From NCBI GenBank assembly GCA_021651055.1, contig JAJHOH010000001.1, forward strand, positions 3,472,001 through 3,536,000: 64,000 nt of DNA. The letters are read 5' to 3'. Shown here in pieces: positions 1 through 64,000 of the stretch (the first letter of the stretch is position 1; each line of letters begins with the position of its first letter). The notes beneath the pieces are model-generated. The model was not told the DNA's origin. It worked only from the letters and a program-made list of their open reading frames with translations, and did not search any database. The translations under genes were made by a program, and so were the position numbers. Source of the stretch: Candidatus Manganitrophus morganii. Its GTDB lineage: Bacteria > Nitrospirota > Nitrospiria > SBBL01 > Manganitrophaceae.

Positions 1-747
1 GTGATGGCCAACGTGGCGGAGCGGGATTTAGGAGCGGTGATCGAAGAGATCCAGAAGAAGGTCGCCTCGCAGGTGTCCTTTCCGCCAGGATTCTTCATCA
101 CCTACGGCGGACAGTTCGAAAGCCAGCAGGCGGCCACCCGGATGATCGGCCTTCTCGGCCTCTTCTCCGTCGCGGCGATGTTTCTGGTCCTCTACACCCA
201 TTTCAAATCGGCCCGGATCGTCCTTCAGATCCTGATCAACATCCCGCTCGCCTTCATCGGCGGGATGGTTGCCACCTTTTTGACCGGCAGGGTCCTGTCG
301 GTCGCCTCGCTGGTCGGATTCATCGCCTGCATCGGGATCGTCAATCGGAACACGATCATGATGATCTCGCATTACATCCATTTGATCAAAGAAGAAGGAG
401 AGCGATTTGATGAGAAGATGATTGTGCGGGGATCTCTGGAGCGGCTGGTCCCGGTGCTGATGACCGCGCTGACGGCCGGCCTGGCTCTGGTTCCCCTCGT
501 CCTGGCCAAGGGGGAGCCGGGCAAAGAGATCCTCTATCCGGTGGCCACTGTCATCCTGGGGGGGATCATCGTTTCCACCCTTCTCGATATGGCCCTCACC
601 CCGGCGGTCTTCTACAAATTCGGCGGTCCTGCGGTAGAGAAGTTTTTGAAGGAAGAAGGGAAAAAATTAGACACAGTGGAGGAGCGGAATGGCCATGAAG
701 AGATCATGACCCTTTCCCCTCTGGAAGAAAAAGGAGGAAAGGTATGA
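1..747 (+). CDS. CzcA/CusA-type RND efflux pump, C-terminal fragment
   Basis: This is the last quarter of a heavy-metal RND inner-membrane transporter; the gene enters from the left edge in frame 1 and no start is visible. About 248 residues remain. They include the end of the second periplasmic domain (PPGFFITYGGQFESQQ) and the last block of membrane helices with the family signatures NRNTIMMISH and PVLMTALTAGLAL. Known members (about 1,040 residues) form trimers that expel divalent or monovalent metal ions through a TolC-type channel using the proton gradient. Its stop overlaps the start of the next gene (ATGA), so the two are co-transcribed. The substrate cannot be told from this part. It differs clearly from the complete CusA-like pump on the minus strand further right. 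Confidence 0.9.
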   Translation: MMANVAERDLGAVIEEIQKKVASQVSFPPGFFITYGGQFESQQAATRMIGLLGLFSVAAMFLVLYTHFKSARIVLQILINIPLAFIGGMVATFLTGRVLSVASLVGFIACIGIVNRNTIMMISHYIHLIKEEGERFDEKMIVRGSLERLVPVLMTALTAGLALVPLVLAKGEPGKEILYPVATVILGGIIVSTLLDMALTPAVFYKFGGPAVEKFLKEEGKKLDTVEERNGHEEIMTLSPLEEKGGKV

Positions 748-1193
748 ATAAGCTTTTTACGATCGGTTTTGGAGTGTGGGTGGTCTTAGGGTTGGCAATA
801 TCACTTTCTTGGGCCGATGCGGGGCATTCCGGCCCGGAGAAGGAAGCCCCGATGAAAAAAGAGGAACACGCCCATCGGGGACCTCATGGCGGAGAGACGG
901 TTCATAGCGGCGGGTATGAAGTAGAGTTGGCTGTTCGGGGAAGGGATGGCATTCTGGTCTGCCTGGCGGACAAAGATCTTAAACCAGTCGCTTTTCAGCA
1001 AAAAGAAGGAAAGGTTTTGTTGCAACTTTCAGACAAGATCAAGAAAGACGTTCCGTTACAACCGAGTAAAGAATCCTCATGTCTGGAAGGAGCCGTCGAC
1101 CTGAAGGGAATCAGTCGTTTCAAAGCGATCGTCAGTTTGGTCCTGGATGGAAAAAGACAAAACCTGAGATTTCAGTCCGCCGTAGCGCAGTGA
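744..1193 (+). CDS. Small periplasmic PHGG protein downstream of RND pump
   Basis: A 149-residue exported protein with a signal peptide (residues 1-24, ending SWADA). A His/Lys-rich stretch follows, containing HAHRGPHGGETVHSGGYEVEL, and then a small beta-rich domain with a conserved CLEG near the end. The start is fixed by AAGGAGGAAAGG and the 4-bp overlap with the pump. Small proteins with a PHGG motif are common in czc-type operons, where periplasmic metal binding or delivery to the pump is supposed but not established. A diverged paralogue lies at 2030-2488, sharing PHGG, the YxVEL strand and the CLEG segment. Exported protein linked to metal efflux: well supported. Biochemical role: unknown. 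Confidence 0.75.
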   Translation: MNKLFTIGFGVWVVLGLAISLSWADAGHSGPEKEAPMKKEEHAHRGPHGGETVHSGGYEVELAVRGRDGILVCLADKDLKPVAFQQKEGKVLLQLSDKIKKDVPLQPSKESSCLEGAVDLKGISRFKAIVSLVLDGKRQNLRFQSAVAQ

Positions 1194-1380
1194 ACAAGTG
1201 GAGGGGCTGAAAGGCGACAGATCTAAGAGAGGGGTCGGCGCAGAAGCTGCCCCCCTCCCATTTGCCATCCAAACCGCTGGAGAGCAGAGACGATCTTAGG
1301 ACAGTCCGGTGAAAGAAAGTTTTACCTCCGGCTATATAGGACCGGAAGAAAAACCATTTCACAGTATAAGGGGACAACGA

Positions 1381-1866
1381 ATGAAACAGATACTGATTGT
1401 CGATGATGATGTCACAGTATTAAGAAGAACGGAAGAGCTCGTAAGCTCATTGGTTGAAGACAAAGGCGCTGTTGAAATCCTTACTGCATCTTTAGGGGTG
1501 GAAGCTTTGGGGATAATGAGCTACTCTCGTATTGATTTGCTGATTACAGACTATTCGATGCCCGTTTTGGATGGGCTTGAACTCATCGCTCAACTTCACG
1601 ATCGGCTTGAGATGAGAAAAGTATTGCTGACTTTCAGTCTGCCTGGAATTCGTGATCGTATGAGAATTGCCGAGGTAGGCGTTGATGAGATCTTTCTCAA
1701 ACCTGTAGACGAATTTCGCCTCAAGAAGGTATTGCATAGATGTTTATGGACGAGCAGAACCATCAATGAAAGGGGTGTCAGTAACTCCGAGAACAGCAGG
1801 AAAAACAGAATCCGACGACGTACCAAATCGGAAAATTGTGCTTATAAACGCATAACTACAACCTAA
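1381..1866 (+). CDS. Single-domain response regulator (receiver)
   Basis: A 161-residue protein consisting of a CheY-like receiver domain (residues 1-125) and a short basic tail rich in Arg, Lys and Asn. The acidic pocket D8/D9/D10, phospho-acceptor D57 (LLITDYSMP), T84 and K107 (FLKP) are all present, so phosphorylation is plausible. An in-frame start at 1309 lies further up, but ATG 1381 begins exactly at the first beta strand (MKQILIVDDD) and is the likelier start. There is no output domain and no kinase next to it. It could relay a phosphate or act by protein contact. Nothing in the neighbourhood identifies its partner. Confidence 0.8.
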   Translation: MKQILIVDDDVTVLRRTEELVSSLVEDKGAVEILTASLGVEALGIMSYSRIDLLITDYSMPVLDGLELIAQLHDRLEMRKVLLTFSLPGIRDRMRIAEVGVDEIFLKPVDEFRLKKVLHRCLWTSRTINERGVSNSENSRKNRIRRRTKSENCAYKRITTT

Positions 1867-1988
1867 ATGTCAACGCTTCCCGAATGAATCCTGACAAGAA
1901 GGCGGACGAAGTCGTGCCGAGGAAAATAGAAAAATAGAGAAGTGGAATGGATATTTAAAGAAAGCCTTTCATAGGGGGCGAAGAGGGT

Positions 1989-2005
1989 AGCCGTGCCTCA
2001 CGGCT
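1989..2005. other. 7-bp hairpin upstream of the 2030 gene
   Basis: AGCCGTG-CCT-CACGGCT forms a perfect 7-bp stem with a 3-base loop. It is 25 bp before the next start codon and has no T-run. It could be an mRNA leader structure; the function is unknown. Confidence 0.3.
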
Positions 2006-2029
2006 GGCTGCTAGGAAGAGAGAATAGAC

Positions 2030-2488
2030 ATGAGCGGGAAAAATAATGCTCAGAGAGTAATCAACGTTTTAGGAAAGGTACTTCTTATTGGAGTCACTTT
2101 TTCAACATTTTCTTCGTGGATTTACGCCGATGAAGGGAAGGGGCAGGGCCACACTGCTCCTCACGGCGGTATTGTCTCGCAGGCGGGTAAATATGATGTG
2201 GAGCTCCTGGTCAAAGATAAAGAGGTAATCCTGATTTGTCCGACGCTGAAAGGAAAGCCGGTACCGGTGGTCGATAAGGAGGCCAAACTTTTTGTTCAGC
2301 TTCCAGACAACAGGAATCAGTCGGTTCCCCTCACCCCGATCATTTTTGAGAATGCCCCCTGTTTAGAGGGGAGGGTTCATCTGATGGGAGTGGATTCATT
2401 TCAAGCAAGCGTTAGCTTGAAGATTGATGGGGAGCGCCGCACGGCTGAGTTTTCTTACACCCAAAAACCGCATCTTGACACGCGGTAG
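2030..2488 (+). CDS. Small periplasmic PHGG protein, second copy
   Basis: A 152-residue exported protein: hydrophobic signal segment (about residues 14-34, ending IYADEG), then GHTAPHGGIVSQAGKYDVEL and a beta-rich domain ending ASVSLKIDGERR. It is a paralogue of the 744-1193 protein; PHGG, the YxVEL strand, ILICPTLKGKPVPV and CLEGRVHL line up with it. The two are clearly diverged, so the duplication is old. No strong Shine-Dalgarno is seen; GGAAGAGAG lies about 10 bases before the ATG. The gene is followed closely by a His-rich protein gene and probably shares its transcript. Metal binding by the His residues is a guess from composition and context. Confidence 0.7.
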   Translation: MSGKNNAQRVINVLGKVLLIGVTFSTFSSWIYADEGKGQGHTAPHGGIVSQAGKYDVELLVKDKEVILICPTLKGKPVPVVDKEAKLFVQLPDNRNQSVPLTPIIFENAPCLEGRVHLMGVDSFQASVSLKIDGERRTAEFSYTQKPHLDTR

Positions 2489-2523
2489 ATCAAAAATCTA
2501 GACTTAATCATTGAGGAATAGAG

Positions 2524-2910
2524 ATGATGCTCTTCCGAAAATATTCGACCCCTGTTTTTCTGCTCCTCTGGTTTTGGATTTGGGGGATCTGCCCCTGGGA
2601 TAGCTCCTCGGCGGTCGCCCAGCCCCTGGAGGCAGCCCACGCCCAACATGGCCATCGGTCTGCCGACGATACACACCATGCTTCCAAAGGAACCGAGCAT
2701 TCCTGTTCCGGATCGATCTCCTATAGTAGCAAGTTGCAAAAAGATCGACCTTATGAGCAGGTTGTTTTGATTCAACACATCTTCCCTTCCACAGATCCTG
2801 CCGACTGGCAGCGCCGATCCAATGGTTACCAACAACCACTCTTTGAAAGAAGTACCCTTCCAAAATTGCTGACCGAATATTATCAGCTCTACGCCGTTTA
2901 CCGAATTTAA
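2524..2910 (+). CDS. His-rich exported small protein, copy 1 of 3
   Basis: A 128-residue protein with an N-terminal hydrophobic segment (PVFLLLWFWIWGICPW) and a His-rich centre (AAHAQHGHRSADDTHHASKG, then TEHSCSGSI). A variable middle and a conserved tail, ERSTLPKLLTEYYQLYAVYRI, follow. Two further copies lie at 6546 and 9151. All three keep the same hydrophobic head, the DDTHHASKGTEHSCSG block and the YRI carboxyl end, while the part between changes freely. The start follows GAGGAATAGAG. I do not recognise the family. The His cluster and single Cys, next to copper genes, suggest Cu binding at the periplasmic face; this is inference. Confidence 0.7.
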   Translation: MMLFRKYSTPVFLLLWFWIWGICPWDSSSAVAQPLEAAHAQHGHRSADDTHHASKGTEHSCSGSISYSSKLQKDRPYEQVVLIQHIFPSTDPADWQRRSNGYQQPLFERSTLPKLLTEYYQLYAVYRI

Positions 2911-2991
2911 TACTCCTCACAAAAGATTTCTTTTCTAAAAAATCCTTAGTCAATGAGATCCGTCCGTCTTTTCTCCCATAAGGAGGAGCAG

Positions 2992-3465
2992 ATGTTTTAT
3001 CTCTTATCGCTCATCTTATCGATTTTAGGTGGGACTACGCTTGCTCTCGGGCAGGCCGAATATCGAAACCTCGACCTGCGTCGACCGATTACGATTGAAG
3101 CCACCCGCCCGATTGAATTACAACTGTTGGAGTCTCATGCAGGAAACTCGTCATATCGCCTCAAAAATGCAGGTGGGTGGAAGCCGGTCATGCAAGAAAG
3201 CGATGCCACTTCGGTCTGCTTTCAGGAAATGCAAATGGGTAACCGGCCGGAAAGAGAAAGATGGCTTAACCGATATAAAAACTCCTCGTTTTGTCGGGCT
3301 AAGTTAGTTCAAGGGAGAGTGTTTCCCAAACAGATATCTAGGTCATTAGCCACTGCAATCTTGCTGCTCTTCCTGGTTGGAACGATGGGTACAGCGGCCC
3401 TCCTCTCCGCAGAAAGAATGGAACCTCTTAAGCCATGGATCGGAGCGGTGGTAAGAACAGCTTAA
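2992..3465 (+). pseudogene. Degraded copy of the outer-membrane barrel gene at 9669
   Basis: The first about 43 residues match the start of the intact barrel protein at 9669: signal peptide, then QAEYRNLDLRRPITIE against QADYRNLDPGRPIAIE, then PIEL against PIEF. Beyond that the similarity fades within a few dozen residues, and the reading frame continues as unrelated sequence ending in a membrane-like stretch (ATAILLLFLVGTMGTAALL). The start ATG 2992 has a strong AAGGAGGAG. At about 157 residues it is too short for a barrel (the intact copy has 261). It is best read as a truncated or rearranged remnant that could still make an exported peptide. Confidence 0.6.
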
Positions 3466-3582
3466 AAGAGAAATCGCATATAACGAGGAAGGCAATTGAT
3501 CCTAAAGATGTTCATGAAACCCAGAAATTGCTCCTTTAAAACAGAGAGAAGGGGCAGCCGACTAAGATAAGGAGGTAACTTT

Positions 3583-3972
3583 ATGAAAGGCCTGTCTGTA
3601 CTATTTGTCTCTTTGATATTGATTTGGGTTTTCGCGGAATCAGGATTTTCGCAAAACGCCCTGGTTTCCGGAAATCAGATTGACCGGGAAATATCTTCAG
3701 TTCAGATCTTTTCAAATCCAAACGATGTGCCGAGTCTAGTAGAGGATCCAGGAAGCATCACTGGGAAGGTCATAGAAATCGGGCCTGGCGGGCAAATTAT
3801 CGAAGTGGAGACAAAAAACGGGATAAGGCGTTCCTATCGTATCGATTCCGGTATTCGATTTGAGCACCTCCAGAAGAGGCTGAAGGAGTTCAAGAAGGGA
3901 GATACGGTTAGGTTCAGATTGGCCACACGGGGTGTTACCGAAGTGATCACTGAGATTGAAAAGATAGAATAA
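3583..3972 (+). CDS. Small exported protein, copy 1 of 2
   Basis: A 129-residue protein with a cleavable signal peptide (ending SGFSQ, about residue 24), a disordered stretch to about residue 55, and a compact beta-rich domain: GSITGKVIEIGPGGQIIEVE, then IRRSYRIDSGIRFEHLQKRL and a closing KKGDTVRFRLA strand. The pattern suggests a small OB-like barrel, but that is only read from hydrophobicity. The start follows AAGGAGGTAACTTT. The gene at 6056 is a close copy with the same domain order. I do not recognise the family and cannot name a function; export to the periplasm is the only firm point. Confidence 0.7.
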   Translation: MKGLSVLFVSLILIWVFAESGFSQNALVSGNQIDREISSVQIFSNPNDVPSLVEDPGSITGKVIEIGPGGQIIEVETKNGIRRSYRIDSGIRFEHLQKRLKEFKKGDTVRFRLATRGVTEVITEIEKIE

Positions 3973-4157
3973 TTCCTTCCGAGCAGGCCATCACGATCTG
4001 CGCCTCACAGGCCGATTCTTCAAACGATCACTGAATCGACAATGAGAGCAGAGCAAGCGCTTTTCGGATCTTTTCGAAAACGAGGGAGAAAGGTTCTGAT
4101 GTTTGAATCAATAAGTAAAGAGGACTTTGGATAAAAACTCAAAAAGGGAGGATACCG

Positions 4158-5105
4158 ATGCGATCCCGAGATTCGAAGAAGGGGCAGTTGTGGGGGATTG
4201 TTTTGGCGGCTGGAGAAGGAAGCAGAATGAGGCAATTTATCCGTTATTGGTGTGGGCGGCATTCTCCAAAGCAATATATCGCGTTTAAGGGTCGAAGATC
4301 GATGTTACAACACACGTTGCACCGAGTGGAGAAATTGATTCCCCCGGAAAGAACGCTGATTGTGGTCAATCCAAGACATGATCGGGAGATCAAAGCGCAG
4401 CTCTCCGGTAGACCTCAAAATACATTGATCTTTCAGCCTTATAATCGGGAAACCGCACCCGGCGTTTTATTGCCTCTGATCTATATTCTTAAATCCGACC
4501 CAGAGGCCCGGGTTGCGATCTTTCCCTCCGATCATTTCATATGGGAAGAAGATCAGTTCATGGGATACGTGGAGCTGGCGCATAAGGTGGTCCAGCGCCT
4601 TCCCGGCGAAATTGTCTTGCTGGGCGTTCAACCTGAAGGTCCGGAAATAGAATATGGATGGATTGAGCCGACCGAGCCGATCCAGGAAGAATTCGGTCCG
4701 GACGTGCGACGGGTCGGACGATTCCTGGAAAAACCAGATACGGAATCGGCTCTTCAGTTTTTTATGAAAGGATATCTCTGGAATACCTTTGTCATCGTGA
4801 CAAAAGCAAAAACCCTGATAGAGGCCGCTGAGAAACACCTTCCCCATATTTGGAGCCGCTTTGAAAGGATGCTCGCGGCAATCGGCACCGACCGCGAATT
4901 GTCCATCATTGAAAGGGAGTATCGTGATATGGAAGCGGTCACGCTTACCCATGGCATTTTCGAGAAAAACTTGACAAACATTGCCGTAGTGCAGGTTCGA
5001 GATGTCCTCTGGAGCGATTGGGGATCTGGTGATCGGGTCTTCGCGACCTTAGAGAGAATAGGCAACCGCCGTCGCACCGTAAAGGAGGTACACCATGAAG
5101 AATAA
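4158..5105 (+). CDS. Mannose-1-phosphate guanylyltransferase-like nucleotidyltransferase
   Basis: A 315-residue sugar-phosphate nucleotidyltransferase. The nucleotide-binding loop is VLAAGEGSRM near residue 17, followed by HSPKQY, the sugar/NTP segment FQPYNRETAPGVLLPL, the metal-binding IFPSDH, and LEKPD with GYLWNTFV near residues 195-215. These match the GDP-mannose pyrophosphorylase group, which makes GDP-mannose from mannose-1-phosphate and GTP for surface polysaccharide. The C-terminal isomerase domain of bifunctional forms is absent. ATG 4158 follows AAGGGAGGATACCG. It overlaps the next gene by 11 bases. A broken copy of its last third is found near 14.0-14.35 kb. The enzyme family is clear; the exact sugar is less certain. 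Confidence 0.85.
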   Translation: MRSRDSKKGQLWGIVLAAGEGSRMRQFIRYWCGRHSPKQYIAFKGRRSMLQHTLHRVEKLIPPERTLIVVNPRHDREIKAQLSGRPQNTLIFQPYNRETAPGVLLPLIYILKSDPEARVAIFPSDHFIWEEDQFMGYVELAHKVVQRLPGEIVLLGVQPEGPEIEYGWIEPTEPIQEEFGPDVRRVGRFLEKPDTESALQFFMKGYLWNTFVIVTKAKTLIEAAEKHLPHIWSRFERMLAAIGTDRELSIIEREYRDMEAVTLTHGIFEKNLTNIAVVQVRDVLWSDWGSGDRVFATLERIGNRRRTVKEVHHEE

Positions 5106-5904
5106 GATATTCACTGTGATGACAATCGCATCGATCCTGATTCTGGCCGGGTGCGGTACGACCGTTCGGCCGGGGCAGATGGGCCTCAAGTGGCAGCCCC
5201 TCACAAAGGGGCTGAGCAAAGAGCCGGTCAGGGAAGGTTTCTATTCCCACGCTTTTTGGAATGACGTTTTTGTCTACTCAATCCAGTGGCAGAGCTTCAC
5301 CGAGAAAGTCGATGTGCTGACCAAAGATGACCTGCATATCACTGTGGAGGCGGTGGCAAAGGCCCGGCTTCTTCCGAAGGAGCTCTACCAGCTTCAGTTG
5401 GAGGTCGGTCCCGATTTTTACAACACGGTACTAAAGCCGGAATTTCTGACCACGGTCAGGAGCGCACTTGCCGACTACATGATGGTGGAAATTCCGGAGA
5501 AGAGTCCCGAGATCGAAGCGAAGGTTCTAGCAGATTTGAGAAGGCGGATCGAGGGAAAGCATCTGGAGGTGAACAACGTCGCCATCAGTCATATCGACTT
5601 TCCCGAGGGGGTCCTTCGGGCGATTGAAACCAAACAGGCCAAGGAGCAAGAGAAAATTCAGAAGGTATTTGAGTTGGATATCGCCCGTCAGGATGCAGAG
5701 ATTGCTCGGGAGAAGGCCAAGGGCGAAGCGGACGCCACCAAAATTCGTGCCTCCGGTCAGGCCGAAGCCCAACGGATTATCGACCAGACCCTGACCTCCC
5801 GGTTTTTACAGTTTAAGGCCTTTGATAATCCGAACGCGAAGATTATCTTTGTCCCAATCGACAAACAGGGACTTCCGGTGGTGATCGCCCCCGAGGGAGA
5901 ATAG
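5095..5904 (+). CDS. SPFH/prohibitin-type lipoprotein
   Basis: A 269-residue protein with a lipoprotein signal (LILAGCGTT; Cys19 would be lipidated). An SPFH/band-7 domain follows (about residues 40-190), then a helical EQEKIQKVFELDIARQDAEI and an Ala/Glu-rich KAKGEADATKIRASGQAEA coiled coil typical of prohibitins. Most prohibitins are held by a transmembrane helix; a lipid anchor is less usual. Such proteins form large rings that organise membranes and often guard proteases. It starts inside the end of the nucleotidyltransferase gene (11-bp overlap, TAAAGGAGGTACACC before ATG), so the two are translationally linked. The family is confident; the role here is unknown. Confidence 0.85.
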   Translation: MKNKIFTVMTIASILILAGCGTTVRPGQMGLKWQPLTKGLSKEPVREGFYSHAFWNDVFVYSIQWQSFTEKVDVLTKDDLHITVEAVAKARLLPKELYQLQLEVGPDFYNTVLKPEFLTTVRSALADYMMVEIPEKSPEIEAKVLADLRRRIEGKHLEVNNVAISHIDFPEGVLRAIETKQAKEQEKIQKVFELDIARQDAEIAREKAKGEADATKIRASGQAEAQRIIDQTLTSRFLQFKAFDNPNAKIIFVPIDKQGLPVVIAPEGE

Positions 5905-6055
5905 ATCTGTCTGGAAAGAGAATAATTTCCTGGAAGATACAAAATCATCTGGTCAGGTCCATTGAGAAGGTAAGATACGACTAAGATAAACACAACGAGA
6001 TGTTTCTCTTAGGAGAGGGAAAAGGCATGTTTAATCAAGAAAGGAGGTGATTTTT

Positions 6056-6442
6056 ATGAAAGGTATTTTCGTGTTTGTTCCTTTGGTTTTGATTTGGGTT
6101 CTAGTGGGATCGGGATTTTCACAAACCGCGCCGGTTTCAGGAAAGCAGGTTGATCAGAAAATATCCCCCGATCAGAGCCTTCCAAGTCCAAATGAAGTGC
6201 CGGGTCTGGGAATAGAGCGGGGATCCCTCTCGGGGAAGGTCACCGAGATCGGTCCCGGAAAACAAAGTATCGAAGTGGAGACAGGTAGTGGCAAGAGGCG
6301 TTCCTATCCTATCGATCCCGGCATTCGATTCGAGCGCCTGCAGAAGACGCTGAGGGATCTTAAGAAAGGAGAGATGGTTAAGCTTGAATTGGCGATACTG
6401 GGCGGCACCGAAGTGATCACCGATATAGAGAAGATCGGGTGA
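6056..6442 (+). CDS. Small exported protein, copy 2 of 2
   Basis: A 128-residue paralogue of the 3583-3972 protein: signal peptide ending GSGFSQ, a linker, then GSLSGKVTEIGPGKQSIEVE, a YPIDPGIRFERLQKTL segment and a KKGEMVKLELA strand. The upstream in-frame GTG at 6047 is part of the Shine-Dalgarno AAGGAGGTGA, so ATG 6056 is the real start. Copies 1 and 2 have identical layout and very similar start regions (MKGIF / MKGLS), which points to duplication of the whole gene. A long perfect inverted repeat follows directly at 6446-6493. The function is unknown. Confidence 0.7.
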   Translation: MKGIFVFVPLVLIWVLVGSGFSQTAPVSGKQVDQKISPDQSLPSPNEVPGLGIERGSLSGKVTEIGPGKQSIEVETGSGKRRSYPIDPGIRFERLQKTLRDLKKGEMVKLELAILGGTEVITDIEKIG

Positions 6443-6445
6443 TTC

Positions 6446-6493
6446 CTTTTGGTGGACTTCACTCTTTCCAATTACGGGTCGGTCCACCAAAAG
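6446..6493. terminator. 12-bp perfect inverted repeat after the 6056 gene
   Basis: CTTTTGGTGGAC (6446-6457) and GTCCACCAAAAG (6482-6493) pair perfectly across a 24-base loop, starting 4 bases past the stop codon. No clear T-run follows (TTGTTG). It may be a terminator of the small-protein gene or an mRNA-stabilising stem. Confidence 0.4.
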
Positions 6494-6545
6494 TTGTTGA
6501 AACCTTCTCCCTCTCCTTAAGAGAGCACTGACCGGATAAAAAGAA

Positions 6546-6941
6546 ATGAGGATAACCTTCGCTCCGTCTCAAAAATATTCCATTCTCCTTTTCCTGATCG
6601 TTTGGTTCTGGGTTTGGGGAATCTGTCCGTGGAATAGTTCCGCTCCCGTGGCCCAGGCCATGGAAGCAGCCCAAGCCCAACACGGCCATCAAGAGATGGA
6701 TGATACCCATCATGCCTCCAAAGGGACAGAGCATTCCTGTTCAGGGTCGATCTTTTATGGTTTTAAATCACGAAACGATCGACCACAGGATCATGTTTCA
6801 ATTCAGCCTGTTTTTCTTTTGGCAGATCCGGTTGTGCCCATTGTTGAAATAGAATATTTTCTAACCCCCCTTCTTCAAAGAAGGACCCTTCCTAAATTGC
6901 TTGCCGAATATTATCAGCTCTACTCGGTTTACCGGATTTAA
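6546..6941 (+). CDS. His-rich exported small protein, copy 2 of 3
   Basis: A 131-residue member of the His-rich family. The hydrophobic head ILLFLIVWFWVWGICPW is followed by AAQAQHGHQEMDDTHHASKG, TEHSCSGSIFYG, a variable middle and the tail RRTLPKLLAEYYQLYSVYRI. The first residues (MRITFAPSQKY) match copy 3 (MTLPSQKY), which supports the ATG at 6546 although the ribosome site is weak. Copy 2 stands alone: no barrel gene follows, unlike the context of copies 1 and 3. Head, His block and tail are all kept, so it is probably functional. The role is not known; metal binding is inferred from composition. Confidence 0.68.
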   Translation: MRITFAPSQKYSILLFLIVWFWVWGICPWNSSAPVAQAMEAAQAQHGHQEMDDTHHASKGTEHSCSGSIFYGFKSRNDRPQDHVSIQPVFLLADPVVPIVEIEYFLTPLLQRRTLPKLLAEYYQLYSVYRI

Positions 6942-7131
6942 TTCTCCCCTCTGAAATCTAAAGAACAGCTGCGCGAAATCTCGAAAGGTTCAAGATAAAA
7001 GGACGGATCTTCTTATCCTGATTGCCTTGAGAATGCTCCTGGTTTGGAGAGAAGTTTTCGAATGGGTTATTTAAAGAAGGGCGCTTCTAAAGATCGGTAG
7101 AAAATAGATATTTAGAGAGGGAGGCAAGCTG

Positions 7132-8175
7132 ATGCGGTATCGTCCACTGGGAAAGACCGGGTATTCCGTCTCTGAAATCGGTTTTGGTGGCTGGGGGATC
7201 GGAGGGGATATCTGGAAAGGGGGGAACGATCAAGCGTCCCTGAGTGCGCTCCATCTTGCAATTGATCTAGGTCTCAATTTCATCGACACCGCCCTCTCCT
7301 ATGGAAATGGACATAGCGAGCGGCTGATCGGAAAGTTGGTTTCGCAGCGATCCGAGAGAATTTACGTTGCCACCAAGATTCCCCCCAAGAATTTGGAGTG
7401 GCCCGCGAGAAAGAGAGTCCGGCTGAAGGAGGTCTTCCCCAAGGATCATATCATCGCATGCACGGAGATGAGTCTAATGAACCTAGGGGTGGATCGGATC
7501 GATCTTCAGCATCTTCACGTCTGGGCGCCTAATTGGATCGACGAGATGGAGTGGCGTGAAACTCTTCAACAACTCAAGAGAGAAGGGAAGATCGCCCATT
7601 TCGGCATTTCGATCAATGACCATGAGCCGAACAGTGCTCTGGATGTTGTTGCGGCGGACCTGATCGATACCGTCCAAGTGATTTACAACATTTTCGATCC
7701 GAACGCGGCCTTTCCTCTGTTTCGTCTTTGCGAGGAAAAGAATGTCGGTATCATCGTCCGATCCCCTTTTGATGAAGGGGCGCTCACCGGCGCTATTACG
7801 CTGGAAACCCATTTCGAGCCCGGAGATTGGAGAGAAGCGTATTTTACACCAAAAAGGAGAAAAGAGATCGTAGCGCGTGTGAAACGCTTGAAGAGTTTGT
7901 TGGATGAAGCCGGGGCAAATGATGTTGGAGAGCTGGCTCTTCGTTATTGTCTTTCGCATCCAGCGGTTTCAACGGTCGTCCCCGGAATGAGAAAGACGGA
8001 GCATGTTTACCGCAATATTCTAGCTTCTAAGGGAGGAACCCTTTCGAGTGAGGTTCTGGAAAAAATGGCTCCACATGCCTGGCCAAAGAACTTCTACTCT
8101 TCCGGTACCCGAAATTATGTGACCCGAATGCTAAAGAAGTGCCTTTCTTACTTTAAGAGATCCACGGAAGACTAA
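7132..8175 (+). CDS. Aldo/keto reductase
   Basis: A 347-residue NADPH-dependent aldo/keto reductase. The opening RPLGKTGYSVSEIGFGGWGIGG is typical of the family. The catalytic tetrad is visible as Asp in NFIDTALSYG, Tyr in the same segment, Lys in VATKIPP and His in LQHLHVW. Near the C-terminus, VVPGMRK fits the cofactor-binding site. ATG 7132 follows GAGAGGGAGGCAAGC. The substrate is unknown; such enzymes reduce aldehydes, ketones or sugars. It stands between small secreted-protein genes and a methyltransferase, with about 70 bp to the latter. The His-rich gene upstream ends 190 bp before it, so it has room for its own promoter. Confidence 0.88.
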   Translation: MRYRPLGKTGYSVSEIGFGGWGIGGDIWKGGNDQASLSALHLAIDLGLNFIDTALSYGNGHSERLIGKLVSQRSERIYVATKIPPKNLEWPARKRVRLKEVFPKDHIIACTEMSLMNLGVDRIDLQHLHVWAPNWIDEMEWRETLQQLKREGKIAHFGISINDHEPNSALDVVAADLIDTVQVIYNIFDPNAAFPLFRLCEEKNVGIIVRSPFDEGALTGAITLETHFEPGDWREAYFTPKRRKEIVARVKRLKSLLDEAGANDVGELALRYCLSHPAVSTVVPGMRKTEHVYRNILASKGGTLSSEVLEKMAPHAWPKNFYSSGTRNYVTRMLKKCLSYFKRSTED

Positions 8176-8245
8176 AATGGCGTTTTTTTAAGAACCTGGA
8201 TAAAAAATTACCATGAATAGATTCTTCTAAAGGTAGGAGTGTTTC

Positions 8246-9028
8246 ATGAAATATGGAGAAGAGCAGTCTCTGGTTGAAAGTAGTTTTAAAAAAGTGATTA
8301 CCAAGTTATTCGGATGCACCCACCTGGGCGAGCGCTCCCGGCACAATTATCTGATGGATGGCCTCCAATTTATAAACCTTCCGAAGAATGCGGAGGTCCT
8401 CAATGCAGGAAGCGCCAATGGCGCGCATTCGTTTTATCTGGCCCGGAGATTCCCCGGATGGCACATCACGGGTATCGATATCGACCCTGAAATGGTAAAA
8501 CGCTCTCTGAAAATAAACGAGCTGCTCCGCTTCAAAAATGTCGACTTCTTCCAAAAGGATATTGGGGCGCTCGAGGAGAGGGATCGATTTGATCTAGTCT
8601 TTAGCATCAGCGTCATGCAATTCATTCAGGATCAGGAACGGGCATTCAGTTCCTTATATAATGTCCTAAAGCCTCACGGGTATTTGATCCTAAACGTTCC
8701 GAGCCTGCCGCGGCCGCCCAGACTTTCTTTTTTAGGAAAAGAGAGAGAGCGTTTTCATCAAAGTGAGGTGCTGTCAACAAAAACATACGACAATAACGAG
8801 CTATCTCTCCTGGTCGCCAAGGCAGGATTTAAAATTCTAAAACTTTATAATCCGAGCGGTCTGTACGCTCAACTGGCTTGGGAGCTGTCTTCCATATTAG
8901 AAGGGAAGGAGAAACGAAGATTGCTCTTTTATCCCTTTCTTCTTTTTTTAATTTACCTGGATAAACTTCAAAAGAACGAAAAACCCTTTCCGGCCGGAAC
9001 GGACTGCCTTGTGATTGCTCAAAAATAA
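8246..9028 (+). CDS. Class I SAM-dependent methyltransferase
   Basis: A 260-residue protein with a Rossmann-type methyltransferase core. Motif I is VLNAGSANGAHSFYLA (residues about 51-66), where the usual GxGxG is changed to NAGSANG. The acidic ribose-binding strand is ITGIDIDPEMV, with VDFFQKDIG next and motif IV as DLVFSISVMQFI. The start follows AAAGGTAGGAGTG. Members methylate small molecules, lipids or proteins, and no substrate can be named here. The C-terminal third is helical with a hydrophobic segment (LLFYPFLLFLIYL) that may touch the membrane. The family is confident; the role is open. Confidence 0.85.
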   Translation: MKYGEEQSLVESSFKKVITKLFGCTHLGERSRHNYLMDGLQFINLPKNAEVLNAGSANGAHSFYLARRFPGWHITGIDIDPEMVKRSLKINELLRFKNVDFFQKDIGALEERDRFDLVFSISVMQFIQDQERAFSSLYNVLKPHGYLILNVPSLPRPPRLSFLGKERERFHQSEVLSTKTYDNNELSLLVAKAGFKILKLYNPSGLYAQLAWELSSILEGKEKRRLLFYPFLLFLIYLDKLQKNEKPFPAGTDCLVIAQK

Positions 9029-9150
9029 AAACCAGGTTCTCGCTTTGGAAACCGTAATGGGCTGCACAGTATTGGAATGGCGGAGAGAATAAATGACTTC
9101 TTGACAGAGGATGATGTAAAGACCTAAACTTAACTTTATCGAGGTAGAAA

Positions 9151-9540
9151 ATGACGCTCCCCTCTCAGAAATATACAATACCTGTTCTGCTGATTGTTTG
9201 GTTTTTCATCTGGGGAATCTGTCCCTGGAACAGCTCCTCCGCCGTCGCCCAACCCGCAGAGGCCGCGCACGCTGCACACGGTCACCATGGGATGGACGAC
9301 ACGCACCATGCTTCCAAAGGGACCGAGCATTCCTGTTCGGGGGCCATCTCCTATAGTCAAAACAACCTGAAGACCGATCAGGCTCTTCTTGCCTCAAGTC
9401 CTACTCAAGTCCCTACCTTAACCGATCCGACCGTCAGCTCAAATCAGAACTCCGGGTTTTTCAAGCTTGTTATTGAAAGAAGTACCCTCCCTAAAATAAT
9501 GACCGAATTTTATCAACTCTACTCCATCTACCGAATTTAA
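9151..9540 (+). CDS. His-rich exported small protein, copy 3 of 3
   Basis: A 129-residue member of the His-rich family with the head TIPVLLIVWFFIWGICPW, the block AAHAAHGHHGMDDTHHASKG and TEHSCSGAISYS, and the tail IERSTLPKIMTEFYQLYSIYRI. It has the most His residues of the three copies. It directly precedes the intact barrel gene at 9669, matching the order of copy 1 and the degraded barrel at 2992. This points to duplication of a two-gene unit. The start follows TCGAGGTAGAAA. Cu or other metal binding is inferred from composition and the nearby copper-storage gene. Confidence 0.7.
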   Translation: MTLPSQKYTIPVLLIVWFFIWGICPWNSSSAVAQPAEAAHAAHGHHGMDDTHHASKGTEHSCSGAISYSQNNLKTDQALLASSPTQVPTLTDPTVSSNQNSGFFKLVIERSTLPKIMTEFYQLYSIYRI

Positions 9541-9668
9541 AACCCCTCTCTTAAAATTTGTGATGAGATTTGTGGCATGTCCGCGTCGCCGCTTTTTTCA
9601 GGTCGCGTGGATTGGTCACCCTCATCTCTCATTTCTAAATCCGATTCTAAAAAACCGATGAGGGAGGG

Positions 9669-10454
9669 ATGATGTTCCATCTCTTATTCATCTTTGTTGC
9701 TGTTGTGGGCATCAGCACATCTGCGTTCGGCCAGGCCGACTATCGCAACCTCGACCCCGGCCGGCCAATCGCAATTGAGGATGCCTATCCAATCGAGTTT
9801 CGTGCTTTAGAGGTTCAATTTGGCATCCCCCGGTACAGCCGGGAAGAAGGTGGTAAGGCGCTTTCGTTCGAGCCGGAATTAAAGTGGGGGTTTGCAAAGG
9901 ACTGGCAGTTCGGGATCAGTGGGGAGAACACGACTCTCCGTGATGGTGGAACAACCAACAGCTTCCGGGACACGCAGCTTCACCTCTTCTATGACCTAAA
10001 TCAGGAGAGCTTTACGATTCCGGCCATTGCGTTTCGTCCGGAGCTGACCTTTCCGACCGGCGCTTTGGGAAGCGAGAATGTCCACGCGGCCTTAAAGGCC
10101 ATCGTCAGCAAATCGATCGGAATGAACCGGGTTCATTTAAATGGTTCTTACACAGCGGGTCCCACGGAGGCAACTGGACGGGGCGGGGAACTCGTCAATC
10201 GTTATTTCTATGGGATCGCTTACGAGCGGACCTTTCCGATCGAATTCTTGGCACTGCTGGCGGATGTCTATGCCGTCAGACCGATTGCCGGTGGGCCGAC
10301 CGAGGTGATTGCCGATTTGGGCGCCCGTTATCAATTAACCCCCTTCTGGGTCTTGGATGCGGGGCTCTTTACTGGTTTACGGGAGGGTCCCGATTTCGGG
10401 TTCACAGTCGGATTATCTTATGTCTTCTCTTTCCGGGGCCTCTTCCCGAGGTAG
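9669..10454 (+). CDS. Outer-membrane beta-barrel protein
   Basis: A 261-residue exported protein: signal peptide ending SAFGQ (about residue 18), then ADYRNLDPGRPIAIEDAYPIEF and alternating amphipathic strands to a terminal strand FGFTVGLSYVFSF. The strand pattern resembles the small barrel proteins annotated as MetA-pathway-of-phenol-degradation or transporter-like. ATG 9669 and ATG 9672 both follow AGGGAGGG; the second has the better spacing. A degraded homologue lies at 2992. The His-rich gene 5' and the Met/His-rich gene 3' suggest a metal-related envelope function. The barrel is confident; transport of any given substrate is not shown. Confidence 0.72.
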   Translation: MMFHLLFIFVAVVGISTSAFGQADYRNLDPGRPIAIEDAYPIEFRALEVQFGIPRYSREEGGKALSFEPELKWGFAKDWQFGISGENTTLRDGGTTNSFRDTQLHLFYDLNQESFTIPAIAFRPELTFPTGALGSENVHAALKAIVSKSIGMNRVHLNGSYTAGPTEATGRGGELVNRYFYGIAYERTFPIEFLALLADVYAVRPIAGGPTEVIADLGARYQLTPFWVLDAGLFTGLREGPDFGFTVGLSYVFSFRGLFPR

Positions 10455-10488
10455 GAGAGGACACATTTTTTGAATAGGGGAATTCATC

Positions 10489-11676
10489 ATGAATTACTTA
10501 AAACGTTTTGTCGTGATCACGCTGATTATCGCAATCAGCTTCTCTTTTACTTCAATCGGCTTCGCGCGGTTCGAGAAGAAACCGGAATTTGAGAAGCGGG
10601 AGAGCATCTTTTATCTGTACGGGAAGTACAACTTTGCCACACGGCGGGTCTACCCGGAATTCAACGCGATGTTGAATATTATCGATATCGGACACGCCCA
10701 GCTTGCAGAGCGGCTGGTTTCCGCGAAAAACGAAGAGGAAGCAGTCAAATTAATCGAAGAGGACCTCTTCGAAATGGTCACCAAAATGTTCCTGGGACAA
10801 GCGCGTCGTCCCCGTTTCGCACCCTCGGAAGAGACCGTGGCGCCCGAGAGCTCGAAGCTCGCCTGGAAGGTGAACAAGGCCTTTGATTGGACGCACTACC
10901 TTCACCGGCAGGTCTACGACATTCTTGCTGATGACCGGGTCAAGGATAAAGATCAGACCATCAAGGAGGCCTTCAACTATTATCGGACGGAGCCCGAGCG
11001 GACCTTCCCGCCGAAACTAAAATCAATGGAGCTGATGGAAGGGCAGCCCTTCTCCGGTTACTGGAGAGAGAAATACCCCAAATTCAATGGGGCGATTTGG
11101 GCCTACCACTGGTTACAATTGGCCGCCAATGAGGTGCTGATCGAGCCTGATCCCGGTGTCCGCAGACAAAAGGTTGATCTCGCGGTAGAGGAATTTAAAC
11201 AGATGTTCAGAGATCCCTCCCGTCTTCCGAAACATATGCCGATGGCGCACGAGGTTTCGCCGACCTTTGCTAAACGGTATCCCGAGATTGCAGCCACATT
11301 TGATAACCTTCATACCTTCCACGACATCTATATGGACCTGCTGACTCATCCTAAAATTCGGGACAAACGGGATGAAGCCTATCGGCAGCTCGCTTTAATC
11401 AGCGACCCGAGTGGCAACTTGGAAACGATGCCCTCTCATCCTTTGCCGCCGATTCCGTTTGATCAACAGCAGCCGCTCCTTCAGACGAACCAAATGGAGC
11501 ATATGGCGATGATGATGATGCCGACGAAAGAGCAGATGCGATTCTTGACGCTCTCCTCTTTGGAGCGTAAAAAAATAACGGAAAAAATGATGAAGAATAT
11601 GAACCATGGCGGAATGAAAAATGAGGGGGGAGAACAGAAGATGGACCATGAAAACATGGACCATTCAGGGAAGTGA
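10489..11676 (+). CDS. Exported protein with Met/His-rich tail
   Basis: A 395-residue protein with a signal peptide (ending IGFARF, about residue 27) and a largely helical body containing several Trp and His residues (AIWAYHWLQLA, THYLHRQVYD, TFHDIYMDLLTH). The low-complexity tail is full of Met and His (residues about 330-395: QMEHMAMMMM, MNHGGMKNEG, MDHENMDHSG). I do not recognise the body. Met/His tails of this kind bind Cu(I) in other copper-resistance proteins. It lies 35 bp before the copper-storage-type gene and after a barrel gene, so a periplasmic copper-handling role is a reasonable inference. The start follows GGGGAATTCATC. Confidence 0.65.
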   Translation: MNYLKRFVVITLIIAISFSFTSIGFARFEKKPEFEKRESIFYLYGKYNFATRRVYPEFNAMLNIIDIGHAQLAERLVSAKNEEEAVKLIEEDLFEMVTKMFLGQARRPRFAPSEETVAPESSKLAWKVNKAFDWTHYLHRQVYDILADDRVKDKDQTIKEAFNYYRTEPERTFPPKLKSMELMEGQPFSGYWREKYPKFNGAIWAYHWLQLAANEVLIEPDPGVRRQKVDLAVEEFKQMFRDPSRLPKHMPMAHEVSPTFAKRYPEIAATFDNLHTFHDIYMDLLTHPKIRDKRDEAYRQLALISDPSGNLETMPSHPLPPIPFDQQQPLLQTNQMEHMAMMMMPTKEQMRFLTLSSLERKKITEKMMKNMNHGGMKNEGGEQKMDHENMDHSGK

Positions 11677-11710
11677 TAGAAGAGCCCACACTCAACATAA
11701 GGAGAAAGCC

Positions 11711-12082
11711 ATGACACACACAGCGACTCATCGAATGAGTGAAGAGATGGAACAGTGTATTCAGAACTGCCTGGATTGCTACCGGGTCTGTTTGCAGACG
11801 GTCACTTACTGTCTGAAAATGGGCGGAAAACATGCGGCGGCGGAGCATATTCTCCTGCTGCTTGATTGTGCTGAAATCTGCCAGACGTCGGCAAGCTTTA
11901 TGCTCCGGAATTCCGACCTGCACGGGCAGGCCTGCGCGGTCTGCGCAGAGGTGTGTGAACGCTGCGCAGAGAGCTGCGAGCAGTTCGGCGAAGATATCCA
12001 GATGAAGGCTTGCGCCGAAGCCTGCCGCCGTTGCGCGGCTTCTTGCAACCAAATGGCCCGAGCTCAAGGCAAGGCAGCATGA
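11711..12082 (+). CDS. Four-helix-bundle Cys-rich copper-binding protein (DUF326/Csp type)
   Basis: A 123-residue protein built of four helices lined with Cys: CIQNCLDCYRVC, YCLKMGG, CAEIC, CAVCAEVCERCAESC and CAEACRRCAASC. This pattern is that of the DUF326 copper-storage proteins, which pack many Cu(I) ions through Cys thiolates inside the bundle. ATG 11711 follows AAGGAGAAAGCC; an in-frame start 90 bases up would run through the end of the previous gene and is rejected. No signal peptide is seen, so a cytosolic form (Csp3-like) is expected. Its place between a Met/His-rich exported protein and a cytochrome fits copper storage. Confidence 0.88.
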   Translation: MTHTATHRMSEEMEQCIQNCLDCYRVCLQTVTYCLKMGGKHAAAEHILLLLDCAEICQTSASFMLRNSDLHGQACAVCAEVCERCAESCEQFGEDIQMKACAEACRRCAASCNQMARAQGKAA

Positions 12083-12110
12083 GGAAATCTTAACAATCTT
12101 TCGGGGGGTA

Positions 12111-12146
12111 TGCGGCGGTCTGTTCCCTCCTTCGCAGACCGCCGCA
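12111..12146. other. 12-bp perfect hairpin between Csp and cytochrome b genes
   Basis: TGCGGCGGTCTG (12111-12122) pairs perfectly with CAGACCGCCGCA (12135-12146) over a 12-base loop. There is no T-run, so intrinsic termination is doubtful. It could attenuate or process the message between the two genes. An alternative cytochrome start at 12110 would sit at its base, which speaks against that start. Confidence 0.5.
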
Positions 12147-12169
12147 TAGGCGAGGAAAGGAACAGTGAG

Positions 12170-13321
12170 ATGGGCTATCTAAGGCAAAAGAAAATCTTAA
12201 ATCGAGGAGAGCTTGAGCGAAGTGAGAGTGCTGTACCATCGCGAGTTGGTTTTCTGGAGCGATGGTTTAAAATCAGTCGTCTTTCCTATCCGGTTCCGCC
12301 GCATGCCAGGATGCTCCCCTACACGCTTGGGGGAATCACCTTCGTCGGCTTTCTTCTCCTGTTTGTGAGTGGTCTGATTTTAGGTCAGTTCTACAATCCC
12401 GCGCCGGAAAGTGCCTATGAGAGCATCAAGTATGTCGTAAAAGAGGTTCCGGGAGGCACATTCCTTCGTGCCTTTCACTACTGGACGGCGCAGGCGGTGG
12501 TCTTCGTCCTTCTTCTGCACATGCTGAGGGTCTTTGTCACCGGGGCCTATAAGGCGCCCCGGCTCTTCACCTGGTATTTTGGTGTGGTCCTTCTGGCAAC
12601 GACCCTGCTTGGGCCCTATTTTAGTGGGACTGTCTTGAAGTGGGACCAGGAGAGCTTTGAAGCCCTTGCGCATTACCGGGAAGGGCTTCGTTTTTTAGGT
12701 CCAATTGGGGAATTTATAGGGTCGGTAGAGGCGGTTCCTCTGAACATCAAACTCTACCTCTCCCACATCTCATTCTTTCCACTTCTTTTAGTTGTTTTGA
12801 TTCTCGGGCACTTCTATTTGATCAACGTTTTTAATCTCTCGCCGCTTCCGTTCGGAGAAGATTCCGCCCGTGCCCACGTTCCATCCGAGCGAATGACCGG
12901 AAAGTTTTTAGAGCATTCCAAAAGTATCGTTCTATACAGCGTGATTTATTACACCCTGGTGACGATCGTCTCCTTGATGATTCCGGCCCCACTCGGCCCC
13001 CCAAATTCCGGGGAAGAGGTCGGCTCAAAACCCCCCTGGCCGTTCCTTTGGCTTTATGGCCTTGAGAATCTCACCGGACGGAGCGACACCCTTATTTATG
13101 CCACTGGGGTTTTCTTTATTCTACTTATTCTCCTGCCGCTTCTGGACCGGGGTCCGGAGCGAAATCCAATGAAGCGGATTGGGACGATGGCAGGGGGAGC
13201 AATCATCCTTCTTCTTATCATCAGCTTCTCCATTTATGCGTTGGTTGCACCGCTGAAAGTCCACCAACATGGAGGGGACGAGGCGCCCCATTCCGATGAC
13301 GAAGCACATGACGACTCATAG
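12170..13321 (+). CDS. Cytochrome b (b/b6 type, N- and C-terminal parts fused)
   Basis: A 383-residue membrane protein. Haem ligands appear as two His pairs: HYWTAQAVVFVLLLH in one helix (13 residues between) and HISFFPLLLVVLILGH in another (14 between, as in b6). A C-terminal subunit-IV-like part follows. The usual PEWY loop of the quinol-oxidation site reads PPWP (KPPWPFLWLYG), so a normal Q-cycle is doubtful. The protein ends in a His/Asp-rich tail (HQHGGDEAPHSDDEAHDD). No Rieske protein or cytochrome c is encoded nearby. ATG 12170 after GAGGAAAGG is preferred because an upstream ATG at 12110 falls in a hairpin. It probably passes quinol electrons to an unknown partner. Confidence 0.8.
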   Translation: MGYLRQKKILNRGELERSESAVPSRVGFLERWFKISRLSYPVPPHARMLPYTLGGITFVGFLLLFVSGLILGQFYNPAPESAYESIKYVVKEVPGGTFLRAFHYWTAQAVVFVLLLHMLRVFVTGAYKAPRLFTWYFGVVLLATTLLGPYFSGTVLKWDQESFEALAHYREGLRFLGPIGEFIGSVEAVPLNIKLYLSHISFFPLLLVVLILGHFYLINVFNLSPLPFGEDSARAHVPSERMTGKFLEHSKSIVLYSVIYYTLVTIVSLMIPAPLGPPNSGEEVGSKPPWPFLWLYGLENLTGRSDTLIYATGVFFILLILLPLLDRGPERNPMKRIGTMAGGAIILLLIISFSIYALVAPLKVHQHGGDEAPHSDDEAHDDS

Positions 13322-13434
13322 GGTGATTGGTGACGTTATCGACGGAGCAGTGCCGCTTCGAGTACTTCCCTGCAACCTCGCCCATTAGCAGTTAGTAATA
13401 AGTGTAACTATAGAAATCAAGAAAGGAGAAGGTC

Positions 13435-13914
13435 GTGAGAGGATTTACCGGTGGTCTGCAAAGCGGATTCGTTACGACGATCGTGCTTATTCTGTTTTTG
13501 GTTTTCGGTGTCACCGTGGTAAAGCAAGAGAAAAAGAAAGACGCAGACGGGATTCTCGAGCCGCCCCCTAAGCAGGCGGATATCAGCAAGAAAGAGCAGC
13601 AACAGGATCCTTGTCCGATGAAGACGAATACGCCCACTATTGAGACAGACCACGTAAAAAGTAAAAATCAGGAGGAGAATGCTCATACCACCATTATCGT
13701 TCAGGACCCATCTAATTCGAAGCAGCGTCCGGAATTTCAACCTCAGGTAGTAGAGGATGGCAATACCGACACTATATTCTCGAATGATCTTGCAAAGGTC
13801 ATTGGCTCAGAGAAGAGCGGCGCCGGCATGGCAAATGAAGGGAATTTAAAGGGGCTTTGCTCGGCCGTTACCCAAGGTCTTCATTCTTCAAATTCGGATG
13901 CCACGTCGGAGTAG
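13435..13914 (+). CDS. Single-pass membrane protein of unknown function
   Basis: A 159-residue protein starting with GTG after AAAGGAGAAGGTC. One transmembrane helix (TTIVLILFLVFGVTVV, residues about 14-29) is followed by a long hydrophilic, probably disordered region with many Gln, Glu and Lys residues. It is followed by the broken nucleotidyltransferase copy. I find no domain I recognise. The good ribosome site is the main support for it being real. Confidence 0.5.
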   Translation: MRGFTGGLQSGFVTTIVLILFLVFGVTVVKQEKKKDADGILEPPPKQADISKKEQQQDPCPMKTNTPTIETDHVKSKNQEENAHTTIIVQDPSNSKQRPEFQPQVVEDGNTDTIFSNDLAKVIGSEKSGAGMANEGNLKGLCSAVTQGLHSSNSDATSE

Positions 13915-13989
13915 AGTCATCGCGTAAACTGCAGAAACGGTATCCGGAAAATCAAAAAAATCTTGGTCATAATGACAATAGGGTTTGAG

Positions 13990-14348
13990 ATTCTGGAAGT
14001 TTTCTCGACGACTATTTACAAAGATATCTCTGGAATACTTTTGTCACCGTGACCGTAGCAGAAACGCTGATAGAGGACGTTGAAAACACCTTCCTCATAT
14101 TTAGAGCCGGTTTGAAAGGAATACTCGAGGCAATTGGAACGGATCGCGAGTTTTCTACCATTGAGAGGGAGTATCGCGACATGTAGGCGGTCACGCTCTG
14201 CTGTGGCATTTTCGAGAAAAACCTGACGAACATCGCGGCGGTGACGGTTCGAGCCATCCTTTGGAGTGATTTAGGATCTGGAGATCGTGTTCTCGCGACC
14301 CTAAAGAGAATCGGCAGACTGCCGCTATCCGTCAAAGGAGGTATTCCC
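13990..14348 (+). pseudogene. Broken 3' part of a nucleotidyltransferase gene
   Basis: The DNA follows the last third of the gene at 4158-5105 almost base by base: YLWNTFV, IGTDREFSTIEREYRDM, IFEKNLTNIA and ILWSDLGSGDRVLATL are all readable. It contains a one-base deletion (in the stretch matching AAEKHL), a one-base insertion about 40 bases later that restores the frame, and a TAG where the intact gene has GAA (in ATGTAG). No 5' part is present. The match continues through the ribosome site of the following gene (AAAGGAGGTA in both), so the junction lies at the downstream start codon. The left limit is approximate. Confidence 0.8.
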
Positions 14349-14660
14349 ATGAAAGTGCCCAAATCAGATCACATAATAACAATAGAAGGAGCGTCCCACA
14401 GATCTACGACTGTCAGAAACCACAAACCGCTAACCGCGAGGGAGCGCGAAGTACTTCGTCTGGTCGCCGAAGGGCACAAAAATAAGGAGATTGCCCAGCT
14501 GCTCGGCATCTCTGTTAAAACAGTAGAAACTCACCGGGCAAACATCAATAACAAGCTTGCTTTTCGCAATGTAGTCGATTTGATTCGCTATGCCATCCAG
14601 AAATTCTCTCTGTTGAGATCTCGGGCAAATAGCACCATCGGGATATTTAAATTGGTATGA
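14349..14660 (+). CDS. Small LuxR-type DNA-binding protein
   Basis: A 103-residue protein made almost only of a LuxR/GerE helix-turn-helix domain: LTAREREVLRLVAEGHKNKEIA, then LGISVKTVETHRANINNKLA and VVDLIRYAIQK. There is no receiver or ligand-binding part. ATG 14349 follows CAAAGGAGGTATTCCC; this site is inherited from the nucleotidyltransferase remnant. A sister protein at 40243 has the same build and the same unusual ending (NKLAFRN, then IRYAI). Such stand-alone output domains can bind DNA as dimers or interfere with full-length relatives. The target is unknown. Confidence 0.8.
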   Translation: MKVPKSDHIITIEGASHRSTTVRNHKPLTAREREVLRLVAEGHKNKEIAQLLGISVKTVETHRANINNKLAFRNVVDLIRYAIQKFSLLRSRANSTIGIFKLV

Positions 14661-14935
14661 ATGGAAAAGAGTCTTAAAGTCGCGGTGCCCGTCATTGACA
14701 ATTAATCGGGAAGATCAGTTTTCGCCACATTTCGGAGACAGAGGTCATACATTGGGTTTGCAGCATCCGGATGATTCTATCTACATTATTTTTATCGTTC
14801 TAAGTCAGAAGAAGGCAATATTCTTAAAAGTAATAAAAGAGTGCGGGCACATGGGGTGTCCCACAAAAAGAGGCCTGAGGCCCCTTCGAGCCAGCGCCCG
14901 AACCAAAATCACGTTACAACAAGGAGGTCCGGGAA

Positions 14936-16099
14936 ATGCGTATGAAATGGATATCGGAGGTTTTTTTGCTTGTCTTTGTTCTGGTTCAACCGGTTTGGGG
15001 AAAAGCGCTGGAGTTGGAGCCCGAGCCAGGAATCACGGAACGTGAAAATGGGCAACCCACTTCTCTTTATGGATATGGCGAAATGCATTTTAATTCCCCG
15101 AAGGGGGGGACCAATCAGATGGATTTCCACCGTCTTGTCATCGGGATTTCGCATCAATTTAATAGTTGGATTAGTTTTCATTCGGAGGTCGACCTGGAGC
15201 ATGGCTTCGCGGAGCCGTATGTAGAATATGCTCATTTGGATTTAGAGCTGAACTCCGCTTTTAATGTTCGGGCCGGCAGCGTCTTGGTGCCGATGGGATT
15301 TACCAATGAGTATCACGAGCCGCCTGTTTTCTTTAGTGTTGAGCGACCTTTAGTAGAAAACAGGATCATTCCGACTACCTGGCCGGAGGGAGGGGCCGGT
15401 CTCTTTGGAAGTCTACTCCCAGGCCTTCGCTACCGTGTCTATTTGGTTTCAGGGTTGGATGCTCTAGGGGATGAAGATAGAGCTGCGCAGTTTTGCAGAG
15501 ATGGTTTCACAGCCGGAAGCGGCCTTCGGGGGGGACGATGTAAAGCGGCCGAAAGCTCTTCTGAGGACTTCGCAGTGGTCGGGCGGATTGAATACACAAG
15601 TTTCCCTGGGCTGCAATTGGGGATTTCCGGTTATCGGGGAGGAGCCGACCAGGGGAAGATTCCTGGCGCCGATGTAACTGTCACGATGTGGGATGTCGAT
15701 GCTCATCTGCGATATGCAGGTTTTGATCTCCAGGGACTCTATGTCCGGGCCACCATCGACGATGTGGCGGCGCTGAATGCGGCCAAAGGGTTCACAGGCA
15801 GCCAATCCGTTGGAGAACAGTTGTTTGGATGGTATGTCACCTTAGGCTATCATTTGGGCGGTTTGATGCCGTCAGGCCAAGACTTGGTTCCTTTTGTCCG
15901 TTATGAGCAGCTCGATACACAGGACAAAGTGCCAGCAGGTTTTTCAAGGAACCTGGCCAATGCCCAGGAGGTCATCACTGCGGGTGTGGCCTATTATCCC
16001 CATGAGCGGGTCGCCCTGAAGGGAGACTACCAGACGTTTGATCGCGAAGATGGGACGACCCTCAAGCAATTTAATTTAGGCGTCGGTTGGATGTTCTGA
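14936..16099 (+). CDS. Outer-membrane porin
   Basis: A 387-residue exported protein: signal peptide ending VWGKA (about residue 23), then strands of a barrel starting LYGYGEMHFN and ending in FNLGVGWMF with a terminal Phe, the usual sign for outer-membrane insertion. Long loops carry a Cys pair (FCRDG and GRCKAAE). The layout is that of a phosphate-selective or OprP/O-type porin, but the substrate cannot be read from sequence. The start has an excellent AAGGAGGTCCGGG. A perfect hairpin follows at 16143. It faces no obvious partner and precedes the copA/copB genes by about 460 bp. Confidence 0.75.
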   Translation: MRMKWISEVFLLVFVLVQPVWGKALELEPEPGITERENGQPTSLYGYGEMHFNSPKGGTNQMDFHRLVIGISHQFNSWISFHSEVDLEHGFAEPYVEYAHLDLELNSAFNVRAGSVLVPMGFTNEYHEPPVFFSVERPLVENRIIPTTWPEGGAGLFGSLLPGLRYRVYLVSGLDALGDEDRAAQFCRDGFTAGSGLRGGRCKAAESSSEDFAVVGRIEYTSFPGLQLGISGYRGGADQGKIPGADVTVTMWDVDAHLRYAGFDLQGLYVRATIDDVAALNAAKGFTGSQSVGEQLFGWYVTLGYHLGGLMPSGQDLVPFVRYEQLDTQDKVPAGFSRNLANAQEVITAGVAYYPHERVALKGDYQTFDREDGTTLKQFNLGVGWMF

Positions 16100-16142
16100 C
16101 CCCATCAATAATGAGAATGCAATGTATATATGACAACAGGAA

Positions 16143-16164
16143 GGGGAGGCCGCTTGGCCTCCCC
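16143..16164 (+). terminator. Hairpin after the porin gene
   Basis: GGGGAGGCC-GCTT-GGCCTCCCC is a perfect 9-bp GC-rich stem with a 4-base loop, 43 bases past the stop. The expected T-run is missing. A terminator without a clear tail is the likeliest role. Confidence 0.6.
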
Positions 16165-16232
16165 TGAGGTGAGAAGGAAGATTAACTCACCTTTTTAATT
16201 CAAGACAATTTGTAGACAGAATGTTACATCAA

Positions 16233-16272
16233 ACAATAAATAAATTAAATTCACAATAAATAAATTAAATTC
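16233..16272. repeat. Perfect 20-bp tandem duplication
   Basis: The unit ACAATAAATAAATTAAATTC occurs at 16233-16252 and again at 16253-16272 with no change. The unit is almost pure A/T. It could be replication slippage or an AT-rich upstream promoter element. Confidence 0.85.
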
Positions 16273-16357
16273 GTCAAGATAGGAAACGCGCAGGATACAT
16301 GAAACAGCATCCTGGGACAGCTGTTCGCTATGGATAAATCGCTGCCTGTTTATTAAA

Positions 16358-16383
16358 TTGATGATTTCATCAATGATATATCA
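16358..16383. promoter_or_regulatory. Two adjacent palindromes upstream of copA
   Basis: TTGATGA-TT-TCATCAA (16358-16373) is followed at once by the palindrome TGATATATCA (16374-16383). Both are perfect and lie about 180 bp before the copA start. They are possible operator sites for a metal-responsive regulator; none is encoded next to them. Confidence 0.35.
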
Positions 16384-16563
16384 ACCTTTTACACAACTTA
16401 TCGATACAATAGAAAGACACAGCAGACGAGCTTTGCTTCGATCGAACTTCCCTGGGTTGCTTGAGATAATGGATCGAATTTGTCCATCGATTATGAGGCC
16501 GCAGATTTACAGAGTATTCTTCTCTTCGCTCGTCGAGCGATATCAAGCAAGGAGGATTACCAA

Positions 16564-18456
16564 ATGAAAAACGACCTAATCTCTCGGCGTCAACTGCTGA
16601 AGCGCGCCGGGGCGCTTGGAATGTTGGCGGTCCTGGAACGCCTCGCCCCCGCCTACGCTTGGGCGAGGCCGACGGAAGCCGCCCAAACTCCGCAACTGAA
16701 CGGAAAGGTCATCGACTTGACCATCGCCGAGACGCCGTTCCGTATCGGCGATCGGACCGGGACGGCGCATACGATCAACGGCACGGTGCCGGGCCCGCTC
16801 ATTCGCCTGCGCGAAGGAGACGAGGTCACGCTGCGCGTGACGAACCGATTAAAGGAGATTGCTTCGATTCACTGGCATGGGATCCTTCTTCCTCCCGAGA
16901 TGGACGGGGTGCCCGGCGTCAGCTTCGGCGGGATCAAGCCGCGAACGACCTTCACCTACCGCTTTCCCCTCAAGCAGAGCGGCACCTACTGGTATCACAG
17001 CCATTCAGGATTTCAAGAACAGTTGGGGGTCTATGGGCCGATGATCATCGATCCGATCGAGTCCGATCCGGTCCGGTACGATCGCGAATATGTGGTAATC
17101 CTCTCGGACTGGACCTTTGAGGAGCCGATGAAGATGATGGGGAAGCTCAAGAAGCAGGCGGGCTATTTCAATTTTCAACGGCGGACGATGCGCGAGTTCC
17201 TCTCCGACGCGAAGAAAAACGGCTGGCGGGCGACATTCGACGACTATCGGATGTGGGCGCGGATGCGGATGGATCCGACCGATTTCGCCGACATCACCGG
17301 CCACGCCTACACCTATTTAATGAACGGTCTGTCGGATAACGCCAACTGGACAGCACTATTCCGTCCAGGCGAGCGAGTCCGTTTACGCTTCATCAACGCT
17401 GCCGCGATGTCCATTTTCGATGTGCGCATTCCGGGATTGAAGATGACGGTCGTACAGGCCGACGGTCAAAATGTGCAGCCGGTCGAGGTCGACGAGTTCC
17501 GGATCGCGGTGGCGGAGACGTACGATGTGATCGTCGAACCAGAAGAAGACCGCGCATATACCATCTTTGCTGAGTCGATCGACCGCAGCGGCTACACGCG
17601 CGGGACACTTGCCCCCAGGCCCGGCATGAATGCGGAGGTCCCGCCGCCCCGTCCGCGTCCACTCCGGACCATGGAAGATATGGGGATGAGCATGGAAGGG
17701 ATGGATCATGGAAACATGGAGATGCCGGACAAGGAACCGTCCGGCGGCATGAAAGATATGGAACATATGCAGCATGGCGCAAAGGATGAAGCAATGCCGG
17801 AGACGCAGCATGACTATGAGATGGAAGAAATGCCGAAAGAACATGGGGAGCACAAGATGGAGGATACGAAGGCCATGCTTGGAATGCGGTCGGAGATCCC
17901 CGGAAGCGCCCCGGTCAAGCATGGGCCGGACACACATGGCCCAGGAAACCAGATGGTCCCCGATTTTACGCGCAGCCGATTGGGCGAACCCGGTGCTGGA
18001 TTGGGAAACGATGGGCGACGGGTGCTTGTCTATACCGATCTGAAGAGCTTGCATCCCTATCCGGATCGACGCCAGCCGGAGCGGGAAATCGAAATTCACA
18101 TCACGGGTCATATGGAGCGCTTTATCTGGTCATTCGACGGAAAAAAATACTCCGAGGCCAGAGAGCCAATCCATTTTAAGTACGGCGAGCGCCTTCGCTG
18201 GACGTTCGTCAATGACACCATGATGGAACATCCGCTGCACCTGCATGGGATGTTTATGGAACTGGAAAACGGAGCGGGTGATTACCTGCCCCGTAAGCAC
18301 ACGGTCAACGTCAAACCCGCCGAGCGCGTCTCGGTGGCGATCACGGCGGATGCCCCAGGGCCCTGGGCGTTTCATTGCCACTTGCTATTTCATATGGAAG
18401 CAGGAATGTTCCGCGTCGTCGAGGTCTCAGGCAAAGGAGCGGAGGCGCCGTCATGA
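16564..18456 (+). CDS. copA: CopA-type multicopper oxidase
   Basis: A 630-residue periplasmic Cu(I) oxidase. The N-terminus carries a Tat signal (SRRQLLKRAG). Copper-binding motifs are complete: HWHG near residue 103, HSHSGFQ near 145, HPLHLHG near 556 and HCHLLFHMEAGM near 604. Residues about 375-470 form a Met/His-rich insert (DMGMSMEGMDHGNMEM, MEHMQHGAKDE) like that of plasmid-borne CopA/PcoA, thought to collect Cu(I). ATG 16564 after AAGGAGGATTACCA is preferred over an upstream in-frame start, because it places the Tat motif at the N-terminus. The stop overlaps copB (ATGA). Oxidation of Cu(I) to the less toxic Cu(II) is the known role of the family. Confidence 0.93.
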   Translation: MKNDLISRRQLLKRAGALGMLAVLERLAPAYAWARPTEAAQTPQLNGKVIDLTIAETPFRIGDRTGTAHTINGTVPGPLIRLREGDEVTLRVTNRLKEIASIHWHGILLPPEMDGVPGVSFGGIKPRTTFTYRFPLKQSGTYWYHSHSGFQEQLGVYGPMIIDPIESDPVRYDREYVVILSDWTFEEPMKMMGKLKKQAGYFNFQRRTMREFLSDAKKNGWRATFDDYRMWARMRMDPTDFADITGHAYTYLMNGLSDNANWTALFRPGERVRLRFINAAAMSIFDVRIPGLKMTVVQADGQNVQPVEVDEFRIAVAETYDVIVEPEEDRAYTIFAESIDRSGYTRGTLAPRPGMNAEVPPPRPRPLRTMEDMGMSMEGMDHGNMEMPDKEPSGGMKDMEHMQHGAKDEAMPETQHDYEMEEMPKEHGEHKMEDTKAMLGMRSEIPGSAPVKHGPDTHGPGNQMVPDFTRSRLGEPGAGLGNDGRRVLVYTDLKSLHPYPDRRQPEREIEIHITGHMERFIWSFDGKKYSEAREPIHFKYGERLRWTFVNDTMMEHPLHLHGMFMELENGAGDYLPRKHTVNVKPAERVSVAITADAPGPWAFHCHLLFHMEAGMFRVVEVSGKGAEAPS

Positions 18457-19259
18457 AAACCTCCTTGGGCACTCTCATTGTAATGGTTTTGATCTATCTG
18501 CTGCATCCGGCACCCTCTCTCGCTGCGACTGCGAACGCATTACCGGAGGACGAAGGCAGCACACCATCCAACCTGATACCCCAGCAGCATTGGCCCAGCC
18601 CGGTCGACGATATGGAGCGGTTCACCTTCATCCTTGCAGACGTGCTCGAATACCGTCCGAAAGGAGACCACAGCGACTTCCGGTGGGACATCGAGGGTTG
18701 GCACGGGGGCGACTACAAGCGGATCTGGTTTAAGAGCGAAGGCGAGCGCAACACTGCGTTCAAAGCCGATTACGATATCGATTTCCAGTTGCTCTACGGC
18801 CGCTTCTTCAGGAAATACTATGATTTTCAGGCTGGCCTTCGTTCCGAAACGCAGACATTCGGAGGGCAAAATGTAACTCGGGTACAGGCCGTGGTGGGAG
18901 TAGAAGGACTTGCCCCTTATCGATATGAAGTCGAGTCGGCGCTATTTATCAGCCATCGGGGCGATTTGTCGGTGCGTTTCACAATTACAAAAAATTTTCT
19001 TTTAACGCAGCGGGTCGTCTTTCAGCCGCGTCTTGAATCCCACGCTGCGGTGCAAAGAGTCGCGCGGTTTACGACCGGTAGAGGCCTGAACAACATCGAG
19101 TTCGGACTGCGTCTGCGATATGAAATCCGGCGCGAGCTCGCCCCTTACATCGGCGTCTCGTTCGACCGAAGCTTCTCCGGCACTGCCGACCTCGTGCGGC
19201 AAGAAGGGGGCGACCCACGCCAGGTTCGCTTTGCCGCGGGCGTGCGGATGTGGTTCTAA
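18453..19259 (+). CDS. copB: CopB outer-membrane copper-resistance protein
   Basis: A 268-residue outer-membrane protein of the CopB/PcoB family. It has a signal peptide (ending LAATA, about residue 27), then the family segment WPSPVDDMERFTFILADVLEY and WDIEGWHGGDYKRIWFKSEG, followed by barrel strands to a terminal VRFAAGVRMWF. The Met/His-rich N-terminal insert of many CopB proteins is missing. ATG 18453 overlaps the copA stop by 4 bases, so translation is coupled; an in-frame start further up lies wholly inside copA and is rejected. CopB is thought to bind copper or let it leave through the outer membrane together with CopA. Confidence 0.92.
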   Translation: MKTSLGTLIVMVLIYLLHPAPSLAATANALPEDEGSTPSNLIPQQHWPSPVDDMERFTFILADVLEYRPKGDHSDFRWDIEGWHGGDYKRIWFKSEGERNTAFKADYDIDFQLLYGRFFRKYYDFQAGLRSETQTFGGQNVTRVQAVVGVEGLAPYRYEVESALFISHRGDLSVRFTITKNFLLTQRVVFQPRLESHAAVQRVARFTTGRGLNNIEFGLRLRYEIRRELAPYIGVSFDRSFSGTADLVRQEGGDPRQVRFAAGVRMWF

Positions 19260-19267
19260 ACCTTTCG

Positions 19268-19292
19268 GAAAGGATCTGTTTGATCCCTTTTC
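19268..19292 (+). terminator. Weak terminator after copB
   Basis: GAAAGGATC (19268-19276) pairs with GATCCCTTTTC (19282-19292) over a 5-base loop, with one or two bulged bases, and leads into a T-rich stretch. It lies 9 bases past the copB stop. A plausible but imperfect terminator. Confidence 0.4.
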
Positions 19293-19390
19293 ATTTTAAG
19301 CCCTCTGCGTTTAAAAACTTTTCCTTTTCTACCCATTGAAGCTGGATGAGGCAGGTTCCGCCTTGTTCTTGCGGTGTAAGGACCCATACC

Positions 19391-19420
19391 TTGACACCGG
19401 CCGATGGAAATCTCTATGCT
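19391..19420 (+). promoter_or_regulatory. Possible promoter of the 19427 gene
   Basis: TTGACA at 19391 and TATGCT at 19415, 18 bp apart. The predicted start of transcription would be close to the ATG at 19427, so the message may be leaderless. The -35 is perfect, the -10 is fair. Confidence 0.45.
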
Positions 19421-19426
19421 GATGAT

Positions 19427-19813
19427 ATGCGGTATTCTTTATTTTTTAATCCAAAATCAAAGTGGCTGGTGTTCATCATTTTGGGTTTTTCGTTTTTAAC
19501 CCTCTCCCTGGCCAATGCCTGCATGGTGCCCGATTGGGCGCCCGACGCGGAAGATTGCTGCGTGCTGCCGTGCAAGACGGTCTCCTCTCCGGAGCTGGCC
19601 AAAACTTATTGCAATCTCTCCGATCAGCAGCGCTCCCTTCACGCCGGCCCTCAGCTTCCTCCGCCGGCTATTCTTGTGGAGGACGGGCTTGTTCTGATTG
19701 CCGCGTCGATTAAGCCCCCTCCCGCTCTTTTTGCGCCTCAATGTGATTTGAATTATCCCAGGAAAGAATCTTCCCAGGATCTCTCTATTCTTCACCATGC
19801 CCTCTTGATTTAA
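19427..19813 (+). CDS. Cys-rich exported small protein, copy 1 of 2
   Basis: A 128-residue protein with a signal peptide (WLVFIILGFSFLTLSLANA) directly followed by a Cys cluster: ACMVPDWAPDAEDCCVLPCK. Then come TVSSPELAKTYCNLSDQQ, RSLHAGPQLPPPAILVEDGL and a variable end. Its sister at 38805 on the other strand is nearly the same over the Cys region. ATG 19427 is chosen because it gives a normal signal peptide and matches the sister; no good ribosome site precedes it. I do not recognise the family. The Cys cluster and the copper neighbours suggest a metal or disulfide role. Confidence 0.68.
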   Translation: MRYSLFFNPKSKWLVFIILGFSFLTLSLANACMVPDWAPDAEDCCVLPCKTVSSPELAKTYCNLSDQQRSLHAGPQLPPPAILVEDGLVLIAASIKPPPALFAPQCDLNYPRKESSQDLSILHHALLI

Positions 19814-19976
19814 TCAAAACTTCCCAAAATAAAATCGTTCTTCGCCGTTTATCCGGTCGTTTTTGCCGTCTCCTATAAAAAAGCGTTTAACTTGAAGAAT
19901 ATCGAGGCATCGGATGTACGGAACGATTTTAACGATCGGAGGAAAATCAAGATCGTTTTGACATGGAGGAAAGGTG

Positions 19977-20246
19977 ATGATGATACGGAGAAAATGGCTC
20001 TGGCTGGGGGGCGCCGTGGCAGCGGCTGCCGCCGCCCTCGCGCTGGGTATGCCGCCGCTTACGCTGTTGCTGATTGCGCTTATCCTGGGCTGTCCCCTGG
20101 CCATCTACTACTTGGGCATGACCGGCCATACCATGGGAGGAGAGTCGGCTCGCGACGGGATGCGTGAACATTCGGATCGGTCTGTTTCCAAGCCGAAGAG
20201 AGAAGACCCGGAATACAAAAGGGGGAGAGCCATGGGTGAAAAATGA
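19977..20246 (+). CDS. Small two-helix membrane protein (DUF2933-like)
   Basis: An 89-residue protein with two hydrophobic helices (WLWLGGAVAAAAAALALG and LTLLLIALILGCPLAIYYLG), the second ending in GHTMGG, and a charged tail. The helix-CPLAIYYLGMTGH layout recalls the small DUF2933 proteins found with copper genes. ATG 19977 has the best distance from GGAGGAAAGG; GTG 19974 is also possible. Its stop TGA overlaps an ATG of the next frame (ATGA). The function is unknown. Confidence 0.6.
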   Translation: MMIRRKWLWLGGAVAAAAAALALGMPPLTLLLIALILGCPLAIYYLGMTGHTMGGESARDGMREHSDRSVSKPKREDPEYKRGRAMGEK

Positions 20247-20344
20247 AACGAACACCCGGAGCGTTTTTATCCATTTCACAGAATGATCACGGCGGCGGAG
20301 GACCGACTTCAGGAGCGCCACTTGCCGTGAAGAAGGAGGGATTG

Positions 20345-20677
20345 ATGCAAAACGGCGGGGAGATGATGTGTCCGATGTGTCTTTCGGTTTTATTGATCGG
20401 ATTGCTCTGGGTTGTCCTCTTCATCCTGCTGATCGCAGGAATGATCTGGGCAATTCGGCTGGCAAAACGGGAAGGATACTTTTCTCGGAAAGCGCGATCT
20501 ACTGATCGAGCGATCGCCATTTTGAAAGAACACTATGCAAAGGGGGAGATCGATCAAAAAGAGTATGAGGAGAAAAAAAGGATTTGGCGGCATGATCTCT
20601 CATCAGAGACATCCTTTACTTTGAAAGTCAATGGAACTGCATTAAGGAAGTGGGAAGTTACCATACAAAGAGCATGA
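20345..20677 (+). CDS. Small membrane protein with C-terminal SHOCT motif
   Basis: A 110-residue protein: a short head with CPMC, one strong membrane helix (VLLIGLLWVVLFILLIAGMIWAI) and a SHOCT-type motif (AIAILKEHYAKGEIDQKEYEEKK). A tail with no known match follows. ATG 20345 follows AAGGAGGGATTG; an earlier in-frame ATG at 20243 overlaps the previous stop and would add a non-conserved head. SHOCT motifs are short oligomerisation helices seen at the ends of many membrane proteins. The CPMC pair could bind copper. It belongs to the small copper cluster between copB and the SPW-VKOR gene. Confidence 0.68.
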   Translation: MQNGGEMMCPMCLSVLLIGLLWVVLFILLIAGMIWAIRLAKREGYFSRKARSTDRAIAILKEHYAKGEIDQKEYEEKKRIWRHDLSSETSFTLKVNGTALRKWEVTIQRA

Positions 20678-20702
20678 AAGTAATCAGCAAAGGAGGATAA
20701 AA

Positions 20703-21074
20703 ATGAAACGGTTATTTCAGTTTGCGCTGTTGGTCATTCTGTTGGGGGGCATCGCGCTTGCCCCCGCTTTATCTCAAGAGCAGAACAAGAAAGGTCCCCA
20801 GTTCCCGCAAAAGAAAACCGAGAAACAGGAAATGGGCGGAATGAAAGACGGAGGCATGATGGACGATTCCATGATGTCCATGATGTCCAACCAAAACGAA
20901 ATGATGGCCAAGATGCTCGACACCATGAAAGAGATGGCCCAGATGATGAAAGATCAGGCAGAAGACCCCAATGCAAAGGCAAAGGCGGATCAAATGCTGG
21001 CCCATATCGATCAAATGAAATCCCAGCATCAAATGATGATGGGAACGATGTCGGGCCGTGGCGGATCAAAATGA
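20703..21074 (+). CDS. Met-rich exported protein
   Basis: A 123-residue protein with a signal peptide (ending PALSQ, about residue 25) and a very Met-rich body: MGGMKDGGMMDDSMMSMMSN, MMAKMLDTMKEMAQMM, MLAHIDQMKSQHQMMM. The repeated MxxM and MM pairs resemble periplasmic Cu(I)/Ag(I) chaperones. The helical spacing (QMLAHIDQMKSQHQMM) would line Met residues on one face. The start follows AAAGGAGGATAAAA. No defined family is recognised. Copper or silver binding is a strong inference from composition and from the copA/copB and ATPase neighbours. Confidence 0.7.
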   Translation: MKRLFQFALLVILLGGIALAPALSQEQNKKGPQFPQKKTEKQEMGGMKDGGMMDDSMMSMMSNQNEMMAKMLDTMKEMAQMMKDQAEDPNAKAKADQMLAHIDQMKSQHQMMMGTMSGRGGSK

Positions 21075-21122
21075 AATCGTCTTTCTACCCGCGTCTGACA
21101 GATTTAGATGTCGGAGATCATT

Positions 21123-22556
21123 ATGAAACAGATAGATCGTACAACAGAGATGAGCCATTCGATGGGCTCGATGAAACAGGATGAGAAGTACTATATCGAA
21201 AACCCCGGCGCGATGATGCTGGAGCATCCGAGCATGTACCCCTGGATTCAGCCGATCATCATGCTGCTCGGCGTCTGGCTGATCTTCAGCCCGGTCACCC
21301 TCGGCTATCGGAGCACAGCCATGACCTGGAGCAACATCATCAGCGGGGCGGTCGCGATCTCGATCGCCCTCTTTGCTCTGATCTCACCCCGCCGCGCCTG
21401 GGTCTCTTATGGCAATACCTTCGTCGGTCTCTGGCTTCTGTTTGCGCCGCTGATCTTTTGGGCCCCCGATGCGGCGGCGTATGAGACCGACACCCTCATC
21501 GGCGCCTTCTTGATCCTCTTTTCCTTCATCATTCCGATGAGCATGGAGATGCCGGGGCCGGAGGTCCCTCCCGGCTGGTCGTACAATCCATCGACCTGGG
21601 CGCAGCGGGCGCCGATTATTGCGCTGGGACTCTTCGGTTTCTTCCTGGCCCGCTATATGGCCGGCTACCAGCTGGGATATCTCTCTTCCGTCTGGGATCC
21701 TTTTTTTGGAAGAGGGACGGACATCATCCTCAAATCGGAGGTCTCCCGCGCCTGGCCGATCTCGGATGCGGGCTTGGGGGCGGTGGTCTATCTGATCGAA
21801 GCGCTTTCGGGAGCGATGGGAGATGCACGCCGCTGGCGGACGATGCCCTGGATGGTCGCGATCTTCGGTTTTGCCGTCATCCCTCTAGGGGTGGTCAGCG
21901 TCGTGCTGGTGATCATGCAGCCGCTGGTCATCGGACAGTGGTGCACCCTCTGCCTGGCGGCAGCCGGGGCGATGCTGGTGATGATTGCTCTTTCGCTCGA
22001 TGAGGTGGTGGCGATGATCCAGTTTCTGGCCCAAAGCCATCGCGCCGGGAAGCCTTGGTGGAAAGTCTTCTGGACCGGCGGAAATCTTCCCGATGCCAAG
22101 GAGAAGCCGGGGCCGGACCGGCAGCCTGCCTGGGAGCCGTCTGCGATGGCGTGGGGGGTGACCGCCGGCTGGAATCTGATCCTCAGTACGGCGATTGGAA
22201 TCTGGCTGCTGTTCGCCCCTGCCCTATTCGGAATTGACACAAGATCGGCATCGGCCGATAGCGACCGCCTGGTCGGGGCGCTGGTGATTACCATTGCCGT
22301 GATTGCGTGGGCAGAGGTTGGTCGTCCGGCGCGATACCTGAACCTTCTTCTCGGCGCCTGGCTGGCGGCCGGAACCTGGTTTCTAAGCGGCGGGTCGACG
22401 GTGAGCCGATGGAGCGATCTTCTCTCCGGGCTCCTTCTGATAGTTCTTAGCTTGCCGGTAGGAAGAATCCGGGATGCTTACGGGAGATTCGATCACTATG
22501 TCGTCTGGCGGCCGGGGCGTAAGAAAGCCGTGCAAGAACAACGAAAGGCGGCATAG
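21123..22556 (+). CDS. SPW-VKOR-SPW membrane fusion protein
   Basis: A 477-residue integral membrane protein in three parts. Residues about 30-145 contain an SPW-type helix pair (WIQPIIMLLGVWLIFSPV, NTFVGLWLLFAPLIFWAP). The middle, about 165-310, resembles vitamin K epoxide reductase, with a serine segment (SEVSRAWPISDAGLG) and the active CxxC as WCTLCLAAAG. The end, about 340-470, repeats the SPW pattern (AWGVTAGWNLILSTAIGIW). VKOR proteins oxidise DsbA-like partners and pass electrons to quinone, so a role in disulfide formation for exported Cys-rich proteins is possible. ATG 21123 has GGAG at a good distance; ATG 21108 does not. Confidence 0.78.
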   Translation: MKQIDRTTEMSHSMGSMKQDEKYYIENPGAMMLEHPSMYPWIQPIIMLLGVWLIFSPVTLGYRSTAMTWSNIISGAVAISIALFALISPRRAWVSYGNTFVGLWLLFAPLIFWAPDAAAYETDTLIGAFLILFSFIIPMSMEMPGPEVPPGWSYNPSTWAQRAPIIALGLFGFFLARYMAGYQLGYLSSVWDPFFGRGTDIILKSEVSRAWPISDAGLGAVVYLIEALSGAMGDARRWRTMPWMVAIFGFAVIPLGVVSVVLVIMQPLVIGQWCTLCLAAAGAMLVMIALSLDEVVAMIQFLAQSHRAGKPWWKVFWTGGNLPDAKEKPGPDRQPAWEPSAMAWGVTAGWNLILSTAIGIWLLFAPALFGIDTRSASADSDRLVGALVITIAVIAWAEVGRPARYLNLLLGAWLAAGTWFLSGGSTVSRWSDLLSGLLLIVLSLPVGRIRDAYGRFDHYVVWRPGRKKAVQEQRKAA

Positions 22557-22605
22557 GCGTCATGGATCATTAAAATAGTGAAGAGATAGAAAAAGAGGAA
22601 TAGCA

Positions 22606-23592
22606 ATGAACAGAGAAAATAGGTCTGAAGTCGTTGTCGTCACGGGGGCATCCGCCGGCGTGGGTCGGGCGGTCGTTCGGGAATTCGCTAAGCGGAAAGC
22701 GCACATCGGCCTCATTGCGCGCGGGGATGGGCTCGAGGGGGCGCGCAAGGAGGTCGAATCAGAGGGGGGAAAGGCGTTGGTTCTGCCAACCGATGTGGCT
22801 GATTTTAATCGGATGGAAGCGGCGGCCGCCGCGGTCGAGGAGGCGTTCGGACCGATCGATATCTGGATCAACAATGCCATGGTCTCCGTCCTTTCGCCGG
22901 CCAAAGAGATGCTCTTCGAAGAATTCAAACGGGTCACCGAAGTCACTTACCTCGGTTATGTCTATGGGACGCTTGCGGCGCTCAAGCGGATGCTCCCGCG
23001 CGATCATGGGACGATCGTTCAGGTCGGCTCAGCGCTCGCCTACCGCTCGATCCCATTGCAGTCGGCCTACTGCGGCGCCAAACATGCGATCAAAGGTTTT
23101 ACCGAATCGCTCCGCTCCGAATTGATTCATGATGGAAGCCGTGTCCATGTCACGATGGTGCAGCTTCCGGCATTGAACACGCCGCAATTCAGCTGGATCA
23201 GAACCCGCATGCCGAACCATCCCCAGCCGGTCCCCCCGATCTTCCAGCCGGAGGTGGCGGCGGAAGCGATTGTCTGGGCCGCGCATCACACCCGGCGGGA
23301 GGTCTATGTGGGGTGGCCGACGGTGAAAGCGATCTGGGGAGAGAAATTTATCCCAGGTCTTCTGGATCACTATCTTGCCCGGAAAGGCTATGCTTCCCAG
23401 CAAACCGATCAGCCGGTCGATCCCAATAGGCCGGATAACCTCTGGCAGCCGGTTCCGGGCGATCATGGGGCGCACGGCATCTTCGATAAAAGGGCAAAGA
23501 CCCAAAGCGTGCAGGTGTGGGTGACCACGCATCGCGGGTGGGTCGCCCTTGGCGCGGCGCTCCTCGGCCTATTGATTGGCATCGCGCTTTGA
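22606..23592 (+). CDS. Short-chain dehydrogenase with C-terminal membrane helix
   Basis: A 328-residue SDR protein. The NAD(P)-binding loop is TGASAGVGRAV (residues about 13-23), with NNA near 90 (IWINNAMVS), Ser in VQVGSALAYR, and the catalytic YxxxK as YCGAKHA. The C-terminal 100 residues are longer than in the classical family and end in a membrane helix (VALGAALLGLLIGIAL). Membrane-anchored SDRs of this type are common but have no agreed substrate. The start has only a weak ribosome site (GAGGAATAGCA). It lies between copper genes, with no obvious link to metal handling. Confidence 0.85.
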   Translation: MNRENRSEVVVVTGASAGVGRAVVREFAKRKAHIGLIARGDGLEGARKEVESEGGKALVLPTDVADFNRMEAAAAAVEEAFGPIDIWINNAMVSVLSPAKEMLFEEFKRVTEVTYLGYVYGTLAALKRMLPRDHGTIVQVGSALAYRSIPLQSAYCGAKHAIKGFTESLRSELIHDGSRVHVTMVQLPALNTPQFSWIRTRMPNHPQPVPPIFQPEVAAEAIVWAAHHTRREVYVGWPTVKAIWGEKFIPGLLDHYLARKGYASQQTDQPVDPNRPDNLWQPVPGDHGAHGIFDKRAKTQSVQVWVTTHRGWVALGAALLGLLIGIAL

Positions 23593-23826
23593 CCGACCGG
23601 GGCGGTCAAGAAACAATCTGCCCCCTATGATGTCGGGAAGAAATTTTTTTTCGCTTCGGTCCGGCGCTGTCGCTTCTTCCGCGCCGGACAGCGAATCGGA
23701 TCGAGGACGATGAGGGACGAAGTATCCCCGCGCCTTCAGAGTCGAGAAGGAAACGGGCATTAGGAATTTTAGGAACGCACAACAGTCTTTATGGAGAGGG
23801 CGATAAATGAACCGGGAGTGGACGAG

Positions 23827-24003
23827 ATGATGATGGACGGCATGATGATGTATTGTATGACGGCCTTAACATTGTTTGTCCTGATCGTGATGGTGACCCT
23901 CATCATCCAGACGGCGCTTCAATTCAAAATTCTCAGAGAAATTCGAAGGCTTCAACAGAAGCATACGCCCATCGGAGATGCGGGAGAAACTTCCAATAAT
24001 TAA
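23827..24003 (+). CDS. Small single-helix membrane protein
   Basis: A 58-residue protein with a Met-rich head ([11 protein letters not shown]) and one membrane helix ([18 protein letters not shown]), then a basic tail. It ends 11 bases before the ATPase gene and probably shares its message. ATG 23827 follows GGGAG; an upstream in-frame ATG at 23791 is possible. The Met/Cys head could bind Cu(I) near the pump; this is inference. Confidence 0.55.
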
Positions 24004-24014
24004 GGAAGGAGAAC

Positions 24015-26789
24015 ATGACAGCAATGGATTTAACTGTAATCGTCGCCGGATTGGGGCTGATCGTCTTCCTCCTCTGGTTTTTCTTCGGTTCCAAGCAAGG
24101 AAAAGCCGCCGCCATCCAGGCCGGTGTGCAGGAGGTGACGATCCGGGTCGAGGGAGCTTATCAGCCAAATCGGGTTGTCGTCAAAGCCGGGATGCCGGTC
24201 CGGTTGAAATTCGACCGACGCGAAGGGACCGATTGCTCAAATCGTGTTGTCCTTCCCGACTTCGGGATCTCGCTCGCCCTGCCGGCATTCGCCGCCACAT
24301 CGGTTGAATTCACCCCTCAGAAGCCGGGGGAGTACCCCTTTTCCTGCGCCATGAATATGTACCGGGGGACGCTGGTCGTCGAGCCCGATGAGAAAATGAA
24401 ACAGGCCGAGAGGGCAGCGTCCCCCCAACAGATCCCTTCTGAGGTGACACCGCATCCAAGCGCCGATGAGAAACCGGCCCGCGCTGAGTTTTTGATCCGG
24501 GGGATGCGCAGCATCACCACGACCACTGCGATCGAGGATTTGATCGAACGGCTGCCGGGGGTGGAGCAAGCACAGGTCAATGCGGCCACAGAGCGGGTGA
24601 CGATTGACTATACCCCCGGACAGGTTTCGCCCGATCAGATGGCGCGCGCGATGGCTGAGGCCGGATATCAGGCGGAACCGGTCACAGCGGGTGAAGGGAA
24701 GGCCGATCATCAGGGAGACTCCCGGGAATCGGAGGTGGCCGATATCAAACGCCGCTTTCTCGTCTCGCTGATTCTGACCATTCCGCTGCTGGTTGGCGCG
24801 ATGTGGCATGAGCTCTTCCCGATGCCGGGCGGGCCGTTCGGCGCCCTGATCGCGTTGCTGGCCAATCCTTACATCCAGCTCGTTCTCTCCACGCCGGTCC
24901 TCTTCTACAGCGGCTGGGGGTTCTTCAAAGGGACCTGGTTCACCCTCAAGAACCGAACCGCCGACATGAACACGCTGATCGGGATCGGCATCGGCGCCGC
25001 CTACCTCTACAGCGTCGCCGCGACCTTCTTTGACGACTGGCTGCTTCGCCGCGGGGTCGAGGCGGGCGTTTACTACGAGACCGCTGCGGTGATCGTCACC
25101 CTGATTTTATTGGGGCGCCTGCTGGAGGCGCGCGCGAAGGCCGGCACCTCGGCCGCCATCGAGAAGCTCCTCTCGCTCCAGGCGAAGACGGCGCGGGTCC
25201 GGCGGGACGGCAAAGAGATCGATCTCCCCGTCGAGGAGGTCCGGGTCGGTGACTTCGTCATCGTCCGGCCGGGCGAAAAGATCCCGGTCGATGGGGTGAT
25301 CCGGGAGGGGGAGAGCGTCATCGACGAAAGCATGGTGACCGGCGAGAGTCTCCCGGTGACCAAAGGCCCCGGCGATCTTGTGATCGGCGCGACCTTCAAC
25401 AGCGCCGGCGGGTTTGTCTTTGAAGCGACGAAAGTCGGCAAGGAGACGATGCTCGCGCAGATCGTCCGGCTGGTCCAGCAGGCCCAGGGGTCGAAGGCGC
25501 CGATTCAACGGCTGGCCGATCTGGTCTCAAGCTACTTTGTCCCGGCCGTGATCATCATCGGCGTGATCACTTTTTCCGTCTGGTTCGTCTGGGGGCCGGC
25601 GCCTGCATTTGTCTTGGCGCTCCTGAACACCGTGGCGGTCCTTCTGATCGCCTGTCCCTGCGCGCTCGGGCTGGCGACGCCGACCTCGGTGATGGTGGCG
25701 ACCGGCAAGGGGGCCGAGAACGGGGTTCTGATCAAGGATGCCGAGGCGCTGGAGGTGACCGGCAAGGTGACGACGGTGATTCTGGATAAGACCGGCACGT
25801 TGACCGAAGGGCGCCACGCCGTCCGGGATCTGATTCCTGCGGAAGGGGTCTCCAAAGAGGATCTGCTCCGCTGGGCCGCGGCGACGCAGCGGGGCTCGGA
25901 GCACCCCTTGGCAAAGGCGATTGTCCGCGCGGCCGAGGATCAGGGAGGGGCGATTCCGCCGCCGAAAGATTTTCGCTACTTCACCGGCAAGGGGACGGGG
26001 GCGGTCGTCGAGGGGGCCGAGCTGCTCGTCGGCAACCGCCGGCTGATGGCCGAGCGGGAGGTGAACATCACTTCGCTGGAGGATCAGGCCAGGCGGCTGG
26101 ATGAGGAAGGGAAGACGGTGAACTTCATCGCCAAAGGTGGCCGCCTGATCGGGCTGATCAGCCTGGCCGATCAGGTCCGGCCGAGTTCGCGTGCGGCGGT
26201 GGCGGAATTCCATCGCCTGGGAATCGAGGTGGCGATGATCACCGGCGACAATTGGGGGGTCGGCCGCGCGATTGCGAAGGAGCTCGGCATCGACACCGTT
26301 CTGGCCGAAGTCCTGCCGGAGCATAAGGCCCAGGAAGTTAAGAAGCTTCAGCGCCAGGGGAAGATCGTCGCAATGGTGGGCGATGGGATCAACGACGCGC
26401 CGGCGCTCGCGCAAGCCGATGTCGGGATCGCGATCGGCTCGGGGACTGATGTCGCCATCGAATCGGCCGACATATCCTTGGTGAAGAATGATGTTTTTGA
26501 TGTCGCCCGGGTGATTCAACTCTCGCGGGCCACGATGCGGAACATCAAACAGAATCTCTTCTTTGCGTTTATCTATAATGGTCTCGGTATCCCGATTGCG
26601 GCCGGCGTGCTCTACCCGTTCACCGGTCTTTTGCTCTCGCCGATCATCGCTTCGGCGGCGATGGCCGCCAGCTCCATTTCGGTGGTGCTCAATGCGCTGC
26701 GATTGAAGACCTTTCACATGCCCGCCCGCCCGGCCAATGAAAGGACAATGGGCATCTCTGAGCCTGAGGAACGGAAGAAGGCGGCTTAA
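24015..26789 (+). CDS. P1B-type copper ATPase with N-terminal cupredoxin domain
   Basis: A 924-residue pump. A membrane helix (residues 5-22) is followed by a cupredoxin-like domain (about 38-122: [20 protein letters not shown], then [14 protein letters not shown]). Next comes an HMA-like domain (about 155-225) whose metal-binding CxxC is gone: GMRSITT stands where GMTCxxC is expected. The ATPase core is complete: TGES near 441, CPC in the ion path near 546, DKTGTLT near 591, HPLAKA and [11 protein letters not shown] marks Cu(I)/Ag(I) export. The cupredoxin head may pick up copper in place of the lost HMA site. The start follows AAGGAAGGAGAAC. It ends 13 bp from the facing ATPase gene. Confidence 0.92.
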
Positions 26790-26802
26790 AGAAAGGGTTG
26801 AA

Positions 26803-29202
26803 TTATGCCTCCAGCGCGGTGTAGCCGGCATCGTCGAGCGCTTTCTTGAGCTGCGGCTCTTTCACTTTTGCCGGCTCATACCGAACGACGACATGTTTTT
26901 GTGCGACCTTCGGCTTGACTTCGCGTACACCGGAGATCGGCCTCAATCTTTCGCTGATCGTCTGAGCGCACCCTTCACAGACCATCTTCGGAATCAAAAA
27001 CTCCACTTCGGCAAGTTGAACGTTCTCTTCCGCCTCCGCTTCATGCGCAAGCGGAATTCGGCGGATCCAAAGGGTGTTGAGCAAGATGGCGAAGATGCTC
27101 AGGATCATGAAGCCGATCGCATAGAGCGGGGTGATGAGGCCGAGGGCGGCCAGGAGCATTCCGATGATATTGAAGAGGACCGCCACGACGACATTTCCGG
27201 TCATCGTGCGATAGGCCGCGTTGCCCAACGTCAGCGCATTCGCCACATCTTCCAGCCGGTCGCTCACCAGGATCACCCCCGCCGATTCAATCGCCACGTC
27301 GGTTCCGGCGGCAATCGCGATTCCGACATCGGCCTGGGCCAGCGCCGGGGCGTCATTGATCCCATCCCCCACCATTGCCACCTTTCTTCCCTCTTTTTGA
27401 AGCGATTCGATCGCGGAGACTTTTTCAGGAGGAAGGAGTTCCGCCCGGACCTCATCGATGCCGAGCTGTCCCGCGATCGCCTCTGCCACCGGCTGGGCGT
27501 CGCCGGTGAGCATCACGGTCCGGATGCCCTGCTCCTTTAACCGCTCGATCGCCCGCGTCGCCCCCCTTCTCGGGGTGTCTTGAAGCGCAATCATCCCGGC
27601 AAGACTCCCATCGCGGGCAAAGAGGACCACCGTCTTTCCCTGAGCGGAGAGCTGTCTTAACCGAAGATGCCCCCCTTCCAGAAGCGCGACCCCTCGTTCT
27701 TCGAGGAAAGAGGGCTTCCCTGCGAGAATCTCGACCCCCTCCACCTTTGCTGAAACCCCCTTCCCGGGAAAGGCTCTGAAGTCTTTCACTGCGACCGGTT
27801 TCGCCCCTTCTTTCTCGGCATAAAAGTGAATCGCCTGTCCGATCGGATGTTCGGAGGGTCCTTCTACCGCCGAGGCAAGTCTTAAGAGATCGGCTTCGTC
27901 CACGCCCAGAGGAACCACATCGGTGACCGTCGGGCGTCCGTAGGTTAAGGTGCCTGTCTTATCGAAGACCACCGTGTCGGTGATCGAAAGTTCATGAAAG
28001 ACTTCGCTGGCTTTTACGAGAAGTCCGATGGAGATTCCTTTGCCGCCGGCGATGGCAGCGAGCATCGGGGTGGTAATCCCCAAGGCACAGGGATAGCCCA
28101 TGATCACCGTCGTCAGGAGAACGAGGACGGAAGCAACCCCGTTTCCGGTGGCGAGCAACCACCCTGCAAAGGCAATTCCTGCGACGATGAAAACCACCGG
28201 TCCGTAGTAGTTCATGAGCCGATCGGCCAGAAGCTCCAGCGGGGGCTTTCGGTCGTGAATCTGGGTCATGAGTCTGACAATCTGGTTCAGGAAGCTCTCT
28301 TCGCCGACTTTGGTGACGCCGATTTTGAGTTCACCATCGAGGTTGAGCGTCCCCCCGATGACGTCGCTTCCAGCGGTCTTCGCGGAAGGGACCGACTCTC
28401 CGGTGAAGCTCGATTCATCGACACTGGCGGACCCTTCAATTACTTTTCCATCGAGCGGAATCCGCTCGCCCGGCCGGACGATCGTCACCTCTCCGGCTTC
28501 GACTTCATTCGTGAGTACTTCGACGGGGCGCTCCCCACGCAACACCCGCGCTCTCGTTGGTTGAAGGGAGAGGAGTTTTCGAACCGCTTCGGCCGCTTTT
28601 CGCCGGGTGTCGAGTTTGAAGTAGCCGAAAAAGAGGTGCAGCGCCATCAACCACGATGCCACAGGGAGGAAGTTCGGCCAGCGTGGATCGAAGAGGGACG
28701 CGACGCCCACGATGAAAGAGCCCCAGGCGCCGGCCGAAAGGAGCACGTTGGCGTTAATCACCCGCTGACGAATCGCCAAAAGGGTCTTCCTCAGAATCGG
28801 CTGACCGACCCAGAAAAGGATAAAGGCGGCAATCGCCAGGCTGAAATAAGCCCTTATGTTTTGGGGAAGCCTAAAGAGATTTAAAGGATCCACGAGCATG
28901 CCGATAATTGCCAAGATCATTCCGAGCGTGCTTCTCCCTTTAATCAACTTGAAGAGGGCTTGATCAGTGGCGTATTGTTGCGTCTCCGTGGAGGAAACGC
29001 TGTATCCCAGCTTTTCGACGGCCGCCGCGAGATCCGCTTTGCTGATTTGCGACGTATCGGCCTCCACGAGGACAATCCCGTGAACAAGATTGACCACGAC
29101 CTTCTTTACGCCTGAATGGCGCTTCAGCGCTTTCTCCACGCTCATGGTGCAAAAGGAGCACATGAGCCCTGATACCTTCAGTTGTACCGTTTCTGTTGCC
29201 AT
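26803..29202 (-). CDS. Heavy-metal P-type ATPase with HMA domains at both ends
   Basis: A 799-residue pump. An N-terminal HMA domain carries CxxC as GLMCSFCTMS (residues about 12-20). A membrane and actuator part follows with TGES; the ion-path motif is YPC (MGYPCALGITTP, about 370) in place of CPC. DKTGTLT (about 412), HPIGQA and GDGINDAP are complete. A second HMA domain sits at the very C-terminus (about 735-799) with VCEGCAQ, which is unusual. YPC makes the substrate uncertain. The start (29202) follows GACGAGGAGGATTTTGG. It lies 82 bp downstream of merR on the same strand and probably shares the MerR-controlled promoter, which argues for Hg(II), or another soft metal, as inducer. Confidence 0.9.
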   Translation of the reverse strand: MATETVQLKVSGLMCSFCTMSVEKALKRHSGVKKVVVNLVHGIVLVEADTSQISKADLAAAVEKLGYSVSSTETQQYATDQALFKLIKGRSTLGMILAIIGMLVDPLNLFRLPQNIRAYFSLAIAAFILFWVGQPILRKTLLAIRQRVINANVLLSAGAWGSFIVGVASLFDPRWPNFLPVASWLMALHLFFGYFKLDTRRKAAEAVRKLLSLQPTRARVLRGERPVEVLTNEVEAGEVTIVRPGERIPLDGKVIEGSASVDESSFTGESVPSAKTAGSDVIGGTLNLDGELKIGVTKVGEESFLNQIVRLMTQIHDRKPPLELLADRLMNYYGPVVFIVAGIAFAGWLLATGNGVASVLVLLTTVIMGYPCALGITTPMLAAIAGGKGISIGLLVKASEVFHELSITDTVVFDKTGTLTYGRPTVTDVVPLGVDEADLLRLASAVEGPSEHPIGQAIHFYAEKEGAKPVAVKDFRAFPGKGVSAKVEGVEILAGKPSFLEERGVALLEGGHLRLRQLSAQGKTVVLFARDGSLAGMIALQDTPRRGATRAIERLKEQGIRTVMLTGDAQPVAEAIAGQLGIDEVRAELLPPEKVSAIESLQKEGRKVAMVGDGINDAPALAQADVGIAIAAGTDVAIESAGVILVSDRLEDVANALTLGNAAYRTMTGNVVVAVLFNIIGMLLAALGLITPLYAIGFMILSIFAILLNTLWIRRIPLAHEAEAEENVQLAEVEFLIPKMVCEGCAQTISERLRPISGVREVKPKVAQKHVVVRYEPAKVKEPQLKKALDDAGYTALEA

Positions 29203-29284
29203 GCCAAAATCCTCCTCGTCAGAAAAGCGACGAAATCGGCTCCGAGGGACGTGGCGATCTTCGATAGCCGACTCTTGAATAAGA

Positions 29285-29686
29285 TCAATCTTCGTTCATT
29301 GCTTCCAAGATGGGGCATTCTCTGGTTGGACCGCGCCCGCTGCAAGCGTTGGTTACTTTGACAAGGGCCTGTTTCATTTTTCTCAAGTCGGCGATCTTTA
29401 CCTCGATGTCGTAAATTTTGGCTTCGGCCCGTTGTTTGACATCACTGCAGGTCGTATGCCGATCGACTCGCAAAGAGAGGAGTTCCAAAATCTCCTTGAG
29501 AGAGAACCCAAGCTCCTGGGCGCGCTTGATAAACTGAATGCGCGCCACGGCGTCTTCAGCGTACTGCCGGTAGCCCGACTCCCGTCGGGGAGGCTCCAGG
29601 ATCAGCCCGCGTCTTTCATAATAACGGACCGTTTCAATTTTGACCCCCGCTCTCTTCGCCAACTGCCCGATGGTCAGCCCCTTCAT
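29285..29686 (-). CDS. merR: MerR-family regulator, Hg(II)-type Cys triad
   Basis: A 133-residue regulator: winged-helix head (TIGQLAKRAGVKIETVRYYE), dimer helix, and a C-terminal metal loop. Cys80, Cys115 and Cys124 have the spacing (35 and 9) of the three Hg(II)-binding cysteines of Tn501/Tn21 MerR. Family knowledge: the protein sits on a promoter with an over-long spacer and twists it on metal binding. Exactly such a promoter lies upstream (29704-29735). The start follows GACGGAGGTGAGAG. No merT or merP is nearby; the P-type ATPase is the next gene downstream. A related metal sensor such as PbrR or CadR cannot be ruled out, but the Cys spacing favours Hg. Confidence 0.88.
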   Translation of the reverse strand: MKGLTIGQLAKRAGVKIETVRYYERRGLILEPPRRESGYRQYAEDAVARIQFIKRAQELGFSLKEILELLSLRVDRHTTCSDVKQRAEAKIYDIEVKIADLRKMKQALVKVTNACSGRGPTRECPILEAMNED

Positions 29687-29703
29687 CTCTCACCTCCGTC
29701 CCT

Positions 29704-29735
29704 ACTATAAACCCTGCACCTGGGTGTAGAGTCAA
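29704..29735 (-). promoter_or_regulatory. MerR-type promoter and operator
   Basis: Read on the minus strand: TTGACT (29735-29730), then a 20-bp spacer and TATAGT (29709-29704); with TTATAG as the -10 the spacer is 19. Inside the spacer lies an imperfect dyad, ACTCTACACC-CA-GGTGCAGGGT (29732-29711), 8 of 10 positions paired. The long spacer and central dyad are the hallmark of MerR-regulated promoters. It faces merR and the P-type ATPase. Confidence 0.8.
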
Positions 29736-29781
29736 GCCCTTTATTTCTCCATTCGCATCAGGATTCATTTTAAATTTTAGT

Positions 29782-29811
29782 TGTAAAATATCTACCCATA
29801 TCGATATATTA
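29782..29811 (+). promoter_or_regulatory. Possible merA promoter with palindrome
   Basis: TTGTAA (29782) and TATATT (29806) are 18 bp apart and precede the reductase gene. The 10-bp palindrome ATATCGATAT (29799-29808) overlaps the -10. It could be the operator of the ArsR-type repressor two genes on; no direct evidence. Confidence 0.35.
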
Positions 29812-29848
29812 AAAATAAGCTGGCTCTATATGACAAAGGGAGAAAGAG

Positions 29849-31246
29849 ATGCGGCAGTTTGATCTGGTTATCTTGGGCGGCGGTTCCGGCGCCTTTGCCG
29901 CGGCGATCAAGGCGCGGGAGTTGGATAAGTCTGTCGCGCTCATTGAAGGCGATCGATTGGGCGGCACCTGCATCAACCGCGGCTGTGTTCCTTCAAAAAA
30001 TCTTCTGAAAGCGGGTGAGGACTTCTACTACCACCGGGGCGCTCATTTCCCCGGCATTCGTCATGGAGAGGGCAGATTCAATTTTGAGGAAGTGATGGCG
30101 CAGAAGCGCCAGGTCATCCAGAGAGAACAGAAGAGCAAATATGCCGATGTTATTTCCCATCTCGGCATCACTTACATTCCTGATATGGGGCGATTTGTGT
30201 CAGACCAAGTAGTGGAGGTCAATGGCGAACGGGTCGCCGGCAGGAAATTTATTGTTGCCACCGGGGCCAAGCCTGCGATTCCGCCGATTCCGGGGATCGA
30301 AGCGGTTGATGTCTTGACGAGCACGACGGCACTCGAACTCGAATCGCCTCCCGAATCGATGGTCATTCTGGGGGGCGGCTATGTCGGATTGGAGTTTGCC
30401 CAGATGTATCACCGCTTCGGCTCGCGTGTCATTCTTCTGGAGATGAAGCCCCGCATCCTGGCGGAGCAGGAAGAGTCGATTTCCGAGCGGCTCACCGAGT
30501 ACCTGAAAGAAGAGGGGATCGGCATCGTCACCGGAGCAACTGTGACCCGGGTGCAAGGCCGTGGCAGGATGAAGATCATCACCGCAGAGATCGATGGGAA
30601 AGAGAGAACCTTTGAAGGGGAAGCGCTGCTGGTCGGCGTCGGGATCTCCCCCAATAGCAGAGAGATCGGATTGGAGAGAGCGGGTGTGGAGGTCACTAAA
30701 AAAGGGTATATCCAGGTCAATGAAGAGATGCGGACGGCGAACGAGAACATCTATGCGGTCGGTGATGTGGCCTCAAAAATCGCATTGGAAACGGTGGCGG
30801 CCTCGCAAGGAAGCATGGCCGCGGAGAATGCGCTCACCGGAAGCCATCACACATTTGATTATCTCTCCGTCCCGAGCGCGGTCTTCACCCGTCCGGAGGT
30901 CGCCTCCGTCGGCCTCACAGAGAGGAAAGCGGAGGAGATGGGCGTCGCCTGTTCCTGCCGGGGATTGGAGTTTAAGGTGATCCCCAAGGCCAATCTGATC
31001 CATGAAACCAAAGGCTACATTAAAATGGTGATCGAGGCGAAGAGCGAGCGGGTGATCGGAGTGCATCTTCTCGCATCGGGGGCAGCCGACTTGATTCACG
31101 CCGCCGTGATGGCGGTGAAGTTCAAGCATACGATTAAAGAGATTCGCTCTACCCTTTTTGTCTTTCCGACCCTGTCGGAGTCGATCAAGCTGGTGGCCCA
31201 ATCGTTCACAAAAGATGTGGCCAATCTTTCGTGCTGCATTGAATAG
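29849..31246 (+). CDS. merA: Mercuric reductase (MerA-type flavoprotein, no NmerA)
   Basis: A 465-residue flavin disulfide reductase. FAD site VILGGGSGAFAAAI, redox-active pair C41/C46 (GGTCINRGCVPSKN), NAD(P)H site VILGGGYVGLEF (about 172), and the C-terminal vicinal pair Cys462-Cys463 (LSCCIE) that distinguishes MerA from lipoamide dehydrogenase. The N-terminal mercury-binding NmerA domain is absent, as in some soil and deep-branching forms. MerA reduces Hg(II) to volatile Hg(0) with NADPH. The start follows AAGGGAGAAAGAG. It is divergent from merR, with about 160 bp between, and 16 bp before an arsR-type gene, so it may be controlled by that repressor. Confidence 0.9.
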   Translation: MRQFDLVILGGGSGAFAAAIKARELDKSVALIEGDRLGGTCINRGCVPSKNLLKAGEDFYYHRGAHFPGIRHGEGRFNFEEVMAQKRQVIQREQKSKYADVISHLGITYIPDMGRFVSDQVVEVNGERVAGRKFIVATGAKPAIPPIPGIEAVDVLTSTTALELESPPESMVILGGGYVGLEFAQMYHRFGSRVILLEMKPRILAEQEESISERLTEYLKEEGIGIVTGATVTRVQGRGRMKIITAEIDGKERTFEGEALLVGVGISPNSREIGLERAGVEVTKKGYIQVNEEMRTANENIYAVGDVASKIALETVAASQGSMAAENALTGSHHTFDYLSVPSAVFTRPEVASVGLTERKAEEMGVACSCRGLEFKVIPKANLIHETKGYIKMVIEAKSERVIGVHLLASGAADLIHAAVMAVKFKHTIKEIRSTLFVFPTLSESIKLVAQSFTKDVANLSCCIE

Positions 31247-31262
31247 GATATGAGGAGGATTC

Positions 31263-31634
31263 ATGATCCAGGATGAACTGCTTTCTGCCCAAGTCGGCCT
31301 CTTCTCGGCCTTGGCCGATCCGACGCGGCTTCAGATCTTAGAGTTGCTTCACCAGAAAGGGCCGATGCATGTGACGAAAATCTACGAGGCGCTCGGCAAA
31401 CCGCAGAATCTCGTCTCCCACCATCTCAATTGTTTGAGAACCTGTGGATTGGCCGAAATGGAGAAACAGGGCCGGATGGCGATCTACCGGGTGGCAAATC
31501 CTGAGATCGATCGAATCCTCGATTGGGCGCATAAGCAGGTCATCGTGCAGGCGGAGCGGATCTTATCTTGCAGCTTGGTGGGAAAGAAAGGACACACTGG
31601 AAAACGATCCGGAAAAAAATATGGCAAAAAGTGA
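31263..31634 (+). CDS. ArsR/SmtB-family repressor
   Basis: A 123-residue winged-helix repressor: LFSALADPTRLQILELLHQK, then LGKPQNLVSHHLNCLRTCGL and the wing EKQGRMAIYRVAN. Cys residues in the recognition helix (HLNCLRTCGL) and near the end (SCSLV) could sense a metal. Its lysine-rich tail is long. Family knowledge: such proteins leave DNA when a metal binds. It starts 16 bp after merA (TATGAGGAGGATTC) and is very likely in the same transcript, so it probably regulates merA and itself. ArsR-type control of merA is known in Actinobacteria; here it sits beside a MerR gene as well. Confidence 0.88.
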   Translation: MIQDELLSAQVGLFSALADPTRLQILELLHQKGPMHVTKIYEALGKPQNLVSHHLNCLRTCGLAEMEKQGRMAIYRVANPEIDRILDWAHKQVIVQAERILSCSLVGKKGHTGKRSGKKYGKK

Positions 31635-31667
31635 AGTTTTTCTCAAGTTGTATTCGCTACGAAGGAT

Positions 31668-32441
31668 TTAAAATCGGTCTTTCTCTTTGTTCTGGCTCTT
31701 TTCCCCTTTCTCATCAAAAAAGGAGAGGTCAGGTTTCCCCTGCGGTGTTAAAGCCAGCTCGGCGCGGCGCGCGCCGCTTTTGTCATAGAGCTTGAAGCCT
31801 GGAACCCCGTCCGGCTGTAGACCGAGCCCCGCGCGCAATTTGCCATTCCGGTCGGAGAGGATCAGCGCCGAGCCTCTGTTCCCGTCGACTCCAAGCCCGA
31901 TTCGCACTTTATCATTCGGATCGTAAAGACCCAAACTTGGATTTCCATCCAGCAAAATGAGATTCAGGCGGCGCTCACTCTTCTGATCATAAAAGGCTAG
32001 ACCCGGGCTTCCTTTGTGATCCAATCCCAGGCCGGCCCGCAATGTCCCATCTCGATCATTGAAAGCCATCCCTGGACTGCCGTCTTCCATCAGGCTCAAG
32101 CCGGCGCGGGGCCTGCCATTCTGATCTGCAAGATTAAGCACAGGACTTCCATCCGCGAGTAGACCGACCGCAAGGCGGGGTCTTCCGGCTTGATCGATAA
32201 AGTGCAGCCCCACGCTCCCGTCCGGCTGTACGGAAAGGGTCGCGCGGACCTTTCGATCCTGATCAATGAGGCGAATCTCTTCTGTCAGAATGATTTTCGA
32301 AGAACCGGACTCTTTTCTCTCGGATTCAGCGCTCTTCTGGGCGGAGGCGAATGCGCTGGTTAAAAACCAGATGAATATTCCGCTGACCAGTCCAACACAG
32401 AAAACCGACGCCAGCAATGTCGCATATTGTTTTTTATTCAT
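31668..32441 (-). CDS. Repeat protein, last gene of the cus-like operon
   Basis: A 257-residue membrane-anchored protein: one N-terminal helix (YATLLASVFCVGLVSGIFIWF), then about eight tandem repeats of some 23 residues with the pattern D-x-x-G-x-x-R-A-x-L-x-L-x-x-D-G-x-P-x-L (for example DRDGTLRAGLGLDHKGSPGL). The repeat builds a likely beta-solenoid or stacked beta-hairpin body outside the inner membrane. Similar repeat proteins occur widely as hypothetical proteins. It lies 56 bp after cusA on the same strand. The function is unknown; a scaffold on the pump or peptidoglycan is only a guess. Confidence 0.65.
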   Translation of the reverse strand: MNKKQYATLLASVFCVGLVSGIFIWFLTSAFASAQKSAESERKESGSSKIILTEEIRLIDQDRKVRATLSVQPDGSVGLHFIDQAGRPRLAVGLLADGSPVLNLADQNGRPRAGLSLMEDGSPGMAFNDRDGTLRAGLGLDHKGSPGLAFYDQKSERRLNLILLDGNPSLGLYDPNDKVRIGLGVDGNRGSALILSDRNGKLRAGLGLQPDGVPGFKLYDKSGARRAELALTPQGKPDLSFFDEKGEKSQNKEKDRF

Positions 32442-32497
32442 CCTCTTTCCCCCATCGCGATGCGCTTTAAGCGAGCCAACCTGCCTGCCTCTTATCT

Positions 32498-35400
32498 TTA
32501 CTTCAAGACTTCCTGCTCGATCACCGGCCTCTGTTCAATCTCTCTCATGAGGCCCGATTTCCTCCAAAGAATATAGATGACCGGAAGGACCAAAAGCTCC
32601 AGAATTGTGGCGCTGGCCATGCCGCCGACCATCGGCGCTGCAATCCGCTTCATGACATCCGCGCCGGTCCCGGTGCTCCAGAGGATCGGGGCCAGGCCGG
32701 CCATGGTGGTTGAAACGGTCATCAGCTTCGGTCGGACCCGCTGCACCGCCCCTTCCATCACCGCCGCGTAAAGATCGGAGAGGGTGGCCATCTTCCCTTC
32801 CTCCCTTCTTCGATAAAAGGCCTCGTCCAGGTAGAGGATCATGACGATGCCCGTTTCTGCATCGACACCCGCGAGCGCAATGATCCCGACCCAGACGGCG
32901 ATGCTCATGTTATATCCGAGCAGATAAAGGATCCAGGTCGCGCCGATGAGCGAAAAAGGGATCGCCAGGAAGATAATCAGGGTTTCCGGGACCGACTTAA
33001 AGTGGAGGTAGAGGAGCAAAAAGACGATGAGAAGGGTCAACGGGACGACATACATTAACTGCGCTTTGGCGCGCTCCAAATACTCGTACTGTCCGGCCCA
33101 GAGAAGCGCATACCCCGCCGGCATCTTGACCTCCTCCGCAACCACTTTTTTCGCTTCTTGAACAAAACCGCCAAGGTCTCTCCCGGCCACATCGACAAAG
33201 ACCGTGCCGGAGAGCATTCCGTTTTCATTTTTGATCATCGGCGGCCCTTCCGTATACCCGATCTCGGCCAATTGGGCCAGCGGAATCTGCGCGCCGGTCG
33301 GGGCGGCGACCAAGACCCGCTTGAGCTTCTCCAAATCATCCCGGTATTCTCTGGAATAGCGGACATTGATCGGATAGCGCTCGCGGCCTGCGATCACCTG
33401 TGAGATATTTTTGCCGCCGACGGCCGACTCGATCACCTCTTCGATCTCCCCCACAGTGAGCCCGTATCGAGCGGCCTCTTGGCGATTGATTTTAAAGTCA
33501 AGGTAATAACCGCCGGTGACCCGTTCGAAGAAAGCGGAGCGCGTTCCGGGGACTGCTTGTATCACCCCTTCGATCTGGCGGCCGATTTTTTCGATCTCTT
33601 CCAGGTTTGCTCCGAGGATCTTGATCCCGACGCTGCTTCGGACGCCGGTCGCCAGCATTTCGGTTCTCGTCTGGATCGGCATCCACCAGATGTTCGGCAT
33701 CCCCGGAAACCGGAGTTTCTTGTCCATTTCGGCGATCAGCTTATCCCAGGTCATCCCGGGCCGCCACTGATCTTTCGGTTTTAGGGTGATGGTGGTCTCG
33801 GTCATCGAAAGGGGGGCGGGGTCGGTCGGGGTCTGCGCCTGGCCGATCTTGCCGAAGACCCGCGCCACCTCCGGAATTTCTTTGAGCATTTGATCTTGAA
33901 GTTTCAAGATCCGCGTCGCTTCGGTGATCGAGATACCGGGCAGGGTGGTCGGCATGTAGAGGATCGTCCCTTCATTTAAAGGGGGCATAAATTCCGACCC
34001 CAGCTTGAAAAAGACCGGGACGGTCGAGAGAAGGAGCAATACCGTCAGCGCCAGCATCATCTTCGGCCACCGGAGAACCCATCGAAGGATCGGATCATAA
34101 ATTGCGATCAGAAACCGACTGATCGGATTTTGCGCCTCCGACCGGATCTTTCCTCGAATAAACAGCACCATGAGAACCGGCGTGAGGGTGATAGCCAGGA
34201 AGGCAGAGAAGAACATCGCCAGCGTCTTGGTGTAGGCGAGCGGCTGAAAGAGCCTTCCCTCCTGCCCCTGCAAGACGAAGATCGGCAGAAAGCCGACTGA
34301 GATGATCAGCAGGGCAAAGAAAAGGGCCGGCCCGACCTCTTTGGCGGCGTTGATGATGACCTCCGTTCGGCTTCCGACTTTCCCTCCCTCTTCCCATTTC
34401 TCCAGCTTCTTATGGGCATTCTCCACCATCACAATCGAAGAGTCGACCATCGCCCCGATCGCAATCGCGATCCCGCCGAGCGACATGATATTCGACGTGA
34501 TCCCGAGGTAATACATCAAAATAAAAGAGATCAGGATCGCCACCGGCAGGGTAACGATCGCGACAAAGGCGCTCGGAAGATGGAAGAGGAAGACCGCGGT
34601 GACCACACTCACCACAATCGCCAGCTTGATCAATTCTTCCTTCAAGGTATCAATCGAGGCGTGGATCAGCTCCGAGCGGTCATACACCGGGACAATTTTC
34701 ACACCCTCCGGCAGGGAAGGCGTGATCTCCTTGAGCTTCGCCTTTACATTCTCGATCACCTCCAGGGCGTTTGAGCCATAGCGCATCACGACGATCCCGC
34801 CGACCACCTCTCCTTTTCCATCCAATTCGACCACCCCTCTGCGGATGTCGGGGCCGAAGCTTACGCGCGCCACGTCGGCCACGCGAACGGGGGTGCCTTG
34901 CTGATTGATCCCAAGCACCACGCTTCTGAGGTCGTCGAGGGACTGAATATATCCCCGGCCGCGGACCATATATTCCAGGCCGGCCTGTTCGATCACCCGC
35001 CCCCCCACATCGTTGTTGCTCATCCGGATTTTTTCGGTCACCTCGCGAAGGGGGATGTTGTAGGCCAGGAGTTTATTCGGGTCGATGTTCACCTGATATT
35101 GCTTCACAAACCCGCCGATCGAAGCGACCTCGGCGACGCCGGGGACCGCCTGGAGCCAGTAGCGAAGGGTCCAGTCCTGAAAAGAGCGAAGCTCCGCAAG
35201 GTCATGCCGGCCCGTCTCATCCACCAGCGCATATTCATAGACCCAGCCGACGCCGGTGGCGTCAGGGCCCAACCGCGGCGTGATCCCTTCCGGCAGCTTG
35301 TCGGAGACCCCCTGCATATACTCCAGCACCCGGCTTCGCGCCCAGTACATGTCGGTGTCGTCCTCGAAAATGACATAGACGAAGGAGAAGCCGAGCATCG

Positions 35401-35656
35401 ACTGCCCCCGGACATTCTTCACCTTGGGCGCGGCGATCATCGAGGTCACAATCGGATAGGTGATCTGATCTTCAACCAGATCCGGGCTTCGGCCGGGCCA
35501 CTCGGTATAGATGATCACCTGGACATCGGAGAGGTCGGGAATGGCATCCAATGGGACCTTCCGCATCGCCCAGATTCCCCAGGCCGAGAGGAAGAAGATC
35601 ATCAAAAAGATGAGGAATTTGTTTTTTGCGCTGTATTCAATGATTTTTGCAAGCAT
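32498..35656 (-). CDS. cusA: CusA-like RND Cu(I)/Ag(I) efflux pump
   Basis: A 1,052-residue RND transporter of the heavy-metal type. The first helix is FLIFLMIFFLSAWGIWAM, the fourth carries IGAMVDSSIVMVENAHK, and the periplasmic cleft shows MPIQTRTEMLATGVRSS, the segment that in E. coli CusA holds a Met of the copper triad. It exports Cu(I) or Ag(I) through a CusB/CusC-type channel using protons. The start is ATG 35656 after ACAGGAGTCACC; an earlier in-frame start is rejected because it adds a head without match. It is the third gene of a cusC-cusB-cusA-repeat operon. The fragment at 1-747 belongs to a different RND pump. Confidence 0.93.
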   Translation of the reverse strand: MLAKIIEYSAKNKFLIFLMIFFLSAWGIWAMRKVPLDAIPDLSDVQVIIYTEWPGRSPDLVEDQITYPIVTSMIAAPKVKNVRGQSMLGFSFVYVIFEDDTDMYWARSRVLEYMQGVSDKLPEGITPRLGPDATGVGWVYEYALVDETGRHDLAELRSFQDWTLRYWLQAVPGVAEVASIGGFVKQYQVNIDPNKLLAYNIPLREVTEKIRMSNNDVGGRVIEQAGLEYMVRGRGYIQSLDDLRSVVLGINQQGTPVRVADVARVSFGPDIRRGVVELDGKGEVVGGIVVMRYGSNALEVIENVKAKLKEITPSLPEGVKIVPVYDRSELIHASIDTLKEELIKLAIVVSVVTAVFLFHLPSAFVAIVTLPVAILISFILMYYLGITSNIMSLGGIAIAIGAMVDSSIVMVENAHKKLEKWEEGGKVGSRTEVIINAAKEVGPALFFALLIISVGFLPIFVLQGQEGRLFQPLAYTKTLAMFFSAFLAITLTPVLMVLFIRGKIRSEAQNPISRFLIAIYDPILRWVLRWPKMMLALTVLLLLSTVPVFFKLGSEFMPPLNEGTILYMPTTLPGISITEATRILKLQDQMLKEIPEVARVFGKIGQAQTPTDPAPLSMTETTITLKPKDQWRPGMTWDKLIAEMDKKLRFPGMPNIWWMPIQTRTEMLATGVRSSVGIKILGANLEEIEKIGRQIEGVIQAVPGTRSAFFERVTGGYYLDFKINRQEAARYGLTVGEIEEVIESAVGGKNISQVIAGRERYPINVRYSREYRDDLEKLKRVLVAAPTGAQIPLAQLAEIGYTEGPPMIKNENGMLSGTVFVDVAGRDLGGFVQEAKKVVAEEVKMPAGYALLWAGQYEYLERAKAQLMYVVPLTLLIVFLLLYLHFKSVPETLIIFLAIPFSLIGATWILYLLGYNMSIAVWVGIIALAGVDAETGIVMILYLDEAFYRRREEGKMATLSDLYAAVMEGAVQRVRPKLMTVSTTMAGLAPILWSTGTGADVMKRIAAPMVGGMASATILELLVLPVIYILWRKSGLMREIEQRPVIEQEVLK

Positions 35657-35726
35657 GGTGACTCCTGTCGGTAAATCGGCTTTCCGGAGGGGTCTGGGGA
35701 TCATCCGCACGACCCCTCCGGCCCCA

Positions 35727-37406
35727 TCACATCCCAGGCATTCCCTCCATTCCTTCCATCTCGCCTCCGCCGGCCTCCAGGGTGAATTTTTCCTGGACCT
35801 CCGGCTTTCCGGGCGGGGTCACGATCGCGGTCACCTCCCACGTCCCGGCCATGCCGAACTTGGCTTTACCTTCATATTGGCCGTTCTTAAAGGAGGCCGG
35901 CGCTTTGACCGCCTTCATCCCCGGCATCGGCATGGTGTAAGAAAAGATGACCTTGGCGTTCTCAATCGATTTTCCGGAGGCATCGACCACTTTCAACCGA
36001 AGGAGGTTCTCCCCGTCTTTCGGAGGGGCCGGTTCCGTCGACAGGGTCAGGGTGAGACCGCCGGCCTTCCTGGTTTGGGGTCCTGTGGGAGCTTTCTCCC
36101 CCTTCATTCCTTCCATCCCTTTCATGTCCATTTCACCCATCTGGGCCTGCTCCATCTTGATGCCGGCCATCCCGAGCGCCCCCATCATATTGGCGGAGGA
36201 CATCAATTTGCTTTCGGCATCGATCAGGAAATTGGCCGAGGTGACAATCCGCTCTCCCGCCGTGAGCCCTTCTAAAACCAGATAGTCGCCGTCAAGGCGG
36301 CGCGCCTTGATCTCGCGGGGCGCATACATCTCCATCCCTTTATCGACAAAGACGATCTGGCGCAGACCGGAATCGAGGATCGCCGACTCGGGAATCACGA
36401 GTCCCTTCCCCACAGGAGACTTCAACATCACCTGGGCAAACATTTCCGGTTTCAACTTAAAACCGGGGTTCGGCAGTTCCAGCCGGACACGAACCGTTCG
36501 GGTTTGGGGGTTTAAAAAGGGATCGATAAAGGTGACCTTTCCTTTAAATGTCTCTCCAGGATAGGCGTCGACCATGATATCGGCCTCCTGCCCTATCTTG
36601 ATGTAGGAGAGCTCGTATTCATAGACATCGGCAAAGACCCAAACCGTCGAGATGTCGGCAATTTCGTAAAGGGTCATCCCAGGGGTCACGCGCATCCCCT
36701 TGGTTCCCTCCCTTTTGGTCACGACACCGTTGATCGGCGCATAGATGGTCATATAGGTCTGGGGTTTTCCTCGCTTCTCAAGCTCCTGAATCTGTTTTTC
36801 GGTAATCTCCCATAAAAGGAGCCTTTCTCGGGCCGAAGAGACCAAAGTCTCTCCGGTCTCCCGGACATCGGCGATCGGGCTTGCGGCAAATTTCTCCTGA
36901 CTCCTGATGGCCAGCAGATACTCCTGCTGTGTGGAGAGCAAATCAGGGGAGTAGAGTGTGAAGAGCGGCTCTCCCTTTTTCACCTCCTGACCGGTGAAGT
37001 TGACAAAGAGGTCCTGGATCCAGCCATCGATCCTGAGATTGATATGGGCGAGCTTCCGCTCATCGTAAGCCACCCTGCCGACAGTCCGAATGACCTTCTC
37101 CGCCTCTTTCTCCTGGACCTGGGCGATTTTGACCCCGATCAACTGCTTTTTTTGAGGGGTCAGCATCGCCATCGCCTGGCCGGTCTCATTGGTTCCCATG
37201 TTCATCCCTTCCATTCCTTCCATGGCATCCAGTGTCCCACCCTGCTCCTGCATCGCCTGCTCTGTGACATCCAGTGATCCACCCTGTTCAGTGACCCCCA
37301 TTGCTTGATTGTGGGTCATGCGCAAGGTGAAGAAAGCCCCAACCACGATCATGACGAGCAAGAAAGCGATCTTCGCTGTTATCCCAATTTTTTGTAACTT
37401 TTTCAT
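35727..37406 (-). CDS. cusB: CusB-like periplasmic adaptor with C-terminal extra domain
   Basis: A 559-residue membrane-fusion protein. One N-terminal anchor helix, then a Met-rich segment (MEGMEGMNMG) that can take up Cu(I). The usual hairpin/lipoyl/barrel parts follow, among them GRVAYDERKLAHINLRIDGW, GQEVKKGEPLFTLYSPDLL and VTKREGTKGMRVTPGMTLYE. The last about 110 residues form an added FixH/YtkA-like domain (GGLTLTLSTEP, then FSYTMPMPGMKA, AGTWEVTAIV). The protein ends in another Met motif (MEGMEGMPGM). ATG 37406 follows AAAGGAGGATATCCAC. It passes Cu(I) to CusA and joins it to the outer-membrane channel. Confidence 0.9.
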   Translation of the reverse strand: MKKLQKIGITAKIAFLLVMIVVGAFFTLRMTHNQAMGVTEQGGSLDVTEQAMQEQGGTLDAMEGMEGMNMGTNETGQAMAMLTPQKKQLIGVKIAQVQEKEAEKVIRTVGRVAYDERKLAHINLRIDGWIQDLFVNFTGQEVKKGEPLFTLYSPDLLSTQQEYLLAIRSQEKFAASPIADVRETGETLVSSARERLLLWEITEKQIQELEKRGKPQTYMTIYAPINGVVTKREGTKGMRVTPGMTLYEIADISTVWVFADVYEYELSYIKIGQEADIMVDAYPGETFKGKVTFIDPFLNPQTRTVRVRLELPNPGFKLKPEMFAQVMLKSPVGKGLVIPESAILDSGLRQIVFVDKGMEMYAPREIKARRLDGDYLVLEGLTAGERIVTSANFLIDAESKLMSSANMMGALGMAGIKMEQAQMGEMDMKGMEGMKGEKAPTGPQTRKAGGLTLTLSTEPAPPKDGENLLRLKVVDASGKSIENAKVIFSYTMPMPGMKAVKAPASFKNGQYEGKAKFGMAGTWEVTAIVTPPGKPEVQEKFTLEAGGGEMEGMEGMPGM

Positions 37407-37432
37407 GTGGATATCCTCCTTTATCATTTTTA

Positions 37433-38686
37433 TTAAAACGCGCTTCCAACCACCTCTTCCAGCTCGGCCAGGTTTTTGTTCACATCCGTCAGGAACCGAA
37501 AATAAGTGAGCTCGATTTCCCGTAGAGTTTGCTGCGCCTCAACCAGCGTTAAGAAATCATTCTTTCTCGTCTGATATCCGACGGTCGCCGCCTCCAGCGA
37601 TTGCTCGGCCAGCGGTAGAATGCCGTCTTCATAGAGTTTGACCAGCCGCCTGTTTGTCTGAAACCGGACAAAAAGATCTTTGACCCGAAACTGCGTTTCA
37701 TTGATCGCCGCTTGATAGGCGGACTGGGCACGCATTCGCTCCGCCTCGTTTTCCCGAACCCGGGCCTCATACTTTTTCTTATTGAACCAGGGGAGATTGA
37801 TTCGAATCGTCGCCATCCATCGGTTGGGGCCGTCGTGGACATCCCAATAAGCAATCTCTGTCATAAAATCCGGAAAGAGGTCCCGTTTGGCCAGCTTCAC
37901 CGCCTCGGCGCCGCGCCGAATCGCCAGGGCCTGCATTCGATTTTCGGGCCGCTCCTCCTCCGCTGCCTTTTGCAGCGTCTCCAATGGAAGCTCGAAGAAT
38001 GGAACCGTGGGTGTCTGTGGCACGCCGAGCGGAGATTGGGCGGGGCGATTCAAGAGGGCGTTGAGGCGTGCCATGGCGGTCTCCCGCTCTTGCTCCAAGG
38101 TAATCAACGCATTCGAGAGATCAAGCAACTCCACCTGGGCGCGGATCACATCCTGTTGACCGACTTCTCCAACAGCAAATTTCTCCCGGGCGATTTGAGA
38201 GAATCGTCGGGCCAGCTCCACCTGCTCATGATGAATCTCTAAAGCCTTATGCGCGAAAAAGAGATCATAATAGGCCTGCTGGGCCTGGGCAATGATTCTT
38301 TTCTCCACGCCATGAAAATCTTCACGAGCCATCGCGCTTTCCAGCTTCGCGAACCTGCCTCGAAGCTCCCTTTTCCCAAAAAAGGGGACGTTTTGAGAGA
38401 CGATATACCAGGTTTCATTCGGATCAAAGACATTAAAGTTCGATGGAATCGACCACTGCATCAGGCCGACCTGGGGATCGTCGAAGGCGCGGGCCTGTGG
38501 AATTCGCTCTTCCGCCGCGTCCACCTGTCTCCTTGCGGCTGAAATTTCCGGGTTCCTTTCGGCAACTTGTTGAAGAACCTCCTCCAAGCTCAGCGTTTCA
38601 AAAGATTCCTCTTTGGCGCCAAAAGCGCCGATCGGCGCCCCAACCGTGCCAATGAGAAAAATGAAGGACAAGAGAAGTCGTTTCAT
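37433..38686 (-). CDS. cusC: CusC/TolC-family outer-membrane channel
   Basis: A 417-residue outer-membrane efflux protein. Signal peptide (ending GAFGAKE, about residue 25), then two repeated TolC-type blocks: LEEVLQQVAERNPEISAARR and long alpha-helical barrel stretches (QQDVIRAQVELLDLSNALIT), ending in FLTLVEAQQTLREIELTYFR. It forms the exit duct for the RND pump encoded next. It is the first gene of the cus-like operon (26 bp before cusB). The secreted Cys-rich gene 119 bp upstream on the same strand may share its transcript or lend its promoter, since no separate promoter is seen in between. Confidence 0.88.
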   Translation of the reverse strand: MKRLLLSFIFLIGTVGAPIGAFGAKEESFETLSLEEVLQQVAERNPEISAARRQVDAAEERIPQARAFDDPQVGLMQWSIPSNFNVFDPNETWYIVSQNVPFFGKRELRGRFAKLESAMAREDFHGVEKRIIAQAQQAYYDLFFAHKALEIHHEQVELARRFSQIAREKFAVGEVGQQDVIRAQVELLDLSNALITLEQERETAMARLNALLNRPAQSPLGVPQTPTVPFFELPLETLQKAAEEERPENRMQALAIRRGAEAVKLAKRDLFPDFMTEIAYWDVHDGPNRWMATIRINLPWFNKKKYEARVRENEAERMRAQSAYQAAINETQFRVKDLFVRFQTNRRLVKLYEDGILPLAEQSLEAATVGYQTRKNDFLTLVEAQQTLREIELTYFRFLTDVNKNLAELEEVVGSAF

Positions 38687-38804
38687 CGTAGACCACTCCA
38701 GCTTATTTAAATATGAGTTGAGTAAATGTAGAGGTGAGCAATCACCGCTCTGATTTTCAGACGAGCAGGCGATTACTTACGATTCGTTTTTGTAGGGGAT
38801 TGAT

Positions 38805-39179
38805 TTAAAGCAGAAGGGTACGGTGGAGGATAAAGAGATCCTCTTGGGGCTGTTGTATGGAATGATCCAATTCAAATCGGGATAAGAAAACGGGAGGAGG
38901 GGCTTTGAGCGAGTGGGCGATCAGGGCAAGCCCATCTTCCACAAGAACTGCCGGCGCGGGGAGTTGGGGCCCGGAGTGCAGCGAGCGCTGTTGATTAGAT
39001 AGATCGCAGTAACTCTTGGCCAGCTCCGGTGAAGAAACCGTTTTGCATGGTAAGACGCAGCAGTCATCGGCCTTCGGCGCCCAATCCGGAATCATGCAAG
39101 CGCTGGCCAATGAGAGGGTCAGAAAGGAGAACCCGAGGATAACGAGAATCAACAACTTTATTTTTCTACTCGAAAACAT
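38805..39179 (-). CDS. Cys-rich exported small protein, copy 2 of 2
   Basis: A 124-residue protein with a signal peptide (LLILVILGFSFLTLSLASA), then ACMIPDWAPKADDCCVLPCK, TVSSPELAKSYCDLSNQQRS and LHSGPQLPAPAVLVEDGLAL. Its sister at 19427 is almost the same from GFSFLTL through VEDGL, while the ends differ. ATG 39179 follows GGGAGAGTTT; a TTG 12 bases up is rejected. A well-formed promoter precedes it. It lies just upstream of cusCBA on the same strand. The strong conservation of six Cys in both copies points to a metal-binding or disulfide-held fold; no known family is recognised. Confidence 0.72.
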   Translation of the reverse strand: MFSSRKIKLLILVILGFSFLTLSLASACMIPDWAPKADDCCVLPCKTVSSPELAKSYCDLSNQQRSLHSGPQLPAPAVLVEDGLALIAHSLKAPPPVFLSRFELDHSIQQPQEDLFILHRTLLL

Positions 39180-39201
39180 AAACTCTCCCAATGTCTACAA
39201 G

Positions 39202-39230
39202 AGAATACAGATTCGATTGGTTTATGTCAA
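39202..39230 (-). promoter_or_regulatory. Promoter of the Cys-rich gene and perhaps cusCBA
   Basis: On the minus strand TTGACA (39230-39225) and TATTCT (39207-39202) are separated by 17 bp. The predicted start of transcription lies about 15 bases before ATG 39179. This is close to the sigma-70 consensus. Confidence 0.65.
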
Positions 39231-39318
39231 GGGATTGATGACCATCACCTTGTCCAGAGCGGGGATCGATAGAAGATCAATCCACATCGGGTATATAAAG
39301 GATCAATAGGTAGGCGGA

Positions 39319-39718
39319 ATGGAAGTCAAGCATACGATTTTAATTGTTGATGACGAAAGGGGTTCTCGGGAATCACTCAAGATGATCCTCACACCGCATT
39401 ACCGCATCGAGGATGGCGGAAGAGGGTCTGCAGGCCCTGCAAATCATCCAAAAAAGAAAATCGATGCGGTGCGCTTGATCTGAGAATGCCGGGAATGGAT
39501 GGACTGGCTGTCCTGCGGGCAATCAAACCGATGATTCCCAAATTGAGGTCTTGATCATGACTGGATATGGGACGATCAAAAACGCGATTGAGTTGGTTCG
39601 GCTCGGTGCGTGCGGTTATCTGACGAAGCCATTTAACATTTCTGAATTCACCAATGAGATTGTCCAGGCGATCCAGAAGAAAGGAAAAGTAGATCGGCTC
39701 AATCGGCAGTTCACATAG
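39319..39718 (+). pseudogene. Frameshifted response-regulator receiver gene
   Basis: The sequence opens as a receiver domain (MEVKHTILIVDDERGSRESL), but the frame then shifts several times. Later pieces are readable only in other frames: LRMPGMDGLAVLRAIK (the phospho-acceptor end), EVLIMTGYGTIKNAIELVRL and GYLTKPFNISEFTNEIVQAI, up to TAG at 39716. All parts of one receiver are there in order, so this is a recent loss of a single-domain or NtrC-type gene. It is divergent from the Cys-rich gene and upstream of HU. Confidence 0.78.
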
Positions 39719-39882
39719 AGGATGCTTCACCTTGCTGCTGTCCTCTCCTATTGCAGTTTCTCATAGTTTTTCTGGAGGATTTCTTTCCCCCCGGAAACTA
39801 CGAATCGAGTCTCCCTGGTTTTTGATTGAACTGAAGAGGAGGGACAATTCTCCCTTCAGTTAAGAATCCTTAGCGTTTTCTT

Positions 39883-39911
39883 TTGACTTTCGGTGGCCGA
39901 CTCGCTAAAAT
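39883..39911 (+). promoter_or_regulatory. Promoter of the HU gene
   Basis: TTGACT (39883-39888) and TAAAAT (39906-39911) with a 17-bp spacer, 37 bp before the ATG at 39949. A near-consensus sigma-70 promoter. Confidence 0.7.
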
Positions 39912-39948
39912 TCCGTACTGTTTTACCAATCTCTTTCAGGTGGGTTGT

Positions 39949-40227
39949 ATGAATAAAACAGATCTTATCGATGTGATTGCGAAAGCCCATGCGGGCAGTG
40001 GTCTCACCCGAAAGGCCGTCGTGGCGATTGTGGATGATACCTTTGCGGCGATCACGAAAGGGGTGAAGAAGGCGGGTCGGTTCTCCTTTCCGGGCTTCGG
40101 AACCTTTACCGTGAAGGCCCGTGCCGCGCGCAAAGGCAGAAATCCTCAGACCGGGCAGCCGATCAAAATCAAGGCAAGCAAATCGGTGAAGTTTAAAGCC
40201 GCGCCGTCACTCAAGAAAGGATTATAA
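39949..40227 (+). CDS. HU/IHF-family DNA-binding protein
   Basis: A 92-residue histone-like protein. MNKTDLIDVIAKAHAGSGLT and the beta-arm GFGTFTVKARAARKGRNPQT are textbook HU; RNPQTGQPI holds the Pro at the tip of the arm that kinks DNA. ATG 39949 is preferred because the HU fold begins there; a start 66 bases up adds a head without match and falls between the -35 and the ATG. It bends and compacts DNA as a dimer and often helps replication origins and site-specific recombination. It is 15 bp before the LuxR-type gene and probably co-transcribed with it. Confidence 0.92.
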   Translation: MNKTDLIDVIAKAHAGSGLTRKAVVAIVDDTFAAITKGVKKAGRFSFPGFGTFTVKARAARKGRNPQTGQPIKIKASKSVKFKAAPSLKKGL

Positions 40228-40242
40228 GCCGGGGGGACAACT

Positions 40243-40515
40243 ATGCCGTCGGTATTGAAAAGAGCCACCAGAAGCGATAAAAAGATTGATCGAGGACCGG
40301 TCGTAGAAAGAAGCATCACCGAACGCGAGAAGGAGGTGTTGCGGCTTGCTGCGCTCGGTTACAAGAATAAGGAAATCGCCAAAGAGCTGGGTGTTAAGGT
40401 AAAGACGGTGGAAACCCACCGCTTCAACATCATGAACAAGCTTGCCTTTCGAAATATCTCGGAAATGATCCGCTACGCAATCGCAAAGGGAATCGCACCC
40501 ATTGAAGACGAATGA
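40243..40515 (+). CDS. Small LuxR-type DNA-binding protein, second copy
   Basis: A 90-residue protein consisting of a short basic head and a LuxR-type HTH: ITEREKEVLRLAALGYKNKE, then IAKELGVKVKTVETHRFNIM and NKLAFRNISEMIRYAIAK. It is a clear sister of the 14349 gene and likewise has no input domain. It starts 15 bp after HU and has its own GGGGGGAC before ATG. It could be controlled by being titrated or by phosphorylated full-length partners. The target is unknown. Confidence 0.82.
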   Translation: MPSVLKRATRSDKKIDRGPVVERSITEREKEVLRLAALGYKNKEIAKELGVKVKTVETHRFNIMNKLAFRNISEMIRYAIAKGIAPIEDE

Positions 40516-40535
40516 GGGGACCGATCCATTTGGCA

Positions 40536-40811
40536 TCAAAATGAATCGGCTGGTTTGACTCCGTATTCGTGCGCGATCTCGCGGGTGGCTGTGTATTCCT
40601 GGGTAAGTCTCTCTCGCTCGGCGAGCAAGGACTGAAGTACGGGGTCTTTCCTTTCAGCGATCTCTTCATAGGCTTTCTGATAATAATTGGCAGCGGTTCG
40701 AGCGGAAAGGGTTTCGTTTCGAAGAGAGATGGCCTTATAGACCAGAAGAAAAATGACAACTATCTGGACCACGATTAATCCGACAAAAACTTGTTGTTTT
40801 GAAGAAGCCAT
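40536..40811 (-). CDS. Small membrane-anchored coiled-coil protein
   Basis: A 91-residue protein: one N-terminal helix (VFVGLIVVQIVVIFLLVYKA) and then a helical, charged segment (NYYQKAYEEIAERKDPVLQS, LLAERERLTQEYTATREIAH). The layout suits a small scaffold on the inner membrane. The gene is 13 bp downstream of the 40825 gene on the same strand. No known family is recognised; expression is supported only by the open frame and the tight pairing. Confidence 0.5.
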   Translation of the reverse strand: MASSKQQVFVGLIVVQIVVIFLLVYKAISLRNETLSARTAANYYQKAYEEIAERKDPVLQSLLAERERLTQEYTATREIAHEYGVKPADSF

Positions 40812-40824
40812 AAGTTACCTCACC

Positions 40825-41163
40825 TCATTCGAATTCCAAAAAGCGACGGTCGTTTTTTTCTTGTGCAGTTATCGAACCGATTTCAGAAAAAATTTTGAGG
40901 AAAGCTTCCATATCCATTTCCGCCTGCTTCTTCATCCTGGGGTCGAGTTGGCCATATCGAACCATCCAACCGATTCCCTCTAAATAGATCAATGCCTGCT
41001 GATAGTAACGGTCTATCGACCCGCCTGTCCTCCCGTAATTCTCCCTGACTGCCATGATGAGTTGGTAAGCGCGCTGCTCGAAAAAGAGCAGAAGGGTTTC
41101 ATCCGCGTTGAGCGGACGGTCTTTCTCATCCCTTATTGGCTCGTGTACGTGGTCAGTGAGCAC
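40825..41163 (-). CDS. Conserved-looking soluble protein of unknown function
   Basis: A 112-residue hydrophilic protein without signal or membrane segment: LLLFFEQRAYQLIMAVREN, then YYQQALIYLEGIGWMVRYGQ and a final acidic helix. It is likely all-helical. It precedes the small membrane protein on the same strand (13-bp gap) and faces a long promoter-like region. I do not recognise it. Confidence 0.48.
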   Translation of the reverse strand: MLTDHVHEPIRDEKDRPLNADETLLLFFEQRAYQLIMAVRENYGRTGGSIDRYYQQALIYLEGIGWMVRYGQLDPRMKKQAEMDMEAFLKIFSEIGSITAQEKNDRRFLEFE

Positions 41164-41333
41164 ACATTAATCCTTGAATTTGAAACGCAGAGAATCTGTT
41201 CTGGAATAAAAATCGAAGGTATTCTACTGTTCCGATTTATGATATGCAATTAAAAAGATCGATCTGCTGCAACAAGTTGTTCCCCTTCCGGTTTTAGAAA
41301 ATCTTATAACATGCCTTCTGGAATCGATCATTG

Positions 41334-41364
41334 TGTCGCGGAACTGCGACAGTGGGTGTCGCAC
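41334..41364. promoter_or_regulatory. Dyad with extra half site: likely activator binding site
   Basis: TGTCGCGGAACTGCGACA (41334-41351) is an 18-bp site with perfect 6-bp arms. A third half site, GTGTCGCAC, follows at 41356-41364, about two helical turns from the first arm. Fis-type helix-turn-helix regulators often use such dyads upstream of their genes. It lies about 240 bp before the FadL-like start. Confidence 0.5.
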
Positions 41365-41534
41365 TTTGGATACTATTTGGATCTTTGGATACGGCTGAAT
41401 GGTATTGATTATGACGCCATATCCTGATTAGAAATTCCCCGCCAAGTCTTTCGTAATGAAATAAAACATAAACAGATTCATATGCTTACTCTCATATACA
41501 CGCCTTAACTGAGAGTCCGGAAGTTCTTTCGCCC

Positions 41535-41549
41535 TGACCGGTACGGTCA
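41535..41549. promoter_or_regulatory. 15-bp dyad close to the FadL-like gene
   Basis: TGACCG-GTA-CGGTCA is a perfect inverted repeat 45 bp before the start codon. It fits an operator in the leader or over the promoter. Confidence 0.4.
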
Positions 41550-41594
41550 TTGCTAATAGTCATAAGGAGGGATATTCCAGGGGAGGGCATTCAG

Positions 41595-42836
41595 ATGATC
41601 AAGTTAATAATGTTTCGGTGGGTTTTGGTGATCGCGGCCGCACTTTCTTTTTCTGATCAGGCGATGGCTTCGGGGTTTGCCATCTACGATCATGGCGCAA
41701 AGGAACAGGCTCAGGGAAACGCGGTGGTGGCTACGGTCGACACCCCCGCCGCTGTGTTCTATAATCCAAGTCGGCTGGAGGTACTCGACGGGACGCATGC
41801 GGAGATCGGCGCCTCGGCCGGGCGATCGGTTCTCCGATTTGACAGCGACCTGAGTGGAGAGAACATCGAACTGTCATCGACACCGCTGGTTCCCTACGCC
41901 TTCTATTCCCAGCAGATCAGCAACAAGATCAGTCTGGGAGCGGGTCTATATTCCTCCATGGGCAATCGGATCGACTATCCGAGGAGTTGGGAAGGTCGTT
42001 TCCTGGTGACTTCCTCGGAATTTAAACAGATCAATTTCGCTGTTTCAGCCGGCGCAAGGATTTCCGATCAGACCTCAGTCGGTTTAAGCATAGGGGTGGC
42101 GCGCTCCACGATTGAGCTGGGGAATCAGATCGACCTGGCCCCTTTCACCTTCCCGGGCGAAGGGTCCGCTCGCCTGACCGCGGACGGATATGGGGCGTAC
42201 GGTATCTTGGGTGTTCATCATGTTTTCGGGCCCAGATTCGGCATCGGGGCGGTCTATACCACGCCGATGAAAATCTCATATGACGGTCAGGCGACCTACT
42301 CCGTGCCCGCTCCGCTGAGCCCACTGTTCCCGAACGGGGGTGTGGACACAAGCTTGAAGGTTCCACAGTCCGCCGTGGTCGGCGCAGCCTGGCGGTTTAA
42401 TCCTGACTGGGTCGCGGAGGTGGACGTCCAGTGGGTCGATTGGAATGAATTGGAAGAACAGAAAATCGAATTCGAGCGAACGACCGCAGTGGTCCGGGAC
42501 ACGTCGATTCCGTATCGTCTGAAAAGTACATGGACCTATCGTGTCGGTACTTTGTACCGGATCAGCGACACTTCCCAATTGTGGGCGGGGTACGCCTTCG
42601 ACCCGAGCGCGTCCAGAGATGAAGGAATGAGCCCGATCCTGCCGGATGTGGATAACCATATCTTCACGGTCGGTTATGGATATAAAAAGGGAAGCTGGAA
42701 TCTCGACGGCTTTTTAGCATATAACTATGGTGCGCCGCGCAAGGTCAACAATTCCTTGCCGCGAATGCCGGAACACCGGGGAACATACCAATCCCAGACC
42801 ATCGGAGGCGGAGTTTCAGTCACCTATTCATTCTGA
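41595..42836 (+). CDS. FadL/TodX-family outer-membrane porin
   Basis: A 413-residue outer-membrane protein. Signal peptide ending AMASG, followed at once by the FadL N-terminal plug: FAIYDHGAKEQAQGNAVVAT and TPAAVFYNPS. Barrel strands with alternating polarity run to a terminal GGGVSVTYSF. FadL proteins carry long-chain fatty acids and other hydrophobic compounds through the outer membrane by lateral diffusion. ATG 41595 follows GGGGAGGGCATTCAG; an earlier in-frame start is rejected. It heads a run of four genes on the same strand (glycosyltransferase, sensor kinase, regulator), with 47 bp to the next. Confidence 0.88.
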   Translation: MIKLIMFRWVLVIAAALSFSDQAMASGFAIYDHGAKEQAQGNAVVATVDTPAAVFYNPSRLEVLDGTHAEIGASAGRSVLRFDSDLSGENIELSSTPLVPYAFYSQQISNKISLGAGLYSSMGNRIDYPRSWEGRFLVTSSEFKQINFAVSAGARISDQTSVGLSIGVARSTIELGNQIDLAPFTFPGEGSARLTADGYGAYGILGVHHVFGPRFGIGAVYTTPMKISYDGQATYSVPAPLSPLFPNGGVDTSLKVPQSAVVGAAWRFNPDWVAEVDVQWVDWNELEEQKIEFERTTAVVRDTSIPYRLKSTWTYRVGTLYRISDTSQLWAGYAFDPSASRDEGMSPILPDVDNHIFTVGYGYKKGSWNLDGFLAYNYGAPRKVNNSLPRMPEHRGTYQSQTIGGGVSVTYSF

Positions 42837-42883
42837 CGTTGCCTTCGCGATTATCATCACGGGTGGAAGAAACGGAGCGTGTC

Positions 42884-44059
42884 ATGGTGTGGACAATCCT
42901 GGCCGCAGTAGTCGTCGGCATCTGGTCTTACGCGCTGATCCTCCTTTGGCGCATCCGGTCCGCGATTCCCTATCTGCGGAATCAGCCGGATGCGCTTCCG
43001 TGCCCGGCTGATTCAGAGGGGTCGGGCCCGTGGCCGCGGGTCACCGTGGTGGCTGCTGCACGGAACGAAGAGCGATCGATCGAAGGGGCTGTGCGATCCT
43101 GGTTCGAGAGCGATTATCCGAATCTAAATGTCGTCGTGATCAACGATCGGTCCACCGACAAAACGGCCGATATTTTGGCGGACCTTGGAAGCCGTTATCC
43201 CTCTCTGAAGGTCCACCATGTCACGGAGTTGCCGGAGGGGTGGCTCGGAAAGACGCATGCCCTGAACCTTGGCGCCTTCGAAACGAAATCGGAGTGGATC
43301 CTTTTCACCGATGCTGATGTGACGTTTCATCCGAAGGCCATTCGGAAGGCGATCGTCTTTTCACAAACCCACGGTCTGGATCACATCACCTGTACACCGG
43401 AATCTAAAGGGGGCACCTGGGCGTCGAGAGGGTTGCTGAGCATCTTTGCGGCAAGTCTCCTCCTTTATTTCCGTCCGCACAAGATTCGCTCCCCGAAAAG
43501 TAACGCAACGGCCGGCATCGGAGCCTTTAATCTCGTGAAGACATCGGTCTATCGGCAGATCGGAGGACATCAGGGGATCGCCCTCTGTACGGGTGATGAC
43601 CTGAAGCTCGGGAAGCTGGTTAAGCTGAACCACTTCAGGCAGATGTTGCTCTTCGGGAACGGCATGATCGCCGTCCCCTGGTACCGGACTGTCCCGGAGG
43701 CGGCCCGGGCACTGGAGAAGAATCTTTTTACGGCTTTTAATTACAGCCTCACCACCGCATTTCTTGCGTCGGGTGGCGCCTTTATTGCGTTTTTTGTGCC
43801 GTATCTCGGGATATTTTTCGCGTCAGGATTCCAAGTGATTTCTTTTGCCGCGGCCATTGTGGCGCAGCTCGCTATCTTCGGGTACATGGGACGGCTCACA
43901 GGCGTTCCGATGACGGCGGCTCTGTCCGTTCCGGTCAATGCAGCGTCGATCTTCTATTGCGTAATACGTTCTATTTACATGGCCAAAAAACGGGGTGGAA
44001 TCATGTGGCGCGATTGCCTCTATCCGCTGGCTGAATTACGCAAAAAGGGGAAAATCTGA
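42884..44059 (+). CDS. GT2-family membrane glycosyltransferase
   Basis: A 391-residue membrane-bound glycosyltransferase. One helix at the start, then the GT-A core: VTVVAAARNEERSIEGAVRS, VVINDRSTDKTADI (first Asp), LFTDADVTFHP (DxD metal site) and CTGDDLKLGKLV. Three or more helices lie at the C-terminus (FIAFFVPYLGIFFASGFQVI). It resembles the HpnB/CrtQ group that works on hopanoids, carotenoids or other lipids. ATG 42884 follows GGAGCGTGTC; the upstream alternative falls at the stop of the porin gene. Together with the FadL-like porin it suggests a lipid- or glycolipid-related task under the downstream two-component pair. Confidence 0.82.
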   Translation: MVWTILAAVVVGIWSYALILLWRIRSAIPYLRNQPDALPCPADSEGSGPWPRVTVVAAARNEERSIEGAVRSWFESDYPNLNVVVINDRSTDKTADILADLGSRYPSLKVHHVTELPEGWLGKTHALNLGAFETKSEWILFTDADVTFHPKAIRKAIVFSQTHGLDHITCTPESKGGTWASRGLLSIFAASLLLYFRPHKIRSPKSNATAGIGAFNLVKTSVYRQIGGHQGIALCTGDDLKLGKLVKLNHFRQMLLFGNGMIAVPWYRTVPEAARALEKNLFTAFNYSLTTAFLASGGAFIAFFVPYLGIFFASGFQVISFAAAIVAQLAIFGYMGRLTGVPMTAALSVPVNAASIFYCVIRSIYMAKKRGGIMWRDCLYPLAELRKKGKI

Positions 44060-44107
44060 GCGATTTGCTTCGAAAGAGATCAGTCATTAAAAATCAAGGT
44101 GTCTATC

Positions 44108-47100
44108 ATGGTAGGGCTGAAGTACGGATTTATCGCATTCGCGGCCGTGGTCTCCTTCTCCACGGCGGTTCTTATTTTCAAGAACCGCCGTCCAAACGGT
44201 CCGCAGGCCGCCCTTTCCCTCGGCAGTTTTCTCACGTCCGGCTATCTGGTTGTCTTGCTGCTGATCGAGCGGGATCTGGATTCAGGGGCGCCGCCCGTTC
44301 CCTGGCTGAATCTTTTTCAAGGATTGATCGGTTTGATCGTATCCCTCTCCGTGATCGTGGCCGCCGTCCTTCCGCAGGCTTACGCGAAATTCCGGAGGAC
44401 GATCCTTCCTTTTTCCTCGTTGGGTTTTGTGATCTCCGGAATTTCTCTGTCCGCGCCGTTGTACTCCGATATGCTTGTCGTTCGAACCTATTCGGAGCTC
44501 TTTTTCAAGTCGGCGTTCTCTCTGCTTTTTGATCTCTACGTTCTTGCAGGTCAGCTTTTCGTTCTGTTGATCATCGCTTTCCAATACCGGATCTGTCGCT
44601 CCGAGGAAATTCCTTCTCTCGACAAACGAATCGTCAGGACCCTCGCCCGGTGGGTTGGGGTCCGGGGGGCCCTCTTCTGGATCAGCATTTGGCTGCTGAT
44701 TCAGATTCACGAGGGAGGGGCTTCGGAGAAATGGTTTGTCTTTCTGAATGCCGGTGGCAGCCTGCTCACGATGGGGATCTTTATCCATCTCGTGATCCGC
44801 CATCGCGCGTTCGATATCGAGACCGTTATCCACAAAACGGCGAGCTGGTTGATCGTCTCGTCGGTTCCCCTCGTCGCCCTGATCTGGGGGGCGACCTGGT
44901 TGAGGCCCCTGCTGGCCGAATATCCGACCTGGGCATGGGGGGCGTGGATCGGAGGAATCAGCTTCGGCGCGGCTCTGTATCTGTACGCCGCGCAGCCTGT
45001 TGTCGATCAACTCTTCGATCGGCGCAAGTACGACCTCCAAAAAACACTCGATCAGGTCGTCGGCGAATTGGCAGTCCTTCAGGCGCTCTCGCCGATGGCG
45101 CAGAAAGTCCTGGAGAAGGTGGGGAAAGTGCTCTCCGTGCAGTCGGCGGCGGCGATGCTCTTCGATTCCCGGAGCGAATCCCCACGCCTTGTGGCCGAAG
45201 GATATGGACCGATGGAGGAGATCGGGGCGATCCCGCTATTCGTACGGGAGCGGCTCCAAGGCGGATCGATCATTCAGATCGCGCCCTCCCGGTTCGCGCG
45301 TCCAGCGGAGAAAGAGGATCCAGTGGGGGCATGGCTGAAAAAGCATCAGTTTGCGCTCTGTCTTCCTCTGATCCAGAAGGGGGAACTTCTCGGCGCCATC
45401 GCCCTAGGGAGAAAGCGCAACATGAAAAGATTTTCTCAGAGGGAGACCGACTTTCTGTCGCGGATCGGCGCGGCGTCGACGATCGCCTTCTCAAATTCCC
45501 TGCTTCTGGAGCAAGTCCGGAAGCTTGACCGCCAGAAGACCGAATTCCTCTCCGATGTTGCCCATGAACTGCGTGGGCCCCTCCTCGGAATGGCCGGCAT
45601 CGCCGAGGGAATCCTGGCAAACCACGGGGCCGCGGCGCTGGAAAGTCAGCGGCGCCTGATCGAAGGCATCAGACTGACGGCTGTGGATATGAAAGATCTT
45701 GTCGATCATTTGCTGGATCTGAGCAAGATCGAAATGGGGGTGATGACGTATGATTTCCGAGAGGTCGATGTAGGGAGCGTCGTCCGTCTCGCCGTGGACC
45801 TGGCCGCGGGCGCGATCGCATCGAAGGGACTGGAGTTGGCGGTTCAGATGGACAAGCCTCTTCCGATGGTGAAAGGGGACAAGTCCCGGATTCGTCAATG
45901 CGTGACGAATCTTCTCTCGAATGCGATCAAATACACGGACCACGGCATGATCCTGGTCTCTTGTACGAGGGCCGACGAAGGGGTCCGGGTCTTTGTCGAG
46001 GATACCGGTCAGGGGATGAATCAGGAGGAGACCCGGGGCCTCTTCGCAAGGTACCGGAGAGGGGGTCAGGTGAGCGGCATTGAAGGGAGTGGCCTCGGAC
46101 TCGCGTTGACGAAAGAGATTGTCGAGGCCCATCGGGGTCGGATCGATGTGGAAAGCGAGGTCGGTCAAGGGACCCGGATCTCGATTTTCCTTCCGGAAAA
46201 TCATGCCGAAGCGCTTCAACCCGATTCGGCACTGTCCTCCGGAAGGACGGTTGGGACGGTCGATCCGATCGATAAGCCGACGAGAATAACGAATGGGATA
46301 AATGGGTCTCTCCCCAGGGCGGTGATGGGCAATGGTGAAACGCTCCTGGTCGTGGACGATTCTGAGATTGATCGGGATGTTCTTCAATCCTTCTTCGAAG
46401 CCAATGGATACCGCGTTATAACCGCTTCAAACGGAAGGGAGGCGCTCCAGCGGGTTCGTGAGGAGGGCCCGAATCTGATCATCACCGATATGGTCATGCC
46501 GAATCTCAGCGGACCGCAGCTCTGCCGGATGCTGAAGGAAAACCTCGATTCGGCATCGATCCCAATCATCATGGTGACGGCGCGCGATAACCTGGGAGAG
46601 ATGGCATTCGGGTTCCAGTTGGGCGCGGACGATTATGCCTCGAAGCCCTGCAACCTCAAGGAGCTGTCGTTGCGCGTCGCGATGCTGCTGCGGATAAACC
46701 GCATCCGAAATGACCTCGAACTGGCGAGGTCCCGCCTGATCGAGATGGAATTGATCGCCAGCTCATCCGGAACCCTGGTCCACGCGATCAAGAATCCGCT
46801 GGGTCTGATTCAGAACTATATCAAGATCGTCGGAGCCGAAATGGCTCGGGCCAATCACGAGAAGGCGCAAGAGGGGCTTTCCCAAATTAATGAAGCGGCG
46901 CAGGCCATTGCCGGAATCCTACACGGCCTCCGGAGGGCCCATATCGATCCGCCGAAAATGATCAGGGTTGACCTGGCCGAGGTGGTCGAAGCCTGTATTA
47001 CAGAGCGCACCGAAGAAAGAGATACCGCAAACTATCGGATCGTCAGGCGATACGGCGAAAATCTTCCCTGTGTGGAAGGGGACCCGCTCCAACTCAGGAT

Positions 47101-47470
47101 GGCGATCGCGAACCTCATTGCAAACGCATTCGATGCGATGCCGAACGAAGGAACACTGGAAGTGATCCTTCGTTCGGCGGGGCCGGGAAGCGTGGAGATT
47201 GACATTCGCGACTCCGGGACCGGGATCTCCGACAGTGTCCGGAGCAGTCTCTTTAAGCCTTTCATCACGACGAAAGTCCACGGGACCGGCCTTGGCCTCT
47301 GGACGGCAAAAAGGGTGATCGAAAACAATCATGGCGGCGAATTGTCTCTGGAGTCCGCGCCGGGAAGAGGGACGACCGCGATCGTGAGGCTCCCACTGGT
47401 CGGCCGGATGCAAACCAGTCATCAAAAAGAGGTCATCGAGCGTGGAGAAGGGCCGAATCCTGATCGTTGA
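44108..47470 (+). CDS. Hybrid sensor kinase with two kinase modules and a receiver
   Basis: A 1,120-residue protein. About nine membrane helices (residues 1-300), a GAF-like domain (about 320-455), and kinase module one with H-box SDVAHELRGPLLG, N-box NLLSNAIKY and G-boxes DTGQGM and GSGLGLAL. A receiver domain follows (LLVVDDSEIDRD; IITDMVMPN with the phospho-acceptor Asp; YASKPCN with the Lys). Then comes a second complete kinase module with H-box TLVHAIKNPLG, N-box NLIANAFDA and G-boxes DSGTGI and GTGLGLW. Two kinase cores in one chain are rare. The next gene overlaps by 29 bases, so the response regulator there is its evident partner. The ligand is unknown. Confidence 0.88.
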   Translation: MVGLKYGFIAFAAVVSFSTAVLIFKNRRPNGPQAALSLGSFLTSGYLVVLLLIERDLDSGAPPVPWLNLFQGLIGLIVSLSVIVAAVLPQAYAKFRRTILPFSSLGFVISGISLSAPLYSDMLVVRTYSELFFKSAFSLLFDLYVLAGQLFVLLIIAFQYRICRSEEIPSLDKRIVRTLARWVGVRGALFWISIWLLIQIHEGGASEKWFVFLNAGGSLLTMGIFIHLVIRHRAFDIETVIHKTASWLIVSSVPLVALIWGATWLRPLLAEYPTWAWGAWIGGISFGAALYLYAAQPVVDQLFDRRKYDLQKTLDQVVGELAVLQALSPMAQKVLEKVGKVLSVQSAAAMLFDSRSESPRLVAEGYGPMEEIGAIPLFVRERLQGGSIIQIAPSRFARPAEKEDPVGAWLKKHQFALCLPLIQKGELLGAIALGRKRNMKRFSQRETDFLSRIGAASTIAFSNSLLLEQVRKLDRQKTEFLSDVAHELRGPLLGMAGIAEGILANHGAAALESQRRLIEGIRLTAVDMKDLVDHLLDLSKIEMGVMTYDFREVDVGSVVRLAVDLAAGAIASKGLELAVQMDKPLPMVKGDKSRIRQCVTNLLSNAIKYTDHGMILVSCTRADEGVRVFVEDTGQGMNQEETRGLFARYRRGGQVSGIEGSGLGLALTKEIVEAHRGRIDVESEVGQGTRISIFLPENHAEALQPDSALSSGRTVGTVDPIDKPTRITNGINGSLPRAVMGNGETLLVVDDSEIDRDVLQSFFEANGYRVITASNGREALQRVREEGPNLIITDMVMPNLSGPQLCRMLKENLDSASIPIIMVTARDNLGEMAFGFQLGADDYASKPCNLKELSLRVAMLLRINRIRNDLELARSRLIEMELIASSSGTLVHAIKNPLGLIQNYIKIVGAEMARANHEKAQEGLSQINEAAQAIAGILHGLRRAHIDPPKMIRVDLAEVVEACITERTEERDTANYRIVRRYGENLPCVEGDPLQLRMAIANLIANAFDAMPNEGTLEVILRSAGPGSVEIDIRDSGTGISDSVRSSLFKPFITTKVHGTGLGLWTAKRVIENNHGGELSLESAPGRGTTAIVRLPLVGRMQTSHQKEVIERGEGPNPDR

Positions 47471-48869
47471 GGACGATCCGAGCTATGTCAAACTCTACCG
47501 CAACGCCCTTGGAACGAGCGGCTACGCGATAGAGGTCGCTAGGGAGCCGTCGGCCGGGTTGCGCGCCCTCCGAGAAAGAACCCCCGATCTGGTGCTTCTC
47601 GATCTGACGTTCGACGGGACGCCGCAGGGAGGCTTGGGCTTCATTTCCGGCGCGTTGCAGGACCGGACCGATCTTTCGATCATTATCATCAGCGCCCAGA
47701 GCGACAGCGCGATGATCAACAAGGCGATCGAACTCGGGGCGGTCGACTATATTGTCAAAGATCATTCTCTCTATGAACTCCTTCCTTTCAGGATTAGCCA
47801 GGCCCTGAAGAGAATGCGCCTGGAAAAGCTGATTCAGACCCAGATCGACCTTCACAACGGATTTGCCTTCGGTCCCGGCAGGGTGATCGTCGGAAAATCT
47901 CCCAAGATGTATCAGGTCTACGCGCTGATCGAAAAGGTCGCATGGAGCCGCTCTACCGTGTTGATTCTGGGGGAGAGCGGCACCGGAAAGGAACTCGTCG
48001 CGCAGGCCATTCACGCCCGGAAAGGATCCAACGCGCCGTTTATCTCGATCGATTGCGGATCGGTTCCTGAAACGGTTTTGGAAAGCGAGCTTTTCGGGGT
48101 GAAGGCCCATTACCCGGGATTCCATAACAGAGAGCCACTGATCGGAAAAATGGAAGCGGCAAAGGAGGGAACGTTTCTCCTGGATGAAATCGGAAACATG
48201 AGTATCGGACTTCAGGCCAAGCTACTGAGGGTGCTGGAGGAGAGGAAGTTCAGGCCGCTCGGCGGCGAGGAGCTTCCTCTCCGTGCGCAGGTCATTTCCT
48301 CGACCAATATCGATTTCAAGACCGCGATTCAATCGGGAAGGTTCCGGGAAGATCTTTACTACCGTATGAATGAAGTCCGGATTGTACTGCCCCCCTTGCG
48401 GGATCGTCTGGAAGATGTCCCGCTGTTGGTCCGCCACCTCCTGGATCAACTCCGGTCTCAAACCGGGAGAGCGGTCGAGATCCTCCCGCAGGCGCTGGAT
48501 AAACTGATGGCCTATGATTGGCCGGGAAATGTTCGAGAACTGGCCAAGACCCTCCAGCGGGCGCTGATGGCCTGTCAGTCGCAGTATCTGGCGCCGAAGC
48601 ATATCGACCTTTCCCTCACGGGCAGTAAGACGCAACAACCAGAGGCGGCAGGGGACACAACTAAAGACGACGCGGAATCATTTCATCCGGTGACGGTTGG
48701 CAACTACAAGAAAATGGTCCGGGAGTATCGGAAGACGTTGTTGCGCTCGGCACTGGAACTGGCCGACGGGAACCAATCCGAGGCCGCCAGGCTCCTGGGC
48801 CTCAACAGAACTCACTTGATCCGACTGCTCGGCAGGCACGATCTCACCAAATCGGGGGAGATGGAATGA
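47442..48869 (+). CDS. AAA+ response regulator without GAFTGA (copy A)
   Basis: A 475-residue regulator: receiver domain (residues 1-120, phospho-acceptor D54 in LVLLDLTFDG, Lys in YIVKDH), AAA+ domain (Walker A GESGTGKE near 177, Walker B FLLDEIGN) and a C-terminal Fis-type HTH (NQSEAARLLGLNRTHLIRLL). Where sigma-54 activators have the GAFTGA loop, this protein reads AHYPGFHNREP (near 222-232). Without GAFTGA it should not open sigma-54 promoters in the usual way. Walker motifs and arginine finger segment (REDLYYRMNEV) are intact. It overlaps the sensor kinase gene, so that kinase probably phosphorylates it. Confidence 0.88.
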   Translation: MEKGRILIVEDDPSYVKLYRNALGTSGYAIEVAREPSAGLRALRERTPDLVLLDLTFDGTPQGGLGFISGALQDRTDLSIIIISAQSDSAMINKAIELGAVDYIVKDHSLYELLPFRISQALKRMRLEKLIQTQIDLHNGFAFGPGRVIVGKSPKMYQVYALIEKVAWSRSTVLILGESGTGKELVAQAIHARKGSNAPFISIDCGSVPETVLESELFGVKAHYPGFHNREPLIGKMEAAKEGTFLLDEIGNMSIGLQAKLLRVLEERKFRPLGGEELPLRAQVISSTNIDFKTAIQSGRFREDLYYRMNEVRIVLPPLRDRLEDVPLLVRHLLDQLRSQTGRAVEILPQALDKLMAYDWPGNVRELAKTLQRALMACQSQYLAPKHIDLSLTGSKTQQPEAAGDTTKDDAESFHPVTVGNYKKMVREYRKTLLRSALELADGNQSEAARLLGLNRTHLIRLLGRHDLTKSGEME

Positions 48870-48896
48870 ATTGTAAAGTCCTGATTCATTTTTCAG

Positions 48897-48930
48897 ATAT
48901 TGAAGAACGACTCCCCGTAATCTTCAATAT
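48897..48930. terminator. Bidirectional terminator-like hairpin
   Basis: ATATTGAAGA (48897-48906) and TCTTCAATAT (48921-48930) pair perfectly over a 14-base loop. The stem sits between the convergent stop codons of the two AAA+ regulator genes. It is AT-rich with T-rich flanks on the left. Confidence 0.55.
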
Positions 48931-49006
48931 TCTGGCTTTTGGTTTACGAACACTTGAAACGATTGCTCTTGCCTCATTTTGACAATCGAGTTCTGCCGCA
49001 TACATT

Positions 49007-50446
49007 TTAGCCATCTATTGAACCTGCGTACCTATTCTGTTCGTTCGGCTGCGGTTTGCCGTCAGTCTTTTTCCGCAGACCGTATTTCTTCATCTTCCAG
49101 ATCAGGTTTGTCCTGGTGAGCTTGAGTTTCTCAGCCGCCTTCGTCTGGTTCCATCCCGACCCTTCAAGCGTCTTTAAGAGGACCTCCTTTTCGTAGCCAT
49201 TTACTTGTCGATGGAGATCTTCTAATGAGAGATCGTCCGGGGCTGTTGCATCTACCCCCCGTCCCTCGAGAGCACTTGAAGGCAGGTCAAAATACCCCGA
49301 TGCCAAATACCGTGATGGATAGAGGGTCAGGGCTCGTTGAAGGGTATGGAAAAGCTCCCGGATATTCCCCGGCCAGTGATATTCTGTGAGTCTATCCATT
49401 GCTTGCGGCAGAACCTCTACCTTTCGGCCAGATTGTTTTTCATGCCGGTCCAAATAGTATCGCACGAGCAATGGAATATCTTCTTTCCGCTGATGGAGCG
49501 GAGGAAGAACGATCTTAACCGCATTCAGTCGATAATACAGGTCATTTCGAAAACGACCCTCATCGATTGCAGAGTCCATATCTACGTTTGTGGAAGCGAC
49601 GACTTGCGCCCGAAGTGGAACCGGCTTCTCGCGGCCCAGCGGCCTGAACTCCCTTTCCTGAAGGACCCGTAATAAAGAGGCTTGCAGATCCACGTTCATG
49701 TTTCCGATCTCATCCAGCAGAAGCGTGCCGGCGCCGGCGACTTCCAGTTTTCCGACCAGCCTCTCTTTGTTGTGCATGCCGGGATAATTCTCTCGAACGC
49801 CAAACAATTCGCTCTCCAGGAGCGTCTTCGGAATACATCCGCAATCAATCGAGACAAAAGGGGTCTGTTCCTCTTTCCGGGCATGAATGGCTTGGGCGAT
49901 GAGCTCTTTGCCGGCGCCGCTCTCCCCCAGGATGAGCGTCGAGGAGCGATCATCGGCAACCTTTTGAATGAGTTTATAGACACGCCACATGCTCTGCGAT
50001 TTGCCGATGATCATACGGCCGGGCCCGATAGCCAAGCCTCCGTCCTTTTCCACGCTTGTCTTAAGACGAATCTCATCCTCCATTTTTTCTATTATTTTTT
50101 GCATAGGAGATTCGATCCGGTCGGGAGAGGGCTTGACGAGGTAGTCTGCGGCGCCTCGATCCAAGGCTTTATTGATTATTTTCGCGTTATCCTCGCTGCT
50201 GACGACGATAATGGTTAAATTGGGTCGCTCCAGCAGGGCCTCTTCTATGAAACAGATCCCCTCGTCAGAGCTGCCGTTGAGTTTGATCTCTGTAAAAACC
50301 GCCTGGGGATTCTTTCTCGTTAAAAGACTCAGGCCGCTTTTTCGCCCCGATGCCACCATGACGTGATAACCCGCCTGTCCTAATATTTTTTGATATATCT
50401 TGCAGAAAGCCGGATCCTCATCAAGGATCATGATCACCTTATCCAT
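49007..50446 (-). CDS. AAA+ response regulator without GAFTGA (copy B), Glu at the phospho-site
   Basis: A 479-residue sister of the 47442 regulator with the same order: receiver (1-120), AAA+ (Walker A GESGAGKE, Walker B LLLDEIGN) and Fis-type HTH (WNQTKAAEKLKLTRTNLIWK). The GAFTGA position reads ENYPGMHNKER, like copy A. At the phospho-acceptor position, where copy A has D54, this protein has E53 (AVFTEIKLNG); D9/D11 and the Lys in YLVKPS are kept. Glu can mimic phospho-Asp, so it may be always active or controlled in another way. The gene is convergent with copy A and has no kinase beside it. Confidence 0.88.
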   Translation of the reverse strand: MDKVIMILDEDPAFCKIYQKILGQAGYHVMVASGRKSGLSLLTRKNPQAVFTEIKLNGSSDEGICFIEEALLERPNLTIIVVSSEDNAKIINKALDRGAADYLVKPSPDRIESPMQKIIEKMEDEIRLKTSVEKDGGLAIGPGRMIIGKSQSMWRVYKLIQKVADDRSSTLILGESGAGKELIAQAIHARKEEQTPFVSIDCGCIPKTLLESELFGVRENYPGMHNKERLVGKLEVAGAGTLLLDEIGNMNVDLQASLLRVLQEREFRPLGREKPVPLRAQVVASTNVDMDSAIDEGRFRNDLYYRLNAVKIVLPPLHQRKEDIPLLVRYYLDRHEKQSGRKVEVLPQAMDRLTEYHWPGNIRELFHTLQRALTLYPSRYLASGYFDLPSSALEGRGVDATAPDDLSLEDLHRQVNGYEKEVLLKTLEGSGWNQTKAAEKLKLTRTNLIWKMKKYGLRKKTDGKPQPNEQNRYAGSIDG

Positions 50447-50543
50447 GGCGCGCCGGTTTCACTATTCAAATGCTCATTTTTGAGGGGACAATTTGATGAA
50501 GCTAAACCTTCTTCCAACAAACTGATCGAAAACAGACCTCAAA

Positions 50544-50819
50544 TCAGCCCGGCAACGCAGGCATTCCATAGGCATGAGCCAAAGCTTGGTCGAGAGGAAT
50601 GGGGACATAGCCGCTGGTCGTATAGCGGTATGCCCCTCCCTCCTCATCCAGGTTCAAATAGGATCTTGTTCCGATATGCTTATACAAGACGATCCTCTTT
50701 TCTCCCCTTTGCGCCTCTCCCATATACATGAACGCAGGAAGGTTTTGCCTTCCGATGATTCGCTCAAGCGGCTCCCATGTCGGTTCTTTCCATACCGGTT
50801 TATTTTCCCAGGATTCCAT
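50544..50819 (-). CDS. Small protein encoded after rep, unknown function
   Basis: A 91-residue protein of mixed alpha/beta character: PVWKEPTWEPLERIIGRQNL, FMYMGEAQRGEKRIVLYKH, then GAYRYTTSGYVPI. The start is ATG 50819 after GAGGAGGACGCTA, whose Shine-Dalgarno overlaps the end of the rep gene; a start 15 bases up is rejected. The two genes are therefore likely co-translated. I do not recognise it. A role in plasmid copy control or host interaction is only suggested by place. Confidence 0.6.
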   Translation of the reverse strand: MESWENKPVWKEPTWEPLERIIGRQNLPAFMYMGEAQRGEKRIVLYKHIGTRSYLNLDEEGGAYRYTTSGYVPIPLDQALAHAYGMPALPG

Positions 50820-50830
50820 TAGCGTCCTCC

Positions 50831-52063
50831 TCAATTTGAAAATGCGCTATGTGTGTTCAGCGGCAGCTCTCGCTCCCGGGCCAGCCGTTTGAGCACGCTG
50901 GTAAAGAAGCGGGCCCGGGAGGTCCGGATCTGGCCGCGACGGTCCGCATCCTTGGTCTCGGAGAGGGCGCAATAAATGAGCGCCTCCGGTAAACGACACA
51001 CCGCTTTCTCGTAGTAAGGACGGCTGTGCCGGTCATTCGTGAAATCGAGGATCTGTTCGACCAGATCGAGCTGTTTCGGATCAACACCTTCGATGGGGAG
51101 GGCTATTGTCGGTCTTTTCTTCACGATCAGCTTGTAATCTTTTCCGTCCTTTGTCCTGGCCATCGCCAGTTGGAGTATCCCGGTCGAGACCGGCTTCCCC
51201 TCAAGCTCCTCGATCGCGCGCCGGATCAATCGGAGCCGCTCGGAGGGCCAGATGTATTTTCCGCGAACGGAGAGATCTTCTTCTAAGAGTAGAGCGGAGC
51301 GGCGCTGCCAGGTAAACTTATCGGCCATCACCACATCGAGAAAGGAGTAGAGGGAGAGGGCGATCTCTCCACGAATCTCCATCACGACATCGACCAGAAT
51401 CGGTTTTGTATGTTGCCGCAACAGGTTCTTCTCGATCTGCTCATTGAAGCGGAAATAGCTCACCCCCTCGTAACCCTCGTTTCTGGATTGAAAATTCCGT
51501 GACTCATAAATTCTCAGTCGGGAGAGGAGGTTAATCGGCTCCTCAAAGAAATGGTGGCGGCCGGCGTCCTTATCGAAGAAGGAGTATTGCCAGGTGATCG
51601 GGACCTTCCGCAGGGATCGAAGCGACCGTTTCAGAAGCGACAACTGTTTCTTCCCCCATCCCAGCTTCATGGTACGGGCCAGTTCCCTCAAGCTGATGGC
51701 GGTCCACCCTTCCACTAGATCTCGGGGGCGCTCCCACCAGAGCTTTTGAAGGGTCAGGTAGGTCCGATAGTCGAAGGTGTTCAGGATCTGCCGATCGACC
51801 GGTTCGACCAGAATCTTGGCCAAGGCCTTCTTCCCCTTGATGTCGATCACCCACGTCTTCACCCGGGCAAGGACGCCATTCCGCGCATGGGAGGGGGTGA
51901 AGATAAACGAGGAGAACTTTGCAATGTTCAACTCGACCGGGAGGAGATCCTGATTGTCGATGAGACCGGAAATCAGGGGGGCCCCCAAGTTTTTTCCGTT
52001 CCCACCCGCCTTGTGATCCACCAGAATTGTCTCGCGGTCTGTCTCGGGTTTGATGAAGTTCAA
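50831..52063 (-). CDS. Plasmid replication initiator-like protein (Rep)
   Basis: A 410-residue basic protein without signal or membrane segments. The N-terminal half (FIFTPSHARNGVLARVKTWV, then DYRTYLTLQKLWWERP, ISLRELARTMKLGWGKKQLS) looks like the first winged-helix unit of plasmid Rep proteins. The second half (IALSLYSFLDVVMADKFTWQ) is compatible with a second unit. I cannot assign a named family with certainty; RPA/TrfA-type initiators are the nearest idea. The decisive support is place: an array of five iterons and a DnaA box lie directly upstream, as in iteron plasmids. The start codon is TTG 52063 (or ATT 52066) with only a distant AAGGCGG, which would keep expression low. Confidence 0.72.
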   Translation of the reverse strand: MNFIKPETDRETILVDHKAGGNGKNLGAPLISGLIDNQDLLPVELNIAKFSSFIFTPSHARNGVLARVKTWVIDIKGKKALAKILVEPVDRQILNTFDYRTYLTLQKLWWERPRDLVEGWTAISLRELARTMKLGWGKKQLSLLKRSLRSLRKVPITWQYSFFDKDAGRHHFFEEPINLLSRLRIYESRNFQSRNEGYEGVSYFRFNEQIEKNLLRQHTKPILVDVVMEIRGEIALSLYSFLDVVMADKFTWQRRSALLLEEDLSVRGKYIWPSERLRLIRRAIEELEGKPVSTGILQLAMARTKDGKDYKLIVKKRPTIALPIEGVDPKQLDLVEQILDFTNDRHSRPYYEKAVCRLPEALIYCALSETKDADRRGQIRTSRARFFTSVLKRLARERELPLNTHSAFSN

Positions 52064-52086
52064 AATACCGTTTGGCCCGCCTTAAA

Positions 52087-52127
52087 AAGCGTTAACGCTT
52101 AATATTTAAAACCGTTAAACGCTTAAA
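52087..52127. promoter_or_regulatory. Palindrome and repeated half sites in front of rep
   Basis: AAGCGTTAACGCTT (52087-52100) is a perfect 14-bp palindrome about 24 bp before the rep start. A related GTTAAACGCTTAAA follows at 52114-52127. Such sites between iterons and rep are usually the operator where Rep dimers shut down their own gene. Confidence 0.6.
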
Positions 52128-52192
52128 TAAAACGCTCCGCTCACCAAAAATGCCATTACCATCTGTTTATTCAATGCCTTGGAATTCCGCTT

Positions 52193-52379
52193 CCTGCATG
52201 AAGTACACCAGCGGCCTGCACAAAGTACACCGGGAGAATCCGCATTCCTGCATGAAGTACACCACCTGACCTGTACAAAGTACACCAGGCAAACCCTGAT
52301 CCCCCAAAACTGTGGATAAGTGAAAAAACGAATGATATCTCATCTGCTTTGGGGGGATGCCTCCTGCACAAAGTACACC
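52193..52379. other. Iteron array: likely plasmid origin of replication (oriV)
   Basis: Five direct repeats of CCTGCATGAAGTACACC or close variants: 52193-52209, 52215-52231, 52247-52263, 52270-52286 and 52363-52379. All share CCTG-x-A-x-x-AAGTACACC. The first four start 22, 32 and 23 bp apart, close to whole helical turns; the fifth lies 93 bp on. A perfect DnaA box sits between numbers 4 and 5. This is the classic layout of an iteron origin beside its rep gene. The short open frame across the array on the minus strand is only the repeats read as protein. Confidence 0.85.
52311..52319 (-). other. DnaA box within the iteron origin
   Basis: TGTGGATAA is the exact complement of the strict DnaA box TTATCCACA. 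It lies between iterons 4 and 5 and supports host-DnaA-assisted opening. Confidence 0.75.
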
Positions 52380-52518
52380 GGAGCGCTGATCGGCGGGATC
52401 GGTCCACGCAACCATTGATTTCACTTTCGTCATGCCAGTCCCTCTTTTCAAAACGACCACTTTACCAGAGGATAGCGTGATGGTCCCTGTTGGATGAGGA
52501 TCAAATCGAATCGATTTC

Positions 52519-52776
52519 TCACCTCTCCGAGGTGGAGGCTTTGAGATGTTGCTCGATCCAGTCGGTGAGATCGCGCCTCCTGTACCGGACACATCTCTTC
52601 GAGATCCGGACGAACTTCGGACCATTTCCTGTAAAGCGCCAGGACTGAAGGGTCTTTTCCGACACTTTGAGAAACTGCGCTGCCTGCCTCTCCACATAGA
52701 GTTCATCCGGATCCAAATCCATGACCTTCAGTCTCAGACGCTCCAAATCCTCCGGTACGATTTCCGCTTCAGACAT
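52519..52776 (-). CDS. Excisionase/MerR-type small HTH protein
   Basis: An 85-residue protein: an acidic head followed by the helix-turn-helix LYVERQAAQFLKVSEKTLQS, then WRFTGNGPKFVRISKRCVRY and RRRDLTDWIEQHLKAS. This is the pattern of HTH_17/excisionase-like proteins, which bind DNA as recombination directionality factors or as small plasmid regulators. ATG 52776 follows GGAGGTCCC; a longer in-frame start at 52833 is rejected for lack of a ribosome site. It lies between the origin and a gap on the minus strand. No integrase is seen in the window. Confidence 0.8.
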   Translation of the reverse strand: MSEAEIVPEDLERLRLKVMDLDPDELYVERQAAQFLKVSEKTLQSWRFTGNGPKFVRISKRCVRYRRRDLTDWIEQHLKASTSER

Positions 52777-53380
52777 GGGACCTCCGTTACATTCTTCCAC
52801 CCGTCCTGCGGAACGATATTCCCCTATGGCCATTGGACGGGCCGAATAAGTAATCCATTGGCGCTTTGATCTATCGCAACTTATGTGCCCAAATGGAAGA
52901 GCCGACGATTCGATACCAATTCGGAGTTCGAGTGGTCAAAAGCTCACAGATAGTCAATCGCTTAGGGGGAACGAGGATTCAAGAGGATTCAGGACGAAGA
53001 AGGAATGTGATGTCTGATGCGTCTCTCATCGGGATCATAACTCGGAGACACCTGACGCGAAGAGGCAACAGATCATGATGTTGATCTATAAGACGATATC
53101 AGAATAAGGAGGGATTGATAACACCTACAACTATAAATGCCCTTAAACTTCCGGAAAATTACTGATCGCAGAAAAAACCAGCGCATCTCGTGCATCACTG
53201 TGGGCGGTTCGAGTCGTCTCCTGGACCTCAAGAAAACGATATTAGCAAAAGCTCGTATTTTTTGTTAGTATCTAACATCATTAGAATAATTCAGATGGAT
53301 CTAGGCCTAGAATGAGGACGACGGCCGATCCAGGGATAGTCTCAAGCGGAGCCAATGATTAATATTACTTTCACTTCCAA
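52777..53380. other. 600-bp gap with few signs
   Basis: No gene is convincing here. A 70-codon frame at 52866 lacks a ribosome site and any recognisable fold. The right end carries the probable promoter of the MFS gene (53262-53290), listed separately. AGGAGGGATTGATA near 53107 looks like a ribosome site but leads to no sizeable frame. Confidence 0.5.
53262..53290 (+). promoter_or_regulatory. Possible regulated promoter of the MFS gene
   Basis: TTGTTA (53262-53267) and AATAAT (53285-53290) with a 17-bp spacer. The dyad TGTTAG-TAT-CTAACA (53263-53277) lies over the -35. Both are about 90-120 bp before the start codon. Confidence 0.4.
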
Positions 53381-54571
53381 ATGTCTACTCAAGTAAAAAG
53401 CACATTGAGTCAAATTCCCACTGGCGTGTGGGTGCTCGGCTTCGTCAGCATGTTGATGGACGTGTCCTCGGAAATGATCCATAGTCTACTACCCCTCTTT
53501 ATGGTGACAACGCTGGGGACGGGGGCCTTCGCCGTCGGCCTGATTGAGGGATTGGCCGAATCCACGGCCCTCATCATAAAAGTCTTCTCCGGCACTCTGA
53601 GCGACTATCTCGGTAAGCGCAAAGGGCTCGCACTCTTCGGCTATGCCTTGGGCGCGCTCACCAAGCCGCTCTTTGCCTTAGCCTCCACTGCTGGCGTCGT
53701 GCTCACCGCCCGTTTAATGGACCGTGTCGGCAAAGGCGTGCGCGGCGCGCCGCGCGATGCCCTCGTCGCCGACATCGCGCCAGCGCGTGTCCGGGGCGCC
53801 GCCTTCGGTCTGCGCCAGTCGTTGGACACGGTAGGCGCGTTTCTCGGTCCGCTGCTGGCCGTAGGTTTGATGCTGTGGGCCAACGATTTTCGGCGAGTGT
53901 TCTGGGTTGCAGTCATTCCCGGCTTAATGGCCGTTACATTGTTGGCAGTCGGTGTACATGAACCGCACCACCATCCGGTGAGTACCCACAATAATCCGAT
54001 TCGCCGAGAGAACCTGAAGCGCCTCGGTGCATCGTATTGGTGGGTCGTCGCTATCGGTGCGGTTTTCACGCTGGCTCGGTTCAGCGAAGCATTTTTGGTT
54101 TTGCGCGCTCAGCAGGGCGGGATTCCCATCGCACTAGTGCCGCTTGTCATGGTGGCGATGAATCTCATCTATGCGGCGTCGGCTTATCCGTTCGGCAAGC
54201 TCTCGGACCGAATGAGCCATACTAAGCTGTTGGCGCTGGGCCTCTTCGTTTTAATAGCAGCCGATTTGGTCTTGGCCACGGACGATCATTGGGGTGTTTT
54301 GCTGGCAGGGGTCGCGCTTTGGGGTGTGCATATGGGTATGACGCAGGGCTTACTGGCAACGATGGTGGCTGATACTGCGCCGGCGGATCTGCGCGGCACG
54401 GCCTACGGATTTTTCAATTTGATGAGCGGGTTGGCAATGCTGGTGGCAAGCGTATTGGCCGGACTCTTATGGGATCGGTTTGGGGCGTCGTTCACATTTT
54501 ATGCAGGTGCTGTTTTTTCTGCGATTGCGCTCGTCGGGTTGGTTGGGTCGATCAATCGCACTGAAGGTTAA
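53381..54571 (+). CDS. MFS transporter
   Basis: A 396-residue major-facilitator protein with twelve predicted helices. The loop after helix 2 carries the family motif in the form GTLSDYLGKRKGLALFGYAL; the matching loop of the second half is GKLSDRMSHTKLLALGLFVL. The region LMDRVGKGVRGAPRDALVAD is strongly conserved in a group of MFS exporters of unknown substrate. A His-rich loop (HEPHHHPVSTHNN) joins the halves. ATG 53381 has no ribosome site, unlike most neighbours, which together with the gaps on both sides suggests separate acquisition. A metal or drug substrate is possible but not shown. Confidence 0.85.
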   Translation: MSTQVKSTLSQIPTGVWVLGFVSMLMDVSSEMIHSLLPLFMVTTLGTGAFAVGLIEGLAESTALIIKVFSGTLSDYLGKRKGLALFGYALGALTKPLFALASTAGVVLTARLMDRVGKGVRGAPRDALVADIAPARVRGAAFGLRQSLDTVGAFLGPLLAVGLMLWANDFRRVFWVAVIPGLMAVTLLAVGVHEPHHHPVSTHNNPIRRENLKRLGASYWWVVAIGAVFTLARFSEAFLVLRAQQGGIPIALVPLVMVAMNLIYAASAYPFGKLSDRMSHTKLLALGLFVLIAADLVLATDDHWGVLLAGVALWGVHMGMTQGLLATMVADTAPADLRGTAYGFFNLMSGLAMLVASVLAGLLWDRFGASFTFYAGAVFSAIALVGLVGSINRTEG

Positions 54572-54583
54572 TGGGTGATTAAC
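54567..54583 (+). terminator. Small hairpin at the MFS stop codon
   Basis: GTTAAT-GGGTG-ATTAAC forms a 6-bp stem spanning the TAA stop. It is short, AT-rich and has no T-run; weak terminator candidate. Confidence 0.25.
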
Positions 54584-55376
54584 AATCCGCCGATTTCATT
54601 CACAGATTTTCACGTTGCTGCTTGCTGTTGTCGCTTAATTTGGAATATTGATCTTCTGATTTGAACTCCTCCTTCTCAAAGATATCGGCCAAAGAAGATT
54701 GGGAGCGCTACTTTGGCCAAAAAAAGCGATTCTCTTCTAACCGCCACTTCCCTTTCCCAGGATTGATTAATCCCGATTGAAACAAAGTGTGTTTTGAAAC
54801 GTTCGAAACTATTTATTTCAGGAAGAAGTATCTGAAAAATGAAATCATGATTTTTACAACTAAGGAAATTGCGGACCACAACCAGGATTCCTGCCTTCCC
54901 CCCCCTAAAAATAGAAATTCCTTCCACCGGGACCACTTCGACTAGGGTTTTCATTATTCATTACGGCGGCTCCGTTCGCAGCATACGACACCATCATATC
55001 GGCGATTGACTCCGAACCACTGTCAGTCTTCCTGACACTGTCAGGATTCCTGACATCCCCTCATTAGTATCCCAAAATAGACTATTATGACACGTTAACG
55101 TATGGAACGATAAGGAAGTCTCTTCAAGGGTGGGCTGGATCGATTGCCTCACGCCACTGTCAGGATTCCTGACACCTCTTTTAAAAAGAGATATTTCTCT
55201 CGCCGGTACCACTGCAGATTTGGATAGTAAAAGTCGCGCGCGTATGCAATCCGGTTCAGAATTCCCATCATTGAGGATGGTTTGGATCGTCCCCACAAAT
55301 CGATTCGGTACAGGCATGGTTCTTGCTCATCGCCTCTACTCGTTCGAAGCAGAGAGGGATGCTCTGGAGGGGACAG
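54584..55376. other. 800-bp non-coding region before the conjugation operon
   Basis: No gene is convincingly supported. A 92-codon minus-strand frame at 54676-54954 lacks a close ribosome site and any recognisable fold. The right half carries three 17-bp dyads and the palindrome ACGTTAACGT (55092-55101). This is the likely control region of the tra operon; a transfer origin (oriT) could also lie here, but I see no nick-site motif I can name. Confidence 0.55.
55021..55174. promoter_or_regulatory. Three 17-bp dyads: likely operators of the tra operon
   Basis: TGTCAGGATTCCTGACA is a perfect dyad (8-bp arms, one central T) found at 55039-55055 and 55158-55174. A variant, TGTCAGTCTTCCTGACA, sits next to the first at 55021-55037, only one base apart. 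The palindrome ACGTTAACGT lies between them. The last copy is about 200 bp before the first conjugation gene. Tandem operators for a tra regulator are the simplest reading. Confidence 0.7.
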
Positions 55377-56048
55377 ATGCGGTATCGGCAAGGAAGGGAC
55401 CGGATGTTTCGAGGGAGGATGGCCTCGATCTTCTTTTCAGTATGGTTCTCTTTCCATTCAGTATCTGCCTTCGCCGCTGAGATTTCCAAGATGTCTTATC
55501 AGTATTCATCCGATTCGGGAGTCGCCATAGAGGCCGTCGAGACCTTCGTGCTTTGCGACTGCAAGCCCAGTCCGGCATTGGCAGTGAAACCAAAAGAGAT
55601 CGCGATCTCGTTGAAGATGACGGTACCGTTCCATTTCAGCCTCCCGGCCTCAGTCAAGGAAGAACCGATTCCACATCAAGAGGGAGGGGATGAAGACGGC
55701 GAGGCAGATCCATCCGAAGACATTTCAGAGCCGGTTATCATCCAGTTCGGACTCAATGAGGACCGTCCGAGTCAAGAGGATGAGATACTTCAAACCGTCG
55801 AGCGGATCAAGAAGTCGGGAGGAGAGATCACAGTCGTCGGCCATACCTGCGACCTCGGAAAGAAAGAGCTGAACGACCGACTCTCTCTCCAACGTGCCGA
55901 ACGGGTCGCCGCGATCCTGAAGGAGCACGGAATCGTGGTGGCGGAAGTCGTGGGGAAAGGGAGTTGCTGCCCCCGGTCCACCGACCGGCGGCTCAATCGC
56001 AGGGTGGAGATTCTTGTCATGAAAAACGGAGGGAACCATGAGAAATAG
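55377..56048 (+). CDS. OmpA-family exported protein at the head of the conjugation operon
   Basis: A 223-residue protein. Signal segment (ASIFFSVWFSFHSVSAFAA) followed by a Cys pair (FVLCDCKPS), an acidic linker (EGGDEDGEADPSEDISE) and an OmpA-type peptidoglycan-binding domain: IIQFGLNEDRPSQEDE, ITVVGHTCDLGKKELNDRLS, LQRAERVAAILKEHG and RRLNRRVEI. Extra Cys (HTCD, GSCC) lie in loops of the domain, which is unusual. ATG 55377 follows GGAGGGGACAG; ATG 55404 is also possible. The gene overlaps the DsbC-like gene by 11 bases. It may anchor the transfer apparatus to the cell wall; the Cys residues could be substrates of the DsbC-like neighbour. Confidence 0.78.
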   Translation: MRYRQGRDRMFRGRMASIFFSVWFSFHSVSAFAAEISKMSYQYSSDSGVAIEAVETFVLCDCKPSPALAVKPKEIAISLKMTVPFHFSLPASVKEEPIPHQEGGDEDGEADPSEDISEPVIIQFGLNEDRPSQEDEILQTVERIKKSGGEITVVGHTCDLGKKELNDRLSLQRAERVAAILKEHGIVVAEVVGKGSCCPRSTDRRLNRRVEILVMKNGGNHEK

Positions 56049-56757
56049 GCTTCTATTGATGATGCTCATTGCGCTTCTTAATCCCTTACAGCTCTTAGCG
56101 GAGGCGGGGGAGGAGCGGACGGTGGAGGAGTCGATCCGGGCCCAATTCGCGCAGCTTCCGATCGAGAGCATTCGAAAAACGCAAATCGACGGGCTCTATG
56201 AGATCGCCTTTGAGGAGAACATCGTCTATTACCACCCCCAAAGCGGGCTGACGCTCGTGGGAGAGATCATGACCAAAGAGGGGGTGAGTCTCACCGCACA
56301 GAAAAAGGCGGAGTCAACGGCCGCTCGGATCAAAGACCTTCCATTGGAGAAAGCGATCAAGATCGGGAGCGGAAAGCACACCGTCGTCGAAGTCGTCGAC
56401 CCCGACTGCCCCTTCTGCAGAAAGACGGCCGCCTTCTTCAAGAAAAGAAAGGACGTTACCCGATACATCTTTCTCTTTCCGATCACGCAGATTCATCCCG
56501 ACGCGGAGAGAAAGGCGCAATACATTCTTTGCGCCCAGGATCAGTCCCGCGCCTATGCGGAAGCGCTCTCGGGCCGGTTGGACGATGAGGATTTCAAGCT
56601 CTGCGACGACGCGAAAGTGAAGGAGTTGCTTTCCGAGCATCAAAGGATCGGCCAACAGTTGGGGGTCCGAGGGACCCCGTCACTCTGGATCAATGGTCAG
56701 TTCGTCTCCGGGGCGAATTTCGAGAAGATACTCCAAATTCTGGAGCCGAAATCATAA
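56038..56757 (+). CDS. DsbC/TrbB-like thiol:disulfide interchange protein
   Basis: A 239-residue periplasmic protein: signal peptide (ending LLAEAG), an N-terminal dimerisation part (IRAQFAQLPIESIRKTQIDG, VGEIMTKEG) and a thioredoxin fold with active site C124-C127 (DPDCPFCRKT) and cis-Pro loop VRGTPSLWING. This is the DsbC design; F-type conjugation systems often carry such an isomerase to fold their Cys-rich Tra proteins. It overlaps the OmpA-like gene at its start and precedes the pilin-like gene by 56 bases, with a hairpin in between. Likely clients are the Cys-rich OmpA-like and TraN-like proteins of the same operon. Confidence 0.88.
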   Translation: MRNRLLLMMLIALLNPLQLLAEAGEERTVEESIRAQFAQLPIESIRKTQIDGLYEIAFEENIVYYHPQSGLTLVGEIMTKEGVSLTAQKKAESTAARIKDLPLEKAIKIGSGKHTVVEVVDPDCPFCRKTAAFFKKRKDVTRYIFLFPITQIHPDAERKAQYILCAQDQSRAYAEALSGRLDDEDFKLCDDAKVKELLSEHQRIGQQLGVRGTPSLWINGQFVSGANFEKILQILEPKS

Positions 56758-56772
56758 TCAGAACGACGCATT

Positions 56773-56790
56773 CCCCGCCGGTCGGCGGGG
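56773..56790 (+). other. Hairpin in front of the pilin-like gene
   Basis: CCCCGCC-GGTC-GGCGGGG is a perfect 7-bp GC stem with a 4-base loop, 23 bp before the ATG. It could protect the 5' end of a processed, strongly expressed pilin message, or slow read-through. Confidence 0.5.
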
Positions 56791-56813
56791 AGGAATCAAA
56801 AACAGGAGGAAAG

Positions 56814-57146
56814 ATGAAGAATCTCGTCGGAATACTCAATCGAAAAGATGTTCAGAGGGATTTTCAGCTGGCGTTTTTGGCGCTGCTCTTTGTGCTGGTG
56901 ATCGCCCCGTTTGCGCATGCGATCGTAGCTCCCGTGGCCGGATCGTTCGCCTACGATGTCTACGACGTCGGTGTGAACAAGATTTTGAAAGGCCCGATCG
57001 GGTTCATGGGAGGAGTCGCCGCGATCGTTTTCGGCGCCTACATGGCGATCCAAGCGGAGGTCCTGTATGCCATTCCGGCCATTCTCGGAGGGGCGGTCCT
57101 TCTGAAGGCCGATACGGTGGTTGCCAGCCTCGGCGCGATAATTTGA
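56814..57146 (+). CDS. TraA-like pilin / small conjugation membrane protein
   Basis: A 110-residue protein with a long leader (residues 1-38, ending APFAHA) and two hydrophobic helices: VAPVAGSFAYDVYDVG-KIL, then GFMGGVAAIVFGAYMAIQ and AIPAILGGAVLLKAD. Long leader, Gly/Ala-rich helices and position directly before traL match F-type pilins (TraA) and VirB2. ATG 56814 follows AACAGGAGGAAAG. Pilin units polymerise to the transfer pilus. Pilin sequences vary much, so the call rests on layout and context. GC-rich hairpins lie on both sides, as is common around pilin genes. Confidence 0.72.
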   Translation: MKNLVGILNRKDVQRDFQLAFLALLFVLVIAPFAHAIVAPVAGSFAYDVYDVGVNKILKGPIGFMGGVAAIVFGAYMAIQAEVLYAIPAILGGAVLLKADTVVASLGAII

Positions 57147-57153
57147 GCCGATC

Positions 57154-57186
57154 GCCCCCTTTCCGCCATTTCAGGGGAGAGGGGGC
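57154..57186 (+). terminator. Hairpin after the pilin-like gene
   Basis: GCCCCCT (57154-57160) pairs with AGGGGGC (57180-57186) across a 19-base loop, 8 bases past the stop. No T-run; possibly a partial terminator or a 3' stabiliser of the pilin message. Confidence 0.4.
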
Positions 57187-57209
57187 AATAACCAAGACTG
57201 AGGTGAACG

Positions 57210-57479
57210 ATGGAAAAGAAGCGGTTTCCCCAATATCTCTCCCAGCCTTTCCAGGTGCTGTGGCTGGAAGTGGATGAACTGGTCATCGCCTTTACCTTTT
57301 ATACGCTTGCGCTTTTGTTCGGGGGCGTCTTCTGGCTGCTGATCATCGGGGGTCCCTATCTCTACTCCTCGGCCAAGAAGCGTTATCCACGGGGATTTCT
57401 CAAGCACAGTTTCTATTTTATCGGTCTGGTCCGAGTGAAAGGGTATCCGACCTTTTTCGAGGACGGGTTCCAGGAGTGA
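57210..57479 (+). CDS. traL: TraL, F-type conjugation membrane protein
   Basis: An 89-residue protein with two close helices (VIAFTFYTLALLFGGVFWLL and IIGGPYLYSS) and the TraL hallmark KRYPRGFLKHSFYFIG near the end. Length and layout fit F TraL (about 91 residues), a small inner-membrane piece needed for pilus assembly. The start follows ACTGAGGTGAACG. It comes before traE, as in F. Confidence 0.85.
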   Translation: MEKKRFPQYLSQPFQVLWLEVDELVIAFTFYTLALLFGGVFWLLIIGGPYLYSSAKKRYPRGFLKHSFYFIGLVRVKGYPTFFEDGFQE

Positions 57480-57488
57480 AGGGGATTT

Positions 57489-58040
57489 ATGAAACTTGAG
57501 GCCTACTTGCAAAGCTCCTCGAACAAGGTTGCCGAGAATCGCATCTTAAAGTTTTTTGTGGTCATCATCGGCGGCGCCGTTCTACTGAATACCATCCTCC
57601 TCTCCCGCGCGATGAATACGGCGCGGACGATCCTCATCCCGCCCGGCCTCAACACGAGACTTGAAATCACCCGGGAACACGCCTCCGAAGAGACCCTCCG
57701 CGCCTACACGAGATATGTCCTGGGGCTGGCGGCAAGCTACACCCAGGCGACCGCCCGCGGCCAGTTCGAGGAGCTCCTCGGCGTGTATGCCCCTGACTCG
57801 TATCCTGAGGCGAAGAAGAGCTTCTATGAGCTGGCCGACCGGATCGAGACCGCGCATATTACCAGCGCATTTTATATTCAACAGATCTTGATCAGCCCAT
57901 CCTCTATCGAAGCGCGGGGAGTGAGAAAGCAGTTCGTGGAGGTGACCCGGGTGGATGAATCCGTGAAGTCGTACCTCCTCCATTATCAGATCATCGACGG
58001 CCGGTTCACTTTGTTGAGCATTTCCGAAAAACAGGAGTGA
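57489..58040 (+). CDS. traE: TraE, F-type conjugation protein (VirB5/VirB8-like)
   Basis: A 183-residue protein: a short cytosolic head, one anchor helix (FFVVIIGGAVLLNTILLS) and a periplasmic domain with RTILIPPGLNTRLEITREHA and YTRYVLGLAASYTQATARGQ. The pattern is that of TraE, an inner-membrane pilus assembly factor with a VirB8-type fold. It follows traL by 9 bases (AAGGGGATTT before ATG) and precedes traK by 4. Order and size agree with the F system. Confidence 0.88.
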   Translation: MKLEAYLQSSSNKVAENRILKFFVVIIGGAVLLNTILLSRAMNTARTILIPPGLNTRLEITREHASEETLRAYTRYVLGLAASYTQATARGQFEELLGVYAPDSYPEAKKSFYELADRIETAHITSAFYIQQILISPSSIEARGVRKQFVEVTRVDESVKSYLLHYQIIDGRFTLLSISEKQE

Positions 58041-58044
58041 CGAT

Positions 58045-58851
58045 ATGGTTCTTCTTAAAATAAGCCCTGAAGCGAAAAATTACGGCGTTCTTCTTCTCGC
58101 TTTCTTTTTATTCGGGTTATCCCGGACCGCGTTCTCCCAGGAGCCGGTTCCTCCGGTGGGGAACCCCCCGCCCCAGAACGATGTCAGCGTTCTACCGGAA
58201 GTGGCCACCCCCGTGGAGATGAGCGCATCGGACGCCAACCGGATCGTCTGCGGCGCCACGATCGAGGATGTGATCTTTTCCAAGGAGAAAGGGATCGCGG
58301 TCCATTACACGAAGAAAGACGCCTTCCTGAAATTCCAGATCGTCAAAGAAGGGGGAGAGATGATCTACGCCACGACCCCCGCGGAGCTCTTTGTGGTCTG
58401 CGGAGAGCACGTCTTCCGGATCATCGCGATCCCCAAGCGCGTGCCGTCTAAGACCGTGCGTCTGATGGCCGGGAGCGCAGATCAGATCAAATCCAACCTC
58501 TCGCGCATGAAGGGGATGCCTTACGAGGAGAAGCTACTTACCCTGATCCGGGCGGTCTATACCGATCAGATTCCGGAGAGCTTTACGGTCACGCCGGCCC
58601 GGAAAATGATCGATCTCTTTCGCGATATCGAGGTCACGCTCACGCGCACGATCTCGGTTGAGGGAGAAGGCCTGCAGGTCAAAGAGTACCTGGTCCAACC
58701 GAGGGGGTCGCGTGTGGAGCTGCACGAGAAAGATTTTCTGAAGGTGGAGCTTGCGGTCCGGCCGGTCGCCATCACCGTGGATCGTCTTATACTGACCTCC
58801 GGCCAGACGGCGCGTGTGCTGATCGTCGAGCAGCGCGGGGAGGAGAACTGA
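58045..58851 (+). CDS. traK: TraK, F-type outer-membrane complex protein (VirB9-like)
   Basis: A 268-residue exported protein. Signal peptide (ending TAFSQEP, about residue 32), a Pro-rich linker, then the domain SDANRIVCGATIEDVIFSKE and FVVCGEHVFRIIAIPKR, ending RPVAITVDRLILTSGQTARV. TraK is the secretin-like VirB9 counterpart and forms the outer-membrane core with TraB and TraV. Its last base is shared with the start of traB (58851), so translation is coupled. The family is well supported by order and size. Confidence 0.85.
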   Translation: MVLLKISPEAKNYGVLLLAFFLFGLSRTAFSQEPVPPVGNPPPQNDVSVLPEVATPVEMSASDANRIVCGATIEDVIFSKEKGIAVHYTKKDAFLKFQIVKEGGEMIYATTPAELFVVCGEHVFRIIAIPKRVPSKTVRLMAGSADQIKSNLSRMKGMPYEEKLLTLIRAVYTDQIPESFTVTPARKMIDLFRDIEVTLTRTISVEGEGLQVKEYLVQPRGSRVELHEKDFLKVELAVRPVAITVDRLILTSGQTARVLIVEQRGEEN

Positions 58852-60041
58852 TGAATCGACTCAAAGCGTTTTGGAATGGGTTGACCTCGGAGGGAAAGCG
58901 GAAATGGATACTGGTTCTCCTCGCGGGCGCATTGGGAGTCGTTACGATCTTAGGATACCGATCGAGCCGGGGGACCTCCGCGGAATCGAGCGCTCCTGTT
59001 GAACAGAAGAAGGAGATTTCTCTTGAGCCGAAGATGCTCGAGAAGTCGCTCGTAATGGAATCGCAGAAGGAACTGCGCCGCCAGGAAGAAAGCATCACGC
59101 AGCTGCGCCGGGAGCTCGAGTCGTTAAAAAAGGAAAAGGAGGAGAAGGAAAACGGGAAGGAGATTCTCTCTCCCCCGAAAATGACGTTAGCTCAGAGAAA
59201 CGCGTTTCCCTCGCCTCCGCCTCCCCCTCCGACCGAAGTCCGGATTCCCCCACCCCCTTCCCCGGGACGGGAGGGGGAGTCCAAAGGGCCGGACCGGGAA
59301 GTTCTCGGAGAGATCGCTGTGGTCTCCAATCCCTACGCCAAAGCGGCCAGGAGTGAGGATGGGGCCGATAGAAAAAAAGAAAAGAAAACAGTGTACCTTC
59401 CCCCTTCCTTCATGGAGGCAACGCTGCTGACCGGGCTCGATGCCGAGACGGTGGAGTCTGCTAAAGGGAATCCCGAGCCGGTGCTGCTCCGAATCCGCGA
59501 TCTCGCCGTGCTCCCCAATCAGATCAAGACGAATCTGAAAGGCTGTTTTGTCATCGCGCACGGCTTCGGGAAACTCTCGAAAGAGCGGGTGGAATTAAGA
59601 CTGGTGACTCTCTCCTGTCTTGCAAAAAATGGCCAGGCGGTGATCGACCAGGGGATCAAAGGATATGTCGCCGATGAGGACGGGAAGAACGGTTTGAGAG
59701 GAAATGTCGTCTCCCGAATGGGATCTGCCGTGGCCAGAGCGGCACTCGCCGGTTTTTTCGGAGGGGCGGGGGATGCCTTCCGGGCCTCGGCAAACACCAC
59801 GTCGGTCAGTCCTCTTGGGGCGACTCAGCTGATCAAGCCGGAAGATTTAGGCAAAGCGGCGATCGGAGGAGGACTCTCCAGCGGCTCACACGAGATTGAA
59901 CGGCTTTATCTCGATCTTGCGCGTCAGGCCACACCGATCATCGAGGTGGGGGCGACAAAGACGGTCACACTGGTGGTGACCGAAGGGGTCGATCTGATCA
60001 TTAAAGAAATATGCGTCGGAGGGCAGTCATGCGAAAAATAA
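58851..60041 (+). CDS. traB: TraB, F-type core channel protein (VirB10-like)
   Basis: A 396-residue protein: N-terminal anchor (WILVLLAGALGVVTILGY), a coiled coil (KELRRQEESITQLRRELESL), and a Pro-rich stretch (PSPPPPPPTEVRIPPPPSP) that spans the periplasm. The VirB10-type domain contains VYLPPSFMEATLLTGLDAET, VLPNQIKTNLKGCFVIAHG and GVVSRMG-like segments. TraB links the inner and outer membranes as a flexible pore scaffold. It overlaps traV by 13 bases. Size is a bit below F TraB (475). Confidence 0.9.
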   Translation: MNRLKAFWNGLTSEGKRKWILVLLAGALGVVTILGYRSSRGTSAESSAPVEQKKEISLEPKMLEKSLVMESQKELRRQEESITQLRRELESLKKEKEEKENGKEILSPPKMTLAQRNAFPSPPPPPPTEVRIPPPPSPGREGESKGPDREVLGEIAVVSNPYAKAARSEDGADRKKEKKTVYLPPSFMEATLLTGLDAETVESAKGNPEPVLLRIRDLAVLPNQIKTNLKGCFVIAHGFGKLSKERVELRLVTLSCLAKNGQAVIDQGIKGYVADEDGKNGLRGNVVSRMGSAVARAALAGFFGGAGDAFRASANTTSVSPLGATQLIKPEDLGKAAIGGGLSSGSHEIERLYLDLARQATPIIEVGATKTVTLVVTEGVDLIIKEICVGGQSCEK

Positions 60042-60502
60042 GCGCCTTCGGATTACTGATGGTGTTCCTGTCGGGCTGCGCCGTCTTCAATCCCTACAAC
60101 GACAATTTCACCTGTCCCAAAACTTTTAACGGAAAATGTGTCTCGCCCACTTCCGCCTATCAGGAGTCCTTGGAGATCAGCCCCAAGGGGAAGGAAGAAG
60201 GGGGACCGTTGAAGAATGAGGAAGGGAAAGAAGAAAAGAAAGGGGTTTCCTTGACCGAGGCGAGCTACCAGAGCGCCTTGTACGAGAAGCTCACAGGGCT
60301 GCTGCGAGAGCCGGCCACCCCGATGATAGCCCCTCCCCAGGTGATGCGGGTCCTCATCCTTCCCTACAACGGAGAAGGAGCGCGGCTCTATATGCCCCGG
60401 TATGTCTACATCATTATCGAGGAGCCGAAATGGGTCCTTGGAAATCAGTGGCTCAACGAGGAAACGGCCGCCAGGGCGACGGCATTGCCTCTCCAGAAAT
60501 AA
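60029..60502 (+). CDS. traV: TraV, F-type lipoprotein (VirB7-like)
   Basis: A 157-residue lipoprotein: signal MRKISAFGLLMVFLSGC with the acylated Cys17, then the TraV hallmark NPYNDNFTCPKTFNGKCVSP with two Cys. A basic/acidic linker and a closing domain follow (MRVLILPYNGEGARLYMPRY, VLGNQWLNEE). ATG 60029 follows GGAGGGCAGTC; an earlier in-frame start lies inside traB and is rejected. TraV fixes the TraK/TraB core to the outer membrane. Confidence 0.88.
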   Translation: MRKISAFGLLMVFLSGCAVFNPYNDNFTCPKTFNGKCVSPTSAYQESLEISPKGKEEGGPLKNEEGKEEKKGVSLTEASYQSALYEKLTGLLREPATPMIAPPQVMRVLILPYNGEGARLYMPRYVYIIIEEPKWVLGNQWLNEETAARATALPLQK

Positions 60503-60514
60503 GCGAGGTACGTT

Positions 60515-63010
60515 TTGATTCTTCCCAATCTTCTTAATATCTTCGGCAAGAACGGCGGGTTGACGATTTCCGAGCTTGAATCGATGACCCATCGGAATAA
60601 ATTTTCCGATTATCTTCCTTGGGCCGCCTACGAGGAGCAGAAATATTACAACATGGATGACACGGTCGGATTTCTCTTCGAATGTGTCCCGCTGGCCTTT
60701 GCAGGCAGCCGCACCCAGGCCACGCTCGATGCGCTCTTTCGGATTGATTTCCCGGAGGGATCGATCGTTCAATTTATTCTCTATGCCGACGACAACATCG
60801 ATCCGTATCTTGACGCCATTCGGCGATCCAGGCAGAGGGAGAGCCCCATCATCGAGAACGCGACCGAGGCCCTGTGCGATTTCCTCTTGAAAGGAACGAA
60901 GGGGATGGCGTCTTTATCCGGCATTCCGATCCGCAACTTCAGACTCTTCGTGGCGGCCAAGATGCCGGTGGCGGAGCGCGGCCTCACCGCCCAAAGACTG
61001 ACTGAGATCCACAATACGATCAAAGAGACGCTTCATGGAGCTTGCCTGCATCCCGAGGAGGTCCCCCCTGAGGCATTGCTCGACTGGATGAGGCGGCTCT
61101 TCAATGGAAACGCGGGCAACGGGTCGGTCAACCATACCCATTACGCCGATGGGATTCCGATCCGGAAGCAGATCATCCTCTCCGAAACGGAAATCAAAAA
61201 GCAGACGGCGAATTTTCAGATCGGGGATCGCATCTTCCGCTGCACCACCCCGAAGATCTTTCCGAAAGAGGTCGACCTGTTCCAGACCAATCAGCTCTTC
61301 GGCGGCTGCTGGGGAATGGTTTCCGACGGAGATCAGATGAAGACCCCTTTCCTCTATACGCTCAACATTCTCTTTCATAATCTAAAGGCGTCGCTGCATA
61401 AGAAGTGCAACATGATCCTGTTTCAAAAGGGGGTGGGGAGTTTTGCCAGAACTCTCGCCCGCAAGCAGGACGAATTTCAGTGGGCGACCGACGAGCTGGA
61501 GAAAGGGACGCGCTTTCTGCGGATCATTCCGGTCTTATGGGTCTGGGACCGGGACGAGAAGAGCGCGTCGGAGGCGATCACCCGGGCGAAGCGGATCTGG
61601 GAGGGCCAAGGCTACATCATGCAGGAAGACAAGGGCATCCTACCGATCTTGTTCATCTCAGCCCTTCCTTTCGGGCTCTACGATCAGGGGGGGAACATCG
61701 ATCTGCTCGACCGCGACTTCATCGCCCCCCTCGATGCGATTTCTTCCATTCTCCCTGTGCAGTCCGATTTCGCGGGGGGAGGGGCGCCGGTGATGAACTT
61801 TGCCGGCCGGAAAGGACAGGCCGCCGGAATCGACATTTTTGATAAACGCGCCAGCAATCATAACGTTTTCATCGCGGGAGGGAGCGGCGGAGGGAAATCG
61901 TTTTTCGTAAATAGCAAGGGTTTTGGCTATTTCGCAAGCAACGCGATTCTCAGGATCATCGATATCGGCGGCTCCTATAAGAAGCTGGCCCGGATGTTTA
62001 AGGGACGCTATCTCGATTTTAGGGAGGATTCGGATATCTGCATCAATCCGTTCACCCACGTCCGGGAGATCAAAGAAGACCTCTCGGTGATCGCATCGAT
62101 CGTGCTGCAGATGATCTTTTCAGTGACGGGAGCGGCGCCAACCGAATCGGCGGAGACCGCGATGACGCTGATCAAGTCTGCGGTGAAGTGGGCCTTCGAA
62201 TCCGAGGGAAATGACGCGGACATCGATACGGTGCATCGCTACCTGCGCTCCTTCCCCAAATATATGGATGAGGAGTTCACCGGTAACGAGAATTTCACAG
62301 ATCTGGCTCAGATACTTGCGTTCAACCTGACCGAATTCACGACCGGGAACAGCTATGGGAGGTGGTTCAACGGAAAATCGACCTTCGATATCTCCCGGGA
62401 TGAGTGGGTGGTCCTGGAGCTGGAGTATCTAAAACCCCAGAAAGAGCTCTTCAAGGTGGTGACGCTCCAGGTGATCAACGAGGTCACCCGCGATCTCTAT
62501 CTCTCGGACCGGACGCGGCCGCGGATGGCGATCTTTGACGAGGCCTGGCAATTCCTGGAGAGCGGCGCGGACAGTGTGGCGCTGAAGGAAGTGATCAAGG
62601 AAGGATATCGGAGGGCGCGGAAATATCGGGCCAGTTTCACGATCATTACCCAGTCGCTGCTCGATTCCAAGATGTTCGGGGCAGTGGGAGATGTGATCCG
62701 CGGGAACTCCGCATTTAAATTCTTTCTGGAGTCCCCCGATTTCGAGAAGGCGAAAGAGGAGAAGCTGATCGACTACGACCCGTTCACGATGAAGCTGCTG
62801 AAGAGCGTCAAGAGCAGCCGGCCGAAATACTCGGAGATCTTCATGGACACCCCCTTCGGCGTGGGGGTCGTTCGCCTGATGGTCGATCCCTTTTCCTATT
62901 ATGTCTACACCTCCGATGGAAGAGAGGTCGCTGAAATCGAATCGATGGTGTCTAAAGGGATGCCTTATGAAGAAGCCATCAAAGAGATGGTCCGAAAATA
63001 TCGGAGTTGA
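60515..63010 (+). CDS. traC: TraC, F-type assembly ATPase (VirB4-like)
   Basis: An 831-residue ATPase. The N-terminal half (FECVPLAFAGSRTQATLDAL, LFVAAKMPVAERGLT) is the TraC/VirB4 interaction domain. The C-terminal half has Walker A AGGSGGGKSFF near residue 456, GGSYKKLARMFKGRYLD, and Walker B MAIFDEAWQFL near 670, followed by GYRRARKYRASFTIITQSL. It powers pilus assembly at the inner membrane. The start is TTG 60515, 8 bases after GAGGTACG; the rare start may lower its yield compared with its neighbours. The next gene starts inside its end. Confidence 0.93.
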   Translation: MILPNLLNIFGKNGGLTISELESMTHRNKFSDYLPWAAYEEQKYYNMDDTVGFLFECVPLAFAGSRTQATLDALFRIDFPEGSIVQFILYADDNIDPYLDAIRRSRQRESPIIENATEALCDFLLKGTKGMASLSGIPIRNFRLFVAAKMPVAERGLTAQRLTEIHNTIKETLHGACLHPEEVPPEALLDWMRRLFNGNAGNGSVNHTHYADGIPIRKQIILSETEIKKQTANFQIGDRIFRCTTPKIFPKEVDLFQTNQLFGGCWGMVSDGDQMKTPFLYTLNILFHNLKASLHKKCNMILFQKGVGSFARTLARKQDEFQWATDELEKGTRFLRIIPVLWVWDRDEKSASEAITRAKRIWEGQGYIMQEDKGILPILFISALPFGLYDQGGNIDLLDRDFIAPLDAISSILPVQSDFAGGGAPVMNFAGRKGQAAGIDIFDKRASNHNVFIAGGSGGGKSFFVNSKGFGYFASNAILRIIDIGGSYKKLARMFKGRYLDFREDSDICINPFTHVREIKEDLSVIASIVLQMIFSVTGAAPTESAETAMTLIKSAVKWAFESEGNDADIDTVHRYLRSFPKYMDEEFTGNENFTDLAQILAFNLTEFTTGNSYGRWFNGKSTFDISRDEWVVLELEYLKPQKELFKVVTLQVINEVTRDLYLSDRTRPRMAIFDEAWQFLESGADSVALKEVIKEGYRRARKYRASFTIITQSLLDSKMFGAVGDVIRGNSAFKFFLESPDFEKAKEEKLIDYDPFTMKLLKSVKSSRPKYSEIFMDTPFGVGVVRLMVDPFSYYVYTSDGREVAEIESMVSKGMPYEEAIKEMVRKYRS

Positions 63011-64000
63011 GGGGTTGGCTCTTGCCGCGACGCTCTTTTGGTTGTTCGCAGGGCCCGCTTTTTCCCAGCCCGATCCCAGGCAGGCCGCCCAGGATTCGGC
63101 GGATCAGGCGCTCTCGAAATTCGGCTCCCCCGAGGGCATCCGGCAGAACGCCTCCAATCCCTTGACCTCCCAAGGCGCCCTCATGACGACCATCGACAAC
63201 AAAACCTCTTTTAACGCGCAATTAACCTGTCCTTCCTCAAGCCGGTTTCTCAATGTGTTGATCTCTCCCACAATCACGGGGGATCTCTCCCCGGTCCTGA
63301 TCGGACAGGACGCCGATCTCGACGGGGCGATCGAATCGACCTACCAGCCCCCCTTCCCCATCTCGGGCGTCTGCGCCAACGGCGTCATCTCCTGCGCGCC
63401 GGGTCAGTGGGCCAGTTGCCGGTATTACCAATGGACCGCCGATAGTGGGGGAAGGGCCAATCTGCAGGAGGTCTCTCAATTAAACCTGGGAGGATGTTAC
63501 TGCGTCAACAACAGCTGCGGCGCCAACCTCGCGATGACCCATCTTCCATCGGTCCTTCAAGCCATCGGCGGGGGGGTGGTCGGCGCCATTCAGGCCAACA
63601 ATCCTAAAATGACCATTACCGACGTGAAAATCGATGGAACCGCGCTGACCTATTTCGGACAAAACGCGGGCCAGTGCACCTCGACCGGATCCTCTCCGGA
63701 GCAGTACTTCAATAATCCCGGAGGAATTTCAACTGAAGTTCAATCCCAGATCGCAATTCAATCCGTTGACCCGATGAGTCACTATGGCCTGATGACCACC
63801 CCCCCCCCGGCGTTGCAACAGAGCGCCTCCTCTCGTCAATGTGTGATCCAAAGATCAGCCGCAGTCACGTCGCAGCAGACCTTCTGCCAGAATCCGGCGC
63901 CTACCGGATCAATCGCCTCCAGGGAGGAGACCATTTACCTGAAGGTTTATGCAGGATCCAATCGATCCATCAATGACTGTCGGTGTTCCAATGTGACCGG
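62967..64000 (+). CDS. Cys-rich exported conjugation protein, 5' part (TraN-like?)
   Basis: An open frame runs from ATG 62967 (AAAGGGATGCCTT upstream) to the right edge without a stop, about 344 codons, overlapping the traC end by 44 bases. It begins with a signal peptide (LALAATLFWLFAGPAFS) and contains many Cys residues, often in pairs: GVCANGVISCAPG, ASCRYYQW, LGGCYCVNNSCG, GQCTSTGSS, RQCVIQ, TFCQNP, NDCRCSN. Large Cys-rich exported proteins of F-type systems are TraN (mating-pair stabilisation) or TraU; TraN fits best by Cys density, but the part seen is too little to be sure. A DsbC-like isomerase is encoded upstream. Confidence 0.7.
   Translation, partial: MKKPSKRWSENIGVEGLALAATLFWLFAGPAFSQPDPRQAAQDSADQALSKFGSPEGIRQNASNPLTSQGALMTTIDNKTSFNAQLTCPSSSRFLNVLISPTITGDLSPVLIGQDADLDGAIESTYQPPFPISGVCANGVISCAPGQWASCRYYQWTADSGGRANLQEVSQLNLGGCYCVNNSCGANLAMTHLPSVLQAIGGGVVGAIQANNPKMTITDVKIDGTALTYFGQNAGQCTSTGSSPEQYFNNPGGISTEVQSQIAIQSVDPMSHYGLMTTPPPALQQSASSRQCVIQRSAAVTSQQTFCQNPAPTGSIASREETIYLKVYAGSNRSINDCRCSNVT

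Follow-up and report, generated by a model that had tools for sequence, protein, structure and literature searches.

The module at positions 52064-52400 is best explained as the iteron oriV of a 228-kb plasmid-related ICE at the 3' end of a tRNA-Ala(CGC) gene, a reading to which we assign a probability of about 0.8 from sequence comparisons. The window analysed comprises 64,000 nucleotides, taken from one 4.29-Mb contig at 3472001-3536000; positions refer to the window unless the genome is named. An integrated element with an iteron oriV is known as a kind; the Rep/iteron pair and the series of plasmids and ICEs in this order are new. The dense metal-resistance block is thereby placed in a large mobile element that could, in principle, exist as a plasmid, and the host falls in the order of the manganese-oxidising Ca. 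Manganitrophus. Moreover, an initiator/iteron pair is added that the libraries used fail to name.

The repeat unit CCTGYRYRAAGTACACC is 17 bp long. In a pattern search of the window, CCTGNANNAAGTACACC was matched exactly at 52193, 52215, 52247, 52270 and 52363, in one shared orientation upstream of the 410-aa minus-strand rep gene, and the five direct repeats of the original prediction were thus all recovered. Read on the minus strand in the orientation of rep, iterons 1 and 3 (52193-52209 and 52247-52263) are GGTGTACTTCATGCAGG, iteron 2 (52215-52231) and the distal iteron 5 (52363-52379) are GGTGTACTTTGTGCAGG, and iteron 4 (52270-52286) is GGTGTACTTTGTACAGG. Five occurrences of the 8-base core AGTACACC were counted in 64 kb, where 0.26 would be expected; all lie within the same 178 bp, and a count of five was reached in no shuffled sequence. 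The full repeat is confined to these five sites in the 4.29-Mb genome; 19 weaker matches with 1-2 mismatches are not above the reversed-pattern control. Neither the 395 other Nitrospirota genomes nor the IMG/VR contigs searched contained any pair of repeats. The single-repeat pattern gave lone IMG/VR matches spread across many contigs, which were taken as chance. A search of the origin region against PLSDB (72,556 plasmids) gave no DNA match. In the original prediction the iteron had not been recognised from known incompatibility groups.

The iterons start 22, 32, 23 and 93 bp apart. Near-helical phasing, as originally proposed, is a fair description of the four proximal repeats, one of them offset by about one extra turn. 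The expected DnaA box (exact TTATCCACA, 52311-52319, minus strand) lies between repeats 4 and 5 and is enclosed by an 11-bp inverted repeat (52299-52309 and 52348-52358). The 14-bp palindrome AAGCGTTAACGCTT, also anticipated, is located at 52087-52100, 23 bp before the rep start; an imperfect second copy follows 24 bp from it, so that two palindrome-like units stand in tandem (52082-52102 and 52106-52126). This palindrome is a candidate operator of rep. Between the iterons and rep, the stretch 52082-52160 is AT-richer (0.58-0.70 per 50 bp vs about 0.46 in the window) and is a candidate melting region. Several same-direction repeats of 17-22 bp near rep, with a DnaA box and an AT-rich region alongside, are the marks of an iteron-type (theta) replicon, and all are present. 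No sigma-70-like promoter was found, and an Rfam search of the window gave no matches. A minus-strand open frame (52167-52706) also passes through the repeats; the proximal spacings are not multiples of three and the repeats fall in different frames of it, therefore a repeat protein was ruled out.

The rep gene (50831-52063, minus strand, TTG start at 52063) has no family match in Pfam, NCBIfam or PHROG, nothing meaningful among PDB sequences, and no relatives in IMG/VR. Neither Rep_3 (PF01051) nor RPA (PF10134) is among its hits at E 0.1, short of the curated cut-off of both, and Rep is therefore classed as a divergent relative within the Rep_3/RPA superfamily and not as a member of either family. 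Its identity as an initiator is indirect and comes through its relatives. The closest one, on a Ca. Sulfopaludibacter contig (L011), shares 32% identity over about 270 residues (E 2e-37) and passes the Rep3_N cut-off; more distant ones, two from the same order (L012 and L013) and one on the circular plasmid CP114559 (L010), pass the RPA cut-off. A profile of the Rep group was aligned by hhalign to RPA-type plasmid initiators with a probability of 95.7% and E 9e-9. These relationships support the Rep-like gene that had been proposed, and it is the only initiator of this kind in the genome. An AlphaFold2 model (pLDDT 34, from an alignment of only two sequences) was left unused, being too uncertain to reveal the two winged-helix domains that mark the superfamily.

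Repeats with a period of about 22 bp also lie directly upstream of the rep homologues in L010, L011, L012, L013, CP114562 and CP114554, the period being 21-22 bp in the last two. In rep orientation, L010, L011, L012 and L013 share one order, namely distal repeat(s), a spacer, the array and rep, in most cases with rep set off by an AT-rich stretch (at the matching place in L010, L012 and L013). The repeat sequences themselves differ: GGTGTACTTYRTRCAGG in the window, TGGTGCTAATGAAACG in L011, GGGGAGTTGAAAGGAA in L012 and L013, and TTGGCATAGCAAGGAA in CP114562. The spacing in the window is less regular than in these relatives. Recurrence of the layout before homologous plasmid initiators with other repeats argues for an iteron oriV, as was first suggested, and against a chance cluster. 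Position and period are kept where the sequence has diverged, which is what a co-evolving initiator and its iterons would give.

The whole window lies inside an integrated element of 228,055 bp, bounded by attL at window -107021 (genome 3364979) and attR at window 121034 (genome 3593034). The tRNA-Ala(CGC) gene occupies genome 3593036-3593111, and a perfect 49-bp copy of its 3' end lies at 3364979-3365027; a tyrosine integrase (Phage_integrase, 3e-29) is located 222 bp inside attL. In the same-genus genome G183, the flanks are about 1.3 kb apart, with nothing between them but a VapBC-like pair and a remnant of att, therefore the whole interval is an insertion relative to this near-empty site. 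An integrase, att direct repeats and such an insertion are the hallmarks of an ICE. Metal genes and conjugation genes both lie in the inserted interval, along with a cobalamin cluster. Pfam hits to type IV secretion and coupling families include TraE, TraK, TrbI, TraC, TraG_N and T4SS-DNA_transf. A homologue of a 'replication-relaxation family protein' is encoded at 83978-84820; neither a classic relaxase nor an oriT was identified in the element. The original prediction had placed the metal block in a plasmid or plasmid-derived element, and this is refined here: the element is plasmid-related, but in this assembly it is no free plasmid and sits at tRNA-Ala within a chromosome made up of one contig. 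A chromosomal assembly and a Rep from an unrelated DNA-binding family had been named beforehand as counting against a plasmid origin; the former was found, the latter was not.

Some further features of the element and its target were recorded. Extra partial copies of the tRNA-Ala 3' end occur beside attL (genome 3364820, L027) and near the VapBC-like pair of G183 (G183:C18:63679-63723), which suggests that this 3' end may be a repeatedly used integration hotspot. At a second tRNA-Ala gene (GGC; genome 26890-27113, L029), an adjoining integrase fragment of 31 profile positions is likely the remnant of another element. By reading, the cobalamin biosynthesis cluster spans window -47.5 to -32.4 kb (genome 3424500-3439600). 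A ribonucleotide reductase is encoded at 90594-92975, beyond the window in the same element, and the plasmid protein nearest to it carries a B12-dependent annotation.

The matching plasmids are 199–329-kb in size, and the backbone that they largely share with the element extends from metal genes through F-type conjugation genes to PRTRC genes. In window coordinates, most proteins encoded between about 55 and 120 kb find homologues on the circular CP114559, in collinear blocks that include the F-type T4SS, coupling protein, primase, replication-relaxation protein, helicase, ParB, PRTRC and a 1286-aa protein, the last present on CP114562 and CP114554 too. Identity is 80% or higher for several shared metal genes, and the element's second recombinase (window -105067) matches one on these plasmids with 89-92% identity. 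No homologues of the rep-adjacent ParA/ParB of the plasmids were found in the element. A sister element in G183 (contig C9, 1-154765) shares the backbone at 40-85% identity, mostly 65-85% for conjugation genes. No rep of this type was detected in it, and the matching sigma-54 gene has no cluster of repeats next to it; the module is thus not essential to this type of element.

A sensor kinase (44099-47470, plus strand) and two sigma-54 regulators (47442-48869, plus; 49007-50446, minus) have related genes next to rep on Ca. Manganitrophus plasmids; in CP114559 these are 50-60% identical and lie at 167-169.2 kb, within a few kb of the plasmid's rep. The F-type conjugation operon, assigned by Pfam, starts at 55323 on the plus strand, runs to the window end at 64000 and continues to about 78 kb; its genes encode OmpA-like, DsbC, TraE, TraK, TrbI/TraB, TraV-like and TraC proteins, with homologues on CP114559 and the G183 sister element. 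Upstream of this operon, a nearly palindromic 20-bp direct repeat, CACTGTCAGGATTCCTGACA, occurs at 55036-55055 and 55155-55174 and is possibly an operator or an oriT-related site. Small related His-rich proteins of the form HGHH...HHASKGTEHSCSG (6546-6941, 9151-9540, window -7163 and -5687) recur through the metal block and are also present in the G183 sister element.

Raw cumulative GC skew was confounded by gene orientation, and fourfold sites were compared strand by strand instead. In CP114559, the plus-strand fourfold-site skew is positive at 175-199 and 1-40 kb (beyond rep) and negative at 44-172 kb; the pattern holds for genes on both strands and therefore marks a sign change near rep. 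In the integrated element, the skew is positive on either side of rep for both gene strands. Since it does not flip at rep, the integrated copy seems to be copied passively, in a single direction, along with the chromosome, a reading of composition that is silent on oriV after excision.

The same data bear on whether the element might be a relic, that is, a former plasmid with an inactive origin that lives by chromosomal replication and conjugation only. Such a relic would fit the lack of an origin signature in GC skew at rep, the irregular iteron spacing, the absence of the related plasmids' parAB, and the module missing from the sister element. However, a silent integrated origin would yield an identical skew; moreover, the Rep frame is intact over 410 aa, the iteron cores are perfectly conserved in five copies, and the DnaA box is exact. 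We regard the relic as possible, though rather unlikely.

The gene directly upstream of the origin (52519-52833, minus strand) encodes a 104-aa AlpA/excisionase-like DNA-binding protein (Pfam HTH_17, 1.3e-8; PHROG excisionase/regulator, 2.6e-9), and two of four plasmid relatives inspected adjoin tyrosine integrases. The repeats might accordingly be operators of this protein or recombination-directionality sites instead of iterons, given the adjacent gene, its excisionase-type PHROG relatives and the integrases next to some relatives. However, the repeats of L010, L012, L013, CP114562 and CP114554 have parA/parB as their nearest annotated or read neighbours and no HTH_17 gene, and operators of HTH_17 would not be expected to give a conserved layout where that gene is not a neighbour. 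The repeats here also lie between the HTH gene and rep, together with a DnaA box and 159 kb from attL, and this explanation is improbable. Slightly less credible still is the idea that a circular plasmid was wrongly joined to the chromosome via the shared 49-bp tRNA segment, which would make the element extrachromosomal in this strain; its relatives are circular plasmids, but the att structure, the integrase position and the chromosome-like one-way GC skew fit a real integration. Ends of IS21-like or Tn7-like elements bear several phased direct repeats and so resemble the array, but the idea of terminal repeats from a decayed insertion sequence was rejected as highly improbable, with no such transposase in the adjoining ORFs, no second inverted end, no further repeat copy in the genome and no plasmid DNA match.

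For an iteron oriV carried by an ICE, we infer the following course. The initiator would bind the five iterons, the AT-rich stretch next to rep would be opened with the help of DnaA, and the host replisome would then be loaded. Its action would be limited by iteron titration or handcuffing, and possibly by repression at the palindrome. While integrated, oriV would stay off and chromosomal replication would copy the element; once the integrase has excised it, replication of the circle would be sustained from oriV until transfer or re-integration. The irregular iteron spacing could reflect decay. More tentatively, and with some doubt, the module may be a new replication-incompatibility type, a Rep subgroup with its own iteron, which is gained and lost by a conjugative backbone of the Troglogloeales; the same backbone would then be a free megaplasmid if it carries rep with parAB, and a chromosomal element if it carries another rep or none. 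If true, this would provide a natural series for studying the switch from plasmid to ICE. Related backbones as circular plasmids, as an integrated element with oriV and as a sister without it make the boundary between conjugative plasmid and integrative element testable.

Comparison with known systems shows several partial likenesses. The RPA-type (PF10134) replicons CP114559, CP114562 and CP114554 of Ca. Manganitrophus also have the initiator beside sensor-kinase and sigma-54 genes, repeats of about 22-bp period upstream, an AT-rich stretch before rep, and the conjugation/PRTRC backbone where mapped; whereas their initiators are only 22-23% identical to Rep, their iteron sequence differs, ParA/ParB genes lie beside rep, and they are recorded as free circles. 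No DnaA box was found in the CP114559 origin. The Rep_3 (PF01051) iteron plasmids, such as those with RepE of F, Pi of R6K and RepA of pPS10, share iterons, a DnaA box, an AT-rich region and a palindrome before rep, and the closest homologue (L011) passes Rep3_N; however, Rep itself is below the cut-off. Classic Rep operators resemble half-iterons, whereas the palindrome here shows no such resemblance. Among ICEs, pKLC102 has a repeat-bearing oriV. The SXT/R391 and pKLC102/PAPI-1 ICEs are likewise conjugative, with an integrase and plasmid-like replication; whereas SXT replicates via the relaxase TraI at oriT and not from an iteron oriV (PMC4489591). The integrated island SGI1 also has a rep, four 17-bp iterons and one DnaA box, with an origin that acts on the excised form, and its need for the iteron oriV in replication is a precedent for an integrated island (PMC7433901). 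SGI1 is mobilizable, has an unrelated Rep (RepA_C) and carries its oriV downstream of rep; whereas the element described here has a full conjugation system aboard and its oriV upstream of rep.
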